Notes: generated by a model not told the origin, from the letters alone. A stretch of DNA of 64,000 nt from Bacteroidales bacterium (GCA_017630155.1 JAGBVU010000031.1:62001-126000); one strand, 5' to 3'; shown: positions 1-64,000, counted from the stretch's first letter. Numbers and translations: made by a program.

Positions 1-491
1 CGGACACATCGGTGTGGCCGGCATTTTCCATACTGATATTGCTCTATCTCTCCATCCAGGGGGCCTGCTCCGGTTCTACCACTGGAGGTTTGAAGGTGGA
101 CAGAGTCCTTATATTGTACAAGACTCTTAAGGCCCAACTTGTGAAATTGCAACACCCCTCATCTGTGGTGCAAATTAAAGTAGGGGACAGAAGGATTGAA
201 AGTGATGTAATTTTGGGTGTGGCCCTTTTTGCTTCACTATACCTTTTTGTGATAGTTTTCGGTGCAGTAGTTGTGGCTGCATTTGGCCTCGATTTCACCG
301 ACGCATTCACTTCATCTGTCTCTATGACCGCCAATATTGGCCCTGCATTTGGAAGTTGCGGCTCTTTGGAGAATTTCTCACACTTCCCCGGTGCTGTAAA
401 GTTTTTCTTCTCTCTCCAGATGCTTTTCGGTCGTCTTGAGATCTACCCGATCCTGGTAATGTTCTCCATCTTTAGAATCAGGAGGAGATAG
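1..491 (+). CDS. TrkH-type potassium transporter, C-terminal part
   Basis: This is the last 162 residues of an inner-membrane potassium uptake subunit of the TrkH/KtrB family; the start lies outside the window and the frame enters at base 3. Visible family marks are the selectivity-filter segment SGSTTGGLK, a second loop SMTANIGPAFG and the closing motif GRLEIYPILV. Hydrophobic segments alternate as expected for the last pore repeats. A TrkA-type regulatory partner would normally lie upstream and cannot be checked here. The stop is two bases before the next start, so the helicase gene is probably cotranscribed. Family assignment is secure; ion specificity is taken from the family. Confidence 0.9.
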   Translation, partial: DTSVWPAFSILILLYLSIQGACSGSTTGGLKVDRVLILYKTLKAQLVKLQHPSSVVQIKVGDRRIESDVILGVALFASLYLFVIVFGAVVVAAFGLDFTDAFTSSVSMTANIGPAFGSCGSLENFSHFPGAVKFFFSLQMLFGRLEIYPILVMFSIFRIRRR

Positions 492-493
492 GG

Positions 494-1909
494 ATGTCTG
501 CTGCAGATTTCTTTTTTGACCATATAAGGAGGAATTTCCCTTTTGAACCTACTCCATGTCAGGAGAGTCTTTTCAAGGGACTTTCGGATTTTACCATACA
601 GCGAGAGGAGTGCGACATAATGGTGGTAAACGGATATGCAGGTACCGGCAAAACATCTGCCATAGGGGCCTATGTCAAGACACTTAAGGAGTTTCAGATA
701 AAGTTCAAACTCATGGCTCCAACTGGGCGTGCTGCAAAGGTGCTGGCAGGATACACAGGATTCAGTTCGCTTACCATCCATAAGCAGATCTACAGGCAGA
801 AGTCCTCATCCGATGTGATGAGCAAGTTTACCCTTGACTTCAATAAAGCCAATGACACAGTATATATTGTCGATGAGGCTTCTCTGATATCGATAGACTC
901 TCCAGGGTCACTTTTCGGCTCCGGCAACCTCCTTATGGATCTTGTACAGTATGTCCGTAATGGAAGCGGCAATAAGCTTATCCTGATAGGGGACAATGCT
1001 CAGCTTCCACCCGTTATGGAGGAGGTGAGTCCGGCACTAGATAGGGGGTGTATGGAGGTCTTTGGAAATGTTGATTATATGGAACTCTCTACAGTGGTAC
1101 GTCAGGCCGAGGAGTCCGGTATTTTGCATAATGCTACCATAATACGCAAGATTATAGAGAGTTATGATTACTCTGACATATCCCTTAAACTTGATCTTAA
1201 AGGGTTTAAGGATATCGAGAGCATAAGTGGTGGTGATCTGATAGAGTCTCTCGATGATGCTTTCGGAAGGTTCGGTACCGATGATACAGTAGTTCTGTGC
1301 CGCTCCAATAAAAGGGCAAACCGCTACAATAACGGCATCCGTGCACAGGTCCTTTCCAAAGAGGAGCAGTTGTGTCGCGGTGATAAGGTGATGGTGGTGA
1401 AGAACTGTTACCAGTTTCTGGATGATATCGAGGATTTGGATTTTATTGCCAATGGTGATGTGGCAGAACTGATGAGGATACGCAATTACGAAGAGCGTTA
1501 CGGACTCTATTTTGCAGATGCTATCCTCTCTTTTCCAGACTATCACGACATAGAGATCTCTGCCAAAATTATCCTTGATACACTTCAGTCGGAGAGTGCA
1601 TCACTGACTCAGGAGCAGCAGCAGGCCCTTTATGAAGGTGTTTATGCCGATTATGATAATCTGACCACCAAAAAGAAGAGGAATCAGGCTGTCCGGGAGG
1701 ATAAATACTACAATGCTCTCCAGCTCAAATATGCTGCCGCCATCACCTGTCACAAATCGCAAGGTGGACAGTGGAGATGTGTTTTCATCGACAATCCATT
1801 CTGGAAGGATGAGCTTACAGCAGATGATCTCAAATGGCTCTATACAGCCCTCACTCGAGGTGTGGAGAAGGTGTATTTGGTCAATTTTCCCAAAAATTTG
1901 TTGGGTTAG
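494..1909 (+). CDS. SF1 helicase, RecD2/Dda-like ATP-binding protein
   Basis: A 471-residue superfamily 1 DNA helicase-like ATPase. The Walker A motif GYAGTGKT is at residues 47-54, a Walker B-like VDEAS near 126-130, motif III GDNAQLPP near 167, the HKSQGGQW motif near 419 and a final motif with ALTRG near 452. This order matches RecD/Dda-type helicases, but the protein is much shorter than RecD2 and lacks its N-terminal extension. A strong purine-rich ribosome site (AGGAGGAGA) sits just upstream of the ATG. Role in recombination or repair is inferred from the family. It converges on the next gene with four bases between the stops. Confidence 0.85.
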   Translation: MSAADFFFDHIRRNFPFEPTPCQESLFKGLSDFTIQREECDIMVVNGYAGTGKTSAIGAYVKTLKEFQIKFKLMAPTGRAAKVLAGYTGFSSLTIHKQIYRQKSSSDVMSKFTLDFNKANDTVYIVDEASLISIDSPGSLFGSGNLLMDLVQYVRNGSGNKLILIGDNAQLPPVMEEVSPALDRGCMEVFGNVDYMELSTVVRQAEESGILHNATIIRKIIESYDYSDISLKLDLKGFKDIESISGGDLIESLDDAFGRFGTDDTVVLCRSNKRANRYNNGIRAQVLSKEEQLCRGDKVMVVKNCYQFLDDIEDLDFIANGDVAELMRIRNYEERYGLYFADAILSFPDYHDIEISAKIILDTLQSESASLTQEQQQALYEGVYADYDNLTTKKKRNQAVREDKYYNALQLKYAAAITCHKSQGGQWRCVFIDNPFWKDELTADDLKWLYTALTRGVEKVYLVNFPKNLLG

Positions 1910-1913
1910 CAAC

Positions 1914-3125
1914 TCATTGGACCCTTTCGGTGCAGAACAGATACTTCTCTCCCCCTATGGCTGTAAATCCAAAGATATGGAGGCGGTCATCCTCCTTTAC
2001 GCATAGCCTTTTGGCCAGCTCTTCTGATGTGAGGGGGAAGTTTTTGGCTGATACAGAGGCACGGGGGTATTTTTTCTTCCACTCCCCCAGGGTCCGTTTG
2101 TTAAATGGTGCACCTTCTATGACCCGGAAGCATTTCCCGGGGAAGTCAGATTTGAGCCCCTCTGAAAAATAGAGGTGGGTGGCTGGGGATACTTTGCGGA
2201 TCCCAAAACGTTGCGAAGCAAGTTTGAACGCACCCCCCTTGGATATAGATTTGTTGGGCTCATATAGGAAGCACCCCTGATGGATATACTTGTCAATAGA
2301 GCTTGGCTCAATGTAATCAGCCTCTGCACCTGACTCTTCAGCCCCGGTAAATTCAAAGAGCTGGACACCATCTTTTGTGATGTTGACGGTTATGATGCGG
2401 GGCTCAATCACCTCTTCTGCTGTGATGCGGAGGAGGAGCTCCTTGCATTCGTGGTCCACTGAGATAATGTGCACTTCGCTGACTCCGGGCAACTCCCTGA
2501 GGACCTGTGAGATATCTGCCATGGGGGATATTTTTGCCAGGATAACATCCGCTTTGGCCAGAAGGGGGGCTCTCCATTCGATAAGATTGGGCTCACAATC
2601 AGCCACTGAATAGACTCTGCCACCCGATTTGTCCCTTCTTGCAGGATCAATGAAAATTATATCGACTTTTGGGAAATCTGGTGATGAGATCTCATTTAGT
2701 GTAAGTTCTGCACTATGGCAATGGATGTTCTCTCCCCCTAGAGTGGTAAAATTCGCAGCTGCAGCCTCTGCAAGGAGTGGTTTCCTTTCGTAATAGTGAA
2801 GCACTGATGCTCTTCTGGAGAGGAAAAATGAATCAACCCCAAGCCCTCCGGTGAGATCTGCCACTGTAGCCCCTTCCGGGATAAGGCTCCCTTTGTATTC
2901 AGCCGATGCTTGGGAGCTGCACTGTTCCAGAGCCAGAGTGTCCGGATAGAGCAGGGAGGGCTCATTCCAAAATGCAGGTATCTTTGACTTTATCTTCCTC
3001 CTCGCTTCGATGCAGCGGGCAGCCAATGGGATATCCACATCGGGGAATTTTCCCGGTGAGAGGAGAAATCTGGTCACATCCTCACCGTCATGATCAATAA
3101 TGAATTGTAATGTTTTACCCTCCAT
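1914..3125 (-). CDS. Class I SAM-dependent methyltransferase, THUMP-like C-terminus
   Basis: A 403-residue cytoplasmic methyltransferase of the Bacteroidota type. The SAM-binding motif I, VADLTGGLGVDS, lies at residues 88-99 and a catalytic-motif-like DPARRD at 160-165. The C-terminal part (about 330-400) matches the THUMP-like domain seen in this family, which suggests an RNA substrate, but the target base is unknown. A possible -7 element TAACTTTG (3131-3138, minus) would place transcription start almost on the ATG. It is divergent from the mutase gene. Confidence 0.85.
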   Translation of the reverse strand: MEGKTLQFIIDHDGEDVTRFLLSPGKFPDVDIPLAARCIEARRKIKSKIPAFWNEPSLLYPDTLALEQCSSQASAEYKGSLIPEGATVADLTGGLGVDSFFLSRRASVLHYYERKPLLAEAAAANFTTLGGENIHCHSAELTLNEISSPDFPKVDIIFIDPARRDKSGGRVYSVADCEPNLIEWRAPLLAKADVILAKISPMADISQVLRELPGVSEVHIISVDHECKELLLRITAEEVIEPRIITVNITKDGVQLFEFTGAEESGAEADYIEPSSIDKYIHQGCFLYEPNKSISKGGAFKLASQRFGIRKVSPATHLYFSEGLKSDFPGKCFRVIEGAPFNKRTLGEWKKKYPRASVSAKNFPLTSEELAKRLCVKEDDRLHIFGFTAIGGEKYLFCTERVQ

Positions 3126-3198
3126 AGGTGCAAAGTTATATTAAACCTTGATACTTCAGCTTAATTTTATTAAATTCGCGAAATATTCTGTTAAAACT

Positions 3199-4866
3199 AT
3201 GGAAAGAAATTATATCGATGTAGCCAAATCATGGCTTTCTGACAGCTACGATGTCGAAACAAGACAAAAAGTTAACATGATGTTGAATAGTGGCGATCCC
3301 AAAGAGCTTGAGGATGCATTCTACCGTACTCTTGAGTTCGGTACAGGTGGCCTCAGAGGTATCATGGGTGTGGGTACAAACCGTATGAACAAGTACACCG
3401 TAGGTATGGCTACTCAGGGTCTTGCAAACTATCTGAAGATGCACTATGCAGATCTGGAGAAGATTCACGTTGCTATCTCTTACGACTCACGTAACAATAG
3501 CCGTGAATTTGCTTTGATTACAGCGCAGGTTTTGGGTGCAAATGAGATCCACGTATATCTTTTCGACAATCTCAGACCACTACCTGAGCTCAGCTACACT
3601 ATCAGAGAACTTGGTTGTCAGGCAGGTGTGATGATTACAGCTTCCCATAACCCTAAAGAGTACAATGGCTACAAAGTATTCTGGGCAGATGGTGCTCAGG
3701 TTACCCCTCCACACGATGGCAACATCATCGCAGAGGTTAACAAAATCACTGACCCTTCACAAGTCAAATTCGGTGACGGAACACCATACAATATTACCTC
3801 TATCGGTGCAGAGATGGATGAGAAATACCTTAAGGCTATCCTCTCATTGACCCTTTCACCAGAGGCGATTGAGAAAAACGCAGATCTTAAGATTGTCTAT
3901 ACCCCTATCCATGGTACAGGTGTGAGACTTGTTCCTGAAGCACTTCGCAGAGTGGGTTTCAAAAATATCATCACTGTGGCAGATCAGGAGATCAGTGACG
4001 GAAACTTCCCTACAGTAATGTCACCTAACCCAGAGGAACCATCTGCACTTAAAATGGCCATTGATTTGGCTGAGAAAGAGGGTGCAAACCTTGTTATGGC
4101 TACCGACCCTGATGCAGACCGCGTAGGTATCGCTGTTAGGGATAATGAGGGTAAAATGGTACTAATGAACGGTAACCAGACCGCCTCTATCCTTACTTAC
4201 TATATCCTCACCCGTTGGCAAGAGCTTGGCAAACTTTCTGAGAAAAACTATCTGGTTAAAACCATCGTGACTACAGAGCTTTTGGTGGAGATCGCCAAGA
4301 AGTTCGGTGTGCAGATCTACGACGTATTGACCGGTTTCAAATATATTGCCCAGATTATCCGCGAAAATGAGGGTGAAAAGGTATTTATCTGTGGTGGCGA
4401 AGAGAGCTACGGTTTCAATATCGGTGAGTTTGTAAGGGATAAAGATGCAGTAAACTCTTGTAAGATGATTGCTGAGGCTGCTGCTTGGGCTGCTGACCAG
4501 GGCATGACACTTTATCAGCTTCTTCAGAAAATTTATGCTGAGTTCGGTATTTTCATAGAGAGACTACTTTCTGTAACCCTTAAAGGTAAAGACGGTGCTG
4601 AGCAAATCGCGCAGCTTATGAAAGACTACCGCGCTACACCTCCTACAGTTATCGGTGATGAGAAGGTGGTCAAAGTTATTGACTACAACAAACCTGAGGA
4701 GACAGGTCTTCCAAAATCAAATGTGCTCCGCTTCTTCGGTGAAGGTGGTTCAGTGGTTACAGTAAGACCTTCAGGTACAGAGCCTAAGATCAAGTACTAC
4801 TTCGGAGCCAAAGGTGATACAGCTGAGGCCAAGATCGAGTTGATGAAAGCTCAGTTCCAGAAATAG
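3199..4866 (+). CDS. Phospho-sugar mutase (phosphoglucomutase/phosphomannomutase family)
   Basis: A 555-residue alpha-D-phosphohexomutase that interconverts hexose-1- and hexose-6-phosphates. The phosphoserine loop TASHNP is at 147-152 (Ser149), the metal loop DPDADR at 303-308, the sugar loop GGEESYGF near 399 and the phosphate-binding loop RPSGTEPK near 524, all intact and in family order. An upstream TTG at 3148 would add 17 residues, but the ATG at 3199 begins the conserved protein and is preferred. Codon choice looks uniform and optimised, as in strongly expressed genes here. Whether glucose, mannose or both are used cannot be told from sequence. A terminator follows at 4889-4922. Confidence 0.93.
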   Translation: MERNYIDVAKSWLSDSYDVETRQKVNMMLNSGDPKELEDAFYRTLEFGTGGLRGIMGVGTNRMNKYTVGMATQGLANYLKMHYADLEKIHVAISYDSRNNSREFALITAQVLGANEIHVYLFDNLRPLPELSYTIRELGCQAGVMITASHNPKEYNGYKVFWADGAQVTPPHDGNIIAEVNKITDPSQVKFGDGTPYNITSIGAEMDEKYLKAILSLTLSPEAIEKNADLKIVYTPIHGTGVRLVPEALRRVGFKNIITVADQEISDGNFPTVMSPNPEEPSALKMAIDLAEKEGANLVMATDPDADRVGIAVRDNEGKMVLMNGNQTASILTYYILTRWQELGKLSEKNYLVKTIVTTELLVEIAKKFGVQIYDVLTGFKYIAQIIRENEGEKVFICGGEESYGFNIGEFVRDKDAVNSCKMIAEAAAWAADQGMTLYQLLQKIYAEFGIFIERLLSVTLKGKDGAEQIAQLMKDYRATPPTVIGDEKVVKVIDYNKPEETGLPKSNVLRFFGEGGSVVTVRPSGTEPKIKYYFGAKGDTAEAKIELMKAQFQK

Positions 4867-4888
4867 TCTATAGCATAAACAGATAAGC

Positions 4889-4922
4889 AAAAGCCAGGTG
4901 GAGTTGATGCCATCTGGCTTTT
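4889..4922 (+). terminator. Rho-independent terminator after the phosphosugar mutase
   Basis: AAAGCCAGGTGG, an 8-base loop and CCATCTGGCTTTTT form a stem with one G-U pair and a T tract. It ends the mutase transcript and rules out the GTG at 4898 as the start of the next gene. Confidence 0.85.
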
Positions 4923-4948
4923 TAAACAAATTTGAGTCATTAATTCTT

Positions 4949-6253
4949 ATGAGAATCAAGTCGTTTTGTACCCGTTTTGGAATATTTGTCCTATTGCTGA
5001 TTCCCTATTTTGTTTCAGCTCAGAGTCGTGACAAAAGCGGTTATTACAAGGATATCTTTATGGATAGTGGAGTCAAACTCTACGACCGCAAACATCTTAT
5101 TGCAGCAGATTCATTGGGGGCGGATCTGGAGGTGTTCCTTGCGACAAAAAATGACCGTAATGACACACTTATGCAGCACAGATGTTTTGCAGGGTGGGAG
5201 CAGGATAGAAATGGCGCCCTTTTGTATCCGGACGGATCTCCCCGCTTCAGACTCCTTTATGTCAATGGTGGCCTTGCCGGTTCGCACGGAAGATCACTCG
5301 GAGAGGAGGGGAGAGAGAGGATAAGGGAGTTTGTCAGTGCCGGTGGTTCATACCTGGGGACTTGCGCTGGTGCATTTATGGCTTCAGCTGGTTACTATAA
5401 CGATGACAATATCTACAGTAAGAATAACAATTATCTCGCCATATGGCCCGGTAGGGTGAGGGATACCTATCTTCAGGACAAGTATTTCACTATGTATATG
5501 GACCAGGAGTGTCCGTTGCTAAAGTACGATGATTTCGGTGGTGACCGTAAGGTGGAGGGGATATATCACCTCAATGGTCCCCATGCAGCCCTTCAGCCAC
5601 AGGACTCTGTACCAGAGGGTACTTTGCCTCTCCTTAGGGTGGATTACGATACGATTCCACCAATAGGTCCAAGTATAGACAATGCTGTCCTATGCTGGGC
5701 ATACAAAGCCAATGAGAAGGCTGGAACTGTAATCCTGATGTCTTCGCATCCGGAAGATATTGCTACAGGTGAGAGGCTCCATCTGATGGAGTCGTTTCTC
5801 CAATATGGTATGGATGGCAATGGTGTGCCATCTGTCAAAGGTGAACTTATCCCAGGTGAGGAGAGAAAGATGGATAAAGATACTGAGGACAATGACCCTC
5901 TCTATACTAAAATTGGAGACCGTCAATATCACCATTTTACAGTGGAAATACCAAAACGTACGCGTAAGGTGGTCATTACATTGGAAGGATATGACGGCTC
6001 GGATAATTTTGATCTCTCTCTGGCCGCACGTGAAGGTGATTTTGCATTCCACCATGCAGCTTTGGCGACCAATATGGAGCCAGGATGCAAAAAGAGACTT
6101 CAGATCGAAAGACCTGCTCCCGGTAAATTATATATCTCTGTATTTTGTGAAACCACAGTCACATCCGGCTTTGGAGAAAACGGATTTGAATATTCAGGAC
6201 GCACTGACGTCCTTAACGGAGTGCCGTATAGGATAAAGGTGGAGGTGCGTTAA
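4949..6253 (+). CDS. Exported BPL_N/glutamine-amidotransferase-like protein
   Basis: A 434-residue exported protein with an N-terminal signal sequence ending near FVSAQS (about residue 26). Residues 95-290 resemble the BPL_N domain, a class I amidotransferase/DJ-1-like fold: YVNGGLAGSHG near 104-114 and a nucleophile-elbow-like GTCAGAF with Cys139. The C-terminal 130 residues look like a beta-rich pre-peptidase-type domain (positions about 315-434). The catalytic role is unknown. The ATG at 4949 was chosen because the upstream GTG lies in the terminator stem and this ATG begins the signal peptide. The last four bases overlap the convergent pssA gene. Confidence 0.75.
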   Translation: MRIKSFCTRFGIFVLLLIPYFVSAQSRDKSGYYKDIFMDSGVKLYDRKHLIAADSLGADLEVFLATKNDRNDTLMQHRCFAGWEQDRNGALLYPDGSPRFRLLYVNGGLAGSHGRSLGEEGRERIREFVSAGGSYLGTCAGAFMASAGYYNDDNIYSKNNNYLAIWPGRVRDTYLQDKYFTMYMDQECPLLKYDDFGGDRKVEGIYHLNGPHAALQPQDSVPEGTLPLLRVDYDTIPPIGPSIDNAVLCWAYKANEKAGTVILMSSHPEDIATGERLHLMESFLQYGMDGNGVPSVKGELIPGEERKMDKDTEDNDPLYTKIGDRQYHHFTVEIPKRTRKVVITLEGYDGSDNFDLSLAAREGDFAFHHAALATNMEPGCKKRLQIERPAPGKLYISVFCETTVTSGFGENGFEYSGRTDVLNGVPYRIKVEVR

Positions 6254-6966
6254 TGCTTTGAAAACGGTAGCCTGATGGTGTTGTAGATTATATACATCAG
6301 GAATATGAAGGCGAAGATGCCGCTCCAGTGGATGTGGGTGATGATGGCTGCCACTATGAAAGGTAGCAGTATCAATGCGAATGTATAAAGTGTTTTGTTC
6401 TCTGCCCAACGGAGGGATTTGAATTTAAGGGAGAACATTGGGATCTCGCTGATAAGGGCTAATGATAGGGCAATCGCTACGATAGGGAGTGTCCAGGAGT
6501 TGAGAAGTGCCATGTGTAGGGCGGGGGAGTGCTCTGATGCGAAGGCTATCAGTGACCCTACAAATAGTGCACAGGCAGGGGTAGGGAGGCCGATGAATGA
6601 TGTGGTCTGACGTGTGTCAAGATTGAATTTGGCGAGGCGTAGTGCCGAAAATGGGGCGATGACAAGCACCAGATAGACAATCCACGAAGGATTGATGGAT
6701 GCCTGTTGCAGATAATTGAATAAAATAAGGGAAGGAGCCAGACCAAAGCTTACTGCATCGCAGAGCGAGTCAAGCTCCTTTCCTATATCTGAATATGCAT
6801 GGAGGGTCCTCGCAGCGAGTCCATCCATAAAGTCAAACACAGATGCCAAAACCATAAGGATAAATGCAGTCATAAAGTCGCCTTGAAAAGCGAATATGAT
6901 GGAACCTGTTCCGGAAATAAGGTTCATGCAGGTGATGGTATTGGGGATATGTTTGACTATTTTCAT
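6250..6966 (-). CDS. pssA: CDP-diacylglycerol-serine O-phosphatidyltransferase
   Basis: A 238-residue integral membrane enzyme that makes phosphatidylserine from CDP-diacylglycerol and L-serine, the first step to phosphatidylethanolamine. The full CDP-alcohol phosphotransferase motif D-G-x2-A-R-x8-G-x3-D-x3-D is present: D48, G49, A52, R53, G62, D66 and D70. Several hydrophobic helices follow. It lies 20 bases downstream of the third protease gene on the same strand, so read-through is possible although no functional link is evident. The serine-transferase subtype is taken from overall likeness to Bacteroidota PssA. Confidence 0.9.
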   Translation of the reverse strand: MKIVKHIPNTITCMNLISGTGSIIFAFQGDFMTAFILMVLASVFDFMDGLAARTLHAYSDIGKELDSLCDAVSFGLAPSLILFNYLQQASINPSWIVYLVLVIAPFSALRLAKFNLDTRQTTSFIGLPTPACALFVGSLIAFASEHSPALHMALLNSWTLPIVAIALSLALISEIPMFSLKFKSLRWAENKTLYTFALILLPFIVAAIITHIHWSGIFAFIFLMYIIYNTIRLPFSKH

Positions 6967-6986
6967 ACTCTCTACTTATTGGGCCA

Positions 6987-8108
6987 TTAAAGGCCAAGTT
7001 TCTTTCTTATATCTTTGGGAATGCTGTTTTTGTGTACCAGGATACACATGGTTTTCCCTTTTACATAATTTTCAGACATCATGTGGTGCCCAGTTTTGGT
7101 GTATTCGTGACCCCATGAGTTTTTGGTGTTGTAGTATTTGACACCATTCTGGTCTTTGTAGAGTCCGGTGATATGCTCAAGGTGGTCGTCCACTGAGATA
7201 AATGTCTCATAGAACATCTGACGCATTTCCTGTGTTACCTCCATCTCTGGGATTATCTCTTTTGACTCCTGGATCTGTTTTCTGGTAAGTTTGGTATCCT
7301 GTGGAAGGATGCTCAAATCTCTTGCCAGTACATAACCGGGTTCGCTGATATCTCCTGACCATGCTACGGTATATCCGTTTAGAAGTGCGTGGTCGATAAT
7401 CTCTATCATCTCTTCCAATGGAACATTGTACATAGTGCCATTGTCCCAGTTGTCAGGGAGTTCCAGCAATACTTTCTCATAGAAAGGGAGGTGGGTAAAG
7501 CTGGTGATATCTACATAATCAGAGAAATCGAGGCCGAGATACTCCTTGAATGAAAGGGGAGTGTACTCTTTGCCATTGTATTCGAATGTCTCTGGAAGTT
7601 TGCCGAGGTAGATGTCAAAAAGCGCCTCCTGTAGTTCAATCGACTCAGGAGTCAGAACACCACGTTCTGTGGTTACTGAAGCCAATGCAGCCACATATGC
7701 GCTCAGCTCGTTGTGGTCATGCTTTGGTGAGTCATAGTTGATGCCGCTATAGGCATACTGGGGGACAAGACCATATTTGTCCATCATATTTATGGCCATG
7801 TGACCCAAACTGCCCTCTACAATGCTCCCGTTCCCTTCTCTAAGGTAATTGTCAAAGATGCGGTGGCGGTAGTTGTGGCGGACAGTAAACATTTCTGAGA
7901 GGTCAAATTCGCCTTTGCCTGTCCTTAGGAGTTCAGACTCTATAAATGATGTGGTGCCGAAACACCAGCAGGTGCCAGTCTCTGCCTGGTCTTTGATAGG
8001 GGTGGAGGGATTCTCCACTACCTTGGTAAATTTATAAACATTCTCTTGAGCCGAGAGGCTGCAAGAGAATGCTATAACTATACCCAAAAGAATACTTTTT
8101 ATTTTCAT
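6987..8108 (-). CDS. Exported C1-family (bleomycin-hydrolase-like) cysteine peptidase, copy 1
   Basis: A 373-residue papain-fold peptidase with a signal peptide (residues 1-20, ending SLSAQ). The oxyanion Gln41 and nucleophile Cys47 lie in a GTCWCFG context; a DDH motif and a KNSWG motif near the C-terminus supply the His and Asn. It is closest to the bleomycin hydrolase/aminopeptidase C branch, but exported. It is 12 bases downstream of a very similar copy with long identical blocks (for example around EYNGKEYTPLSFKEYL), so the pair is a recent tandem duplication. Substrate unknown; a role in processing surface proteins is only suggested by context. Confidence 0.88.
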   Translation of the reverse strand: MKIKSILLGIVIAFSCSLSAQENVYKFTKVVENPSTPIKDQAETGTCWCFGTTSFIESELLRTGKGEFDLSEMFTVRHNYRHRIFDNYLREGNGSIVEGSLGHMAINMMDKYGLVPQYAYSGINYDSPKHDHNELSAYVAALASVTTERGVLTPESIELQEALFDIYLGKLPETFEYNGKEYTPLSFKEYLGLDFSDYVDITSFTHLPFYEKVLLELPDNWDNGTMYNVPLEEMIEIIDHALLNGYTVAWSGDISEPGYVLARDLSILPQDTKLTRKQIQESKEIIPEMEVTQEMRQMFYETFISVDDHLEHITGLYKDQNGVKYYNTKNSWGHEYTKTGHHMMSENYVKGKTMCILVHKNSIPKDIRKKLGL

Positions 8109-8120
8109 CTTGTTGTAAGA

Positions 8121-9242
8121 TTATAGACCAAGTTTCTTTCTGATGTCTTTAGGAATACCGTTTTTGTTTACAAGGATACTGATGGTTTTTCCTTTTACGA
8201 AGTTTTCAGACATGTAGTGGTAACCTGAGCCGTTGCGCTCTGTACCCCAAGAGTTTTTGGTGTTGTAGTATTTTACACCATTCTGGTCTTTATAGATGCC
8301 TGTGATATGCTCAAGGTGGTCATCCACAGTAAGGAATGTCTCGAAGAAATTCTGACGGATCTCCTGAGTCACTTCGATTTCAGGGATAATCTCTGTAGAT
8401 TCAAGGATCTGTTTTCTGGTAAGTTTGGTGTCCTGAGGAACAATACAAAGTTCTCTCTCGAATACATAAGCTGCTTCGCTGCAGTCACCATCCCATACCA
8501 ATGTGTAACCATTGGTGAGAGAGTGGTCGATAACGGCCATAAACTCATCAAGAGGGAGGTTGTACATAGTGCCGTGGTCCCAATTGTCAGGAACCTCTAC
8601 TTGTACTTTCTCGTAGAATGGGTGGTGAGTAAAGCTTGTAATCTCTACATAATCTGAGAAATCAAGACCAAGATACTCTTTGAATGAAAGAGGGGTGTAC
8701 TCTTTGCCATTGTACTCGAAAGTCTCAGGAAGCTTGCCAAGGTAGATGTCGAAAAGGGCCTCCTGAAGCTCTTTTGATTCAGGGGTAATCACTTTTCTCT
8801 CTGTGGTAACACTTGCCAAGGCTTTAACATACATGCTGAGCTCATTGTGGTTATGTGTCTCAGAGTCGTAGTTGATACCATCGTAAGCATATTCAGGTAC
8901 AAGACCATGCTGGTTCATCATATTGATGGCCATATGTGCCAAACTACCTGGGGTGATGTTTCCACGGCCCCTTCTGATGTAATTGTCATAGATACGTTTG
9001 TTGTAGTTATGACGAACTGTAAACATTTCAGATAGGTCAATCTCACCTTTACCGGTTCTGATAAGCTCAGACTCAATAAATGAAGTGGTACCATAGCACC
9101 AGCAAGTACCAGTGCTTGCCTGATTTTTGACAGGGGTAGCAGGGTTCTCCACTACTTTGGTGAATTTGTAAACGGTCTCCTGAGCGAAAAGTGAGCAGGT
9201 GGCCATCAACATTGCACCGACAAGGATATTTTTAAGTTTCAT
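8121..9242 (-). CDS. Exported C1-family cysteine peptidase, copy 2
   Basis: A second 373-residue member with the same layout: signal peptide to about residue 20 (CSLFAQ), Gln41, Cys47 in GTCWCYG, then DDH and KNSWG motifs. Length and most of the sequence match copy 1 without gaps. It lies 21 bases downstream of the larger copy 3, so all three are probably on one transcript. The mature protein should act in the periplasm or outside the cell. No C-terminal sorting domain of the type IX system is visible. Confidence 0.88.
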   Translation of the reverse strand: MKLKNILVGAMLMATCSLFAQETVYKFTKVVENPATPVKNQASTGTCWCYGTTSFIESELIRTGKGEIDLSEMFTVRHNYNKRIYDNYIRRGRGNITPGSLAHMAINMMNQHGLVPEYAYDGINYDSETHNHNELSMYVKALASVTTERKVITPESKELQEALFDIYLGKLPETFEYNGKEYTPLSFKEYLGLDFSDYVEITSFTHHPFYEKVQVEVPDNWDHGTMYNLPLDEFMAVIDHSLTNGYTLVWDGDCSEAAYVFERELCIVPQDTKLTRKQILESTEIIPEIEVTQEIRQNFFETFLTVDDHLEHITGIYKDQNGVKYYNTKNSWGTERNGSGYHYMSENFVKGKTISILVNKNGIPKDIRKKLGL

Positions 9243-9263
9243 ACTTGATAATGTTAATAAGTA

Positions 9264-10469
9264 TTAAAGACCGAGTTTAGCTCTGATTTCCTGAGGGATG
9301 GCATTTTTGTTTACAAGGATATCCATAGTTTTGTATTGAACAAAAGCTTCAGATACATACCAGTAACCTTTGTATTTTCCAGACTCTCCCCAAGAGTTTT
9401 TGATCATATAGTATTTGGTTCCGTTCTGATCTTTGGCGATACCATACATGTGCATACCGTGGTCATCAGTAGTCTGGTAGCTGTCATAACCTGCCTGACG
9501 CATTTCAGGGGTGATTTTGAGCTCAGGGCCAGGGGTAGCAACAGCTGGTTTGCCTGCAGCTGCAGGGTTTGCACCAATCCAACGTGCCTCGTCGCTGCCT
9601 GCTGCTTTTTTGATAGCCTCAGTGTCTGGAACTACGCCGATACCGTCACGGGTGAAGCCCTTCTCACTTACGTCAGATGCCCAAGCAAGGGTATAACCAT
9701 TGTTAAGTGCGTTGTCAATGATAGCCATCATATCCTCAAGTGGAACATTGTAAGCCTTCTCCCAACGCCAGTTGTCTGGAACTTCCTGGATGGTCTCTGC
9801 ATAATAAGGGATATGTGTCCAAGAAACGATATCCACATAGTCATCAAGATTGATAGGGAGAGACTCCATATAAGTTTTAGGGGTGTACTCTTTACCGTCA
9901 ACTGTAAATTTCTCAGGTCTTGCCCCAAGATATGCATCAAGGATACCCTGAAAACCGTTTTTCCAAGCTGTAGAGAGTTTTCTGTTAGGGTTTCTGATAA
10001 TAGCTTTTACGTATGCATTGGTTACAGCGTCCATCTCACCGTGAACATGGATGTCAGTGCCATAGTTGAGCCCTTCCATCTCTGAGTTTGGAACCATACC
10101 ATAGTGTTTCATTACGTAAAGAGCATCGCCAAATGAACTGCCAGGTCCAAAATTGAGATTGCCGTGAAGTCTTACATATTTTTCTGCTTTGTCTGCGTAA
10201 GCGTGTGATACCACGAACATCTCAGCCAAATCAACTTCAGGACCACCAGCTTTGATAATCTCTGATTCAAAGAATGAAAGGGCAGAGAAGCACCAGCAAG
10301 TACCTGTACTGCTTTGGTTTTTAATTGATGTTACAGGATTTTCAACCACGGTTGTAAATACATAACCTTGAGGTTCTTCCTGTTTAGGAGCTTTTTTCTT
10401 TTGTGCAAAAGAATTGACCGAAAGCATACATACAGATGCGACGATCAGTGCGAAAGATTTTAGGTTCAT
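9264..10469 (-). CDS. Exported C1-family cysteine peptidase, copy 3 (larger paralogue)
   Basis: A 401-residue paralogue and first gene of the protease operon. The ATG at 10469 is chosen because it begins a proper signal peptide (MNLKSFALIV..., ending NSFAQ), whereas an upstream in-frame start would add a polar extension. A Lys/Pro-rich linker follows the signal. Gln52 and Cys58 (GTCWCFS) are the active-site residues, with DDH and KNSWG later. It differs from the other copies by an Ala/Pro-rich insertion of about 30 residues near 270-310. Transcription probably starts from the TATATTTG element at 10512-10519. Confidence 0.87.
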   Translation of the reverse strand: MNLKSFALIVASVCMLSVNSFAQKKKAPKQEEPQGYVFTTVVENPVTSIKNQSSTGTCWCFSALSFFESEIIKAGGPEVDLAEMFVVSHAYADKAEKYVRLHGNLNFGPGSSFGDALYVMKHYGMVPNSEMEGLNYGTDIHVHGEMDAVTNAYVKAIIRNPNRKLSTAWKNGFQGILDAYLGARPEKFTVDGKEYTPKTYMESLPINLDDYVDIVSWTHIPYYAETIQEVPDNWRWEKAYNVPLEDMMAIIDNALNNGYTLAWASDVSEKGFTRDGIGVVPDTEAIKKAAGSDEARWIGANPAAAGKPAVATPGPELKITPEMRQAGYDSYQTTDDHGMHMYGIAKDQNGTKYYMIKNSWGESGKYKGYWYVSEAFVQYKTMDILVNKNAIPQEIRAKLGL

Positions 10470-10511
10470 AATGACAATTATTTTAGTAATGTTTTGTTTT
10501 TTCCTATTAGG

Positions 10512-10542
10512 CAAATATAGTAATCTGTTTTGATATTACCAA
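10512..10542 (-). promoter_or_regulatory. Promoter of the C1 peptidase operon
   Basis: On the minus strand a perfect TATATTTG -7 element (10512-10519) is preceded, 20 bases further up, by a TTG -33 element (10540-10542). It overlaps the divergent promoter of the fimbrillin locus. Confidence 0.7.
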
Positions 10543-10558
10543 TATTCTATTACCTTTG
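10529..10558 (+). promoter_or_regulatory. Promoter of the fimbrillin locus
   Basis: TTTG at 10529-10532, an 18-base spacer and TACCTTTG at 10551-10558 fit the Bacteroidota pattern. The start would be near 10565, downstream of the TTG codon at 10530, which therefore is not a likely translation start. It overlaps the divergent protease promoter. Confidence 0.65.
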
Positions 10559-10586
10559 TAGGACAAATTCGAATCAAAAACAGATT

Positions 10587-11528
10587 TTGCGTACAAATTA
10601 CCATAGAGTATTCGTATACTTTATAGTATTTTCATCTATGCTTATGTGTGGACACTCTCTTTGTGCAAATGCTCAAGAGACTGATGGTCAGAACAAAAGC
10701 GTGGAGAGGGCGGCTAGTGGCATGGACTTAATCTCTTTTAAGACCAATGCATTGGAATGGCTTCTTACCATTCCCAACTTCTCAATCGAATTTGATCTTG
10801 CTTCTCAAGATAGCTCTCACCGCTCAGCCAGCCGTATGTCTCTCCTGATTACAGGCAAGTACAACTGGAGTACTTCCCACACCTATTCCATAGTTGAAAG
10901 TGACGATAAGGTGTCGTACGGACATGCGCCTCCGCAGGTCTTCAATCTATGGGAAGGGCGTTTCGAGTACCGTTACCATTGGCGCTACCAGAAAGATCCC
11001 AATGTGTGGGTCGATTCTAAAGGGCAAAAGACAAAGCCCGGCTTCAAGAATTGGCTCAAGCATGAGATGATGTCTGTGTCTCGTGAGGAACCCAATGAAC
11101 AATTGGCCTGGTACTTCGGACCTTACGCAAGTTTTGGTGAGTGGGCATTCAAGTTCGCTAAAAACGGTTATCAGGCCAAGGCTGCCGGTGTCGGTGTAAG
11201 TTTGGGTGTGATCCGTCCACTTTACCAATATAAAAAATTCGATATTGATTTTGAATTGGGACTCTCTGTCGGTGCTATGTTCTGTCTCGATTTTGAGAAA
11301 TTTGGACACAACTCCGACAAGTACTACTATTACCTTGTATCTCATCAGGATTTCAAGGTTCTCCCTTTCCCTGTAGTATCCGAATTGAGGGCATCCTTCG
11401 CATTCAGGACCAAGTCTGTAAAGGACAAATATCAGAAGGAGACCAATTGGGAGAAGGCCTACAGGAAGAGAAGGGGTGATGCTATTTTTGAGTTACAGAC
11501 CAGAGAGACAGGAGGTGGCGATGAATAG
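10587..11528 (+). CDS. DUF3575-type outer-membrane protein, fimbrial locus
   Basis: A protein of about 313 residues. It has a hydrophobic N-terminal export signal ending at CANAQ and then a predicted beta-barrel body beginning with the DUF3575 hallmark LISFKTNALEWLLTIPN. DUF3575 proteins accompany fimbrillin genes in Bacteroidales and are thought to be outer-membrane parts of the assembly machinery. The start is uncertain: TTG at 10587 gives a full signal sequence downstream of the promoter, while the first ATG (10638) would leave too short a signal. The end overlaps the next gene by eight bases. Confidence 0.7.
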   Translation: MRTNYHRVFVYFIVFSSMLMCGHSLCANAQETDGQNKSVERAASGMDLISFKTNALEWLLTIPNFSIEFDLASQDSSHRSASRMSLLITGKYNWSTSHTYSIVESDDKVSYGHAPPQVFNLWEGRFEYRYHWRYQKDPNVWVDSKGQKTKPGFKNWLKHEMMSVSREEPNEQLAWYFGPYASFGEWAFKFAKNGYQAKAAGVGVSLGVIRPLYQYKKFDIDFELGLSVGAMFCLDFEKFGHNSDKYYYYLVSHQDFKVLPFPVVSELRASFAFRTKSVKDKYQKETNWEKAYRKRRGDAIFELQTRETGGGDE

Positions 11529-12681
11529 ACAGTGGATACATATTATCACGCTGCTTCTCGTAGCTATCTCCACATCGTGCACCAAAGTGGGTTTCGAGCA
11601 CGATCAGGATGTGGAGAGTACGCTCTCTACTTCCACCCGCATCAATCTTGAGTATGACTGGAGTGCAATAGAAAGTCATCCTGTTTTCAACAAGCCCGAT
11701 TCGATGTATGTGGCCTTGAGCAGACTGGTGGATGAGAAGCATTACCTCTATCTTACAGACACCCTGGGCCAGATAATAGAGGAGAATATAGTGGGGGTAG
11801 AGATAAACAGGGACACGATGAAGTCTATAGTGGACAATGGTGCCTACTATATTATGGCATTCAACTACAATGAGTCCGAAGTCACTATGAACGGTCTGGA
11901 GAGTTTTTCTATGGACAACAGTGCATCTCTTGGAAGCATTCTTGTCTCAATTCCACGAATGTCACCTGAGGAGAAGATAGAACTCTATCCCGACCTTTCG
12001 GCCGATTACAACAGCTCGCTCGATTACATCAAGTCCATCTCCGAGATCTATTTCGATGCCTACAAGGATTCATTTACACCGGAGGACTCGATAGGGGTTA
12101 TCACAGTGAGACCCAAACCCCTCACCCAGAAGATCATTTTCAATTTTGAGTTTGCTCTCGAGGGTGAAGTGGAGCTTGATAAGGCTTTGGGTGTCCTCTC
12201 AGGTGTGACAGAGTCGATAGAACTGATGTCCCAAACTATCCAGGACACTGCTGTTTTCCAGACAGTTTTTGACCTCGGCCTCTCCAAAGAACCGATACGG
12301 AGCGAGGAGAAGGATGGGAAAACCTATGATGTGTACATAATGAGTGGTGAGGTCAATACATTCGGAGTGATACCTTCGGAGACATCCCTTGACAGACGTG
12401 GTCCCGGAATCCTCAATCTGACCATAAAGGCTAAACTTGGTGACAAGAGCCATTCATACCACCTGGGTGTGAACCTCTATGATTTTATAATGGGGGAGGG
12501 GCTTATCGAATACAAGGCTGATGGCTCCGGTCACACCCTGAAAATAAAGGATGCCCCATCAAATTACCATTTTGGAGCCACTATGTACCTCAATGAAGAT
12601 TTCCTTCTCCAGTGTACAGATGTGGGTGGCGCTGAGATTTGGGAGTATGATGAAGACAATGATTTTGAAATAGAGATATAA
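11521..12681 (+). CDS. DUF5119-like lipoprotein of the fimbrial locus
   Basis: A 386-residue lipoprotein with lipobox ISTSC, Cys at about residue 19. The early segment NLEYDWSAIESHP and the following beta-rich domain resemble DUF5119 proteins found between DUF3575 and fimbrillin genes. The ATG at 11521 overlaps the previous stop, giving translational coupling; an earlier in-frame ATG at 11476 would bury the signal peptide. It may be an anchor or accessory subunit of the surface fibre, inferred from synteny. Six bases separate it from the next gene. Confidence 0.7.
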   Translation: MNRQWIHIITLLLVAISTSCTKVGFEHDQDVESTLSTSTRINLEYDWSAIESHPVFNKPDSMYVALSRLVDEKHYLYLTDTLGQIIEENIVGVEINRDTMKSIVDNGAYYIMAFNYNESEVTMNGLESFSMDNSASLGSILVSIPRMSPEEKIELYPDLSADYNSSLDYIKSISEIYFDAYKDSFTPEDSIGVITVRPKPLTQKIIFNFEFALEGEVELDKALGVLSGVTESIELMSQTIQDTAVFQTVFDLGLSKEPIRSEEKDGKTYDVYIMSGEVNTFGVIPSETSLDRRGPGILNLTIKAKLGDKSHSYHLGVNLYDFIMGEGLIEYKADGSGHTLKIKDAPSNYHFGATMYLNEDFLLQCTDVGGAEIWEYDEDNDFEIEI

Positions 12682-12687
12682 CAACAG

Positions 12688-13875
12688 ATGAGGAGTGTAT
12701 GGAAATATATCATTTTGATCTCTGTGGTCCTTTTGGCGGGCTGCAAGGACCGCTCATTCCGTGGTGACTGGGATGATTATGATGATAATCCGGACAACAA
12801 GAACCTCTACCCGGTATGGATATCTGTAGGCCCGTATTATGGTCTCCCTACAAAAGGTGATGACTCCCAGAGAAGGGATGATGTTCCGTGGCCGGAGAAA
12901 ACCATATATATATATGCATTTAAGGATGATAACAGTGTCACCACCACATACACCACCACCAGTGCAGCCAACAAGAGGGTGTGTCTTATCGACGGATCAA
13001 AGGATGGTGATATGTATGGCGGCAAGAGGGGGAAAAGGAACTACAATGACGTGCTGCTCTATTGGGATCAGGGTGTAGAGGACAGGATAAACTATCCCAG
13101 AGGCAATGAACCATACCGCTTTTACGGCTATATATATGATGATGCGATAATAAATGGTATAGAGAGGCGGGATGACCGGATAGACATAGCATTGAAAATA
13201 ACCGGTGGGCAGGATGTTATGCTCGCATACTCCGATCCCCAGGTGACATACGATGCACTTGGTGATGAATTTACACAGGAGGCAAAGGACAATATTCTGA
13301 AATACAGTTACAGTGAATATACTGCCAAGCAGAATATCTATCCCCAACTCCTTTTCAGGCACCTTCTGACAAGATTCAAATTCAAGATGGTGGCCGGACA
13401 GATGGAGGAGGAGAGGACAATACATGTGAAGAGTATCAGGATACTCTCGCCGAGTGAAGCCAAATTTACGGTGGCCCATAAAAATGTAGAGAATATGGGG
13501 CTATTCTTCAATGAAAATGATGAAGACAGGCTGGAACTGCGTGAGAAGGATGGTTCTCCGCTCAATCCAAATGTCTATTTCATCAACACGCATACACCAT
13601 CGGAAAAAGTCGATGTGGGTGAGCACCTGATGGTGGCTCCCAAAGTGGATTATGTGGCGGAGGTGACAGTTTATGAGGATGAGACACACAGAGAATATAC
13701 CAATAGAATACCACTTAAATCCAAAGAGGGGAGCTTCCCTGCAGGAACAGAATATCTGGTGACATTTACCATTTTCGGTATTATGGATGTGAGGGTGGAT
13801 ACTGAACTGATAGGATGGATAGACGGAGGTACATTTGAATTTGACCCGGAAATAAAACCAAATAACATATATTAA
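12688..13875 (+). CDS. Fimbrillin-family lipoprotein 1
   Basis: A 395-residue lipoprotein with lipobox LLAGC (Cys19). The body follows the fimbrillin plan: an IYIYAF-type beta strand, a PYRFYGYIYD segment, a QLLFRHLLTRFKF segment where mature FimA/Mfa proteins carry a conserved HxLT-like stretch, and a C-terminal ELIGWIDGGTFEFDPE strand. An acidic tract, DDYDDN, follows the lipid site. It is likely an accessory or anchor subunit, since the next gene looks more like the main subunit. Confidence 0.8.
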   Translation: MRSVWKYIILISVVLLAGCKDRSFRGDWDDYDDNPDNKNLYPVWISVGPYYGLPTKGDDSQRRDDVPWPEKTIYIYAFKDDNSVTTTYTTTSAANKRVCLIDGSKDGDMYGGKRGKRNYNDVLLYWDQGVEDRINYPRGNEPYRFYGYIYDDAIINGIERRDDRIDIALKITGGQDVMLAYSDPQVTYDALGDEFTQEAKDNILKYSYSEYTAKQNIYPQLLFRHLLTRFKFKMVAGQMEEERTIHVKSIRILSPSEAKFTVAHKNVENMGLFFNENDEDRLELREKDGSPLNPNVYFINTHTPSEKVDVGEHLMVAPKVDYVAEVTVYEDETHREYTNRIPLKSKEGSFPAGTEYLVTFTIFGIMDVRVDTELIGWIDGGTFEFDPEIKPNNIY

Positions 13876-13894
13876 CTTTTTAAACTTTATCAAA

Positions 13895-15046
13895 ATGAAA
13901 AAATTGTTTGTTTTCGCAATCGCAGCTATCTGTATGGTGGCAGCTTGCAAAAAGAATCCGCTTCCTACTCCAGAGGATGAGACTCAGGTAGCAGTTCAGT
14001 TCAATACCAAAAATATTGAAGCATCGGTGACCAAAACTAAAGCACCAATTACAGGTTGGGATGGTTCACAAACGCTTTATATTTATGGTTTCGCAGTAAA
14101 CCGTCAAGGTGGTACAGATAATGGAGCACAAATCGGATTGGGTAGTGGCAGATATACTTTGAACTCACCATTTATCAATAATGTGTCAGCTGTCTCTCCA
14201 TCAGCTGGAAACAGCGCAATTAATGTATATAATCCACAAGGTGGAGCAACAGAGCCATTCTACTATGATATCAATACAAGTGTGGTTTATGACTTCTATG
14301 GATATTACCATGGTACTGCACAACTAGGTACTGCAACTATGGCAAATGATGCAATAACATATCCTGTAACTATTGATGGTACACAAGATTTGTTGTATGC
14401 AACCACAAATAAAGAAGAAGATCTTAAAACAGGAGTTGAAAAGCATCAGGCGTATGGTGCGTGGGCAGCTCGTAGAGGTGTTCAGCCAACACTTAATTTC
14501 CAACACGCATTGTCTCAATTTACATTCCAAATCAAAAGGGGACAAGGGAGCTACAATGGTGAATTGACAGTTCAAAATGTCCAAATTCTTGGCAGCAATA
14601 AAGGTAATTTTACCGTTGTTGGTGCAACTCCTGGTTATGTGGCAGCTACAGACACTGATATGACAGACAGTTTTATACTTCCAGGTAACTCTGGCTCTGG
14701 CGCAATTGTCTTGGATCGTAATACAAGTGATTATTTGCCTGTTGATGGTGCATTGATGGTAGCTCCTGAACAAGAGACAATTAGAGTTAAAGTAACTTTG
14801 AAAGCATCAAATTACTCTCCTAATGAAGGTGTGATCGTATATGAGTTTGACTTGAAAGCAACTGATGTGAAAAAGGATTCTCAATCAGCTAATATAACCA
14901 AGTTTGCTGCTGGCCATTCATATACTGCTAAAGTTATCGTATATGGACCTGAAGAGGTTGAATTTGATGTGACTCTTGGTGAATGGGTAGAAGGAGGAGA
15001 AGTTGAGTACGATCCAGATAACGACAATAACGCACCTGCAGCATAA
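13895..15046 (+). CDS. Fimbrillin-family lipoprotein 2, candidate major subunit
   Basis: A 383-residue lipoprotein with lipobox MVAAC (Cys19). It shows typical fimbrillin landmarks: TLYIYGFAVN, FYYDINTSVVYDFYGYY, LNFQHALSQFTFQI and the final VTLGEWVEGGEVEYDP strand. In this family an N-terminal segment is removed and the last strand is exchanged between subunits; the sequence is compatible but does not prove it. Codon use is visibly more A/T-rich than in genes on either side, with more Gln, Asn and Thr, which could reflect high expression, fast diversification or transfer. Confidence 0.85.
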   Translation: MKKLFVFAIAAICMVAACKKNPLPTPEDETQVAVQFNTKNIEASVTKTKAPITGWDGSQTLYIYGFAVNRQGGTDNGAQIGLGSGRYTLNSPFINNVSAVSPSAGNSAINVYNPQGGATEPFYYDINTSVVYDFYGYYHGTAQLGTATMANDAITYPVTIDGTQDLLYATTNKEEDLKTGVEKHQAYGAWAARRGVQPTLNFQHALSQFTFQIKRGQGSYNGELTVQNVQILGSNKGNFTVVGATPGYVAATDTDMTDSFILPGNSGSGAIVLDRNTSDYLPVDGALMVAPEQETIRVKVTLKASNYSPNEGVIVYEFDLKATDVKKDSQSANITKFAAGHSYTAKVIVYGPEEVEFDVTLGEWVEGGEVEYDPDNDNNAPAA

Positions 15047-15073
15047 TCTATTTCCCAAACCAATTCCAATTCT

Positions 15074-16285
15074 ATGAAAAGAATCAGTATCATATTGGCA
15101 ATCGCCTCTCTACTTGTCATGTGTATGACAGGGTGCGGGAAGCATAAGCCTGATTCTGATCCTAATGCGTGGATGGAGGATTTGAGTTTACCTGTACCCA
15201 TCAACTTCGGTTCATCTTCACTTACCAAAAGTGAGATCAATACGATGGATGGAGTCACTTTTGGAGTTTTTGCAGTGGAGCATGGTGATGCTTCCCAGAT
15301 TGACTGGAAAGGGGGACCAAGTCTCCTGTTGAACAATGTTACTGCCACCAAGGATCCTTCGACAGGTATGGCGGTGCTGGATGGTGGACCTTACTACTAT
15401 CCGATGGATAACCACAGGAATTTCTCTTTCTATGGTTATTATCCCACCACCTATACGGATGAGACACCGGTATCAGTATCAAGGGCAGATGAGTCTCTCG
15501 TGGCTACTATGAGGATAAAGGACAATCAGGATATCCTGTGGTCCTACTCTCTGGCCAAAACCACGAAGGCGTCCAATGGAACTACCTATAGCGGTTTCAA
15601 CGGAAGATACATCCGAAAAGTTGTTCTTGAGGACAATTCAAAGCTCCCTAAATTGGAGTTTAAGCATCTGACTACCAACCTTGTATTCAATGCGAAAGCC
15701 AATAAGGATCTGACTCCAGAGGAGTTTGCCACATTTGCGGCACTTAAGTTCAAGATTACAGGTGTAACTCTCAATCCCATTACCAATACAAATGATGATG
15801 GGTTGACCATAGAGAAAAAGATCCCAAGATATGCCAAACTCTATCTTGCTGTGGAAAACAGTACAAGAGATGAGAATGGAATGCCTGTGGGGACCTCTCC
15901 AAGTGGTTACAAACCAGGAGATCTGGTAGGCATTATAAATGAAGGCGATATAGGCAAATTGAGTGTAGAGTCGCCAAATGTCACATTCCCTGAGAAGAAT
16001 GTGAACTACCAGATGGCCCAGTTCTTTATGGTCCCTTTCCATGGTGTGGAGGATGATAAGCTAAATCTTACCATCGCATACAGCACCACTGTAGGGGAGA
16101 AAACCAAAAACAACACATTCGATGTTCAGATCGATATATCGGACAAGACATTTGAGGCTGGGAAGAAATATATGTACAACATTATTTTCTACCCTCCCGA
16201 GTTGATCGAAATAGGTATAGACGATTCCAAACTTGGATGGGAATTAGGTAATGGTGAACAAGGTGAGGATATAGATCAAGGCTAA
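15074..16285 (+). CDS. Fimbrillin-family lipoprotein 3
   Basis: A 403-residue lipoprotein with lipobox MCMTGC (Cys at about residue 21). The middle has the FSFYGYYPTT and LEFKHLTTNLVFNA segments of fimbrillins, and the end carries KLGWELGNG. A run of charged residues, GEQGEDIDQG, closes the protein. It is the last gene before the strong terminator at 16301-16330, so it ends the structural-subunit part of the operon. It is probably a minor or tip subunit, judging only from position and family. Confidence 0.8.
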   Translation: MKRISIILAIASLLVMCMTGCGKHKPDSDPNAWMEDLSLPVPINFGSSSLTKSEINTMDGVTFGVFAVEHGDASQIDWKGGPSLLLNNVTATKDPSTGMAVLDGGPYYYPMDNHRNFSFYGYYPTTYTDETPVSVSRADESLVATMRIKDNQDILWSYSLAKTTKASNGTTYSGFNGRYIRKVVLEDNSKLPKLEFKHLTTNLVFNAKANKDLTPEEFATFAALKFKITGVTLNPITNTNDDGLTIEKKIPRYAKLYLAVENSTRDENGMPVGTSPSGYKPGDLVGIINEGDIGKLSVESPNVTFPEKNVNYQMAQFFMVPFHGVEDDKLNLTIAYSTTVGEKTKNNTFDVQIDISDKTFEAGKKYMYNIIFYPPELIEIGIDDSKLGWELGNGEQGEDIDQG

Positions 16286-16300
16286 TTTTTATTCTGAATT

Positions 16301-16330
16301 AAGGGCGGCAGTGCCGCTGCCGCCCTTTTT
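16301..16330 (+). terminator. Strong intrinsic terminator inside the surface locus
   Basis: A perfect 11-bp G/C-rich stem (16301-16311 with 16317-16327) and a 5-base loop, followed by a T-rich tract that runs into the ATG at 16338. There is no room for another promoter before that gene, so expression of the downstream genes should depend on read-through. Confidence 0.9.
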
Positions 16331-16337
16331 ATTTTTT

Positions 16338-16892
16338 ATGAAACGTAGATTAAGCATACTTATAGCTACCATTCTGATTTCTGTGTCGGCATCAGCGCAG
16401 CAGATAGCGATCAAGACAAATCTCCTGTCTGATGTGGTACTTACACCCAGTCTGGGGCTTGAACTGGTAACAGGGGAGCATATGAGCCTCGATTTTACCT
16501 TTTATGGGAACTATATCCCATTCTGGGTAAATTCTACCATACTTGCGTTCCAGCCAGAATGCAGATATTGGTTCAATGGCCGACCTATGACCCGTGAGTA
16601 CATAGGTATTGCCGCTCTGGCTACAATCTACGATATCGCTTTGGGTAAGCATGTTTATGATGGGGAGGCTGCCGGAGGTGGCTTTACAGGAGGTTATGTA
16701 TTCAATCTGACAGACAGATGGAATGTGGAGCTTTCTGGTGGCGTAGGTGTCCTCTTCTTCAATCAGAAACAGTATTACCGTGATGACAATTACGACGATT
16801 ATGTATCGGAAACGGGACCTCAGGCAAATGTGTGGGGATACAAGCTCCTCCCTATAAAGCTCGGTGTTTCTGTATCTTATATCATTAAGTAG
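16338..16892 (+). CDS. DUF3575 domain outer-membrane protein
   Basis: A 184-residue protein with signal peptide (to about ASAQQ, residue 21) and a near-complete DUF3575 domain: IAIKTNLLSDVVLTPSLGLE, a YGNYIPFW strand and ECRYWFNG. It is likely an eight-strand-type outer-membrane protein that serves the fimbrillin system. The ATG eight bases after the terminator T-run is the only start compatible with the signal sequence; the GTG at 16311 is inside the terminator stem. Three bases separate it from the next gene. Confidence 0.85.
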   Translation: MKRRLSILIATILISVSASAQQIAIKTNLLSDVVLTPSLGLELVTGEHMSLDFTFYGNYIPFWVNSTILAFQPECRYWFNGRPMTREYIGIAALATIYDIALGKHVYDGEAAGGGFTGGYVFNLTDRWNVELSGGVGVLFFNQKQYYRDDNYDDYVSETGPQANVWGYKLLPIKLGVSVSYIIK

Positions 16893-16895
16893 GAA

Positions 16896-19214
16896 ATGGG
16901 GAGAAGTTTCATATATAGTTGTCTCATTCTGATCGCATCTCTTGTCAGTGGTCTCTCTTTTGCCCAGGACAAGAAGAATGTGGAGGTGCAAGTGTGGAAC
17001 AAGACGGATGAGGTGCCCATTATCGGGGCACGTGTGATGGCATTCAATACTGTTGCTCTGGCGCAGGATGCTATGGATGCTATCAACAAATCGAGAGAGA
17101 CAGGAGAGTTCGTGCAGTTGGGAGATGTGGTGGACAAGCGCTCCATGGAGGGGGGATATTGTACCATCGGTGTGATGGAGACCGGTGCGATAGTTATCTA
17201 TCCTGAGGATCTCCTTGTGGAGCCCAAGATGGTAAAAGTCAATTATAAAGACCAGTTCAGGGTGGAGTTCAGTGTGGTGAGGCAACTCGATGCGGCAGTG
17301 GCTGTGGCTGCTGCCGAAGAGCTGAAGGCAGACTCTGAAATGGATATTGTGGGGAATACATTGACCATCGACTACGATTTTGTCCTGCCTCCCCACTACG
17401 GAAAGAGCAATGCAAGGCTTATTATCCAGCCCTATCTGCTCGAAGCAAACAAGAAAGATACAGCTATGTACAGAAGGCCCATTGTCTGCGATGGAGCTGA
17501 GTATCATATGACCCAATACAGAAGGATGGGATACGACAACTCAGTCGACCCCCTTTTCCAGTTCGTGGTGGATACCCTCTCACCCAACGGACAGAAGTTT
17601 ACCCAGAGGGACTCCATCCATCTGGAGGACCCTACCAAACTCTATTATATAAACTATGAGGTGTTGCTTGAAGACTACAATGTGGTATATTATCACGACA
17701 ATGTGTGGCTCAAGAACACAGGACGTATCAGAAGACCCCTCAAATTTCTTGAATACAAGACTAAAAGTTACTCTCTTGACCCTGTTGAGTACAAGAAAGA
17801 GCCCCGTGTAGAGAATATTGCAGATACGGTAAAACTCTCCCTCAAATTCCTTGTCAACCAGGCAGAACTGGACCCCAAGGATCAGGAGGGGCGCAGACTT
17901 CTCAATGAGACCAAAAGGAGGCTTGTGGAGATATCTACCGGTGCCGACTCAAGGCTTACAGAGCTTTATATTGAGGGTGTATCTTCACCTGACGGTCCTT
18001 ATGCCAAAAATAAAGTATTGGCTAAGAAACGAACCGATTATGTGGCTAATACGGTTTATGGAGCACTTTCGCGCAGTGTAAAGGATAGGATGCTCTATGG
18101 TACCAAATCGGAGGTGGCCCCCTGGAGTGCTATTGTGGACTCACTTATGAGGGACTCTCTCATCTCCTATGCGGAGCAGGTGCAGAAGAAGATCGATGCA
18201 GCCCCAAATAACCCGGATGCGCAGTGGAGAGGTATTATTACACTCCCTTTCTACAAGGCAAAAATATCCAAATATCTGAACAATATGCGTACTGTATCGT
18301 TCAGGTACCAGAGGCAGGAGAGGCGTTCCCTCAAGCCCGATGAGATCCTCAAACGCTACAGGTACGATGAGGACTACAGGAGCGGGGAGAAGGAGTTCCA
18401 CCTATACGAATTCTGGCACCTTTTCTATCTTGTAAAAGATGAGAAGGAGCTTGAGGAGCTCTATAAGAGGGCTATCAAACAGTCCAACAAGCTCGATAGG
18501 AGGAATCCTTGGGAGCTCCCTGCAAACAACCTTGCGGAGCTCTATATTAGTCAGGATAGGGTAGATACCACATTGCTTAAGCCTTTCATTGATATCACCA
18601 TACACCACTGCAACCAGCCGATGAGATCTCTCGATGGAATCACCAGAATCATAAATAAGGAGGAGATCGTGGCAAATCAGCTTGTGATGTATTTGAAGGC
18701 CAATAATTTCCGTAAGGCGAGCATTATGGCGAAACTCCTCCCTGATAACGAAAAATATCGTGAGATAAAGGCATTTACCCTCTGCCTCGGAGGTTATTAC
18801 AGAGGTGGAAATACCCCTGAAGAGAGACAGGCAAGGCAGAAGACATTTGAGATAGTGAGCGAAACTACACCACTCAACAAGGTGGTGATGTACCTAGCCA
18901 GGAAGATCAAGTATTACGATCTGGAGGCAGAGAAGGCAGTGGAGGCCCTGGATCCCAATGATCCGTTGACCTATTATCTCAAGGCGGTGATAATATGCAG
19001 AAAATACTCCTCTTATTATATGATCGAAGGTGCGGACTACGACCTTGTGAGTGAACATCTTGCCGATTGTTTCATCAAGGATCCGAAATATGTCCAGATA
19101 GCCGAGTCTGATGATGACCTTTATGAAGAGGCCATAAAGGCTGCTCATAAACTGGTGGAGGAGTATAACCAGAACGGATTCTTTACCCGAATGTCAGAGA
19201 TGTTATTTTATTAG
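16896..19214 (+). CDS. Large exported OmpA-like protein of the fimbrial locus
   Basis: A 772-residue exported protein; signal peptide to about residue 23 (LSFAQ). Residues 28-110 look like a beta-sandwich regulatory domain (VEVQVWNKTDEVPIIGARV). Residues of about 306-385 resemble an OmpA-type peptidoglycan-binding domain: KLSLKFLVNQAELDP, then IEGVSSPDG and KNKVLAKKRTDYV. From about 480 to the end the sequence is charged and helical, rich in Leu-Ala pairs like tetratricopeptide repeats. Its position beside DUF3575 suggests a periplasmic link between the wall and the outer-membrane assembly parts, similar to DUF3868 proteins. Family assignment is moderate. Confidence 0.6.
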   Translation: MGRSFIYSCLILIASLVSGLSFAQDKKNVEVQVWNKTDEVPIIGARVMAFNTVALAQDAMDAINKSRETGEFVQLGDVVDKRSMEGGYCTIGVMETGAIVIYPEDLLVEPKMVKVNYKDQFRVEFSVVRQLDAAVAVAAAEELKADSEMDIVGNTLTIDYDFVLPPHYGKSNARLIIQPYLLEANKKDTAMYRRPIVCDGAEYHMTQYRRMGYDNSVDPLFQFVVDTLSPNGQKFTQRDSIHLEDPTKLYYINYEVLLEDYNVVYYHDNVWLKNTGRIRRPLKFLEYKTKSYSLDPVEYKKEPRVENIADTVKLSLKFLVNQAELDPKDQEGRRLLNETKRRLVEISTGADSRLTELYIEGVSSPDGPYAKNKVLAKKRTDYVANTVYGALSRSVKDRMLYGTKSEVAPWSAIVDSLMRDSLISYAEQVQKKIDAAPNNPDAQWRGIITLPFYKAKISKYLNNMRTVSFRYQRQERRSLKPDEILKRYRYDEDYRSGEKEFHLYEFWHLFYLVKDEKELEELYKRAIKQSNKLDRRNPWELPANNLAELYISQDRVDTTLLKPFIDITIHHCNQPMRSLDGITRIINKEEIVANQLVMYLKANNFRKASIMAKLLPDNEKYREIKAFTLCLGGYYRGGNTPEERQARQKTFEIVSETTPLNKVVMYLARKIKYYDLEAEKAVEALDPNDPLTYYLKAVIICRKYSSYYMIEGADYDLVSEHLADCFIKDPKYVQIAESDDDLYEEAIKAAHKLVEEYNQNGFFTRMSEMLFY

Positions 19215-19215
19215 T

Positions 19216-20532
19216 ATGAAGACAGTTTGCAGATATATAATTTCAACTCTACTCACTACATTGTTTACACTGGTGGCCTCTGCCACCCTTTATGCTCAGG
19301 AAGATACAACGATGGTAGCACAGGATGACACCACACAGGTGGCACAGGAGGTAAAAGTGGACAAAGGGTGGAATGCTATGAATTATAGCCTTCAGAAGAG
19401 ATACAAACCGCAGGATGAGGTGTTTGAGGTTAAGAAGTTTACAGACCATACATTTATCTCCCTCACCGGTAGCGGTTTTGGCCTTATAGGCAATGAGAAT
19501 ATTTCCAGAGCCTCAGGTGTCAATTTCAATGTGGGGGTCGGCAAATGGTTTGACAAGAGCAACGCCTTGAGGATTGAGCTTGGCGGAAGCAGATATTTTA
19601 GACGCAGATTGCCCAATCCAGGCTGGGTGATGGAGCTGGCTGCCCTTCACCAGTTCAACCTCTCTTCCTATCTTAAAGGTTATAGAGAGGGGCGTTTTAT
19701 AGAGATCTCCACAGTGGAGGGTATATCTGGTGTTGCTGCCAAGAGGGACAGCACATGGGGATTTGGAGCAGGTGTCCATCTGGGACTCAATTTTACGTTC
19801 AGACTCTCCGAGAGATTTGACTTTTTTGTAGAACCGATATTCTCATTCTATACAGCAGGGATAGATCCGGTGGTTAAAGAGGATTGGCACAAATATGACC
19901 TCTCTTACCGTTATACAATGGGTGTGAAGTACAACTTCTTCGAGGCTCCTAAGGTAAAGATCCATTGGCTGGAGAAAGAGGTGGACGGATATATGTTCTA
20001 TGGAGGTGGTGTGCAGAGTCAGAATTCAGATCTTGTATGGAAAGAGGTGGGACTTTTCAACTCTGTAGGTCCTCACGCTTTCATAGGTGTCGGCAGCTGG
20101 GTTAAGGATTTCTTCGGAGTTCGCGGATCCCTCTTCTATGGAAACCATATTTGGACCACATACGAGGGATTTGGTGATATGAAGGCCCATTATATGGGTG
20201 GCAGACTGGAGGTCTCAATCGAGCCGTTCTACTGGGTACACAGGCGACCTATAGCACAAAGGCGGTTTACCTGTGGCATCAATATCGGTCCTGAAATCGG
20301 TTTTATGAACAGAATAGATGTGGAGAACAATTACAGCACAATGTACATCGGTGCCACTGCATCTATTCAACCCAATGTTAAGATTACCAAGGATGTAGGC
20401 TTTTTCATGGAGCCCCGTTTCTCACTTATCCCATATGCTGTAGTAGAGAGCAGTACAGGTGGCGTCAAGATAAGGAATATGTATTTTGATGGCATATTCA
20501 ATATCAATATGGGCTTCACCTATTCATTGTAG
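19216..20532 (+). CDS. Predicted outer-membrane beta-barrel protein
   Basis: A 438-residue exported protein, signal peptide to about residue 28 (LYAQ). A short repeat-like Thr/Gln/Val stretch follows (DTTMVAQDDTTQVAQE). The remainder is a series of alternating aromatic/polar strands ending in FDGIFNINMGFTYSL, with an aromatic penultimate strand and a hydrophobic last residue, as in barrels inserted by the Bam machine. I do not recognise a named family. It starts one base after the previous stop and ends the read-through part of the locus, so it is probably an assembly or accessory porin-like component. Confidence 0.65.
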   Translation: MKTVCRYIISTLLTTLFTLVASATLYAQEDTTMVAQDDTTQVAQEVKVDKGWNAMNYSLQKRYKPQDEVFEVKKFTDHTFISLTGSGFGLIGNENISRASGVNFNVGVGKWFDKSNALRIELGGSRYFRRRLPNPGWVMELAALHQFNLSSYLKGYREGRFIEISTVEGISGVAAKRDSTWGFGAGVHLGLNFTFRLSERFDFFVEPIFSFYTAGIDPVVKEDWHKYDLSYRYTMGVKYNFFEAPKVKIHWLEKEVDGYMFYGGGVQSQNSDLVWKEVGLFNSVGPHAFIGVGSWVKDFFGVRGSLFYGNHIWTTYEGFGDMKAHYMGGRLEVSIEPFYWVHRRPIAQRRFTCGINIGPEIGFMNRIDVENNYSTMYIGATASIQPNVKITKDVGFFMEPRFSLIPYAVVESSTGGVKIRNMYFDGIFNINMGFTYSL

Positions 20533-20602
20533 AGACACTGCCATATTGTCATAAATTTTCTTGGTCTGTATTTTGAAGCAATCGGACCGGAGGAAATTTA
20601 TT

Positions 20603-22735
20603 ATGAAACAGGAAAACAAAGAGATTTTGAACAGATTTGCCGTCAATCTGAATGACAGGGCAAAAGGGGGAAAACTTGACCCCGTTATTGGTAGGGATGA
20701 GGAGATAAGGAGAGTCCTCCAGATTTTGAGCAGAAGGACCAAAAACAATCCCATCCTTGTAGGTGAGCCCGGAGTGGGCAAAACAGCAATATCCGAAGGT
20801 ATTGCGCAGCGTATCATTAATCAGGATGTCCCTGAGAATCTGAAATCCAAAGAGATATATTCGCTTGATATGGGAGCTCTCATTGCAGGTGCCAAGTACC
20901 AGGGAGAGTTTGAAGAGAGGCTGAAAGGCGTGGTGAAGGCTGTAATTGAGAGCGAAGGCGAGATTATACTTTTTATCGACGAGATCCACACCCTTGTGGG
21001 GGCAGGACGCTCATCCGGAGCTATGGATGCAGCAAATATCCTCAAGCCTGCCCTTGCCCGTGGAGAACTGAGGGCAATAGGTTCCACTACCCTTGATGAA
21101 TACCGCAAGTATTTCGAGGAGGACAAAGCCCTTGAGAGGCGTTTCCAGATGGTGATGGTGGATGAACCTTCACCAGCTGAGTCCATCTCTATCCTCAGGG
21201 GACTAAAAGAGAAGTATGAAAATCACCACAAGGTCCATATTGAGGATGATGCTATCATTGCTGCTGTGGAACTCTCGCACCGATATATCACCAACAGATT
21301 CTTGCCTGACAAGGCCATTGACCTAATTGACGAGGCCGCTTCGAAGCTCCGTCTCGAGATGAATTCTGTCCCTGAGTCAATAGATGAGCTCAGCCGTAAG
21401 ATCCGTCAGCTCGAAATCGAGCGTGAGGCGATAAAAAGGGAAGGGAAGTCTCCCAAACTTGATGAGATCCAATCGGCTCTCAAAGGGCTTGAGAAGGAGT
21501 ATGAAGCTGCAAACAAAAAATGGAAAGAGGAGAAATCACTTCTCGAGCAGATACAGAAGAGGCGTGAGGATATGGAGCAGTACAAGTATCAGTCGGAAGA
21601 TGCTGAAAGAAGGGGCGATTATGGTAAAGTGGCCGAGATCAGGTATGGTAAGATGGCCGATGCCCAAAAGGCAATAGATGAACTTACTGCGAAGAAGGAT
21701 TCTAATCCCGACCCACTTATAAATGAGGCTGTTATTGCAGAGGATATCGCTGAGATCGTGTCACGCTGGACAGGTATCCCGGTAAACAGAATGCTTGAGA
21801 GCGAGAAGGCAAAACTTCTTAATATGGAGCAGTTGCTCCATAAGAGGGTTGTGGGGCAGGATGAGGCTGTGCAAGCTGTCTCAGATGCAGTGCGAAGGAG
21901 CAGGGCAGGACTTCAGAACGAAAAGAGACCTATCGGTTCATTTATGTTCTTGGGTACCACTGGTGTAGGTAAGACAGAACTTGCCAAGGCTTTGGCAGAG
22001 GCCCTTTTCAATGATGAGAATATGATGACCCGTATAGATATGTCGGAATATCAGGAGAGGCACTCAGTATCGAGACTTGTGGGGGCCCCTCCGGGCTATG
22101 TGGGCTACGATGAGGGTGGTCAGCTTACAGAGGCAGTCAGGAGGAAACCCTACTCTGTAATCCTCCTTGACGAGATAGAGAAGGCCCATCCAGATGTATT
22201 CAATGTGCTTCTGCAGGTGCTGGACGACGGCCGTCTGACAGACAACAAAGGGAGGACAGTGGACTTCAAGAATACCATTCTGATTATGACCTCAAATATA
22301 GGCTCTGACATTATCCAGCTCTATATGAATAAAATAGTGGATGGTGGCGACAAAGATAACCTTATGGATGAGTGTAAAAGGGATGTTCTTACGATTCTTA
22401 AGAAATCTGTAAGGCCGGAGTTCATCAACCGTATCGATGAGATAATAATGTTTGAACCACTCACAAGGGAGGCGATATATGGTATTCTCGACATACAGCT
22501 CAGAGAGGTGAAAGGGAAACTTGCCGAGAATGGGGTAAATATCTCCTTCTCCAAAGAGTTTGTCGATTACCTGGCAGAGAAAGGGTTTGACCCTGCATAC
22601 GGAGCCAGACCTATCAAGAGGCTTCTGCAGCGTGAACTTGTCAATAGACTTGCTACAGAGATGCTTAAAGGGACCATCTCTAAAGACGCCAGTATAAATG
22701 TAGATTTTAAGGGGGGAGAGTTGGCCATTTCTTGA
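20603..22735 (+). CDS. clpB: ClpB-type AAA+ disaggregase lacking the N-terminal domain
   Basis: A 710-residue two-ring AAA+ chaperone. Walker A1 GEPGVGKT is at 54-61, Walker B1 FIDEIH near 123, a complete coiled-coil M domain at about 265-395 (LDEIQSALKGLEKEY to ELQYGK-like segments), Walker A2 TTGVGKTE near 452, and the pore loop and C-terminal lid of ClpB. The M domain makes it ClpB rather than ClpA or ClpC. The N-terminal substrate domain (about 150 residues) is absent and not encoded upstream. A GGAGGA ribosome site supports the ATG at 20603 over the start at 20561. It refolds aggregated proteins with DnaK; the missing domain may limit substrates. Confidence 0.9.
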   Translation: MKQENKEILNRFAVNLNDRAKGGKLDPVIGRDEEIRRVLQILSRRTKNNPILVGEPGVGKTAISEGIAQRIINQDVPENLKSKEIYSLDMGALIAGAKYQGEFEERLKGVVKAVIESEGEIILFIDEIHTLVGAGRSSGAMDAANILKPALARGELRAIGSTTLDEYRKYFEEDKALERRFQMVMVDEPSPAESISILRGLKEKYENHHKVHIEDDAIIAAVELSHRYITNRFLPDKAIDLIDEAASKLRLEMNSVPESIDELSRKIRQLEIEREAIKREGKSPKLDEIQSALKGLEKEYEAANKKWKEEKSLLEQIQKRREDMEQYKYQSEDAERRGDYGKVAEIRYGKMADAQKAIDELTAKKDSNPDPLINEAVIAEDIAEIVSRWTGIPVNRMLESEKAKLLNMEQLLHKRVVGQDEAVQAVSDAVRRSRAGLQNEKRPIGSFMFLGTTGVGKTELAKALAEALFNDENMMTRIDMSEYQERHSVSRLVGAPPGYVGYDEGGQLTEAVRRKPYSVILLDEIEKAHPDVFNVLLQVLDDGRLTDNKGRTVDFKNTILIMTSNIGSDIIQLYMNKIVDGGDKDNLMDECKRDVLTILKKSVRPEFINRIDEIIMFEPLTREAIYGILDIQLREVKGKLAENGVNISFSKEFVDYLAEKGFDPAYGARPIKRLLQRELVNRLATEMLKGTISKDASINVDFKGGELAIS

Positions 22736-22753
22736 GTTTTTTAACTATTTTTG
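22721..22753 (+). promoter_or_regulatory. Promoter of the transporter/kinase/PqqD/ABC operon
   Basis: A TATTTTTG -7 element at 22746-22753 with a TTG at 22721-22723 (22-base spacing). The start would fall near 22760, upstream of the ATG at 22782. The spacing is slightly long, so confidence is moderate. Confidence 0.5.
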
Positions 22754-22781
22754 TATGATAAATGGTTAAAAAGGCTCAATT

Positions 22782-24446
22782 ATGGAGTGGATTAATACTT
22801 TATTGTGGGATTCTTCATCCATCGCACATATAGTGCTCCTCTACGCTTTCGTGATAGCTGGAGGAGTTATGCTTGGTAAGTTTAAAATTTGTGGTGTCTC
22901 ATTTGGAGTTACTTTCGTACTTTTCGTAGGTCTCCTTATGGGACACTTCGGTTTCGGATGCACCCCCTCTGTCCTGAAGTTTGTCAAAGAGTTTGGTTTG
23001 ATACTCTTTGTCTATTGTATCGGTCTGCAGGTGGGACCATCCTTCTTCTCATCGATGAAGTCGGGTGGTGTCAAACTCAACAGTCTCGCAGTGGGGCTGG
23101 TAGCTTTGAATATCCTTGTGGCATTTGCCGTATACTATATTGACGGAGGGATAGATTTCCCGATGATAGTGGGCATGCTCTGCGGTGCAGTAACCAATAC
23201 ACCCGGTCTTGGTGCAGCCAATGAGGCCCTTGCTCAGATGAATTACACCGGTGACCCTATTGCCCTTGCCTATGCCTGTGCATATCCTCTGGGCGTAGTG
23301 GGTATCATTGTATCCATTGTCCTTATCAGATATCTTGGAAAGGTAAACCTCAAAAAGGAGGAGGCAGAGATAATGGCCAAAACCGCAGAGGCCAAAACTG
23401 CACCCAAATTTCTCTATCTGGAGGTGAAGAATGAGGCATTGGTGGGCAAGTCCCTCCCTGAGGTGACCGATCTTCTCGGACGCCATTTCGTCTGCTCTCG
23501 CATCCGACACGATGGGCATGTTAGTATCCCCACTAAAGAGACCAAAGTCTTCCTCGGTGATGTGATGTACATAGTGTGCTCGGATGAAGATCGTGAATCT
23601 GTAGCAGCATTTATAGGTGTGGAGGCTAAGATTGATTGGGAAAAACAGGATACACCATTGGTGTCAAAACGTATCCTTGTAACCAAAGATGAAATAAATG
23701 GCAAGACACTCGGAAGTCTCAACCTTCGTGCCCTTTATGGTGTCAATGTGACCAGGGTACACCGTTCAGGACTTCAGTTCTTTGCCGATCCTGACCTGAG
23801 GCTTATGGTAGGTGACAGGGTGGTAGTGGTAGGACAGCAGTCAGATGTGGACAAAGTGGGAGAGTTCCTGGGCAATGAGCTCAAGAATCTTGATTCACCC
23901 CACCTTACCACCATATTTTTGGGTATTGCTCTCGGTATAGTCTTCGGAAGCATTCCGATCGCTTTCCCTGGTATGCCTACGCCACTCAAACTCGGCTTGG
24001 CCGGTGGACCACTCATCGTGGCTATCCTGGTGGGAAGTTTCGGGTATAAACTCGGACTTGTTACTTATACCACCCAGAGTGCAAATATGATGCTCCGCGA
24101 AGTGGGCATCTCCCTCTTCCTGGCAAGTGTCGGAATAGAGGCTGGTGGAGGCTTTATCAACTCACTTGTAAATGGTGACGGACTCCTCTTCGTCCTTTAC
24201 GGACTCTTTATCACTATGATCCCTATTCTGATTATAGGACTGATTGCCAAGTATCTGCTCAAACTCGATTACTTTACCATCGCCGGTATCGTGGCGGGAA
24301 GCAATACCAACCCTTCAGCCCTTGCATATTCGAATTCACTTTCCAACAATATAAATGTACCTGCTGTAAGTTACTCTACAGTCTATCCTCTGGCCATGTT
24401 CTTGAGGATTCTGACAGCGCAGGTGCTCCTCCTTATAATGTTGTAA
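22782..24446 (+). CDS. AspT/YidE-like membrane transporter with two RCK_C domains
   Basis: A 554-residue inner-membrane protein with two hydrophobic halves of five or six helices each, enclosing a cytosolic centre (about 195-375) that holds two TrkA-C/RCK_C-like domains. Both halves have the Asp-Ala exchanger family signatures, for example [16 protein letters not shown] in the first and [12 protein letters not shown] in the second. Substrate is unknown; family members exchange amino or dicarboxylic acids. Its stop is one base before the kinase-like gene, which puts it in the same operon as the peptide-processing genes, although it may just be a neighbour. Confidence 0.85.
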
Positions 24447-24447
24447 A

Positions 24448-25335
24448 ATGGGCAGCCTAAGGAAGACATATCGGGTAGCAGGACACCAGTTCTCTTTCGT
24501 TATGGAGGAGAGCTCACCTTTGTGGAGGTATATTTTCCGGGCTTATGGTCCATTTGAGGAGGAGAATCCCGCAGATAACCTTTTCACTATCTCTCTGGAG
24601 GAGAGTGTCTCTGCTGAAGATGTGAGACAGGTATATGTGGACGAGAATCCTGAGCCTGGTTTTGTAAAGATTGCAGTTTACAGGTACCCTAAGGGGTATT
24701 ATATGGAGTTTACCCAATATGACAGCGATGCCATAAACGGGAAGATGACACTTGGAGAGGGTGGGGATGTGAGGGTTACCCTATATGGTGACGAGATGCA
24801 TCAATGGATGACCTTTACCAATGTGACTCAGGTGGTCTATTTTATCCGCACCTCTACATTGGATACAGTTATGGCCCACTCCTCAGCTATCCATTACGGG
24901 GGTAAAGCATATCTCTTCCTTGGGAAGAGCGGTACAGGTAAATCGACCCACAGCAGGATGTGGCTCGAAGGGATTGAGGGGGCAGAACTTATGAATGATG
25001 ACCACCCTATAATAAGAATCGGGGAAGACGGAATCCCTATTGCATACGGTTCACCCTGGAGCGGAAAGACCCATTGCTACCGGAATATTGCAGCACCTGT
25101 AGGAGCTATTGTGAGGATACGTCAGGAGAAGGAGAATGTTATAAGGAGGCTCCGACCTGTCGAGGCGTATGGCTCTGTGATGGCGAGTTGTTCTGGATTC
25201 CCTATTGAGGAGAGATTTACTGAGGGTAAGAGCAATACCCTCCAGAAGATAATCAAAGGTGCCCCATGCTGGGAACTTGGCTGTCTTCCAAATGTGGATG
25301 CGGCTGTGGTTTGCAGGGGGGCTGTATGTGAATAG
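24448..25335 (+). CDS. HPr-kinase/phosphorylase-like protein
   Basis: A 295-residue protein with an HPrK/PEPCK-like nucleotide fold in its C-terminal half: P-loop GKSGTGKST near 158-166, an acidic MNDDHPI motif near 181, and a GSPWSGKTH motif near 205 that is typical of HPr-kinase-related proteins found in peptide natural-product clusters, where some relatives phosphorylate a precursor peptide. The N-terminal half (1-140) has no recognised domain. HPr itself is not encoded nearby. The tight spacing to the next gene (two bases) indicates one operon. Actual kinase activity and target are not shown. Confidence 0.75.
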   Translation: MGSLRKTYRVAGHQFSFVMEESSPLWRYIFRAYGPFEEENPADNLFTISLEESVSAEDVRQVYVDENPEPGFVKIAVYRYPKGYYMEFTQYDSDAINGKMTLGEGGDVRVTLYGDEMHQWMTFTNVTQVVYFIRTSTLDTVMAHSSAIHYGGKAYLFLGKSGTGKSTHSRMWLEGIEGAELMNDDHPIIRIGEDGIPIAYGSPWSGKTHCYRNIAAPVGAIVRIRQEKENVIRRLRPVEAYGSVMASCSGFPIEERFTEGKSNTLQKIIKGAPCWELGCLPNVDAAVVCRGAVCE

Positions 25336-25337
25336 AT

Positions 25338-25793
25338 ATGGGTGAGAAACTGACCATACCCAACTCCATATTTTTCTCAGAGGTGGAATCCCATCTCAGA
25401 GAGGGGAAGAGTGTGGTGATACCGGTAAAAGGGTATAGTATGCTCCCATTTATCAGAGATGGTAGAGATAGTGTGGAGCTCCGCGGCAAGATGGAATTGG
25501 AGGTGGGTGATATTGCGCTGGCCAGACTGGGCAATGGACATTTTGTCCTTCACAGGATATGGGAGATAGATGGGGAGAGGGTGATTCTGATGGGTGACGG
25601 TAATATCTCCGGTAAAGAGATTTGCACTCGCGGGGATGTCATAGGAGTAGCCTCTAAAATCTTCAGAGGTAAAAAGGTGATTGACTGTGCTTCTGCTTCG
25701 TATGTAAGAAATGTAAAGATATGGAGGAGACTCCTCCCTATAAGAAGATATATTCTGGCGATTTACCGCCGATTGATAAAGTTAGGATTATGA
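25338..25793 (+). CDS. S24/S26-type peptidase, signal-peptidase-like
   Basis: A 151-residue small serine peptidase domain. The nucleophile motif KGYSMLPFI places Ser34; LHRI places His72 and MGDGN places Asp87. This Ser-His-Asp pattern is that of the archaeal/ER/SipW-type S26B enzymes rather than the Ser-Lys dyad of bacterial LepB. There is no clear membrane anchor; the C-terminal 25 residues form a basic amphipathic stretch (IWRRLLPIRRYIL). A cytosolic or membrane-attached leader protease for the downstream peptide is an attractive but unproven role. Its stop overlaps the PqqD start as ATGA. Confidence 0.75.
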   Translation: MGEKLTIPNSIFFSEVESHLREGKSVVIPVKGYSMLPFIRDGRDSVELRGKMELEVGDIALARLGNGHFVLHRIWEIDGERVILMGDGNISGKEICTRGDVIGVASKIFRGKKVIDCASASYVRNVKIWRRLLPIRRYILAIYRRLIKLGL

Positions 25794-26056
25794 GGATTAA
25801 AAAAGGTTTCAAACTAAGGGAAATAATGGGCGAATTCGCTGTTATAGGCGAGGGGCTCGAACAGGTCAATTTCAATAAGATAATTTCTCTCAACAGCACT
25901 GCTGCATACATTTGGAAAGAGATTGAGGGGAGGGATTTTGATGCGGATATGGTAGCTGACCTCCTTTTGGCAAAGTATGATGTAGAGAATGAGAGGGCCA
26001 TCTCTGATGCAACAGCCCTGGTGCAGAAACTTGTCGAGAACGGCTTGACAGAGTAA
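25790..26056 (+). CDS. PqqD-like peptide chaperone (RRE domain)
   Basis: An 88-residue protein of the PqqD family, whose winged-helix fold binds leader peptides of ribosomal natural products. The hallmark LNSTAAYIWKEIEG is at 34-47, followed by the usual helical segment and an LVQKLVENGL end. The ATG at 25790 overlaps the previous stop (ATGA), so the two are translationally coupled; it is preferred over an earlier frame start inside the peptidase gene. With a kinase-like protein, a protease and an exporter next door it is the strongest mark of a peptide-modification system here. Confidence 0.85.
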   Translation: MRIKKGFKLREIMGEFAVIGEGLEQVNFNKIISLNSTAAYIWKEIEGRDFDADMVADLLLAKYDVENERAISDATALVQKLVENGLTE

Positions 26057-26062
26057 AGCTAA

Positions 26063-27703
26063 ATGGTAATCAGGAGGATTATACAGATTCTACCCAAAGA
26101 GTTTTACCGGACAGGCGGCTGGATTGTGGCCACTGTCCCGGTGAGGGCCCTTTTGAATCTTGTGGGGGTGGCTGCACTCCTTCCTGTTCTTCAGGTGGTC
26201 CTCGATGAAAATACTACCGGACTGAGCCCTGTGCTCATCTGCCTTGGAGTTCTTGGGGTCATATTTCTTAAAAATCTACTGAATATACTATTGGGGGCAT
26301 ATCAGAACAGATACCTTCTCAAAATATATAGATACTTCTCCACTGCACTCTTCTCGAATCTCTACAGGAAGGGTCTCCTCTATGTTAAAGGGCGCAACTC
26401 TGCAGAGATTTCTCACGAGATCAACGGTGTATGCTACTCTTTTTCTCTGGGGGTTCTATCTCCACTCCTAAATATGGCAGGTGAGTTACTATTGCTGCTG
26501 CTCATTTACATCGGACTTATATTCTATTCCCCTATAGCATCGGTACTGGTCCCTGTATGCTTTATACCCGTCATATTGCTCTATGTACATATGGTTAAAA
26601 ACAGGGTGCAGATGTATGGAAAAAGGGAGAACGAGGCGAGGAGGAAGATGTGGAAAACTGTAGTGGAGACCTTTAGGGGATATGCTGAGGTGGAAGTCAA
26701 TGGGGCATTCCCATCTATAGCCAGACAGTTTGATGACAATTTGCTGGAGATTTCACAGCAGCGGGAGAAGATGACTGTAGTGCAGCAGCTCCCGAGTGCT
26801 TTGATAGAGTTCGCGGTAGTGGGGTGTATGGTCCTCCTTGTGGCATTAAGCGGAGCTTTTGAAGAGGGGAGTCTGAGTGTGATGGTGGGTGTTTTTGCTA
26901 TTGCCGCTATGAGAATGCTCCCTGCAGTAAGGACATTGGCAAATGGGTGGACATCGGTGAAGAACGGGATGTACAGTCTTGATATCATAGAACAGGGTCT
27001 TTCGGAAGAGGGGGTATGTAACAGTGTGAAGGAGCAGTTCACTTTTGAGGATGCGCTTCAGATGAGGGGTGTGTCATTTACATTCCCTGAGGGTGGGCAT
27101 AAGGTTTTTGACCGATTTTCTATGGAGATCCGTAAAGGTGAGAAGGTGGGTATAAAAGGGGCCTCAGGGGCAGGGAAGACTACCCTTTTCAACTTGCTGC
27201 TGGGATTCTACAGACCCGATGAAGGTGGAGTCTATATTGATGGGAAAGAATTGACTGTAGAGAATCGTGCAGGGTGGCTCAAATATGCCGGATATGTGCA
27301 GCAGGATGTATTCATCCTTGACGCCTCTCTGGCTCAGAATATTGCATTGGGTGTCAGACCTGAAGATATTGACCGGGAGAAGGTGGAGAGGATTATTCAG
27401 GAGGTCTCATTATCTTCATATCTCAAGCAACTCCCTGAAGGAATTGATAGCAGAATAGGGGAAATGGGGGCGAAACTATCCGGAGGACAGAAGCAGAGGG
27501 TAGGTATTGCCCGTGCTCTGTATAAAGGTGCAGATATATTGTTCCTGGATGAGGCGACCTCCTCACTTGATAGCGCCACAGAGGTCGAAATCAACGAATC
27601 TATACTCCATTTGTCCCGCTATAGAAGCGACCTTACCATTGTTGCTATAGCACATCGGGAGTCTTCGCTCGCATTCTGCGATAGAATTGTAGAGATTTTC
27701 TAA
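26063..27703 (+). CDS. ABC exporter, fused permease and ATPase
   Basis: A 546-residue type IV ABC half-transporter. Residues 1-300 hold about six membrane helices; the ATPase has Walker A GASGAGKT at about 366-373, Q-loop YVQQDVF, signature LSGGQKQR near 472 and Walker B/D-loop FLDEATSSLDS near 493. There is no N-terminal C39 peptidase domain, so any leader removal would need a separate enzyme such as the S26-like protein two genes upstream. It starts six bases after the PqqD-like gene. The transported molecule is unknown; a modified peptide is the favoured inference. Confidence 0.88.
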   Translation: MVIRRIIQILPKEFYRTGGWIVATVPVRALLNLVGVAALLPVLQVVLDENTTGLSPVLICLGVLGVIFLKNLLNILLGAYQNRYLLKIYRYFSTALFSNLYRKGLLYVKGRNSAEISHEINGVCYSFSLGVLSPLLNMAGELLLLLLIYIGLIFYSPIASVLVPVCFIPVILLYVHMVKNRVQMYGKRENEARRKMWKTVVETFRGYAEVEVNGAFPSIARQFDDNLLEISQQREKMTVVQQLPSALIEFAVVGCMVLLVALSGAFEEGSLSVMVGVFAIAAMRMLPAVRTLANGWTSVKNGMYSLDIIEQGLSEEGVCNSVKEQFTFEDALQMRGVSFTFPEGGHKVFDRFSMEIRKGEKVGIKGASGAGKTTLFNLLLGFYRPDEGGVYIDGKELTVENRAGWLKYAGYVQQDVFILDASLAQNIALGVRPEDIDREKVERIIQEVSLSSYLKQLPEGIDSRIGEMGAKLSGGQKQRVGIARALYKGADILFLDEATSSLDSATEVEINESILHLSRYRSDLTIVAIAHRESSLAFCDRIVEIF

Positions 27704-27713
27704 AGTATCTAAG

Positions 27714-27743
27714 TTGTTTTAGATTGGAAAATGTTTATATTTG
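27714..27743 (+). promoter_or_regulatory. Promoter of the short peptide and FISUMP lipoprotein
   Basis: TTG at 27714-27716, a 19-base spacer and a perfect TATATTTG at 27736-27743. Transcription should start near 27750, 23 bases before the peptide ATG. This separates the peptide-lipoprotein unit from the upstream operon. Confidence 0.85.
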
Positions 27744-27772
27744 CATTAATGTAAATATAGACTTATATCGTT

Positions 27773-27904
27773 ATGACTGAAAATATCAAGAACCAGTACC
27801 GCTCTCCTGAGATGGAGATTATAGACCTTTCGCTTGAGTCAGGCTTCTGTTCAAGCACACCTGGAGGCACCTCCCCTGATTTGGATAACAATACATGGAA
27901 CTAA
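27773..27904 (+). CDS. Short peptide, candidate precursor (43 aa)
   Basis: A 43-codon gene right after a consensus promoter. The N-terminal part is charged (MTENIKNQ), then comes a conserved block at residues 9-28 with Tyr9, Pro12, Glu15, Ile16-Ile17-Asp18, Ser20, Glu22, Gly24-Phe25 and Ser28; the tail has Cys26, Thr29, Gly31-Gly32 and ends in TWN. A second peptide at 34265-34384 shares the block, so this is a real coding family. Its place just downstream of PqqD, kinase-like, protease and exporter genes makes it a candidate ribosomal precursor; it may alternatively be a leader peptide for the lipoprotein. No signal peptide is visible. Confidence 0.7.
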   Translation: MTENIKNQYRSPEMEIIDLSLESGFCSSTPGGTSPDLDNNTWN

Positions 27905-27921
27905 TCGATGGAGGAGATGTT

Positions 27922-29829
27922 ATGAAGAAAATGATCAGATTGGCCATTTGGACCCTTTTATTTACCCTGCTATACTCTTGCACCAGAATCGAGAATACTA
28001 TTAGTGAGGATCTTGCACTCTATCCTGCTGAGATAGGGGTAAGTATATCATCAGAAGGAGGCACTAAAGCCTATCTTGGCGATTCGGAAGGGGAGACTAC
28101 ACCTATTTACTGGAGTGATGATGAGAGTGACGAGATTAAAGTGAAGATTGATGGTGTGGACTATATTTTCAAGAAAGTTGGGGTTACCGAAAGCTCGCAA
28201 AATGCAACATTCAGATGCGAAGCTGCACCAGCAGTAGAGGCAGGAAAGACCTATACAGCCACATACAGCAGCGATGGCTTCAATGGTGTAGGTTTCTATC
28301 AGAATGGAACCAAAAGTGCTCTAAAAGACTATATTGACCTCTCTGCGTCATATACAGCTGTGGAGGGTGATACATGGGAGGATGTATTGTTCAATTTTGA
28401 AATGGAGCATGCCCTGGTAAAGATCACTGTGAAGAGTACTGTGGTTATGAATCGTGATGTGACATTTGAATTGAGGGAAAATGTTGTAGGAGAGGGATAT
28501 GGAACAGGGGTTGTCACCTCTACCAGTAGCACTACCAGATTGGTCTATGATGAGGTGGCCGGCTGTTATGTTTCTGAGTGCTACTTTGCTATGGAACCAA
28601 GGAGCTACCAGGATGTGGTTTTGGAACTTACTGTATTCATAGATAATGATGTTGAGCCGTTTAACTTCTCCACCAGAAAATTCAGATATGATATGAGTGA
28701 TATCACTATGGAGAAGAACAATATCTACTATGTGGAGAAGAATATCGTAGAGGACGCCACCCCTCCTCAGATTCTGAATATTGTAAAACTCTCTGGAGAG
28801 TATAATACTTCTACTGCAAACTCCTATATAGTGAACCCTGTAGTGGGTGAAGATAACACTTTCTACAGCATATACGCCAAGTATAAGGGTAACAGCTCAT
28901 CAGTCTTAGATGAGATCGGGTCACAAATCAAAAGTGTCAAAGTGTTATGGGAGTCAGACGGAACTACCGGGTCTATCGGACATGGAGATATAATCACCAA
29001 GACTTTATGGCACAATGACTACATCTATTTTGATCTAAATGCTTCAGGAAAAGAGGGAAATGCACTTATTGGTGCATATGACAGCGAGGGGAACATCGTG
29101 TGGTCGTGGCATATATGGGTTACCGATACCCCGGCAGAACACGAATATATTAATGCTTCAAGTGTCCATTTCGGTACATATATGGACCGTAACCTTGGTG
29201 CCCTAACTGCCACTCCTGGTGAAGCAGGTATAGCAGGCCTTCTTTATCAGTGGGGAAGAAAGGACCCTTTCCTCACCTCGGGTGATATCGCTTCCGAAAC
29301 TCCAAATACAGTAGCATCATCTGTTCTGTCTGAAGATATGCAGTGGATGGTGATACCCTCAAGTCAGGTGGTAGGTACAGTCGCTTTTGCAACCAAAAAT
29401 CCTACAACATTCATAACAGGTGTATCCCCCAATTATTCATGGCTACATACACCGGATATTACCCTGTGGGGCAACGACAAGACTATCTACGACCCTTGTC
29501 CTGCAGGATGGAAAGTGGCCCAAAGTGAGCTTGGAGCCAATTTGGAGGTCATCTTTTATGTGGGTGAACCTGTGTTTACCTCTGGCTGTGGCAAAATCTC
29601 CTATGACCGCTCAAATGTGAATTATGCTTATTATCCAGCATCCGGTCATCTTCATTTCCAGAGAGGTAATCTGGAATATGTGTCAAAAGTGGGATTTATA
29701 TGGAGTTCTACTGTTGCATCCAATGGCTCTTCTTACGGATTTATGTTTGATGAGAATACAGAGTTGGACTTCGATTACAAGTTCTACTCGTCACAAGGGG
29801 CATCAGTCCGTTGCCAAAAGATAGATTAA
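27922..29829 (+). CDS. Fimbrillin-like/FISUMP lipoprotein
   Basis: A 635-residue lipoprotein: lipobox LLYSC with Cys20. Residues of about 25-290 form a fimbrillin-like beta domain (KAYLGDSEGETTPIYW, FNFEMEHALVKITV). The C-terminal half resembles the Fibrobacter major paralogous (FISUMP) domain: MDRNLGALTATPG, LYQWGRKDPF, YDPCPAGWKV and a final VRCQK. The ATG at 27922 follows a GGAGGAG site and gives the signal; an upstream ATG at 27895 overlaps the peptide stop. The mature protein should sit on the outer membrane. It is 17 bases downstream of the short peptide and probably on its transcript. Confidence 0.8.
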   Translation: MKKMIRLAIWTLLFTLLYSCTRIENTISEDLALYPAEIGVSISSEGGTKAYLGDSEGETTPIYWSDDESDEIKVKIDGVDYIFKKVGVTESSQNATFRCEAAPAVEAGKTYTATYSSDGFNGVGFYQNGTKSALKDYIDLSASYTAVEGDTWEDVLFNFEMEHALVKITVKSTVVMNRDVTFELRENVVGEGYGTGVVTSTSSTTRLVYDEVAGCYVSECYFAMEPRSYQDVVLELTVFIDNDVEPFNFSTRKFRYDMSDITMEKNNIYYVEKNIVEDATPPQILNIVKLSGEYNTSTANSYIVNPVVGEDNTFYSIYAKYKGNSSSVLDEIGSQIKSVKVLWESDGTTGSIGHGDIITKTLWHNDYIYFDLNASGKEGNALIGAYDSEGNIVWSWHIWVTDTPAEHEYINASSVHFGTYMDRNLGALTATPGEAGIAGLLYQWGRKDPFLTSGDIASETPNTVASSVLSEDMQWMVIPSSQVVGTVAFATKNPTTFITGVSPNYSWLHTPDITLWGNDKTIYDPCPAGWKVAQSELGANLEVIFYVGEPVFTSGCGKISYDRSNVNYAYYPASGHLHFQRGNLEYVSKVGFIWSSTVASNGSSYGFMFDENTELDFDYKFYSSQGASVRCQKID

Positions 29830-29833
29830 CATA

Positions 29834-30307
29834 TTAGATAGGGTAGATTTCTGCCCCGGTAAAGTCAAGCAGGTCTTGGGGTGATATCCTTAACTGGAGT
29901 CCTCTGAGACCTGCACTTATGTAGATATGGTCGTAAAGGAGGGCTGATTCGTGGATGAATGTGGGATAAGGCTTCTTCATCCCGATAGGGGTGCACCCTC
30001 CACGAATATAGCCTGTATTTGGGAGAAGCTCTTTCATCGGAATCAGGTCGCAGTTCTTGTTGCCGGATATCTTGGCAGCAACCTTCAGATCTACCTCAAA
30101 ATTACCTGGAATCACGCAGACAAAAAGGCCGTTCTTGTCACCTCTGAGTACAAGTGTCTTGAATACCTGTTCTATGTTCTGCCCAAGTTGTTCTGCAACA
30201 TGTTCTGCCGCAAGATTCGATTCATCCACTTCGTATGGGATAAGTTCGTATGTTATCCCCGCTTTGTCCAGAAGGCGGGCTGCATTGGTCTTCTCTATTT
30301 TTCCCAT
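29834..30307 (-). CDS. ybaK: Cys-tRNA(Pro)/Cys-tRNA(Cys) deacylase YbaK
   Basis: A 157-residue editing enzyme that removes cysteine wrongly charged on tRNA-Pro. The family pattern is complete: KTNAARLLD at the start, FKTLVLRGD, a conserved Lys in VAAKI, GYIRGGCTPIGMKK and the final LRISPQDLL. Length fits the family (about 155-160). The start overlaps the patatin-like gene by 13 bases, so the two are cotranscribed. It converges on the FISUMP lipoprotein with a four-base gap. Confidence 0.92.
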   Translation of the reverse strand: MGKIEKTNAARLLDKAGITYELIPYEVDESNLAAEHVAEQLGQNIEQVFKTLVLRGDKNGLFVCVIPGNFEVDLKVAAKISGNKNCDLIPMKELLPNTGYIRGGCTPIGMKKPYPTFIHESALLYDHIYISAGLRGLQLRISPQDLLDFTGAEIYPI

Positions 30308-31281
30308 TTGTCAAGTGCCTCTTTCATAAGTTCCCTTCCAGCTTTGGCTATCTCTTTTGCCCTGGAATAGTCTGATATCTCGTCGTATGCGTCAAATGGC
30401 ATCCTGACCACTATATCGGGCTGATAGTGCTTGAGGGTAAGTTCACTTATTGTGTGGTTCATAAGGCTGAATGTCCTCCCCAGGAGTGAGTAATAACTGT
30501 CTCCCAAAGCAAAGTCATTTACCTCTTCAGAGGTGAGGCTCTCAGAGAGTCTTTTCCTTCCGTAGATAGCTATCAGCTTCATCCTCTCTTTAAAAGTGAG
30601 GGTGGTGTTGTTCATTATGGAGTCAAGGAGTTGTCTGTTGTCCTCCTTTCTGTTTTTCTCTTGGGCCAGCCGTATCTGTTCATCTTTGTACCGTTGGACT
30701 ATAGACTCCTGTATCTGTGTGACATCCACATCATTCACATCAAAGGCAACAAGTATATCCTTGCCGTTTCTCTCCACATGATTTATAGGGAGTGTATTCA
30801 CTATGCCTCCGTCAATGAGTGTCCTTAGACCCTGTTTGACAGGTCTGAAAAGGGATGGTATAGATATGGATGCCCGAATGGCATCGTAGAGTTTTCCCTC
30901 GCTATAGACTATCTCTTCACCTGTGTAGAGGTCTGTTGCTACAGCCTTGAACGGTATTTTCAAATCCTTTATATCTATGTCAGGAACAATCTCTTTGATG
31001 GCCTCTATTATCTTGTCCCCCTTAACAATATGATTCTTGCTAATGGAGAGGTCCATCAGATCAAACACTTTCCAGGCATTTAGATCAAAAAGCCACTCTT
31101 TAAGTTCATCAAGCCTCCCTGTGGCATAGATACCTCCTATCAGCGAGCCCATAGATGTTCCGGCGATGGATGTTATATTGTATCCTCTCCGTTCGAGTTC
31201 TTCTATGGCTCCGATATATGCAAATCCTCTGGGGCCGCCGCTTGAGAGCACAAGTGCTACATCCTGTTTGATAGGTTTCAT
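30295..31281 (-). CDS. Patatin-like phospholipase
   Basis: A 328-residue lipid acyl hydrolase. The oxyanion loop GGPRG (15-19), nucleophile elbow GTSMG with Ser43 and catalytic Asp157 in DGG are present, so the Ser-Asp dyad is intact. There is no signal peptide, so the protein is probably cytosolic or peripheral. The C-terminal 120 residues are charged and helical. A TATATTTG element lies upstream at 31302-31309 on the minus strand but lacks a clear -33 partner. Confidence 0.9.
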   Translation of the reverse strand: MKPIKQDVALVLSSGGPRGFAYIGAIEELERRGYNITSIAGTSMGSLIGGIYATGRLDELKEWLFDLNAWKVFDLMDLSISKNHIVKGDKIIEAIKEIVPDIDIKDLKIPFKAVATDLYTGEEIVYSEGKLYDAIRASISIPSLFRPVKQGLRTLIDGGIVNTLPINHVERNGKDILVAFDVNDVDVTQIQESIVQRYKDEQIRLAQEKNRKEDNRQLLDSIMNNTTLTFKERMKLIAIYGRKRLSESLTSEEVNDFALGDSYYSLLGRTFSLMNHTISELTLKHYQPDIVVRMPFDAYDEISDYSRAKEIAKAGRELMKEALDKWEK

Positions 31282-31359
31282 TGTGATATGATTTTATTGA
31301 ACAAATATACAAATAATATCCCACTATTGTGCTTGAGAACTCTGCAGGTAAAATTTTCA

Positions 31360-31367
31360 TATCTTTG
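31360..31367 (+). promoter_or_regulatory. Probable -7 element of the EIIC-like gene
   Basis: TATCTTTG, 26 bases before the ATG. A TTG lies 24 bases upstream, longer than usual. Confidence 0.5.
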
Positions 31368-31393
31368 TCTGGAAAATCATTTATTGGACAGTT

Positions 31394-32401
31394 ATGGAGA
31401 CAATCAAGAGGTTATTCAGGAAATATGTTGTAGACGCATTGAGCTATATGGCTCTGGGCTTGTTCTGCTCATTGATTTTGGGTCTGATAGTGGGGCAGCT
31501 GGCAAAAATAGAGTTTCTGGGTTTTCTGGGCTTTATTGCGGAGGCACTCTCTGCAAGTTCTCCTCTGGTGGGTGCCTGCATAGGTTTCGCAATAGTGCTG
31601 GGTCTGAAGTATGCCCCCCTTGTGACCATATCTTCAGCTATAGTAGGTGCACTCGGTTATAAATTTGGCGGCCCTGTGGGCTCATATTTCGCAGTGATAG
31701 TAGCAGCGAGGGTGGGTGAACTTGTCTCCAAAAAGACCCCTGTAGATATCATCCTTACCCCACTGGTCACTATTGTAGTGGGTGGAATGATAGCCAGATT
31801 TTGCTGTTCTCCGATCAACGATTTTATGCTCTATCTGGGTAGCCTCATCAACAATGCCACTGCGCTTAGTCCTTTCCTTATGGGTGTCGTGGTTTCCGTC
31901 CTTGTAGGGTGTGCTTTGACCCTCCCTATCAGTTCTGCTGCCCTCTGCATTATGCTGGGGATAGACGGGTTGGCTGCCGGTGCTGCCACTGTAGGGTGTT
32001 GTGCCCAGATGGTGGGATTTGCTGTGATAAGTTTCAAGGACAATGGGGTAGGAGGGCTCCTTTCACAGGGCTTGGGTACATCAATGCTTCAGATAGGCAA
32101 TATAGTCCGTAAACCGATAATCTGGCTCGCTCCGACCCTTACTGCGGCAATTCTAGGACCTATCTCCACTGTGGTATTCGGGATGACCAACAATGCCCTG
32201 GGTGCTGGTATGGGTACCTCCGGCCTTGTAGGACCCATCGCCACCTATGCCGATATGACAGCAGCAGGTGGAGACCCTACAGCCATAATAATAAAAATAG
32301 CGGTGCTACATTTCGTAGCACCGGCTATCATTTCCTTACTTATCCACTTCGCAATGACCAGACTTGGCTGGGTCAAAAAGGGCGATATGAAGATAGGATA
32401 G
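31394..32401 (+). CDS. PTS EIIC-like membrane transporter
   Basis: A 335-residue polytopic membrane protein matching the PTS_EIIC_2-type family common in Bacteroidota. About ten hydrophobic segments are visible, with family landmarks GPVGSYFAVIVAARVGELVSK (in two parts) and MTNNALGAGMGTSGLVGP. No EIIA, EIIB or HPr genes lie nearby, and many Bacteroidota carry this protein without a full PTS, so sugar phosphotransfer should not be assumed. The substrate is unknown. Confidence 0.8.
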   Translation: METIKRLFRKYVVDALSYMALGLFCSLILGLIVGQLAKIEFLGFLGFIAEALSASSPLVGACIGFAIVLGLKYAPLVTISSAIVGALGYKFGGPVGSYFAVIVAARVGELVSKKTPVDIILTPLVTIVVGGMIARFCCSPINDFMLYLGSLINNATALSPFLMGVVVSVLVGCALTLPISSAALCIMLGIDGLAAGAATVGCCAQMVGFAVISFKDNGVGGLLSQGLGTSMLQIGNIVRKPIIWLAPTLTAAILGPISTVVFGMTNNALGAGMGTSGLVGPIATYADMTAAGGDPTAIIIKIAVLHFVAPAIISLLIHFAMTRLGWVKKGDMKIG

Positions 32402-32448
32402 AGGGGGAGAATATCCTTTTTAGTAGGCATGAATTTTGAAGTGCATTA

Positions 32449-32479
32449 TTGAAATATTTCAGAAAAAATATTATATTTG
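32449..32479 (+). promoter_or_regulatory. Promoter of the ferritin gene
   Basis: TTG at 32449-32451, 20 bases, then TATATTTG at 32472-32479; the start would be near 32486, 31 bases before the ATG. Confidence 0.85.
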
Positions 32480-32516
32480 CGTTAGGAAATAATTATAAAT
32501 AAAAAATAAACATATT

Positions 32517-33035
32517 ATGATCAGCGAAAAACTACACAAAGCAATCAATGACCAGATCAATGCAGAACTTTGGTCAGCATATTTGTACCTCTCAATGTCT
32601 ATGGACGCTGAGGAGAAGAACTATAAAGGCGTGGCCAACTGGTTCCATATCCAGTTCCAGGAGGAGCAGGCTCACGCACGTATCTTCATGAACTACCTTA
32701 ACTCAGTAGAGGCTAAAGTGGAACTCAAACCTATTGAGGGTGTTCAGACCACATGGGATTCAGTTTTGGATATGTTCAAATCTACCCTTGAGCACGAGAA
32801 GAAAGTATCTGCACTAATCCGTAACCTTATGAGCATAGCTAAAGAGGATCATGACTACGCAGCAGAGAGCAAACTTAACTGGTTCATCGAGGAGCAGGTG
32901 GAAGAGGAAGAGGCTGCAAGGGATATCATCTTCGCTGTAGAGTCAGTAGGCAACAGCAAGAACGATATGTACATCCTGGACAAGGAGTTGGCAGCACGTG
33001 TATACAATGTGCCTGCACCACTAGCTGGCAAGTAG
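32517..33035 (+). CDS. ftnA: Non-haem ferritin
   Basis: A 172-residue bacterial ferritin that oxidises and stores iron in a 24-subunit shell. Ferroxidase ligands Glu17, Glu50 and His53 are in place, with the later EEQVEEE stretch providing the second-site acids. Length is typical (165-175). Highly regular codon use and a consensus promoter suggest strong expression. No Fur-like operator was recognised. The gene is followed by inverted and direct repeats and a terminator. Confidence 0.95.
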   Translation: MISEKLHKAINDQINAELWSAYLYLSMSMDAEEKNYKGVANWFHIQFQEEQAHARIFMNYLNSVEAKVELKPIEGVQTTWDSVLDMFKSTLEHEKKVSALIRNLMSIAKEDHDYAAESKLNWFIEEQVEEEEAARDIIFAVESVGNSKNDMYILDKELAARVYNVPAPLAGK

Positions 33036-33040
33036 CCTTT

Positions 33041-33189
33041 TAAAGGGTGATTTCTGCGTTACGTTCGACTTGGAAATCCTCAATTACAGGAGTAAACTCC
33101 GGTTTCCTCATCTTCGCAAGCCTTGAAATCCCACCTTTAAAAGGCTACTTGAGAGACCGGTATTTGTAAAGGGTGATTTCTGCGTTACG
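33041..33189. repeat. Direct and inverted repeats downstream of ferritin
   Basis: A 23-base sequence beginning TAAAGGGTGATTTCTGCG occurs at 33041-33063 and again at 33167-33189. Between them, 33125-33147 is an imperfect inverted copy of 33033-33055 (GCCTTTTAAAGG versus its complement). The first copy starts at the ferritin stop. The block looks like a small non-coding repeat element. Confidence 0.75.
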
Positions 33190-33207
33190 CTAGATTCGGA
33201 AATATAA

Positions 33208-33248
33208 GGGAGACTAATCTGTTATAAGAATTAGTCTCCCTCTTTCTT
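33208..33248 (+). terminator. Terminator between ferritin and the convergent lipoprotein
   Basis: An 11-bp perfect stem GGGAGACTAAT/ATTAGTCTCCC with an 11-base loop followed by TCTTTCTT. Confidence 0.7.
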
Positions 33249-33267
33249 CAAAAATAAGCCGTCTTAT

Positions 33268-34233
33268 TTATTTGGTCCATCCTGAGAGTGGCAGTCTATA
33301 TGATTTTCCAATTTCGATAGTATGGTCATTTCTGTCAATGTTGAGTGATGCGAAACTTGTAGCATTTTCTCCATTGGTAATTGAGAATACTAAATCTGTA
33401 AATGTTGCATCTTCTGGTTTGCAGAATACAAAGCAGTAAGATACATCTTCACCGTTTAATACCCCCTGTGCAAAACCAGATTTTGTTGAATTATCAAGCC
33501 AAAAGCCATTGGTGGTTTGTGGAGCCAAATAAAGCACCCCTTCTTTAAGGGCCACAACTCTATATAGATCTTCCGGTGTTGAATTTTGTTTTATGGATAA
33601 TCTCATTTTCAGGTTTTTGAACCAGGTAGAATATGTGTTATTAAATATAGGGTTGCTAGTCCCATCTGTAATGTCTTTGCTCACTGAAAATTGGAATAAA
33701 GCACTATACAGCTGTAAGTCTATTGTGGATAGTGTAATTGTAGTACCGTCCGATGTGTAAGTTCCTTTATGGGACATAAATTCTCCTCCTTCATATCCAC
33801 TAAGCTGGTATCCGTCATAGGTGTTAGGTGCAGTACCTACTTCAGTGGGAATAGTTGAAGCTGTTACATCCCCTCTATGGTGGATGGCCAGATAAGTGCC
33901 ACTTTCGCCCAAGTCAGTTATATTTTCAGAAGTGAGAGTTATATCTGACCATACAGATGATGTATAAGTTGTCGTGAATTTATGAAGGACCTTTTCCATA
34001 GGCCCATACCAATTTGTAGCCCCTGCAGGTTTGAAAATTATCATGACTTGATCCCCCTCTGCCCAAGCAGTTTTGACAGCTTTGGTCTGGCCAGGGTCGC
34101 CAAGTACAGGTTTGTCTGCGATGGTGAACTTTACTTTTACTGTGCTATTTGAGTCGGCACTGTCAATTTTTTGACATCCTGAAGCAGTTATAACCAATGC
34201 GATAACTGCCATAATGATATTTCTAAATTTCAT
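33268..34233 (-). CDS. Fimbrillin-like lipoprotein downstream of short peptide 2
   Basis: A 321-residue lipoprotein with lipobox TASGC (Cys20). The body is beta-rich with fimbrillin-like features: VKVKFTIADKP after the linker, KTAWAEGDQVMIIF, an LYSALFQFSVSKD segment and the closing SYRLPLSGWTK. It lacks the FISUMP half seen in the 27.9 kb lipoprotein. It is 31 bases downstream of a short peptide gene, repeating the arrangement at 27.8 kb. Base composition is more A/T-rich than the neighbours. Confidence 0.78.
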   Translation of the reverse strand: MKFRNIIMAVIALVITASGCQKIDSADSNSTVKVKFTIADKPVLGDPGQTKAVKTAWAEGDQVMIIFKPAGATNWYGPMEKVLHKFTTTYTSSVWSDITLTSENITDLGESGTYLAIHHRGDVTASTIPTEVGTAPNTYDGYQLSGYEGGEFMSHKGTYTSDGTTITLSTIDLQLYSALFQFSVSKDITDGTSNPIFNNTYSTWFKNLKMRLSIKQNSTPEDLYRVVALKEGVLYLAPQTTNGFWLDNSTKSGFAQGVLNGEDVSYCFVFCKPEDATFTDLVFSITNGENATSFASLNIDRNDHTIEIGKSYRLPLSGWTK

Positions 34234-34264
34234 AATTGTCCTTTTTTATCAGTTATACATTTGG

Positions 34265-34384
34265 TTACCATTGTTCTTCCCCTTCAAATCCGTCATAATT
34301 TGGCGATGCGGCAAAACCCTGTTCCACCGACATTTCGACTACCTCTAGCAGAGGAGCTTCGTAGAATTGATTTTCCTTCTTCAT
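34265..34384 (-). CDS. Short peptide 2, paralogue of the 27.8 kb peptide (39 aa)
   Basis: A 39-codon gene, too short for usual gene finding. Its conserved block at residues 8-27 matches peptide 1: Tyr8, Pro11, Glu14, Val15-Val16-Glu17, Ser19, Glu21, Gly23-Phe24 and Ser27, and it also ends near a Trp (EEQW). There is no Cys and no signal peptide. The tail is acidic (DGFEGEE). As with peptide 1, a fimbrillin-like lipoprotein follows. No processing genes are adjacent here, so if it is a substrate the enzymes at 24.4-27.7 kb would act in trans. Confidence 0.65.
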   Translation of the reverse strand: MKKENQFYEAPLLEVVEMSVEQGFAASPNYDGFEGEEQW

Positions 34385-34409
34385 AGTGTTGGCTTTTAAA
34401 TGTTTGTTT

Positions 34410-34441
34410 GCAATTTACCTAAAATTTTCCTTGGATGCAAA
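34410..34441 (-). promoter_or_regulatory. Possible promoter of short peptide 2
   Basis: On the minus strand, TTTG (34438-34441), 20 bases, then TAAATTGC (34410-34417), a degenerate -7 element. It overlaps the start region of the divergent YhhN gene. Confidence 0.4.
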
Positions 34442-34473
34442 CAAAGTGCTATCTTAGAGCAAATTTTGAACTT

Positions 34474-35166
34474 ATGGCTCTATTCAGATTGAGTGAGAAA
34501 TGTGTTAAGCCAATGGCATTTTCTGCTACCGGGCTTTTTATCGCATTGGTCGCAATTTTCTTTTTGCCATTGGCATTGCCCTATGAACTGGCATACCCTG
34601 TGGTTGCCCTTTTCGTAGCATCGCTATGGCTGACACCGTGGGAAGTCTCATTGGCATTGCTCTTCTCTGCAATGGGGGATGTGGCAGGGAGTGCCGGAGA
34701 GATTCTTTGGCAGATAGGGCTTTTCGCAGTGGCACATCTGTGGTATATCCTCTTTTTCGTCAGGAGATATTTCGCGAAAGTTGACAAAAGGGATGGGAAG
34801 GTGAGCAGAAGGACAGTGGTCCATCTGAGCATATTCTCCCTTTGTGTATTGGCAGTGATGGCTGTGGCGTTTGCGCTTGTGGTACCGGCAATTCCAGCTG
34901 GTGTGGTGAGAATTGCTGGAGGTGCCTATGCAGTGGTGATATGCGGTATGTTCCTGATGGCATTGCTCCAGAGAAGTTCGCTGTATGCATTGGGCGCAGC
35001 CTTGTTTGTGATATCTGACCTTGTTCTGGCATGGAACCTTTTTGTGGAGCCGGTGGAGAATGCAGGCGCAATGATAATGGTGACCTATTATCTGGCGCAA
35101 TGGCTCATTTTCATACGTGCCACTCCGTATGAGGTGCCCCATCCGGTCAGGCTGCTGAGGTTCTGA
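34474..35166 (+). CDS. YhhN-family (lysoplasmalogenase-like) membrane protein
   Basis: A 230-residue protein of about eight membrane helices. It has the family landmarks LLFSAMGDVAG near 72-82, ALGAALFVISDLVLAWN near 180-196 and TYYLAQWLIF near 210. Eukaryotic relatives hydrolyse the vinyl-ether bond of lysoplasmalogens; bacterial function is less certain, though anaerobes can make plasmalogens. The ATG at 34474 is chosen because it begins the conserved part and lies downstream of the divergent promoter region. Confidence 0.8.
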   Translation: MALFRLSEKCVKPMAFSATGLFIALVAIFFLPLALPYELAYPVVALFVASLWLTPWEVSLALLFSAMGDVAGSAGEILWQIGLFAVAHLWYILFFVRRYFAKVDKRDGKVSRRTVVHLSIFSLCVLAVMAVAFALVVPAIPAGVVRIAGGAYAVVICGMFLMALLQRSSLYALGAALFVISDLVLAWNLFVEPVENAGAMIMVTYYLAQWLIFIRATPYEVPHPVRLLRF

Positions 35167-35185
35167 TGGGAAATGGCGCTTTGGC

Positions 35186-35219
35186 GGCCAGGTCTGCAAA
35201 AATGTGTGAGACCGGGCCG
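35186..35219 (+). repeat. Palindromic intergenic element, copy 1
   Basis: Arms GGCCAGGTCT and AGACCGGGCC (one mismatch) enclose a 14-base loop starting GCAAAAA. Three other copies with the same arms and an A-rich loop are at 35270-35302, 52754-52788 and 52838-52872. Confidence 0.8.
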
Positions 35220-35269
35220 GATGTAAATTTGTATGTTTTTGAAAATTAGGTAAATATAAATTTTGAGCT

Positions 35270-35302
35270 GGCCAGGTATGAGCTATTTTTGCAGACCTGG
35301 CC
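35270..35302 (-). repeat. Palindromic intergenic element, copy 2
   Basis: In minus orientation it reads GGCCAGGTCTGCAAAAA, a variable part and ACCTGGCC. The plus strand of its loop contains TATTTTTG (35284-35291), which, with TTTG at 35262-35265, could serve as the promoter of the methyltransferase gene at 35321. Confidence 0.8.
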
Positions 35303-35320
35303 GGAGAAACTGAGCATATT

Positions 35321-36016
35321 ATGGCAAAAAAGGAGAAAATAAGGAGTTTGTTTGACAATATTGCCCCCGATTATGACAAACTGAACCATATTCTGTCGAT
35401 GAATATTGACAAGAGCTGGAGGAGAAAGGCGGTGAAGAGGATTGTGGATGTGCCGGACCCCCTTCAGATACTCGATGTGGCGTGTGGTACAGGTGATTTT
35501 ACAATAGAGATAGCCAAAGCTGCTGCGTCCGGAAGTCTGGTTACCGGTGTGGATCTCTCCGAAGGTATGATGAAAATCGGACGTGAGAAAATCAGCGCAG
35601 CTGGTGTAAATGCCGTTATGATTCAGGGTGACTGTGAAGAATTGCCATTTGAGACAGGGACATTTGACAGAATCTCTGTGGCATTTGGAGTAAGGAACTT
35701 TGAGCATCTGGAAAAAGGGCTGGAGGAGATGCACCGTGTCCTCAAGCCATCAGGAAGGTGTGTGATTCTTGAGCTCTCTGTCCCATCCAATAGCTTCATC
35801 CGCTGGTGCTATAAACTCTATTTCCTGAAGATACTTCCCGCTATTGGTGGTATGGTATCTGGTGATAGGGGGGCTTATGAATATCTCCCTGCTTCAGTAC
35901 TCAAATTCCCGGCTCCCGATAAATTTATGAAGATGATGGAGGATGCCGGCTACCGCAATGTTACCCATAAAGGCTTCACCCTGGGTATATGCAGAATGTA
36001 CATAGGGGAAAAATAG
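35321..36016 (+). CDS. menG: Demethylmenaquinone methyltransferase
   Basis: A 231-residue SAM-dependent methyltransferase (UbiE/MenG) that makes the last methylation in menaquinone synthesis. It shows the family opening FDNIAPDYDKLNH at 11-23, motif I LDVACGTGDF at 51-60 and the family signature VAFGVRNFEHLEKGL, followed by LKPSGR. In an anaerobe of this group it serves menaquinone-dependent fumarate respiration. It stands alone between a repeat element and a tRNA gene. Confidence 0.93.
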   Translation: MAKKEKIRSLFDNIAPDYDKLNHILSMNIDKSWRRKAVKRIVDVPDPLQILDVACGTGDFTIEIAKAAASGSLVTGVDLSEGMMKIGREKISAAGVNAVMIQGDCEELPFETGTFDRISVAFGVRNFEHLEKGLEEMHRVLKPSGRCVILELSVPSNSFIRWCYKLYFLKILPAIGGMVSGDRGAYEYLPASVLKFPAPDKFMKMMEDAGYRNVTHKGFTLGICRMYIGEK

Positions 36017-36050
36017 AGTAATGGAATTTGAAAAAATGGCAATTAAATAA

Positions 36051-36080
36051 TTGGTATTTTGTAAAATTTGCCTATCTTTG
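36051..36080 (+). promoter_or_regulatory. Promoter of tRNA-Arg
   Basis: TTG (36051-36053), 19 bases, then TATCTTTG (36073-36080). Confidence 0.85.
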
Positions 36081-36117
36081 CAACCTCTTTCGGAGAAATC
36101 CGAAAACATAGTGGCCT

Positions 36118-36191
36118 GGTTCGGTAGCTCAGTTGGATAGAGCAACAGCCTTCTAAGCTGTGGGTCTTGGGTTCGAATCCCAACCGAATCA
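36118..36191 (+). tRNA. tRNA-Arg (anticodon TCT)
   Basis: A full cloverleaf: acceptor GGTTCGG/CCGAATC with one G-U pair, D arm with AGCTCAGTTGGATAGAGC, anticodon stem ACAGC/GCTGT enclosing CTTCTAA and T arm TTGGGTTCGAATCCCAA. The terminal CCA is not encoded. It has its own promoter and terminator. Confidence 0.96.
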
Positions 36192-36206
36192 CAATCTAAA
36201 GCAAAG

Positions 36207-36233
36207 CGTGCGATGAAAATCGCACGTTTTTTT
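36207..36233 (+). terminator. Terminator of tRNA-Arg
   Basis: Perfect 8-bp stem CGTGCGAT/ATCGCACG with a GAAA loop and seven T. The T-run and following GTATGCC can also pair with GGCATACAAAAAA at 36279-36291. Confidence 0.9.
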
Positions 36234-36667
36234 GTATGCCGACGGGCCGGGCGAAAGCTTGCTTTCGTAAGGAACAGAGGCATACAAAAAAGAGGTCACC
36301 TGCGTAAGCAGGATGCCGTTTTTGCTTTAGATTGCAGGATGGCCCGCGGAGGTACGGGAAAACGGAGCGTCAGCGACGTAATCCCCGCAGGGGAATGCCA
36401 GCGGCCCAATCCCCGAAGGGAATGCCAGCGGCCCAATCCCCGCAGGGGAATGCCGGGGGCCCAATCCCCGCAGGGCCGTAACTTTTTTGCTTGTGATACC
36501 ATTTGCAGTATTGCTTACCAAGTATCACTGTGCAGTTTTTTGGAAGAAAAATGTCACAGTAGTGGCTAATATGGGGGGTAAATGGCAAAAAGTGGGATGA
36601 CTGTGACATAAATACCGCAAAAACGTCACAGCTCATCAAATTCAAATAAAAAAACTGATACACATTT
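36234..36667. other. Non-coding, repeat-rich interval between tRNA-Arg and the secreted protein
   Basis: No convincing gene. It contains a long-range inverted repeat (36227-36240 with 36279-36291) enclosing a second stem, CGAAAGC/GCTTTCG, a tandem repeat block at 36380-36480 and then an A/T-rich stretch leading to the gene at 36668. Frames open here consist mostly of translated repeat units. Confidence 0.7.
36380..36480. repeat. Tandem repeat, 27-28 bp unit, about 3.6 copies
   Basis: Units at 36380-36407, 36408-36434, 36435-36462 and a partial at 36463-36480. Each starts AATCCCCG(C/A)AGGG and continues with AATGCC and GCGGCCC-like sequence, so each contains a small palindrome (CCCC-GNA-GGGG). 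Shorter 26-bp versions occur at 37349-37406, beyond the next gene. Confidence 0.9.
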
Positions 36668-37291
36668 ATGAAAAGGCTGATTGTTCTCATCATTACCATC
36701 TTCCTCGGAGTCGCTGCCAAAGGGCAAGTCACATCATCGATGATGCTGATGTATTCCCCATTTGGAGACAATGGGGTGATTGCATCTGAATCCACAGGTA
36801 TCGGAGAAAATCATATCGGTTACGGATATATCGAAATGGGTGACTGGAGAGGCCATTCATTCGGGGCATACGGACAATTCTTTTGGGAACAGAGATGGTG
36901 GGATCTCCCCGTTTTTCTCCACGCTGAATACAGAGCAGCAGCCGGACTCTCATTTTTTGAGAGCACCGCATATCTTGGCGGAGCCTACTGTTTCTATAGT
37001 CAGCACGGATATCTGGCAATTGAGCCCCTTGCCATGTGGAGGCAACGCGGTGGATTTGGCGGACAACTCTCCATTGTCGGGGGATGGGAATGGAAACATT
37101 TCCAGATTGAGACATTCAACGACCTGTGGAAAACCCATTTGACAAATGTCCCAGCAGAGTTTTACTCCCAGACCAGACTCTTCGTAAAGATAACTGATAA
37201 GCTCGCATTGGGCATTATTGGCACCTTGGATTACCCCTTCGAAGGCACACCCGACGCTGATGCCATGATCACCCTCAGGTGGAGATTGTAA
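36668..37291 (+). CDS. Exported beta-rich protein, possibly DUF5020
   Basis: A 207-residue exported protein with a signal peptide ending at AAKGQ (about residue 20). The mature part is rich in aromatic beta strands (GYIEMGDWRGHSFGAYGQFF, WEWKHFQIETFNDLW) and ends MITLRWRL, as an outer-membrane channel-like barrel would. It resembles DUF5020/Tsx-like small proteins, but I am not certain. It is flanked on both sides by the same family of short tandem repeats. Confidence 0.6.
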   Translation: MKRLIVLIITIFLGVAAKGQVTSSMMLMYSPFGDNGVIASESTGIGENHIGYGYIEMGDWRGHSFGAYGQFFWEQRWWDLPVFLHAEYRAAAGLSFFESTAYLGGAYCFYSQHGYLAIEPLAMWRQRGGFGGQLSIVGGWEWKHFQIETFNDLWKTHLTNVPAEFYSQTRLFVKITDKLALGIIGTLDYPFEGTPDADAMITLRWRL

Positions 37292-37348
37292 AAGGGGGAG
37301 GGTACGGCCAAAATACTCTATAGGTTGTGGATTGTAGTACAGCGGCCC

Positions 37349-37406
37349 AATCCCGAAGGGAATGGCAGAGCCTCAATCCCGAAGGGAATGCCAGCGGCCA
37401 AATCCC
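37349..37406. repeat. Tandem repeat, 26 bp unit, about 2.2 copies
   Basis: AATCCCGAAGGGAATG units at 37349-37374 and 37375-37400 and a partial at 37401-37406. They belong to the same family as 36380-36480, with the central stem one base shorter. Confidence 0.85.
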
Positions 37407-37431
37407 TAGATAACTTGGCAGGGGCTGCAAT

Positions 37432-37483
37432 AACGTGACCGTCATGCAAGATTTTCATTGAAAAGTTGCATGACGGTCACGTT
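37432..37483. repeat. Long perfect inverted repeat
   Basis: 18-bp perfect arms AACGTGACCGTCATGCAA (37432-37449) and its complement (37466-37483). The 16-base loop itself contains TTTTC/GAAAA, so almost the whole 52 bases can fold. Confidence 0.9.
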
Positions 37484-37620
37484 TATGATGGGAAAACAGG
37501 TGTTTTGGGGACACACTAGCAAGAAATCGGGAAAAAACTTGTAGGTGTGTATCGGAACAGGTGGGATATGTGGCGTTTTGAGGACACACCGTCAAGTTTT
37601 TTGCGAAAAAGTGGTGTGAC

Positions 37621-37771
37621 GGTGTCGTTCTGGCGGCAGGGTTTGTGCTTCGGGGGCTGTTGTAGTCGTTCTGGCTGGTATGTGCAGCCTGCTGCCTGTC
37701 CGCTGTTTTACACAGTTGGAGGACCGGTGTCGTTCTGGCCGCAAGTTTCGTGCTTCGAGGGGCTGCTGTAG
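37621..37771. repeat. Diverged 45-base duplication
   Basis: 37621-37665 and 37726-37771 both begin GGTGTCGTTCTGGC and share GTGCTTCG and GCTG(T/C)TGTAG with a few substitutions and one indel. Confidence 0.75.
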
Positions 37772-37865
37772 ACGGTCACACTGCAGGTAGTCATGCTCCA
37801 GAGTGTCTGGAGCAGTCAGTCGCTTTATAGATACGTCAGACTGCGGATGGTCAGTCTATTTACCT

Positions 37866-38834
37866 CTATTCTGCTCTCTTTTTCGCAATGATCTTTCCGG
37901 CCATTTCGATGCCTGTTATGAGGACAAAGCCTATGATGGCAAAGATGATTGCGCCGGTGTAGTGCATCTCTATCTGGTTCATAAAGCCAGGGAGGGTCTC
38001 GATCATCACATCTGAAGGAAGATCAGCCAATTCTGGGAACTGGGACTGGGCAATAGCCTCCATGTTGGACCATGGCCACACTTTTACAAGTGATCCGGTG
38101 ATGAATCCGACCATTACGAGTATGGTCTGACGCTGGTATCTCTCTAGGAGCCAGTGGAGGAATTTGGAGAATGAGAGAATTCCTACTACTGCTCCGATGG
38201 CGAAGACTCCGATTATAATGATGTTCTCCACGAGATTGATTCCCGATGTGAGGTCGGAGATGACCCCCATGATGAATTGGTATTTTCCCAATATAAGGAG
38301 GATGAAACTTCCCGATATGCCTGGAAGGATCATGGCACAGATGGCAATGGCTCCACTGAGGAATATGAACCATAGTGCATCTGGTGTGGTGGTAGGGGAG
38401 AGGGTGCATATAACCACTCCGAGTGCAATACCCAATACATACATAAGGTAATCCTTTCCTCTCCACTTCTCGACACCTTTGCCAATGAAAATTACAGAGG
38501 CCACAATGAGTCCGAAGAAGAATGCCCAGGTCTCGATAGGGTGCCAGGTAAGTAGATACTGCATAAGTTTGGCCAGTGACAGCACACTGAATAGGATACC
38601 TGCAAAAAGACTAACCAGGAATGTCCCGTTGATGTGCTCCCATAACTCTTTGATTCGCCCCTTGAACAGCAGTTTTACAGCTGTGGCATCAATATTATTG
38701 AGCGAACCTACAAACTGGTCATAAATGCCTGTTATAAATGCTATGGTGCCGCCTGAGACACCGGGTATGACGTCGGCCGCACCCATACATGCACCTTTGA
38801 CAGCGACGCCAAGATATTTGGTAATTTTACCCAT
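37866..38834 (-). CDS. DUF368 membrane protein (PopT-type undecaprenyl phosphate transporter)
   Basis: A 322-residue polytopic membrane protein with the DUF368 hallmark GAADVIPGVSGGTIAFITGIY at 19-38 and the repeat-like MILPGISGSFILLILGKY near 185-203, so the two inverted halves are intact. Characterised DUF368 proteins (PopT) return undecaprenyl phosphate across the membrane for envelope synthesis; transfer of that role here is by family. The start is one base downstream of the neighbouring gene's stop, so they form an operon. Confidence 0.88.
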   Translation of the reverse strand: MGKITKYLGVAVKGACMGAADVIPGVSGGTIAFITGIYDQFVGSLNNIDATAVKLLFKGRIKELWEHINGTFLVSLFAGILFSVLSLAKLMQYLLTWHPIETWAFFFGLIVASVIFIGKGVEKWRGKDYLMYVLGIALGVVICTLSPTTTPDALWFIFLSGAIAICAMILPGISGSFILLILGKYQFIMGVISDLTSGINLVENIIIIGVFAIGAVVGILSFSKFLHWLLERYQRQTILVMVGFITGSLVKVWPWSNMEAIAQSQFPELADLPSDVMIETLPGFMNQIEMHYTGAIIFAIIGFVLITGIEMAGKIIAKKRAE

Positions 38835-39377
38835 CTATTTCGATTTTATTGTACTTATATAACCTATTGTATATTCTATCCGTTCCACTATGGATCTCTC
38901 CCTTCCACCATCACCTATGAAAATGTCATATATATTCTGCATATCGGGACTGTATCCTACAATCATGTTGCATTTGCACCTTTTCAGGGAGTATTTGATG
39001 GTAAATGATGTATCAAGTGAGAAGTCAAAGAGGATGTCATAATCTCCGTTGTAGAACTCTTCAGCCTGCTCTATAATCGGAATATCAAGCCAGTTGGTCT
39101 CCTTGGTCAATATTTGGACTACATATGGATCATGGTCCAGTTTGGGATTGGTGGTCTCATCTTTGGTAAATGATATTCCGAGTCCCCTGTATGATATGTT
39201 CATCTCCTTCATCGCCTTCTCAAAGATTTTTATCGCCTCATCAATACGGGGTGTTTGTGAGTTAAATACGAAGGCTACTGTCTTGGCGTCATCAAAGGAG
39301 GTATATATCCTTTTGTTTACACAAGGAAGTTTGCGGAGTTTCCTCCTCTGGAATGCTCTTACTATAAAATTTGCCAT
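38835..39377 (-). CDS. Conserved Bacteroidota protein, possibly DUF6913
   Basis: A 180-residue protein without signal peptide or membrane helix. It opens with a basic segment (RAFQRRKLRKL) and continues with an alpha/beta body: TVAFVFNSQTPRIDEAI, NWLDIPIIEQAEEFYNG, DILFDFSLDTSF. It resembles short conserved proteins annotated DUF6913 in this phylum. Function unknown. It lies between a K+/H+ antiporter and the DUF368 transporter on one strand with tight spacing. Confidence 0.6.
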   Translation of the reverse strand: MANFIVRAFQRRKLRKLPCVNKRIYTSFDDAKTVAFVFNSQTPRIDEAIKIFEKAMKEMNISYRGLGISFTKDETTNPKLDHDPYVVQILTKETNWLDIPIIEQAEEFYNGDYDILFDFSLDTSFTIKYSLKRCKCNMIVGYSPDMQNIYDIFIGDGGRERSIVERIEYTIGYISTIKSK

Positions 39378-39388
39378 ATTGAAGCAAG

Positions 39389-40858
39389 TTATGGTTGGAG
39401 GACATGCGGCTCGTCGTGTTCAGGGGCGGATACCAGCAATAGTTTATCCCCTATGTGAATCTCAGCATCACCATTGGGGATTATGTACTGGTCATTTCTC
39501 TTTATCATTATCACGAGAATCCCTTTAGGAAGCTGCATATCCATAAGTCTGTGTCCGTTGATAAGCATGTTTTCGGTAATCTCCACATCCCACAATTTGG
39601 AATCTATCTCTTCAGGGAAAACAATACCGAAATCATTGCCCACCTTCTCCATCTCCTGGTCAAGATCGAGTTTTTTAGCCATGAATGGGATGGTGGTCCC
39701 CTGGATTATAAGCGATACGATGGTGATGAAGAATACTATGTTGAAGATCACATGTGAGTTCTCTACCTCTGCTATCACAGGGTATGTGGCAAACAGTATA
39801 GGAACTGCGCCACGGAGACCTACCCACGATATGAACAGTTTGGATTTTACATCTATTTTCTTGAATGGGATCAATGTCAGGAATACGGTGAGGGGCCTTG
39901 CCACCACTATCATAAAAATACCCACAAGTATGGCAAAAGGGGCTATGGTAAGGAGCTCGCGCGGATTTACAAGCAGACCCAGAATCAAGAACATAATGAT
40001 CTGGAACAGCCAGGTAAGACCATCCAGGAATGTATTGGTCTCGAGCTTTTTTACCAAAGGGTGGTTGCCTACTACCATACCGGCTATATAGACAGCGAGA
40101 TATCCATTGCCATTGAGGAAATAGGTGGTGGAGTAGGTGATGAAAATCAGGCACAATACCAGGATAGGGTAGAGTGATGTATTATGCAGGTTGATTTTAT
40201 TGATGACAAAAACTCCAAGTTTTCCCAGCAGATAACCAAATAGGGTACCTACCAGAAGCTGTATTATGAAGTTCACTGCCAGGTTCCACGAAAGCCCTTC
40301 TCCGGAGGTGACAGCCCCAATCATAGTTATGGTCATAATATATGCCACGGGGTCGTTACTACCGCTTTCGAGCTCAAGCATAGGCCTTAGATTGTTTTTC
40401 AAACCTATATTCTGACCTCTTAGGATGCTGAATACTGAGGCTGAATCTGTAGAAGATGCAGTAGAGGCCAGCAGGATAGATATCGGTAGGGTGAATGTTA
40501 TGGAGATGATAGCCGATTTTGAAAGGAGGAATATGAACAGTCCTGTAATAATGGCAGTTAGAACTACGCCTAAAGTGGACAATACCAATCCAGGGACCAC
40601 AACAGGTCTGATGTCTGAGAATTTGGTGTCCATACCACCTGAGAAGAGGATAATGCTCATCGCCACAATACCTATGGCCTGGGCGTATTTCATATTGCTG
40701 AATTCGATACCTACTCCGTCAGAGCCAAAAAGCATACCCACCATCAAGAAGAGGAGGAGGGTGGGGACTCCAAATTTGAAACTTAGTTTACTTACAAATA
40801 TACTGACTACGAGTAGTATTGCTCCTACAAGTAGAAAACCTTCTGTCAAAAAGCTCAT
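39389..40858 (-). CDS. Potassium/proton antiporter, NhaP2/CvrA-like
   Basis: A 489-residue membrane antiporter of the CPA1/CPA2 type. Twelve or so hydrophobic segments include LLVNPRELLTI, TASSTDSASVFS and SWVGLRGAVPILFATYP, the last two typical of NhaP2-type exchangers. The C-terminal 90 residues form a cytosolic RCK_C domain (NGHRLMDMQLPKGILVIMIK), matching potassium/proton antiporters. A TAACTTTG -7 element lies upstream at 40878-40885 (minus). Confidence 0.88.
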   Translation of the reverse strand: MSFLTEGFLLVGAILLVVSIFVSKLSFKFGVPTLLLFLMVGMLFGSDGVGIEFSNMKYAQAIGIVAMSIILFSGGMDTKFSDIRPVVVPGLVLSTLGVVLTAIITGLFIFLLSKSAIISITFTLPISILLASTASSTDSASVFSILRGQNIGLKNNLRPMLELESGSNDPVAYIMTITMIGAVTSGEGLSWNLAVNFIIQLLVGTLFGYLLGKLGVFVINKINLHNTSLYPILVLCLIFITYSTTYFLNGNGYLAVYIAGMVVGNHPLVKKLETNTFLDGLTWLFQIIMFLILGLLVNPRELLTIAPFAILVGIFMIVVARPLTVFLTLIPFKKIDVKSKLFISWVGLRGAVPILFATYPVIAEVENSHVIFNIVFFITIVSLIIQGTTIPFMAKKLDLDQEMEKVGNDFGIVFPEEIDSKLWDVEITENMLINGHRLMDMQLPKGILVIMIKRNDQYIIPNGDAEIHIGDKLLLVSAPEHDEPHVLQP

Positions 40859-40948
40859 GCTAATATTTTTTAACTCTCAAAGTTAACATTTATTTTGAAT
40901 AAAATCTTAATTTTGTGATTACTCAGACAAGCAAAAATTGTGCAAAAT

Positions 40949-42142
40949 ATGGCTTTGACAAACATTGGATTATTTGGCAGAAGGAATGTGGGAAAATCCT
41001 CATTGGTAAATCTCCTATCGGGACAAGAGATATCTATAGTGTCATCAGTTCCAGGAACAACTACTGATGCAGTAAGAAAAAGGATTGAGCTCCCTGATAT
41101 GGGAAAATGTCTCCTTATTGATACCGCAGGAATCGATGATTCCGGCGATCTTGGGACAATGAGGGTAGAGAAGAGTGCTGCAATCGCCAGACAAGTGGAT
41201 ATCGCACTTATCCTCTTTACCAACAATATCTTCGGAAAGGAGGAGAGGGAGTTGCTGGAATTTTTCAGAGATGAGGATACACCAGTGATTCTGGTTCATA
41301 ACCAGTCGGATCTGGTCCCACTCGATCCTGCGGTAGCGGTAGAATTGGCTGAGACATATCATATTGATGTGGTTGAATTCTCATGCAAAAATACAGATAT
41401 TCAGGGGTCTGAATCAGCGGTGGAACTTCTTTTGGCATACCTCTACAAAGCCTATCTCCAAGTGGCTCCATATCAACAGAGGGGGATGTTTGAAGGACTT
41501 GACTACTCCCGTGTATTGCTTGTATGCCCTATTGACTCTGAGGCCCCGGAAGGGAGACTTATATTGCCTCAGGCAATGGCAATAAGGGAGCTGCTTGACA
41601 AACGAGCTATCGTCTCTGTAGTGCAACCCGATACCCTTAAGCAATATCTTGAGACCTCACCATTGCCGGAGCTTGTGGTAACAGACAGTCAGGTATTCTC
41701 AGAAGTGGCCGCGGTTGTCCCGGCAAGTGTCCCACTAACCAGTTTCAGTGTCCTCATGGCACGAAAAAGCAGCTGCTATAAACATTATCTTGAAGGGACC
41801 CCTAAAATCTCAAATCTGCAGGATGGTGACCGCATCCTGATCCTCGAATCGTGCACACATCACTCATCTTGCGAAGATATAGGGAGGGTAAAATTACCTG
41901 CCCTCTTCAGAAAATTCACAGGGAAGAGCCTTGAGTTTGATGTGGTGGCAGGCCTGGACAAAATAGAGAGGAATATTTCAGAGTACTCCATGGTGGTCCA
42001 ATGCGGAGGGTGTATGATAACATCCAAGCAGCTCCATATGAGGCTTAAACCTGCTATTAAAGCAGGGATACCGGTTGCCAACTACGGAATGGCCATTGCA
42101 TATATGAAAGGTGTAAAATTGTCAGCAGATGGAATTAGATAG
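40949..42142 (+). CDS. hydF: [FeFe] hydrogenase maturation GTPase HydF
   Basis: A 397-residue scaffold protein that assembles the 2Fe subcluster of the H cluster. The GTPase domain has G1 GRRNVGKSS at 10-18, the G2-G3 region with PGTTTD and DTAG, and NQSD (G4). The C-terminal cluster domain has CTH and QCGGC about 50 residues apart, replacing the more common HCxxC by QCxxC. The ATG at 40949 is preferred to a GTG nine bases earlier. A TAATTTTG element at 40908-40915 may be the -7 box. The end overlaps hydE by 14 bases. Confidence 0.93.
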   Translation: MALTNIGLFGRRNVGKSSLVNLLSGQEISIVSSVPGTTTDAVRKRIELPDMGKCLLIDTAGIDDSGDLGTMRVEKSAAIARQVDIALILFTNNIFGKEERELLEFFRDEDTPVILVHNQSDLVPLDPAVAVELAETYHIDVVEFSCKNTDIQGSESAVELLLAYLYKAYLQVAPYQQRGMFEGLDYSRVLLVCPIDSEAPEGRLILPQAMAIRELLDKRAIVSVVQPDTLKQYLETSPLPELVVTDSQVFSEVAAVVPASVPLTSFSVLMARKSSCYKHYLEGTPKISNLQDGDRILILESCTHHSSCEDIGRVKLPALFRKFTGKSLEFDVVAGLDKIERNISEYSMVVQCGGCMITSKQLHMRLKPAIKAGIPVANYGMAIAYMKGVKLSADGIR

Positions 42143-43181
42143 AGGGCAAATAATAGATTTATTGAATGAGAGGGACCCACAGGTAGTTTCCCAACTCTTT
42201 GATGAGGCTTATCGTACAAAAGTGGAGAATGTAGGGGAGAGTGTATATTTGCGTGGCCTTATAGAGATCTCCAATATTTGCAGGAAAAATTGCCTGTATT
42301 GTGGTATTCGCTCAGATAACAGTGCAGTGGTAAGATACCAGCTCTCCAATGATGATGTGCTTGGTGCAGCAAAGTTTGCTCTGGATGCGGGATACGGCTC
42401 AATAGTGATTCAAGGTGGTGAGCGCCAGGACAAAGCGTTTGTAAAAGATATAAAGAGGCTTATAAAGAAGATAAAGAGGCTTTCGCGCAAGAATCCCTTG
42501 GGCATCACACTCTCTCTAGGAGAGCAGCCCATAGAGGTGTATGAGGATTGGTTTGATGCAGGTGCACACCGCTATCTTCTGAGGATAGAGACATCCAATG
42601 AAGAGCTTTACAATATGATTCACCCGTCAGGGGATCTCCACTCCTTCAATTCACGTGTCCAAGCCCTTCTTAATCTTAAATATACCGGGTATCAGGTAGG
42701 AACAGGGGTGATGATTGGTCTCCCTTTCCAGACTACCGAGCATCTGGCAGACGATCTCCTTTTCTTCCGCGATTTCGATATAGATATGTGTGGGATGGGA
42801 CCATATCTTGAACATTCGCAGACCCCTATGTGGGCCCTCCGCAACAATATTCTCCCACCCGAAGAGAGGTTGACACTTTCGCTAAAGATGGTGGCACTGC
42901 TCCGTCTGATGATGCCCGATATAAATATTGCAGCTACCACTGCCATGCAGACTCTCCACCCTGAAGGTCGCGAGATGGCTATTATGGCCGGGGCCAATGT
43001 CATTATGCCCAATATGACTATCCAGGATGTAAGGGCAAATTACCAGATCTATGAGAACAAACTGGGTATTGAGGATGATGCGGCCATCTCCAAATCAAAA
43101 CTTGAAGAGTTCCTCTCTAAAAAAAGTATCCCCATCGGCTTGAACCAATGGGGAGACTCATTACATTTTATCAATCGTTAA
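42129..43181 (+). CDS. hydE: [FeFe] hydrogenase radical SAM maturase HydE
   Basis: A 350-residue radical SAM enzyme of H-cluster assembly. The iron-sulphur motif CxxxCxxC is Cys51, Cys55 and Cys58 (CRKNCLYC). Later motifs GERQDKAFVKD, SLGEQPIEVY, RIETSNEELY and GTGVMIGLPFQ follow the family, and the C-terminal NIAATTAMQTL fits HydE rather than biotin synthase. It is translationally coupled to hydF. HydG, the third maturase, is not in the window, nor is a hydrogenase structural gene. Confidence 0.93.
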   Translation: MELDRGQIIDLLNERDPQVVSQLFDEAYRTKVENVGESVYLRGLIEISNICRKNCLYCGIRSDNSAVVRYQLSNDDVLGAAKFALDAGYGSIVIQGGERQDKAFVKDIKRLIKKIKRLSRKNPLGITLSLGEQPIEVYEDWFDAGAHRYLLRIETSNEELYNMIHPSGDLHSFNSRVQALLNLKYTGYQVGTGVMIGLPFQTTEHLADDLLFFRDFDIDMCGMGPYLEHSQTPMWALRNNILPPEERLTLSLKMVALLRLMMPDINIAATTAMQTLHPEGREMAIMAGANVIMPNMTIQDVRANYQIYENKLGIEDDAAISKSKLEEFLSKKSIPIGLNQWGDSLHFINR

Positions 43182-43184
43182 CGA

Positions 43185-45905
43185 TTATTTGTCGTATTTG
43201 ATAGCTGCCTGTGCTGCTGCCAATCTTGCGATAGGAACGCGGAATGGAGAGCATGATACGTAGTTCATGCCGATCAAGTGGCAGAACTCTACTGATGCAG
43301 GGTCACCACCGTGCTCACCGCAGATACCTACTTTAAGGTTAGGATTGGTTGTACGACCACCTTTCACACCGATCTCAATAAGGTGACCTACTGAAGTCAC
43401 ATCCAAAGTCTGGAATGGATCGTTAGGGATGATCTTATTGTTCAAATAGTCAGGCATGAATGCTCCGATATCGTCACGAGAGAAACCGTAAGTCATCTGA
43501 GTCAAGTCGTTGGTACCGAATGAGAAGAACTGTGCAGTCTCAGCCATCTTGTCAGCAAGAATAGCGGCACGAGGGATCTCAATCATAGTACCGTATAGGT
43601 AGTTGATCTTAAGACCATATTCAGCCTCTACTTCAGCGTGAACTCTGTCAAGGATCTTCTTCTGGAAGTCAAGCTCGTTTACAGAGATGGTTACAGGGAT
43701 CATGATCTCAGGACGTGGATCGAAGCCCTCTTTCATAAGTTGAGCAGTAGCAGTGAAGATAGCTCTGAACTGCATCTCACTAACCTCTGGATAAGAGATA
43801 CCAAGACGTACACCACGGTGACCCATCATAGGGTTAACCTCGTGTAGACCTTCACCACGTTTCTGAACAGCCTCTACAGTGATACCAAGCTCTTCAGCAA
43901 GCTCTTTCTGTTTCTCTTCACCCTGTGGAACGAACTCATGCAAAGGTGGGTCAAGAAGACGGAAGGTAACTGATTTGCCATCCATAACTTTCATTGTACC
44001 TTTGGTTACATCGATAACGTAAGGCATAAGCTCGTTAAGTGCAGCAACTCTCTCCTCAGTGTTCTTAGAAAGAATCATCTTGCGGAGTTTAGAAAGTGGA
44101 GCCTCAGAGTTAGCGCCATAGAACATGTGCTCGATACGGAACAGACCGATACCTTCAGCACCGAAGTTGATAGCCTGTTGAGCATCCTGAGGGTTCTCAG
44201 CGTTGGTTCTTACACCAAGTTTGCGGTATTTGTCCACGATCTGCATGTACTCTACGAAACGTGGGTTCTCAGATGCGTCCATAGTTTTTACAGGAACGTC
44301 ATAAACCCAACCTTTAGAACCGTTTAGTGAGAATACATCACCTTCATTGTATGTTTTGCCGTTGATAACAAGAACTCTCTTCTCATCTACAGTTTTTAGC
44401 TGAACAGCGTCGCAACCTACGATACAGCATTTACCCCAGCCGCGAGCTACAAGAGCAGCGTGAGAGGTCATACCGCCACGAGCAGTCAAAAGACCGTCAG
44501 CAGCTCTCATACCCTCTACGTCCTCAGGGTTGGTCTCTTCACGAACAAGGATAACTTTTTCACCTTTGGCAGCAGCCTCTACTGCATCCTCAGCAGTGAA
44601 GACGATTTTACCTACTGCGCCACCAGGACCTGCAGGAAGACCTTGTGCGATAACCTGTGCACCTTTCTCTGCTTTAGGGTCAAGGATAGGGTGAAGAAGC
44701 TCATCAAGCTGAGTAGGAGCTACACGCAAAACAGCGGTCTTCTCATCGATAAGACCTTCGTGAAGCATATCCATAGCCATGTTAAGGGCAGCAAGACCGG
44801 TTCTCTTACCAACACGGCACTGAAGCATCCAAAGTTTACCATCCTGGATAGTGAACTCGATGTCCTGCATATCGTGGAAGTGAGCCTCAAGGTTCTGCTG
44901 GATAGTGTCAAGCTCTTTGTAAACCTCTGGCATAGCGGTCTCAAGAGAAGCAAGATGTTTGTTGTGCTCGTTTTTGGTAGCCTCGTTAAGAGGGTTAGGT
45001 GTACGGATACCAGCTACAACGTCCTCACCTTGAGCGTTGATTAGCCACTCACCGTAGAATTTGTTCTCACCGGTAGCAGGGTTACGAGAGAAAGCAACAC
45101 CTGTAGCTGAGTTTGAACCCATATTACCGAATACCATTGCCTGTACGTTTACAGCTGTACCCCAATCATCTGGAATGTTCTCGATACGGCGGTAAGCGAT
45201 AGCTCTTCTACCGTTCCATGATTTGAAAACGGCGCCGATACCACCCCAAAGCTGTGCTTTTGCATCATCTGGGAACTCCTGACCAAGAACCTCTTTTACG
45301 CGAACTTTGAAAGCGTCGCAAAGCTGGATAAGATCCTCTTCTGTAAGATCTGTATCAGATTTGTAGCCTTTAGCCTCTTTAACATCGTGAAGCATACGGT
45401 CAAGCTGAACGCGGATACCCTGACCTTCAGCTGGCTCGATACCTTCTGATTTCTCCATTACCACGTCTGAGTACATCATGATAAGACGACGGTATGCGTC
45501 ATATACGAAACGTGGGTTCTGAGTCTTCGCAATCATACCAGGGATGGTAGCTGAGCAAAGACCGATATTTAGAACGGTTTCCATCATACCAGGCATAGAA
45601 GCTCTGGCGCCTGAACGGCAAGAAACCAAAAGAGGATTGTCCTTGTCACCATATTTCATGCCCATCATCTCCTCTGCGCGAGCAAGAGCGGCATTAACTT
45701 CTTGTTCCAATTCTGCAGGATACTGACATCCAAGATCATAGTACTCAGTACAGCACTCTGTAGTGATAGTAAAACCAGCTGGTACAGGGATACCTAGAGT
45801 ACACATCTCAGCTAGGTTAGCACCTTTACCACCAAGTAGATTTCTCATGGAACCATTACCTTCAGCTTCTTTACCGCCGAAGAAATAAACTCTTTTAGTT
45901 GACAT
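43185..45905 (-). CDS. ppdK: Pyruvate, phosphate dikinase
   Basis: A complete 906-residue enzyme interconverting pyruvate/ATP/phosphate and PEP/AMP/PPi, used by anaerobes in glycolysis or gluconeogenesis. The N-terminal nucleotide-binding domain begins at the start (FFGGKEAEGNG); the swivelling phosphohistidine domain has GGMTSHAALVARG with His482; the C-terminal PEP domain includes GTNDLTQMTYGFSRDD and GICGEHGGDP with the catalytic Cys. Codon use is strongly biased to a small set, as expected for an abundant protein. A promoter lies at 45965-45997 within the end of the upstream phoH gene. Confidence 0.96.
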   Translation of the reverse strand: MSTKRVYFFGGKEAEGNGSMRNLLGGKGANLAEMCTLGIPVPAGFTITTECCTEYYDLGCQYPAELEQEVNAALARAEEMMGMKYGDKDNPLLVSCRSGARASMPGMMETVLNIGLCSATIPGMIAKTQNPRFVYDAYRRLIMMYSDVVMEKSEGIEPAEGQGIRVQLDRMLHDVKEAKGYKSDTDLTEEDLIQLCDAFKVRVKEVLGQEFPDDAKAQLWGGIGAVFKSWNGRRAIAYRRIENIPDDWGTAVNVQAMVFGNMGSNSATGVAFSRNPATGENKFYGEWLINAQGEDVVAGIRTPNPLNEATKNEHNKHLASLETAMPEVYKELDTIQQNLEAHFHDMQDIEFTIQDGKLWMLQCRVGKRTGLAALNMAMDMLHEGLIDEKTAVLRVAPTQLDELLHPILDPKAEKGAQVIAQGLPAGPGGAVGKIVFTAEDAVEAAAKGEKVILVREETNPEDVEGMRAADGLLTARGGMTSHAALVARGWGKCCIVGCDAVQLKTVDEKRVLVINGKTYNEGDVFSLNGSKGWVYDVPVKTMDASENPRFVEYMQIVDKYRKLGVRTNAENPQDAQQAINFGAEGIGLFRIEHMFYGANSEAPLSKLRKMILSKNTEERVAALNELMPYVIDVTKGTMKVMDGKSVTFRLLDPPLHEFVPQGEEKQKELAEELGITVEAVQKRGEGLHEVNPMMGHRGVRLGISYPEVSEMQFRAIFTATAQLMKEGFDPRPEIMIPVTISVNELDFQKKILDRVHAEVEAEYGLKINYLYGTMIEIPRAAILADKMAETAQFFSFGTNDLTQMTYGFSRDDIGAFMPDYLNNKIIPNDPFQTLDVTSVGHLIEIGVKGGRTTNPNLKVGICGEHGGDPASVEFCHLIGMNYVSCSPFRVPIARLAAAQAAIKYDK

Positions 45906-45964
45906 AAGTGTTTAGTGTTAAATGTTTTATTTTGAAGTGTATAATTGTTTCTTTTTTAGGGGCA

Positions 45965-45997
45965 CAAATATAATAAAAAAATTACAGCAATTTACAA
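45965..45997 (-). promoter_or_regulatory. Promoter of ppdK
   Basis: On the minus strand TATATTTG (45965-45972) with TTG 22 bases upstream (45995-45997). The leader to the ATG is about 55 bases. Confidence 0.6.
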
Positions 45998-47346
45998 GCA
46001 AGTTTTGAAAGTTCGCTCCTCTCTCCCCTTGCCATATTGATGTGTTCAAAAACAGCCTGTCCGAAGAATTTCTCACCCAGCAAGCTCAAGCCGTTTGAGT
46101 GTACATCCAGATAGGGCTGGTCAATCTGGAAAATATCTCCCAAAAATATGATTTTGGTATTGTCACCGGCACGGGTGATTATGGTCTTCATCTCGTGCGG
46201 AGTAAGGTTCTGGGCCTCATCGATGATGAAACATACATTATTGAGGCTTCTCCCCCTTATGTATGCCAATGGAGATATGATAAGCCTCTCATCCCTAATC
46301 ATTTGCTCAATCTCACTGAGGAGCTCCGGTCTGTTCTGCAGTGAACTTTTTATGAGGTTGAGATTGTCGTAAAGGGGGAGGAGAAATGGTGCCACTTTAT
46401 TCTCGATCTTCTCGGGGATTATGACAATGTTTTTCTCCAGAAGGGGAATGATCGGGCGTGCAAGGATTATCTGCTGGAACTGTGATCTCTGAGCCAATGC
46501 CCCTGCAAGTGCCAGAAGTGTCTTCCCTGAGCCCGAAGGGCCTGTAAGGGAGATGAGTTTGATTTCGGGATTCAGGATGGCTTCAAGGGCGAAAATCTGC
46601 TCTTCGTTGCGGGGAGAGATGTTCAGTGCAGTATCTTTGGTAATCCTTACGATGGCTTTCTCCCCTATGTCAAATCTCCCAAGGTGGAGAGATCCGTCCT
46701 CCGCGTAGATTTTGAAGAGCTGGTTGGGGAGCAATTTCTTTTTGATACCTAGCTCTGCCGGAGCAATCTGATCATTCTCTGTAAGTCTTTTGATTACAGA
46801 GGTCTGGACTTTCCTGAATGTGGAGACCTCTTTCTGGATTTTGTCAATTTTTGACTGGTCCACGTGGTCTACCATATAATCCACAACAGTAAGACCCATC
46901 GCCCTGGCTTTGAGCCTCATATTCATGTCTTTGGTGACAAGGGCCACATTTCTTTCGGGATAGTGGTCCCTGACCCAGAGAGCAGTGGAGATTATTCTAT
47001 GGTCAGGAATGTCTTCCACGAGTGCCCCTTCATACTCTGGAGGGAAGGGATGACCCATCTCTATTTTGACTTTCCCTTTACCGGGACCCATAGATACCCC
47101 CTGGTCGAATAGGGAATTGTTTGAGAGACGGTCAATCTCCCTTATGAAACTCCTGGCATTGAAAGCCAGGGTGTCATTACCTTTTTTGAATTTGTCCAAC
47201 TCCTCGACCACAGTGATAGGGATGTATACATCATTGGACTGGAAGTTATACATCGACCTGTGGTCGTGGAGGATGATATTCGTGTCAAGAACGAATATGG
47301 CCGGATTTGGGTTTGAAGAAGTAGTGTTTACTGTCTTTCTAGCCAT
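45982..47346 (-). CDS. PIN-PhoH family ATPase (YlaK-like)
   Basis: A 454-residue two-domain protein. The N-terminal PIN nuclease domain starts FVLDTNIILHD (about 18-28, Asp21 a metal ligand) with further acids in VVEELDKFK and VTKDMNMRLKA. The C-terminal PhoH ATPase has Walker A GPSGSGKT near 267 and Walker B FIIDEAQNLT. Such fusions are thought to be RNA-directed helicase/nucleases, sometimes toxin-derived. The start overlaps the end of purL by 19 bases, so both are on one transcript. Confidence 0.9.
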   Translation of the reverse strand: MARKTVNTTSSNPNPAIFVLDTNIILHDHRSMYNFQSNDVYIPITVVEELDKFKKGNDTLAFNARSFIREIDRLSNNSLFDQGVSMGPGKGKVKIEMGHPFPPEYEGALVEDIPDHRIISTALWVRDHYPERNVALVTKDMNMRLKARAMGLTVVDYMVDHVDQSKIDKIQKEVSTFRKVQTSVIKRLTENDQIAPAELGIKKKLLPNQLFKIYAEDGSLHLGRFDIGEKAIVRITKDTALNISPRNEEQIFALEAILNPEIKLISLTGPSGSGKTLLALAGALAQRSQFQQIILARPIIPLLEKNIVIIPEKIENKVAPFLLPLYDNLNLIKSSLQNRPELLSEIEQMIRDERLIISPLAYIRGRSLNNVCFIIDEAQNLTPHEMKTIITRAGDNTKIIFLGDIFQIDQPYLDVHSNGLSLLGEKFFGQAVFEHINMARGERSELSKLACKLL

Positions 47347-50300
47347 TTTTTACCATTGATGAATAGTTCTATCCAAGGAGTAACCTCCTCATTTCTCTTC
47401 TCGTATGGGTAATGAGCCCAGTTCCATGGTCTCAAGCACCTTTCAGGGTGAGGCATCATGGCAAGATGACGTCCATCCTGAGAACATACGCCTGCGATAC
47501 CCTCCGGTGAGCCGTTAGGGTTGGCAGGGTAGGAGTTATAGGTATATCTTAGTGCGACATTGTATTTGTCGATAGACTCAGGGAATGAGAATTTGCCCTC
47601 ACCGTGAGCAACCCAGATACCGAGTTTGCTACCTGTAAGTGAAGAGAGGAGTACTGCAGGTGAATTTTCCACCTGAACACCCACGAATGCAGATTCGTAT
47701 TTGTGAGAATCATTGTGCTTCATCTTAGGTGAACGTTCACGCTCTTCGTAAGTGATAAGTCCGAGCTCAGCCATCAGCTGACAACCGTTGCAGACACCGA
47801 GGCTGAGGGTATCCTTGCGTGAGTAGAAGTTTTCAAGGGCTTTTTTAGCCTTTTCATTGTACTGGAACGCACCAGCCCAACCTTTGGCAGAACCGAGGGT
47901 ATCGGCATTTGAGAAACCACCTACAAATACTATCATGTTGACATCCTCGAGGGTCTCGCGGCCTGTGATAAGGTCTGTCATATGGACATCCTTCACATTG
48001 AAACCTGCCATATAGAGTGCCCATGCCATCTCGCGGTCACCGTTTGAACCTTTCTCGCGGATGATGGCAGCTGTATGCTTGCGCTCTGCAGGGGTGTCAT
48101 ATTTGCCGGTGAAACCTGCAGGGAATGAGTATTGTAGAGGTTGGTTTTTGTAATTGGTGTATCTCTCTTTAGCAAGTTCTTTGCCTACCTGGTGGACATC
48201 GAATAGATATGATGTCTCAAACCATACATCCCTCATCTTATCGATATCAAGTGAGAGTGATTTGTTGCCAGGAAGGGCGATATTGACGCATCTCTCTTTT
48301 GCGAATTTACCGATCTTGTAAGCAGCTACATTGCCAAGGGCTTGTACAAATGAATCCTCTGCGCCAGCTTTCACCTGAACTACCACTGCAGGAACCTCAG
48401 AGAATAGAATTCGTGCAGATTCGAAAGCTGTAAGGTCAACATCAAGACCACCATCCACATTGGCGAAGCACATCTCCAAAAGGGTAGTGGCAAGACCGCC
48501 TGCAGATACGTCGTGACCTGCAAGGACAGGGGTGTTGCCCGAACGGAACATCACATCCTGCAGGGTGTTGAAGCAGCTCTTGAAGTATTCAGGGTCTTTT
48601 ACATCAGCAGTCTCTGCACCCACTTTCTTGATGGTCTGGGCAAATGCAGAACCTCCGAGGGGATAGCTCCTGTCTGAGGTGAAAGGTATATAGTAAAGGG
48701 TAGATTCCTCTTTCTGTACTACAGGGTGGATAGTGGCGTAAACATCCTCAGATTCACCTACTGTAGAGATGATGACTGTACCTGGAGAGAGAACTTTGTC
48801 GCCATTAGGATATTTCTGTGTCATCGACATTGAGTCCTTGCCGGTAGGGATATTGACGCCAAGGGCAATGGCGAAGTCTGAAGCACCTTTTACCGCACTG
48901 TAAAGACGGGCATTCTCTCCATCATTCTTACATGGCCACATCCAGTTTGCACTGAGTGAAACACCTGTAAGGTTCTCTTTGATAGGGGTCCAAACCATAT
49001 TGGTAAGTGCCTCTGAAATAGCTATTCTTGAACCTGCAGCAGGATCGATAAGACCTGCCATAGGGGCGTGTCCGATACTGGTGGCGATACCCTCTTTGTT
49101 CTGATATCCGATGGCTGTTACTCCGAGGTTGTTGAGTGGGAGCTGAATCTCACCGCAGGTCTGCTGGCAAGCGATAAGGCCGGTAACCGAACGGTCCACC
49201 TTGTTTGTGAGCCAATCTTTACAAGCGACAGACTCAAGGCTGAGAACTTTTGCTATCTGAGTCTCTATCTCTGCTGGTGTCAGTGCATCCACATCCATAT
49301 CTATGGCTTTGAAACCACCTCTTCCGTCAGCACCACCTTTAGGTGACTCATCGGTCATCACTGTCTTAGGGGTAGAGCCGAACATATCTGAAAGTTCAAG
49401 GTCGATAGGTGTCTCCCCTGTAACATTGTTCTTAAGGGTGAAGTTGTGTTTTCCTGTAGTCTCGCCGATAACATAGAATGGAGCCCTTTCGCGCTCTGCA
49501 ATACGGTGGAGTTCCTCTACGTTCTCCTCTTTCATAACCAGACCCATTCTCTCCTGAGATTCGTTGCCGATAATCTCTTTGGCAGACAGTGTAGGGTCGC
49601 CAATAGGGAGCTTTTCGATGTCAATGTTACCACCAAGCTCCTCTACAAGCTCTGAAAGGCAGTTAAGGTGACCACCTGCGCCGTGGTCGTGAACAGATAT
49701 GATGGTGTTCTCCTCTTTCTCTGAAATGGCACGGATGGCATTGTAAGCCCTCTTCTGCATTTCAGGGTTTGAACGCTGGATGGCATTGAGCTCGATAGCG
49801 TTGCCATACTCACCTGTTGCTACAGATGATACTGCACCACCACCCATACCGATACGGTAGTTGTCACCTCCAAGAAGGACGATCTTATCGCCCACTTCAG
49901 GGGTCTCTTTCAGAGAGTCTTTCTTCTTGGCATAACCGATACCTCCGGCAAGCATAATTACTTTGTCAAAACCATATTTTCTCTCATCCTCAGTGTGTTC
50001 AAGTGTCTGGAGCGAACCGGTGATCACTGGTTGACCGAACTTGTTTCCGAAATCTGAAGCACCATTAGATGCTTTGATGAGAATCTCCTGAGGTGTCTGG
50101 TACAGCCAAGGACGGGCCTCATCCTGCTCCCATGTGCGGAGCTCTTTGTTGCCCTCTTCAAAGCGGGGGTATGATGTCATATATACGGCAGTACCTGCGA
50201 TAGGGAATGAACCCTTGCCACCTGCAATACGGTCGCGTATCTCACCACCACTACCGGTGGCAGCACCGTTGAATGGCTCTACTGTGGTGGGGAAGTTGTG

Positions 50301-51035
50301 GGTCTCTGCCTTTAGTGAAATAACTGTCTTGTTCTCGTGCAGGCCGAAGAAATCGGGTTTGTCTCCCGAAGCAGGGTGGAACATATCCACTACAGGGCCA
50401 TCGATAAATGCACAATTGTCTTTATATGCTGAAACTATCCTTCCGGGATTTTCTGATGATGTTTTCTTGATCATCTTGAAGAGGGATGACTCCATCTCCT
50501 TTCCGTCGATGATGAATGTGCCGTTGAAAATTTTGTGGCGGCAGTGCTCTGAGTTAACCTGTGAGAAACCGAATACCTCACTGTCGGTAAGCGGACGTCC
50601 AAGTTTGTCAGCGAGCCCTTTCAGATAAGCAATCTCTTCTGGAGAGAGTGCAAGACCCTCTTGTTTGTTGTAAGATTCGAGATCGGTGATATGGACAATC
50701 TTCTCAGGTTCCTTGTCAATGGTGAAGATCTCCTGATCCAAACCTTCGTACTGACGCTGAAGCATCTTGTCATATGAATCTTTGCCTGCAAAGAACTCCT
50801 CGATACGCTCAATACCGGTGATGTTCATGTTCTCGGTGATTTCGACAGCAGTGGTGCTCCAAGGGGTAATCATTTCACGGCGTGGACCGATGAAGCTCCC
50901 TTCCACCTTCTCGGCAGGGATAAGGGTGGCGTCTGAAAATAGCCACTGGAGTGCCTCTATTGAGGTTTTTGAAAGTTCTGAAGATGTCTTAACAGCGATA
51001 ACTGTGTCAGTCTTGGTTTGGAAGAATAGAATCAT
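47328..51035 (-). CDS. purL: Phosphoribosylformylglycinamidine synthase, single chain
   Basis: A 1235-residue single-chain FGAM synthase of purine synthesis that takes the amide of glutamine to convert FGAR to FGAM. An N-terminal PurS-like domain is followed by the ATP domains (SEHCRHKIFNG, AETHNFPTTVEPFNGAATG in part, GGGAVSSV) and a class I glutaminase at the end: GVCNGCQL with the nucleophile Cys near 1081, and MMPHPERC supplying the His-Glu. Length fits the long form. No purine riboswitch was recognised upstream. Confidence 0.95.
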   Translation of the reverse strand: MILFFQTKTDTVIAVKTSSELSKTSIEALQWLFSDATLIPAEKVEGSFIGPRREMITPWSTTAVEITENMNITGIERIEEFFAGKDSYDKMLQRQYEGLDQEIFTIDKEPEKIVHITDLESYNKQEGLALSPEEIAYLKGLADKLGRPLTDSEVFGFSQVNSEHCRHKIFNGTFIIDGKEMESSLFKMIKKTSSENPGRIVSAYKDNCAFIDGPVVDMFHPASGDKPDFFGLHENKTVISLKAETHNFPTTVEPFNGAATGSGGEIRDRIAGGKGSFPIAGTAVYMTSYPRFEEGNKELRTWEQDEARPWLYQTPQEILIKASNGASDFGNKFGQPVITGSLQTLEHTEDERKYGFDKVIMLAGGIGYAKKKDSLKETPEVGDKIVLLGGDNYRIGMGGGAVSSVATGEYGNAIELNAIQRSNPEMQKRAYNAIRAISEKEENTIISVHDHGAGGHLNCLSELVEELGGNIDIEKLPIGDPTLSAKEIIGNESQERMGLVMKEENVEELHRIAERERAPFYVIGETTGKHNFTLKNNVTGETPIDLELSDMFGSTPKTVMTDESPKGGADGRGGFKAIDMDVDALTPAEIETQIAKVLSLESVACKDWLTNKVDRSVTGLIACQQTCGEIQLPLNNLGVTAIGYQNKEGIATSIGHAPMAGLIDPAAGSRIAISEALTNMVWTPIKENLTGVSLSANWMWPCKNDGENARLYSAVKGASDFAIALGVNIPTGKDSMSMTQKYPNGDKVLSPGTVIISTVGESEDVYATIHPVVQKEESTLYYIPFTSDRSYPLGGSAFAQTIKKVGAETADVKDPEYFKSCFNTLQDVMFRSGNTPVLAGHDVSAGGLATTLLEMCFANVDGGLDVDLTAFESARILFSEVPAVVVQVKAGAEDSFVQALGNVAAYKIGKFAKERCVNIALPGNKSLSLDIDKMRDVWFETSYLFDVHQVGKELAKERYTNYKNQPLQYSFPAGFTGKYDTPAERKHTAAIIREKGSNGDREMAWALYMAGFNVKDVHMTDLITGRETLEDVNMIVFVGGFSNADTLGSAKGWAGAFQYNEKAKKALENFYSRKDTLSLGVCNGCQLMAELGLITYEERERSPKMKHNDSHKYESAFVGVQVENSPAVLLSSLTGSKLGIWVAHGEGKFSFPESIDKYNVALRYTYNSYPANPNGSPEGIAGVCSQDGRHLAMMPHPERCLRPWNWAHYPYEKRNEEVTPWIELFINGKKWLERQ

Positions 51036-51105
51036 AGCTATTATGTATAATGATATTCAGTGTTTAATTCGGTAAAAATACTCATTTTTTATCACTTTTG
51101 GCCGA

Positions 51106-51113
51106 TATTTTTG
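51106..51113 (+). promoter_or_regulatory. Possible -7 element of folC
   Basis: TATTTTTG, 37 bases before the ATG at 51150. No good -33 partner is seen at the usual distance. Confidence 0.4.
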
Positions 51114-51149
51114 CCAATTTTGCAAACAAATTATCAACACAGAGCATTG

Positions 51150-52475
51150 ATGGGTGCAGATTTGAGCAAATACGAAAAAAGGATTGATTCACTTTTTAGG
51201 ATTGTTCCATCTTTTCAGAAGGTGGGAAAGAAGGGGTATCATCCTGGTATTGAGACTATGGAGGCCTTTGACCATTTCTTGTGGCATCCTCATAGGGATT
51301 TCCGTATCATTCATGTGGCCGGGACCAATGGAAAGGGTTCTGTGTCAAGTATGTTGGCCTCTGTACTTATGGGGCTCGGGTACAAAGTGGGCTTATATAC
51401 CTCACCTCATCTGGTGGATTTCAGGGAGAGGATCAAGGTGGATGGTGAGATGATAACCCAGGAAGCTGTCCTTGATTTTCTGGAGAGGACAGAGGGGTTT
51501 GTGACTGAGAATGATCCATCATTTTTTGAGATAACCACAGCTATGGCTTTTGATTATTTTGCCGGCTGTGAGGTGGATTATGCTGTGGTGGAGTGTGGCC
51601 TTGGTGGCCGACTCGATTCGACGAATATTGTGACACCTGTCTTGTCTGTGATTACATCGATAGGGCTGGATCATACAGATATATTGGGTGATACTGAGGA
51701 GAAGATTGCCTATGAAAAGGGTGGAATAATAAAGCCAGGTGTCCCTGTGGTAGTGGGAGCGGTATCAGAGGCGGTGCAGAAGGTTCTAAGTGATATAGCC
51801 CAGGAGAGGGGGGCAGAGGTGCATTTTACACATCAGATGAGTGATGAGTTCGAAAACAATCCTGAAGGGGATTCAATCATAGAAGCATTTCTTGATGAAT
51901 TTCTTCCTCAGATGGACCTGAAGGGCGATTATCAGGGGGAGAACCTGTTGACTGTAATGCAGTCTGTACATGTACTCTTCCCGGAAATTTCCGATTCCGA
52001 TCTGGAAATTGTTATGGACTCTATCTTCCATGCAGCCAAAAGGACAGGGTTCCGTGGCCGTTGGGAAGTGCTCTCTGAAAAACCTTTTGTAGTGTGCGAT
52101 ATAGCCCATAATCCTCACGGTATCCGCCCTGTGATGGAGCAGCTTTGTAGGGTATATTCGGAGGCTCTCTCCAAGTCAGTAGGGGAGAAGCCAAAACTAT
52201 ATGTCGTTTTCGGTGTAATGGCAGATAAGGATCTTGACACTATAAGCGGGTATCTTCCTCGCGAAGCATACTATTTCTATACTGCAGCAGATTCACCAAG
52301 GGCGATGGCGCCATGCAAGCTGTCAGAGTGGATGGGCTCCCGTAATTTTAGTGGGGAAGAGATACCGGGTGTGGTTGATGCTGTTAGAAGATGTCTTTCC
52401 CAAGCATCTGATAATGATGTTGTTTACATCGGAGGGAGCAGTTATGTAGTGGCAGAAGCATTAAAATTATTTTAA
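51150..52475 (+). CDS. folC: Folylpolyglutamate/dihydrofolate synthase
   Basis: A 441-residue ATP-dependent ligase that adds glutamate to folates (and dihydropteroate). P-loop AGTNGKGSVSS begins at 57, then TSPHLVDFRERI, VECGLGGRLDSTN and the Mur-ligase-like DIAHNPHG in the C-terminal domain. An earlier in-frame start at 51060 would precede the promoter-like element; the ATG at 51150 gives the usual family length. Whether both activities are present cannot be told. Confidence 0.93.
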   Translation: MGADLSKYEKRIDSLFRIVPSFQKVGKKGYHPGIETMEAFDHFLWHPHRDFRIIHVAGTNGKGSVSSMLASVLMGLGYKVGLYTSPHLVDFRERIKVDGEMITQEAVLDFLERTEGFVTENDPSFFEITTAMAFDYFAGCEVDYAVVECGLGGRLDSTNIVTPVLSVITSIGLDHTDILGDTEEKIAYEKGGIIKPGVPVVVGAVSEAVQKVLSDIAQERGAEVHFTHQMSDEFENNPEGDSIIEAFLDEFLPQMDLKGDYQGENLLTVMQSVHVLFPEISDSDLEIVMDSIFHAAKRTGFRGRWEVLSEKPFVVCDIAHNPHGIRPVMEQLCRVYSEALSKSVGEKPKLYVVFGVMADKDLDTISGYLPREAYYFYTAADSPRAMAPCKLSEWMGSRNFSGEEIPGVVDAVRRCLSQASDNDVVYIGGSSYVVAEALKLF

Positions 52476-52480
52476 TTTTT

Positions 52481-52512
52481 TTTGGTGATTAGAAAAAACT
52501 GCCCTATATTTG
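52481..52512 (+). promoter_or_regulatory. Promoter of the tRNA-Val pair
   Basis: TTTG (52481-52484), 20 bases, then TATATTTG (52505-52512). Confidence 0.85.
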
Positions 52513-52530
52513 CATCCGCTTAAGAAAAGA

Positions 52531-52605
52531 GGGAGCATAGCTCAGTTGGTTTAGAGCATCTGCCTTACAAGCAGAGGGTCGGCGGTTCGACTCCGTCTGC
52601 TCCCA
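52531..52605 (+). tRNA. tRNA-Val (anticodon TAC), copy 1
   Basis: 75 bases; acceptor GGGAGCA/TGCTCCC, anticodon stem TCTGC/GCAGA around CTTACAA, and T loop GGTTCGACTCC. Identical to copy 2, 26 bases downstream. Confidence 0.96.
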
Positions 52606-52631
52606 CTCTTAAAAAACATATTTCCAGTTAA

Positions 52632-52706
52632 GGGAGCATAGCTCAGTTGGTTTAGAGCATCTGCCTTACAAGCAGAGGGTCGGCGGTTCGACTCCGTCTG
52701 CTCCCA
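52632..52706 (+). tRNA. tRNA-Val (anticodon TAC), copy 2
   Basis: Identical over the full 75 bases to copy 1. The pair shares one promoter upstream and one terminator downstream, so they are processed from one transcript. Confidence 0.96.
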
Positions 52707-52709
52707 CTG

Positions 52710-52745
52710 AAAGAGACAATCTGAAAAGGTTGTCTCTTTTTTTTT
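52710..52745 (+). terminator. Terminator of the tRNA-Val transcript
   Basis: 10-bp stem AAAGAGACAA/TTGTCTCTTT, a 10-base loop and a T tract to 52745. Confidence 0.9.
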
Positions 52746-52753
52746 GTCATGAT

Positions 52754-52788
52754 GGGCTAGGTGTGTTGTTTTTGTTTAGACCTGGCCC
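52754..52788 (-). repeat. Palindromic intergenic element, copy 3 (diverged)
   Basis: In minus orientation GGGCCAGGTCT, then an A-rich loop with CAAAAAC, then ACCTAGCCC; one arm has a mismatch. Same family as 35186-35219, 35270-35302 and 52838-52872. Confidence 0.7.
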
Positions 52789-52837
52789 AATGATATTTTA
52801 TAACTGATGTAAAAACAGATACTTAGGATATGCTAGC

Positions 52838-52872
52838 GGGCCAGGTCAAGCACTTTTTTGCAGACCTGGCCC
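52838..52872 (-). repeat. Palindromic intergenic element, copy 4
   Basis: Perfect 10-bp arms GGGCCAGGTC/GACCTGGCCC. In minus orientation the loop begins TGCAAAAAA as in copies 1 and 2. It lies 18 bases past the stop of the nhaC-type gene and may end its transcript, although no T tract follows. Confidence 0.8.
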
Positions 52873-52890
52873 AGCTGTATTGTATATTGA

Positions 52891-54171
52891 TTACCTCTTG
52901 GGCCACTGGAACAAGATGGTCAGTACCACCATTAGTCCGATAAGGATAGGGTAGTAGAGGTTGGGGATAATGGCAAGTGGAGATATTGCAGCGAGGCCCG
53001 AGGCCATCAGGAGCTGGGCACCATATGGGAGGATTCCCTGAATAAAGCACGAAGTTATATCCATCAAAGAGGCCGAACGCTTCGGAGAGATAGCGTATTT
53101 TTCAGAAAGTTCCTTGGCAATCGGACCTACAGTCAGGATTGCTATGGTGTTGTTTGCTGTGCATATATTTGCCACTGCTGTAAGGAACGAAATAGATCCC
53201 TCTGCACCCCTCTTTCCTTTTACCTTGGAAGAGAGCCATTTGACAAGAAGCTCCATTCCACCCTTAAGCTCGACAATAGCAAGAAGCCCCCCTGCAAACA
53301 TTGTTACGAGGATCAATTCACACATCCCTTCGATCCCCTCACCCATAGAGGTGAGTATAGTGACTGGTGAGATATCGCCTGATAGAAGACCTATACTTCC
53401 CGCTACCGCAATCCCTATAATCAGGGTCAGGAGCACATTTACACCCAAAAGGGCTACAGCGATTATTGTTATATATGGAATAACTTTGAACCATTGGATA
53501 TTCTCAGTCACAGATACCTCTGCCACTGCTTCCCATTGGAATATATATAGCACCAGTGCGATTATTGCCGCTGGGAGGATGATCAGGAAGTTTGTCTTGA
53601 ATTTGTCTTTCATTTCACACCCCTGGGTCTGCGTCGCCGCAATGGTAGTGTCTGAGATAAATGAGAGGTTGTCTCCAAAAAATGCACCACCCACCACTAT
53701 TCCTGTGAGCCAAGCAGGGTCAGCCCCGGTGCTGGTGGCAAGTTCGGATACTATTGGGGTTAGAGCTACAATTGTCCCTACAGATGTTCCGATCGACATC
53801 GATATGAAGCAAGCTGCCAGGAAAAATCCTGCAGGGAGAAATCTCGACGGAATATACTTCAAAGTGAGATCCACGGTGGCATCTATAGCGCCAATCTCCT
53901 TGGCAACGGCGGCAAATGCACCTGCAAAGACGAAAATCCACACCATATAGAGGATTCTGGAGTTGGCAGCACCCTTTGAGAAATGCTCCACCTTTTCTGT
54001 TATGCTTTTGCCAGGGGCAATCCCCACTGCATAAATTCCCGCCAGAAGGAATGCTACAGCAATGGGTATTTTATAGAAGTCTCCAGCAATAATTGAGCCC
54101 GCCAGATATATGGCGAGCATCAATATTATAGGTGAAAAGGCAATAAGCCCCTTTCGTATATCTTGTTTCAT
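52891..54171 (-). CDS. NhaC-family Na+/H+ antiporter
   Basis: A 426-residue membrane protein with eleven or so hydrophobic segments. The NhaC signature GGAFFGDNLSFISDTTIAAT is at about 165-184, followed by TQGCEMKDKFKTNF. It probably exchanges sodium or an organic ion for protons; some relatives transport malate-lactate or other substrates, so the ion is not certain. It is the last gene of an operon with the hydrolase (12-base gap), the RHH protein and the SPFH protein. Confidence 0.88.
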   Translation of the reverse strand: MKQDIRKGLIAFSPIILMLAIYLAGSIIAGDFYKIPIAVAFLLAGIYAVGIAPGKSITEKVEHFSKGAANSRILYMVWIFVFAGAFAAVAKEIGAIDATVDLTLKYIPSRFLPAGFFLAACFISMSIGTSVGTIVALTPIVSELATSTGADPAWLTGIVVGGAFFGDNLSFISDTTIAATQTQGCEMKDKFKTNFLIILPAAIIALVLYIFQWEAVAEVSVTENIQWFKVIPYITIIAVALLGVNVLLTLIIGIAVAGSIGLLSGDISPVTILTSMGEGIEGMCELILVTMFAGGLLAIVELKGGMELLVKWLSSKVKGKRGAEGSISFLTAVANICTANNTIAILTVGPIAKELSEKYAISPKRSASLMDITSCFIQGILPYGAQLLMASGLAAISPLAIIPNLYYPILIGLMVVLTILFQWPKR

Positions 54172-54183
54172 AAATAGCCGTCT

Positions 54184-55587
54184 TTATTTTGCGGCCGCAA
54201 AAGTAGTAATAAATCCTACAATCTCATCAATAACTTCCGGGGCAATCGTCTCCTCTATATTGCCGTACTCTGTAGGGAGCCCTGTGGTGCAGTGCTGGAA
54301 GAGGTGGTTGAGTCCATCAAACTTTACAATCTTTGCCCGAGGATTTGCCGCCGCAATGGCATCCAGATTCAAATCGCAGATCACCTGGATATCCTTGGTG
54401 CCGTTGAGTGCAAGAATGGGAACCTTCACACCTTTGATGTCGGAAGTGGGATCGTATTTTATAAAATGGTACATCCAGGTGTCAAGCAGTTGGTCCACTG
54501 CTGCCTCCTGTCCGGGCATCATGGCCTCAATTTTTGTACGGAGAGCAGCATTGTTCTCCTCAGATGCCAAAATAATGTCAAAAAGGACCCTGTTGGCAGC
54601 CACTATCTGTTCCACCTGTGGGGTAGGGACTCCTGAGGTCGAGTATATTGCCCTTTGCTGCGATGAGAGGACCTTGTCTCCGCTGATTCCAGGACCTGCA
54701 AGGGATATTACGAAGTCGCATTCAGGTTCTCTTGCTGCCACAATAAATGCTATAGCTCCACCTTCGCTGTGCCCTGCAATCCCTGCGCGGGATATTTCGG
54801 GGCGTGATTTGAGGTATTGAAGTGCTGCCTGGGCGTCGTATGAAAGGTCTTGGGTAGTATTGCCTTGGGTGCTCCCCTCTGATTCCCCAACCCCACGGTC
54901 ATCGTAGCGGAGTACCGCAATGCCTGCGCGGGTAAGGGCATCTGCAATGACCAGAAATGGTTTGTGTCCCATAAGCTCCTCATTGCGATCCTGGTAGCCG
55001 CTTCCTGAGACAAGCACCACTGCGGGGAATGGCCCGTTGCCCTGGGGCAATGTGAGGGCTCCTGCCAAGCGGATTCCAGCTTTCTCGTTTTTGAAGATCA
55101 CCTGCTCCTCCCTGTAGGGGTAGGGCTTGACTGGTTCCTGTGGGCGCTTCGCAATAGGGATCTCTCCTCGGGTAAGTGCCATGGGAAATTCCATACCGTA
55201 TTGGGTGAGTTTGCCTGTGAATGAGTTCATTACAAGCATTCCTTGGTAGCTCATCTGGATGGCATTCACTTTTAGGCTCAGGTTGAACCCATCGAAGGTT
55301 ACAGTGTCGATAGGGAATCCCTTTACCCCTTGTTCGGGAATGGTCATAGTTGCTGACAGTTTGCCATCGGTGTCTGTAATTGTGAAATAGATGTCGATGG
55401 CTGAAGCCTGATTGTTCAAAGTACCTTTCCAGGTGCCCAGTACGGCGTCATGTCTGACCGAACCAGTGTTATACCCGACCTGTTCGGGCATCTTAGATTC
55501 TCGGACCAAGTCCCAGGATGATGCGTGAGCAGTCAACCCCAAGGTCGACATCAGGGCGACAAAAATTATAAATACTCTTTTATACAT
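54184..55587 (-). CDS. Exported alpha/beta hydrolase with N-terminal beta domain
   Basis: A 467-residue exported enzyme, signal peptide to about residue 23 (GLTAHA). A lipocalin-like beta domain occupies about 40-160. The S33-type alpha/beta hydrolase follows: VVLVSGSGYQDRNE (oxyanion region), RYDDRGVGESEG, nucleophile elbow GHSEGG with Ser274, late acid in NGTKDIQV and His in GLNHLFQHC. The substrate is unknown; relatives are esterases or aminopeptidases. It overlaps the RHH gene by eight bases. Confidence 0.87.
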   Translation of the reverse strand: MYKRVFIIFVALMSTLGLTAHASSWDLVRESKMPEQVGYNTGSVRHDAVLGTWKGTLNNQASAIDIYFTITDTDGKLSATMTIPEQGVKGFPIDTVTFDGFNLSLKVNAIQMSYQGMLVMNSFTGKLTQYGMEFPMALTRGEIPIAKRPQEPVKPYPYREEQVIFKNEKAGIRLAGALTLPQGNGPFPAVVLVSGSGYQDRNEELMGHKPFLVIADALTRAGIAVLRYDDRGVGESEGSTQGNTTQDLSYDAQAALQYLKSRPEISRAGIAGHSEGGAIAFIVAAREPECDFVISLAGPGISGDKVLSSQQRAIYSTSGVPTPQVEQIVAANRVLFDIILASEENNAALRTKIEAMMPGQEAAVDQLLDTWMYHFIKYDPTSDIKGVKVPILALNGTKDIQVICDLNLDAIAAANPRAKIVKFDGLNHLFQHCTTGLPTEYGNIEETIAPEVIDEIVGFITTFAAAK

Positions 55588-55762
55588 CTATCTCCCCCTT
55601 TTTCTTTTTCTCCCGGCCACTGCGGCGGAGTGCATCGGCTATGATCCACTGAAGCTGGCCGTTGACGCTTCTGAATTCGTCAGCGGCCCACTTCTCCAGA
55701 GATTCCATCGTTGCAGAATCTATCCGAAGTATAAAACTTTTGGTATCTTTTTTCTCTGCCAC
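55580..55762 (-). CDS. Small Arc-like ribbon-helix-helix protein
   Basis: A 60-residue basic protein. A predicted strand KSFILRID (8-15) is followed by two helices with the EKWAADEF and NGQLQWIIADALRR segments, as in Arc-type DNA-binding proteins of this phylum. It ends in a Lys-rich tail. DNA targets are unknown; it might regulate its own operon. There is no toxin-like partner next to it, so it is unlikely to be an antitoxin. Confidence 0.8.
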   Translation of the reverse strand: MAEKKDTKSFILRIDSATMESLEKWAADEFRSVNGQLQWIIADALRRSGREKKKKGEIDV

Positions 55763-55776
55763 GGTGATGGAGATTA

Positions 55777-56727
55777 TTAGTTATACAATGTTCCTGTATT
55801 CACTACAGGTTGAGCCTGTTCGTCAGAGCAGAGAACTACAAGGAGATTGCTTACCATAGCAGCTTTCTTCTCGTCATCAAGCTCTACTATATTTTCGTTT
55901 GCCAGTTTGTCAAGAGCCATCTTAACCATAGATACTGCACCTTCTACGATTTTCTCACGAGCAGAAATTACAGCTGAAGCCTGCTGGCGGCGTAGCATTA
56001 CTGCAGCGATCTCAGGTGCATATGCAAGATAGTTGATGCGTGCCTCTACCACTTCGATGCCTGCCATTGCCAGTCTCTCATTAAGGTGGTTTTCAAGGAT
56101 TTCATTGATTTCTTCACCACCCGAGCGTAGGGTAAGCTCATCAGAGTCACCTTCGTTATTGTCGTAGTTGTATCTTGTAGCTACTTGGCGTAGAGCTGCG
56201 TCAGACTGGATATTCACATAGTTTTCAAACGCTTTCATAATAGATGATACGGTGGTTACACCTGTAGCTACATTGCTGGCCATAGTCTGCGAGTCGATCT
56301 CAAACATTGCTTTATAAGTATCTTTCAGTTTCCATACCAGAACAAGGCCTACCATAATAGGGTTACCACCCTTGTCATTCACTTTGATAGGAGCCACATC
56401 AAGGTTACGGGCACGCATAGACAGTTTCTTCTTGGCGTAGAATGGATTCACCCAGTGGAAACCGGTTTGGGTAAAGGTTCCGCTGTATTTACCGAAGAAT
56501 ACCATTACTCTGGCCTCATTGGGCTCAAGCTGCATATATCCGAACATTGAGATGAGCCAGATAAGGAACAAAATAATGCAGACAGGGATAATTACCTCCT
56601 CTGCGTTAAAGAGAGCAATTGTGGCGGCGATAAGTGCAGGAAGTCCGATTATGTGGAGAAACAGCATAATGAATCCACTCATTTTGAACCCTTTAAATTC
56701 CAATTCTTGTTTTACAATCTCTTTCAT
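55777..56727 (-). CDS. SPFH/band 7 domain membrane protein
   Basis: A 316-residue protein with two hydrophobic N-terminal segments (about 17-65), then an SPFH domain (YMQLEPNEARVMVFFGKYSG, WVNPFYAKKKLSMRARN in two parts) and a helical end with MLRRQQASAVISAREKIVEGA. Family members form oligomeric membrane scaffolds linked to proteases or lipid domains. No NfeD or FtsH gene is next to it; it heads the operon with the RHH protein, hydrolase and antiporter. Promoter at 56776-56807. Confidence 0.9.
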   Translation of the reverse strand: MKEIVKQELEFKGFKMSGFIMLFLHIIGLPALIAATIALFNAEEVIIPVCIILFLIWLISMFGYMQLEPNEARVMVFFGKYSGTFTQTGFHWVNPFYAKKKLSMRARNLDVAPIKVNDKGGNPIMVGLVLVWKLKDTYKAMFEIDSQTMASNVATGVTTVSSIMKAFENYVNIQSDAALRQVATRYNYDNNEGDSDELTLRSGGEEINEILENHLNERLAMAGIEVVEARINYLAYAPEIAAVMLRRQQASAVISAREKIVEGAVSMVKMALDKLANENIVELDDEKKAAMVSNLLVVLCSDEQAQPVVNTGTLYN

Positions 56728-56775
56728 AGTCTTAAATTTTTATAAGTTATAGTATGTGATATTACTTTGATATCA

Positions 56776-56807
56776 CAAAGATATGTGAAGGGATTTAATT
56801 ATGCAAA
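56776..56807 (-). promoter_or_regulatory. Promoter of the SPFH operon
   Basis: On the minus strand TTTG (56804-56807), 20 bases, then TATCTTTG (56776-56783). Confidence 0.85.
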
Positions 56808-56842
56808 TAAAAATAGGCACGAAATCGTATGATTCCGTGCCT
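56806..56842 (-). terminator. Terminator of htpG
   Basis: On the minus strand a 12-bp stem with one mismatch, AGGCACGGAATC/GATTTCGTGCCT and an ATAC loop, followed by ATTTTTATTT. Its tail meets the -33 element of the SPFH promoter. Confidence 0.75.
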
Positions 56843-56904
56843 GTTTCATATCGAATGTGTCAATCTGGTTCAATAGGGTGTTGGGGACCCCGTGAAGATT
56901 GGCA

Positions 56905-58959
56905 TTACATTAGGACTTCGGTGCTTCTCTTAATGAAGTCGCTGAGTTCTTTCCCTTTAAGCATATTGTTGGCAAGGAGAGCCAGGTCGGTAACCTGTTT
57001 GAGGAGGGTGTTCCCTTTGGCAAACTCCTCCATAGCCTCTTTACGGATGCCGGCAAGGGTCTCAAGCTCTTTGTTCAGACGCTCTTTTTCATCTTTGTCA
57101 GCGGTAGGGATCTCATCGTATTTTTTATCCTTGTTGGCCTCGTCAATCTTGGCCACAGCACCTTTAAGTTCGGCATGTGTTGCATCCCAAGCAGTAACTT
57201 TGTCAGCTGTAGCGGCACCTTTTGCTTCAAGAACTCTCTTGATAAGAGGGTGTTCCATGTTCACTACGATATTGTATGACTCTGGCATTTCACCATAGAA
57301 GTTCATACCACCACCCATAGATGACATCTCTCTGTAGCGACGCATGAACTCACTCTGTGTGATGAGGATAGGGGTGCTGTTCTCACCAAGGTTCTCAGCC
57401 TGGACATAGTAGTTGTTACCAGCAGGAAGAAGTGTCTGGAAAATGTTTGAAAGGTCTGTCTGCTCTGTCTCAGAAAGTGTTGGTTTCTCGACGTCCTCTT
57501 TCTGGATAAGTTTGTCGATGGTATCAGCATCCACACGTGCAAATGTGGTGTCAGAGAGTTTGCTCTCAAGAAGATTTACAAAGTGGGAGTCCAGATGGCA
57601 GTCAAAAAGGAGGACATCGTAGCCTTTGGCTTTGGCAGACTCGATGTAAGAGTATTGCTCTACAGCATCGGTTGCATACAGATAAACCACTTTATTGTTT
57701 TTGTCTTTCTGCTCACCCTCTACGGCTTTTCTGTAGTCATCATAGCTGAAGAATTTGCCGTCTGTATTTTTGAGAAGGGCAAATTTCATAGCTCTCTCGC
57801 AGAATTTGTCTTCGGTGAGCATACCATACTCGATGAAGAGTTTGAGATTGTCCCATTTGTCCTCAAAATTTTTGCGCTCTTTCTTATAGATCTCCTCAAG
57901 TCTGTCTGCCACTTTCTTGGTAATATAAGTGGAGATTTTCTTCACCTCTGCATCAGCCTGAAGGTAGCTTCTCGATACATTGAGAGGGATATCTGGAGAG
58001 TCAATCACACCATGAAGAAGGGTAAGGAAGTCGGGAACGATGTTCTCTACAGAGTCGGTAACGAACATCTGGTTGCAGAACAACTGGATTTTGTTGCGAG
58101 AGACATCCATTTTCTCCTTAATTTTAGGGAAGTAGAGTACACCTGTCAGATTGAAAGGGTAGTCCACATTAAGATGGATATGGAATAGTGGCTCCTCCTG
58201 CATAGGGTAGAGTTCACGATAGAACTTCATGTAGTCCTCTTCCTTAAGCTCTGAAGGTTTGAGTGTCCAGATAGGGGTGGTGCCGTTGACTATTTTATCT
58301 TTGTCGGTATCGACATATTCGCTCTTCTTGCTGTCCCACTCCTGCTCTTTGCCGAAAGCGATAGATACAGGCATAAACTTGCAATATTTGTTCAGAAGCT
58401 CCTGGATGCGTGATTTTTGGGTAAATTCAGCATCTCCCTCTTCGTCAGAAATATGAAGGGTAATGGTGGTACCTCTCTCAGCTTTTTTGCTTGCAGACAT
58501 TTTGTACTCAGGGTCACCGCTGCACTCCCATTTGACAGCCTCAGCACCATCTTTCCATGAAAGTGTGTCGATGGTCACCTTCTTCGCCACCATAAATGCT
58601 GAGTAGAAACCAAGACCGAAGTGTCCGATAATGCTCTGGTCTTTATATTTCTCCAGGAATTCACCTGCACTTGAGAAGGCGATCTGGTTGATATATTTGT
58701 CCACCTCTTCTGAGGTCATACCGATACCGCGGTCGGTGATGGTGAGGATTTTCTTCTTCTCGTCAAGATCGACGTGGATGGTCATATCCCCAAGTTCACC
58801 TTTGAATTCGCCATTGTTTGCAAGTGTCTTCATCTTCTGAGAAGCATCTACTGCATTTGCTACAAGCTCTCTGAGGAAAATTTCGTGGTCAGAGTAAAGA
58901 AACTTTTTGATAACCGGGAAAATGTTCTCGGTAGTAACTCCAATAGTGCCTTTTTGCAT
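56905..58959 (-). CDS. htpG: Molecular chaperone HtpG (Hsp90)
   Basis: A 684-residue Hsp90 with the usual bacterial layout. The N-terminal ATPase contains FLYSDHEIFLRELVANAVDA in part, the DRGIGMT loop, the GHFGLGFYSAFM lid segment and the GTTITLH motif; the middle domain has the catalytic-loop Arg in LNVSRSYLQ, and the C-terminal dimerisation part is complete. The ATG at 58959 (MQKGTIGVTTENIFP) is the family start; an upstream TTG is not needed. Confidence 0.96.
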   Translation of the reverse strand: MQKGTIGVTTENIFPVIKKFLYSDHEIFLRELVANAVDASQKMKTLANNGEFKGELGDMTIHVDLDEKKKILTITDRGIGMTSEEVDKYINQIAFSSAGEFLEKYKDQSIIGHFGLGFYSAFMVAKKVTIDTLSWKDGAEAVKWECSGDPEYKMSASKKAERGTTITLHISDEEGDAEFTQKSRIQELLNKYCKFMPVSIAFGKEQEWDSKKSEYVDTDKDKIVNGTTPIWTLKPSELKEEDYMKFYRELYPMQEEPLFHIHLNVDYPFNLTGVLYFPKIKEKMDVSRNKIQLFCNQMFVTDSVENIVPDFLTLLHGVIDSPDIPLNVSRSYLQADAEVKKISTYITKKVADRLEEIYKKERKNFEDKWDNLKLFIEYGMLTEDKFCERAMKFALLKNTDGKFFSYDDYRKAVEGEQKDKNNKVVYLYATDAVEQYSYIESAKAKGYDVLLFDCHLDSHFVNLLESKLSDTTFARVDADTIDKLIQKEDVEKPTLSETEQTDLSNIFQTLLPAGNNYYVQAENLGENSTPILITQSEFMRRYREMSSMGGGMNFYGEMPESYNIVVNMEHPLIKRVLEAKGAATADKVTAWDATHAELKGAVAKIDEANKDKKYDEIPTADKDEKERLNKELETLAGIRKEAMEEFAKGNTLLKQVTDLALLANNMLKGKELSDFIKRSTEVLM

Positions 58960-59002
58960 AATATCCAATTTTTAAATTTTAATGTCAATGTGGGAGGAAG
59001 GC

Positions 59003-59042
59003 AAAAAAGAATTGCCGACCTGCGGAGTGCAAATCGGCAATT
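59003..59042 (-). terminator. Terminator of the golvesin-like gene
   Basis: On the minus strand a 9-bp stem AATTGCCGA/TCGGCAATT with a 15-base loop is followed by CTTTTTTG, separating the large exported protein gene from htpG. Confidence 0.75.
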
Positions 59043-59082
59043 TCCATACCAATATATCTTTACTGACAAATTGTCGCAGCGA

Positions 59083-62000
59083 TTACTCTTCTGCGGTCAA
59101 GAACTTGAGGATGTCTGCAAGGATGGCGTCTATCTGCTCCTCTGTTTCCAGGGTCTCGATAGGGAATCCAAGGGTTACACAACGGTAATCCTCCCCTTTG
59201 TAGGCAACACCGGCCGAGATGTTGTTGTCTGCATAACGGAAGATGGTCCAGGCATTTGGCCCTACAGGAACAAGTCCATCAGGTGACTCTACTGAGTACA
59301 CTTTCTCATTTGGAGTGGTCTCAAATGTATATTTACCTGAAGGGATGGCATTGTAACCTACACCAAGTGGATTCTGAGCCATTTTTACCTCTCCGGCAGC
59401 GGATGCGAAGTGTGTCATCCAGCGGAATTTGAGGATGTTTTCTGCAAATGTCTTGGATCTCTCATCGCCATCTGTCCCTTTCTCAAAAGCCTTGAGGTCC
59501 TTGTTGGTAACAGCAAGTGTAGAACCGATAGAGTCGATATATTTGTTGCTCAAGTCTATAGTCTCTGTGATTTTCCTTACAGCCTCCTCATCATATTTGT
59601 AATACTCAAAACCAAGTGATTCGTTTGATTTCTGAACCTGGGTGTACTCTGAGTGGATTGTGTTAAGGAGTGCCTGAAGATCAGACGATGTTTTCTGTAG
59701 AGATGCTACGATATTCTTCACCTCTCCTGTGTGGGATGGGCGGCTTGGTTCATTGTCAAGGAGGTTGTCCCAAATGTCAGATGCTACATAAGAGCCTGAA
59801 ATGAGCAGACGTCCACCCTCCTGGCAATATTTGGTGATCTGTTTTTGGAGAAGAGGGGTGAATACCTCGAACTGTGCCTTGCTGGCACCATCTCTGCCAA
59901 CCTGTGATTTGACCTGTTTACCCATAATCATATCCACTACAGGGTAATCGCACAACGATACAGTACCAGATGCTACAGCAGACCTGCTTGCTGATACAAA
60001 GTTGTACCCGGCTTTAAGGATAGACTTGCCGTGCTTGCGTGGATAGTCAAATGTGTTGCCGGCTACCACTTTGTCTTCATAATTTGAGTATGCTGCACCA
60101 AATCCTGGAGAGTCGTCATCCATCCATGGAACATGTCTGCGGTATTCGTGCTGAGCACCTATGAAAGCATAGTCATTTTCAAATGGAACACCACTATCCA
60201 GATAGTTTGCAAGACCTGCTCTCATGGTATCCTTAGTGGCAAATGATGCTGGAGCAGATACCCTGTCAAAGCCATTCATAACCAGTACGGTGTAGTTCTC
60301 TTTCCAGTTTGCTGTGGTACCTACTGAGAGCTCCTCTGAAGGGAAGCTTATACCACCTTCGTTGGTAGCTGCCACTCTGAAAGTGTAGATAGCATCCGGA
60401 TCGATCTCTATAGTGATGGATGTACCCTCTTTAGGACCCACTACTTTGTGTCCCGATTCGCCACCCACTTTCTGGTAGTATACTACATAGCCGGTAGGCT
60501 TGGCTGTAGGCTCAAGTGGATCCTCCACACCTGTCCATGAAAGTTTTACTGTAGGCTTGGCAGAGTTGTTATCCACAAGGACAGCGGCAAATGACTCAAC
60601 AGGCAGTGGTTGTACTACATATTCTAACCCTTTTCTGTTGGCTTCAAAGCGGAGGATTGCCTTGTAGATGGCACGGCTTACGTGGAAACGGAACATAGGG
60701 TCAAGTCCGTATCTCATATCTGCAAAGTTCTGGTGTGATAGGAACTCAAGAAGCATTGATGGTACCTCAGGACGTCTTGATTCGTTGTATGAACGGTCCC
60801 AAAGACCCCTTCTTGGCCAGTTCTCTTCATAAAGGGCCCTTACGTCATCAACAAGCTGGGTCTGAACGATATCAGCAAGATCCCTATTTACAACCCTTGG
60901 TTCACCAGTAGGGAATACATCTTTGTCGTTTGAGAAGCGGGTATAGATTGACAATGTGCCAATCATACTATCATCAAGGGTAGTACCTGCATCGGTGTGG
61001 AAAGCGAATGAGATGTCAAGTGGAACATTCAGACCTTTCTGGTGAGGGTTCACCTTTGATCCGCCACTGAGAACATTTACCCAGCTGCCACGACACATAT
61101 AGTCGTCATTGTAGTCATTCATATTCTTGTTAGGTGAATACAATGTGTCTGAGTATCCTGCCCATTGGAGCCAGTAGCGTGCACCTTCCCTTATTCTTGA
61201 ATAACCGCTCACCTCTGCCTGATATTCGAAATCTGGCATCTCGATAGGGGTGTTGTCAAGATTTCTGGCACTCTGCATATTGCTTATAATCTCTTTTGAT
61301 GGCTTGCGGGCAATATTACCCATACCGCCACCCACTTTCACTGCATCTGCAGTAACTACGCTATTATCTCTGTAAGTTTTCCCTTTTGGAGTCCCGTTGG
61401 AGAGGACTACTGAGTACTCTTTCCCTGCTTCAAATGGGAATGTGCCGATGTATACCCATGTGCCGCCACCCATTTTCTGGTTTACAGAGAAAGATTCTGA
61501 ACCACCTTCATAATTTACTGTGTAGAGGGCGCAGTCACTGCTGTTTGGAAGAGTGGTGTATGATACATAGACAGCATATTTGCCATCAGCATCCACCGAT
61601 GTGCTCCACGAAGCTGTTGCAGTAGCATTTCCTTTGACAGCAGCAACAGCACGTGAGGTTCCCATCTGGAAAGGATTCTCCTGATATTCATAGCTCTCTT
61701 TGGCATCAGCAAATGCTGGAACAGAGGTGTTTGACCAATTGCCTGACTCCATGTACTTGCCGCCTGTTCTGCTTGTGCTAGTGGCATCGTTGTCCACGAT
61801 AAGCTCATATGAGTGGAAATCCCTCTCGCGAGGCATCGCCACATATGCACCTGCATTTTCCAACATTGGGACAAGGAAAGGTACCACATAACTTTGGGTG
61901 TAGAGGTCCTCCACTGTCTGGAAGATGCGGGCTCTCTGCCACTCCCAGCGCATAAGTTTCTGTTCGTAGTACCATCCGTGGCTTTGCCACATAGCAATAT

Positions 62001-62493
62001 GGTCATTCTGAAGACCTTTGGTCACGTTGTACTCAGGATTCACTTTGGAAACCCATTTGTTCTCCACCTGTACTTTGCCCTTTTTCTGTGCTGGGGCTGC
62101 AGGAAGCTTTCTTCCTGAGTAGTAAGGTGATGAAAGTTGTTCAAAGGTAGTTTTGCTTGAATAGCCTGTCACCTTATACCCTTCATAGCCTTGTGGCAGA
62201 AGTGCCTTTATGATGGAATAGAGATTCTTTACATCCCCATCTCTGAGGGGATAATCGCCAAGAACTCGTGAGAAATGGATATCCATCTGTTTTTCTGGAT
62301 AGATATATACATTTTCCACTGTGATGGAGCCACCAACTACAGCAGTAGGTCTGAGGTATGAATGGATAGAATCCGCGATGGCTGCGAACTGCTCCACTGC
62401 CACCTCCTGTTTCTTGGGGGCCTTTTTCTGAGCAAACGCATTAGTGATAAGGCAGATAGCCAGTACTAATGCCAAAAAATGTTTGAATTTCAT
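59083..62493 (-). CDS. Large exported protein with golvesin-like, amidase-like and Fn3 domains
   Basis: A 1136-residue exported protein; signal peptide ending NAFAQ (residue 22). A first beta domain is followed by a golvesin/xanthan-lyase-type domain (about 265-400: SWSTSVDADGKYAVYVSY, MGGGTWVYIGTFPF). Next, about 420-650 resembles an N-acetylmuramoyl-L-alanine amidase domain (SFAFHTDAGTTLDDS, FLSHQNFADMRYG). A fibronectin type III domain lies at about 660-750 (KLSWTGVEDPLEPTAKPTGY), then an alpha/beta segment. A role in wall or exopolysaccharide turnover is inferred. Bacteroidota relatives are often labelled xanthan lyase without proof. Confidence 0.75.
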   Translation of the reverse strand: MKFKHFLALVLAICLITNAFAQKKAPKKQEVAVEQFAAIADSIHSYLRPTAVVGGSITVENVYIYPEKQMDIHFSRVLGDYPLRDGDVKNLYSIIKALLPQGYEGYKVTGYSSKTTFEQLSSPYYSGRKLPAAPAQKKGKVQVENKWVSKVNPEYNVTKGLQNDHIAMWQSHGWYYEQKLMRWEWQRARIFQTVEDLYTQSYVVPFLVPMLENAGAYVAMPRERDFHSYELIVDNDATSTSRTGGKYMESGNWSNTSVPAFADAKESYEYQENPFQMGTSRAVAAVKGNATATASWSTSVDADGKYAVYVSYTTLPNSSDCALYTVNYEGGSESFSVNQKMGGGTWVYIGTFPFEAGKEYSVVLSNGTPKGKTYRDNSVVTADAVKVGGGMGNIARKPSKEIISNMQSARNLDNTPIEMPDFEYQAEVSGYSRIREGARYWLQWAGYSDTLYSPNKNMNDYNDDYMCRGSWVNVLSGGSKVNPHQKGLNVPLDISFAFHTDAGTTLDDSMIGTLSIYTRFSNDKDVFPTGEPRVVNRDLADIVQTQLVDDVRALYEENWPRRGLWDRSYNESRRPEVPSMLLEFLSHQNFADMRYGLDPMFRFHVSRAIYKAILRFEANRKGLEYVVQPLPVESFAAVLVDNNSAKPTVKLSWTGVEDPLEPTAKPTGYVVYYQKVGGESGHKVVGPKEGTSITIEIDPDAIYTFRVAATNEGGISFPSEELSVGTTANWKENYTVLVMNGFDRVSAPASFATKDTMRAGLANYLDSGVPFENDYAFIGAQHEYRRHVPWMDDDSPGFGAAYSNYEDKVVAGNTFDYPRKHGKSILKAGYNFVSASRSAVASGTVSLCDYPVVDMIMGKQVKSQVGRDGASKAQFEVFTPLLQKQITKYCQEGGRLLISGSYVASDIWDNLLDNEPSRPSHTGEVKNIVASLQKTSSDLQALLNTIHSEYTQVQKSNESLGFEYYKYDEEAVRKITETIDLSNKYIDSIGSTLAVTNKDLKAFEKGTDGDERSKTFAENILKFRWMTHFASAAGEVKMAQNPLGVGYNAIPSGKYTFETTPNEKVYSVESPDGLVPVGPNAWTIFRYADNNISAGVAYKGEDYRCVTLGFPIETLETEEQIDAILADILKFLTAEE

Positions 62494-62548
62494 AGATTTA
62501 TTGTTGATTATAATTTCTCTTCTTTATCTTGCAAATTTACAAATTTTG

Positions 62549-62556
62549 TATCTTTG
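62549..62556 (+). promoter_or_regulatory. -7 element of the desulfhydrase gene
   Basis: TATCTTTG 25 bases before the ATG. A minus-strand TAAATTTG at 62532-62539 probably serves the divergent golvesin-like gene, so the promoters lie back to back. Confidence 0.55.
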
Positions 62557-62580
62557 TATAGTATAATTAAACTGTAAATC

Positions 62581-63726
62581 ATGAAAAAAATATCTCTTGC
62601 AAACCTTCCAACCAAAATTATCAAATTGGAAAGACTGTCTGCACAATTAGGTAAAAATATTTATGTCAAACATGACGATGAGACTGGCTCTGAACTTTCG
62701 GGCAATAAAGTGCGCAAACTTGAGTATGCACTCGCTGAGGCCAAGGAACTTGGTTGCGATCTTGTAATCACCACCGGTGGTATCCAGTCAAACCACTGCC
62801 GTGCTACTGTGACATCAGCTACACGCCTGGGTATGAAACCTGTAGTTCTACTTCGCATCTCCCCTAAAGATGCCATCACTATGCCATACAAACCAGGCCA
62901 TACTGCAGAGACACTTCCTCCTAAACACCCTGAGGACAAATCTTGTACCTCTCAGCCAGCACCTGAATGCCCACGCAAGGATCTTATCAATCCTGAAGTG
63001 GCCGGCAACTATTTTATGGACCGCCTTTTTGGTGCAGACATCCACTTCTGCTCTCCATCAGAGTATAGCAACAGTCGTGATGCCATTATGGCTCAGCTTG
63101 CTGAGGAATACAGCAAACAGGGCTACAAGCCATATATCATCCCTGAGGGAGCATCTAATGCTATCGGTACTCTCGGATACTACGGAGCTATGGAGGAGAT
63201 CGTAGAACAGGAAAAGGAACTTGGTGTGAAATTCGATGCAGTGGCTGTAGCTACAGGATCTGGCGGAACTTGTGCAGGTCTTAACCTTGCAAATAGAGTT
63301 CTCGGTCTTGGAAAGAAAGTGCTTGGTGTATGCGTTTGTGATGACAATCTCTATTTCCAGGAGAGAATCGCCCCTATGGCCCACGATGCTGTAGATTATC
63401 TTGACAAATTTGGCAAACTTCCTGCAGGAAAGACTCTTGCACAGTGGAAAGATTACTGCGATTTCAAGATCGAGGATATCGAGATGGTAGATCAGTATGT
63501 AGGTGTCGGTTATGCACTTTCACGCCCTGAAGAGCTTGAGTTTATTAAAGATGTGGCACGTCTTGAGGGTATCATCTTCGATACTTGCTACACAGGTAAA
63601 GGTTTGTACGGTGTAGTTAATGAGATCAAAGAGGGTGGCAAACTTGCCGATTGTGAGAACATTCTCTTTATCCATACCGGCGGTTTGTTCGGTTTGTTCC
63701 CTAACGCCGATCTGTTTACCTGGTAG
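62581..63726 (+). CDS. D-cysteine desulfhydrase-like PLP enzyme
   Basis: A 381-residue fold-type II PLP enzyme of the D-cysteine desulfhydrase/ACC deaminase family, which degrades D-cysteine to pyruvate, sulfide and ammonia. The PLP lysine is Lys43 in SGNKVRK, GGIQSNH is near 75 and the phosphate loop ATGSGGT near 222. The protein is about 50 residues longer than typical DcyD, with an insertion at about 100-140 that includes LPPKHPEDKS and CPRKDLINP. Substrate is therefore not certain. Confidence 0.85.
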   Translation: MKKISLANLPTKIIKLERLSAQLGKNIYVKHDDETGSELSGNKVRKLEYALAEAKELGCDLVITTGGIQSNHCRATVTSATRLGMKPVVLLRISPKDAITMPYKPGHTAETLPPKHPEDKSCTSQPAPECPRKDLINPEVAGNYFMDRLFGADIHFCSPSEYSNSRDAIMAQLAEEYSKQGYKPYIIPEGASNAIGTLGYYGAMEEIVEQEKELGVKFDAVAVATGSGGTCAGLNLANRVLGLGKKVLGVCVCDDNLYFQERIAPMAHDAVDYLDKFGKLPAGKTLAQWKDYCDFKIEDIEMVDQYVGVGYALSRPEELEFIKDVARLEGIIFDTCYTGKGLYGVVNEIKEGGKLADCENILFIHTGGLFGLFPNADLFTW

Positions 63727-64000
63727 GATTGACCGATTCCTCGTGAATCGACTTCATGATATCCTGGAAAAAGTGGCAATCAGTCTTAAACTTTCACTCT
63801 GTTTTGCCCTTTTCTCCTGGATATTGTTGTATTGTCTTGACTGCATGGTAGGTATATCGTGCCCGTTTACTGCTTGTCCGGCAGTTTGGGCATAGATTCG
63901 GCTGTACCGAATATAATGACAGTGAGAGATGTGCAGGGGCGGGGTAATTTTTAATTATCACATTGATTTATATATAGTTTAAGCTAAATATTTTTTAAAT
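63727..64000. other. Interval at the window end, no gene supported
   Basis: 274 bases after the desulfhydrase stop. Only a small GATTC/GAATC hairpin near 63737-63751 and an A/T-rich end are visible. The short open frames lack likeness to known families. Confidence 0.5.

Follow-up and report, generated by a model that had tools for sequence, protein, structure and literature searches.

A proposed peptide maturation-and-export cassette in Bacteroidales, probably related to the linear polyphosphorylated peptide pathway of Bacillota

Four adjacent genes of a Bacteroidales genome (24448-27703) probably constitute a single cassette that matures and exports short peptides made by the ribosome. In gene set and leader logic it would be a homologue of the pathway of the linear polyphosphorylated peptides (LPPs), and this one cassette would serve eight dispersed precursors; its biochemical steps, as well as the role of the lipoproteins encoded next to the precursors, are those we infer. 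Coordinates refer to the window, that is, the whole stretch of 64,000 nucleotides that was analysed. Gene content, its conservation and linkage, co-occurrence with the peptides, their common motif, the pairing with lipoprotein genes and module exchange are shown by the analysis. With this, the LPP-type RiPP family, reported in 2026 as confined to Bacillota, would be extended to a major gut phylum; new here are the phylum, the leader motif, the dispersed precursors on one cassette, and the exchangeable precursor-lipoprotein module. Furthermore, the 83 distinct precursors collected constitute a large natural set, the lipoprotein is a genetic partner that the LPP authors lacked and makes a role testable, and the phosphorylation site, leader boundary and contacts of the RiPP recognition element (RRE) are predicted to the residue.

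LPPs were demonstrated experimentally in Bacillota (Nat Commun, May 2026; PMC13381572), the reference cluster being lpp of Paenibacillus alginolyticus DSM5050, with a SipW-like peptidase (LppS), an RRE (LppB), an HprK-like kinase (LppK), a nucleotidyltransferase (NTase, LppN) and an MsbA-like exporter (LppD). Leader residues Y-16 and P-13 bind LppB via pockets with N33 and D70, LppS together with LppB cleaves after F-E-T (in LppA, between FET and AQS), and LppK adds several phosphates to Ser3 of the core (PMC13381572). According to its authors, LPPs are restricted to Bacillota, and neither a final product nor a role was found; their clusters also occur in capsule loci, yet process peptides (PMC13381572). 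A literature search of open-licence papers found no prior report of the cassette in Bacteroidota.

The host is a 2.0-Mb Bacteroidales genome whose closest relatives are ruminant-gut Bacteroidales from metagenomes. As an earlier note on this DNA had described, the forward strand carries a run of five genes in which the PqqD start overlaps the S26 end (ATGA) and the remaining gaps measure 1-6 bases: an AspT-type antiporter with Asp-Al_Ex/TrkA_C domains (22782-24446; Pfam/NCBIfam), an HprK-like kinase of 295 aa, counterpart of LppK (24448-25335), an S26B/S24-like serine peptidase of 151 aa, counterpart of LppS (25338-25793), a PqqD-type discrete RRE of 88 aa, counterpart of LppB (25790-26056), and an ABC exporter, an MsbA/PglK-like permease-ATPase and counterpart of LppD (26063-27703). 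The promoter and 43-codon peptide gene of that description are likewise present on the same strand, the first as a Bacteroides-type promoter-like site (27714-27744) with elements TTG ... TATATTTG located 59 and 37 bp before the ATG, and the second as a 43-aa precursor (27773-27904) with a YxxP leader, the sequence LESGFCSS, a conserved Ser28 and an acidic tail ending in NTWN. Absent from the description was the partner gene of this peptide, encoding a 635-aa lipoprotein (27922-29829, forward) with lipobox LYSC and a weak C-terminal FISUMP-like match. A second family member, a 39-aa precursor (MKKENQFYEAPLLEVVEMSVEQGFAASPNYDGFEGEEQW), is encoded on the reverse strand at 34265-34384, directly upstream of a 321-aa lipoprotein gene (33268-34233, reverse). 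The antiporter, formerly counted as a fifth part, was rejected as a component and dropped from the unit, because its linkage is confined to the three genomes of the genus.

The kinase and peptidase identities proposed in the earlier note are weak by sequence, with matches to TIGR04352 (E=0.01) for the former, and to Peptidase_S24 (E=1.5e-4) and, below the cut-off, archaeal-type signal peptidase I (TIGR02228, E=3e-5) for the latter, and both are backed by AlphaFold models. The kinase model (pLDDT 93) has PEPCK and HPr kinase/phosphorylase as top PDB matches, and the peptidase model (pLDDT 92) matches LexA/UmuD/signal peptidase; the HPrK/PEPCK and LexA/signal-peptidase assignments are better supported by predicted fold than by sequence. 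Three kinase motifs are invariant among 20 relatives, the P-loop SGTGKST, NDD and GSPWSGKTHCY, as are G32, S34, M35, H72, R73, G86, D87, N89 and E94 of the peptidase among 15 relatives, with Ser34, His72 and Asp87 as candidate catalytic residues; an N-terminal membrane helix is not evident in the peptidase. The PqqD assignment is strong (PF05402, E=2.6e-15), with PDB matches to TfuB1 (6jx3), PbaB1 (9x90) and LppB (9x8z) itself, and its N35, Y63 and D73, invariant or nearly so among relatives, correspond by alignment position and spacing to LppB N33, Y60 and D70. The best NCBIfam matches of the exporter are MsbA/PglK, and the Pfam/NCBIfam scan detected no C39 domain in it, in agreement with the previous description of both proteins.

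The peptide belongs to a family with eight copies in the genome, distributed over six contigs and two of them inside the window, as identified with a profile built from eight peptides. Its members display YxxP, a Glu, GF(A/C)xS and a short acidic tail, often Trp-ended. The leader consensus is YxSPxxEVIEVxVExGF(A/C)xS. Among 83 distinct relatives anchored on YxxP, 70 have Glu 13 positions after the Tyr and 62 have Ser at position 19, and hydrophobic residues alternate in between. The tail sequence varies freely while the amino-acid motif stays conserved; tails have a mean net charge of -3.6, positive in 0/83, and Trp is found among the last three residues in 46/83. In the window peptide, the YxxPx[VILM] residues are Y9, P12 and M14. 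Upstream of the paralogous peptides, TAnnTTTG occurs within 60 bp in 6/8, against about 0.04 expected per site from the window background of 0.06 per 100 bp per strand. The peptide HMM had no match in the PDB, and a congeneric peptide pair showed 1.5 synonymous and 2.5 non-synonymous changes, too few to tell for dN/dS.

A lipoprotein-like gene directly follows the peptide in 54/77 family members (70%) versus 68/826 control genes (8%; p=2e-34), and in the host genome this holds for seven of the eight copies, the exception being L125. In Pfam, the lipoproteins of these pairs have diverse architectures, including Mfa_like_1 (fimbrillin-like), FISUMP, Big_2 (Ig-like) and LRR/DUF285, with many displaying no match, and therefore no single lipoprotein function is indicated. 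Comparison with a congener (L033) revealed that cassette DNA identity, of 64-80%, jumps to 90-97% from about position 27750, eases to 86-90% near the lipoprotein end and then returns to the flank level; overall, the peptide-lipoprotein block (27750-29830) is 86-97% identical and its flanks 64-85%, a profile that we read as a recent exchange of the block. In another congener (L032) the operon is present and its ABC exporter is directly followed by the neighbouring gene, and the genome (G012) carries five peptides elsewhere. Given this operon without the pair and the identity jump, peptide and lipoprotein seem to move as a pair, independently of the cassette.

Presence of the peptide follows that of the cassette across genomes. 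In a family sample of 150 genomes, HprK was found in 44 of 49 peptide genomes versus 15 of 101 others (59/150 overall, p=2e-19); in an order sample of 247 genomes, mostly from different families, a strong HprK was found in 9/12 versus 7/235 (16/247 overall, p=3e-10), and the association persisted without the host's own family (p=4e-8). All these p-values assume independent genomes; of the two samples, that of the order is the fairer. Exceptions occur in both directions: the family sample includes five peptide-positive genomes without HprK and PqqD, for which loss or incomplete assembly is possible because their genera include other cassette-bearing members, as well as 15 HprK-positive genomes in which no peptide was found, and three peptide-positive genomes of the order sample have no HprK, one of them with PqqD. 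Moreover, 17 of about 143 peptides are located within 10 kb of HprK, where about 1.3 are expected (p=3e-14), and in about ten genera peptide (PEP) and cassette lie side by side, in arrangements such as PqqD-NTase-ABC-PEP-lipoprotein-HprK-S26 (L198), PEP-lipoprotein-HprK-S26-PqqD-NTase-ABC (L191, L199) and PEP-lipoprotein-NTase-ABC-HprK-S26-PqqD (L201). Peptide, lipoprotein and cassette are also together in Dysgonomonas sp. 25 and Bacteroides sp. 519, the latter (L098) with the order peptide-lipoprotein-PqqD-NTase-ABC-HprK-S26. The earlier note would have abandoned its reading had related genomes displayed no conserved linkage of genes and peptide; both linkage and co-occurrence are strong, and the best reading is that one cassette serves the eight dispersed precursors of the genome.

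The cassette genes themselves form a conserved unit. In 80 public-genome loci and 30 loci of the family sample, HprK, S26 and PqqD are linked in shuffled gene orders in Bacteroidales and in Sphingobacterium (Sphingobacteriales), frequently accompanied by an ABC exporter, a PF14907 nucleotidyltransferase or both. In several lineages the trio adjoins Wza/Wzc polysaccharide genes or GT2/S9-peptidase genes, no peptide being recognised there. HprK and PqqD are present in nearly the same genomes of the family sample (HprK in 59, PqqD in 60, 58 in common). The nucleotidyltransferase, counterpart of LppN, is within the operon in many related genera and is not in the window operon; the sole PF14907 member found in the genome (L218:7383-8564; G000:C28:210382-211563) is 124 kb away, after a gene run resembling dTDP-sugar synthesis genes. 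Among the loci with GT2 and S9-peptidase genes, two encode an S26-like peptidase with an extra hydrophobic C-terminal region (L075:1959-2777, L077:8902-9732), which we presume to be similar to VanZ. In two genomes (L019:190-2376, L020:1486-3663), a continuous frame joins an IspG-like N-terminal part to HprK, either as a fusion or through a missed stop.

The resemblance to LPP systems comprises an S26B peptidase, a discrete RRE, an HprK-like kinase, an MsbA-like exporter, a PF14907-type nucleotidyltransferase (unlinked in the window genome) and no cyclase, along with a YxxP leader, a Glu near the cleavage site and a conserved Ser a few residues on. The enzymes that characterize LPP clusters were recovered, the S26B Ser-His-Asp peptidase by its invariant residues and fold, with a TIGR02228 match below the cut-off, together with the PqqD RRE, the HprK-like kinase and the MsbA-like transporter, except for an NTP transferase in the cluster, which the window operon lacks. 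The LPP consensus YxxPxVLxHQxIxFETxxS is matched in part: the family shares YxxPx[VILM], hydrophobic-E-x and a Ser further on, but lacks HQ, FET and the precise spacing, which is six from E to Ser versus four in LPP and 13 from Y to E versus 14. If the cut falls after E-x, the Tyr would lie about 15 residues from it (-15), compared to 16 in LppA, and the conserved Ser would be five residues into the predicted core; instead of the 45-aa LPP core there are acidic tails of about 10-30 aa that often end in Trp. Further differences are the Bacteroidota host, the eight dispersed precursors, the majority of which have a promoter to themselves and a paired lipoprotein gene, and a nucleotidyltransferase unlinked in the genus. 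Because the leader consensus differs, we call the system a putative LPP variant and not a plain member. The LPP paper (PMC13381572) has since overtaken the earlier statement that the locus fits no standard class. In turn, the evidence favours the RiPP-like pathway then proposed, with recognition by PqqD, modification by a kinase fold and leader removal by an S26B peptidase, and a homologous pathway was demonstrated in Bacillota (PMC13381572); the chemistry of the window system is predicted.

In the proposed pathway, the PqqD-type RRE would bind the YxxPx[VILM] leader as an added beta strand, in line with the conservation of its residues at the positions of LppB N33 and D70 that fix the leader Pro and Tyr. 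The HprK-like kinase would then phosphorylate the conserved Ser of GF(A/C)xS, Ser28 in the window peptide, and the S26B-type Ser-His-Asp peptidase, with the RRE presenting the substrate to it, would remove the leader near [V/L]E-x; by analogy with LppA, the cut may fall between LES and GFCSS, or alternatively after AxS. The MsbA-like exporter would translocate the acidic core, often Trp-ended, which outside the cell may work with the lipoprotein whose gene immediately follows that of its precursor, and the unlinked nucleotidyltransferase may attach a sugar to this phosphate group. More tentatively, one phosphopeptide-maturation cassette could activate many dispersed peptide-lipoprotein modules in Bacteroidota, each phosphorylated (perhaps phosphoglycosylated) acidic peptide being a ligand, tether or assembly factor of its own lipoprotein, and species could exchange these modules as cassettes of variable function.

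Other explanations were weighed against the maturation cassette. The trio could have a different substrate, one connected with the export of surface polysaccharides, with the peptide as a bystander, given that trio and nucleotidyltransferase lie beside Wza and Wzc in L049, L055, L061, L084, L098 and L106, that no family peptide was recognised near some of the Wza/Wzc-linked trios, and that the L032 operon has no adjacent peptide. We consider this unlikely, since peptide and cassette co-occur genome-wide and cluster locally, G012 keeps its five peptides despite having no adjacent pair, YxxP is the motif that such RREs bind, and LPP clusters in capsule loci of Bacillota do process peptides (PMC13381572). 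It is quite improbable that the short ORF is instead a cis-acting leader ORF or a chaperone-like partner of the downstream lipoprotein: its tight placement before lipoprotein genes (54/77) and the movement of the pair as one block would fit such a role, but conservation in 83 sequences concerns an amino-acid motif, with the tail free to vary, the presence of the peptide follows that of a cassette which usually lies at a different genomic location, and in the host genome copy L125 is not followed by a lipoprotein gene.

A lasso peptide or another cyclised RiPP, with its cyclase gene at a separate locus, would account for the YxxP leader, B1-like RRE, kinase, nucleotidyltransferase and ABC exporter, all common to paeninodin-type clusters (PMC8498205, PMC13381572). 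Indeed, phosphorylated lasso peptides of the paeninodin/pseudomycoidin type share with the window system a PqqD-like B1, an HprK-like K, a nucleotidyltransferase N, an ABC exporter D and an aromatic-xxP leader; in contrast, the window system has no macrolactam cyclase C or cysteine peptidase B2, an S26B enzyme instead, and YxxP rather than WxxP. As the earlier note had observed, no asparagine-synthetase-like or transglutaminase-like (B2) gene is found in the window operon, nor in the inspected neighbours; S26B is the leader peptidase of LPPs, and the cores of the 83 peptides vary freely with no fixed ring residues. This origin is therefore very improbable, and a lasso peptide identity was rejected for a cassette without cyclase or B2.

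Leaving the cassette reading as the preferred one, two further relatives of its parts deserve mention. The peptidase resembles SipW/archaeal-type signal peptidase I in its Ser-His-Asp S26B-type residues and LexA/signal-peptidase fold, and differs in that no N-terminal anchor was seen in it, its proposed substrate has no signal peptide and it is linked to an RRE. Plasmid pNP243 of Butyrivibrio fibrisolvens D1 (L212:8617-10640), from Bacillota, harbors HprK-like, PqqD, S24/S26, nucleotidyltransferase and ABC genes together with a 57-aa ORF (MKKAYVKPEL...GRIW) displaying YxxPxL, the motif EGV and a Trp at its C terminus; its kinase differs in having neither NDD nor GSPWSGKT, and its core is Cys-rich. 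This set is probably a Clostridia sister type of the system, and suggests that the theme is broader than either the Bacteroidota branch or the LPP branch.
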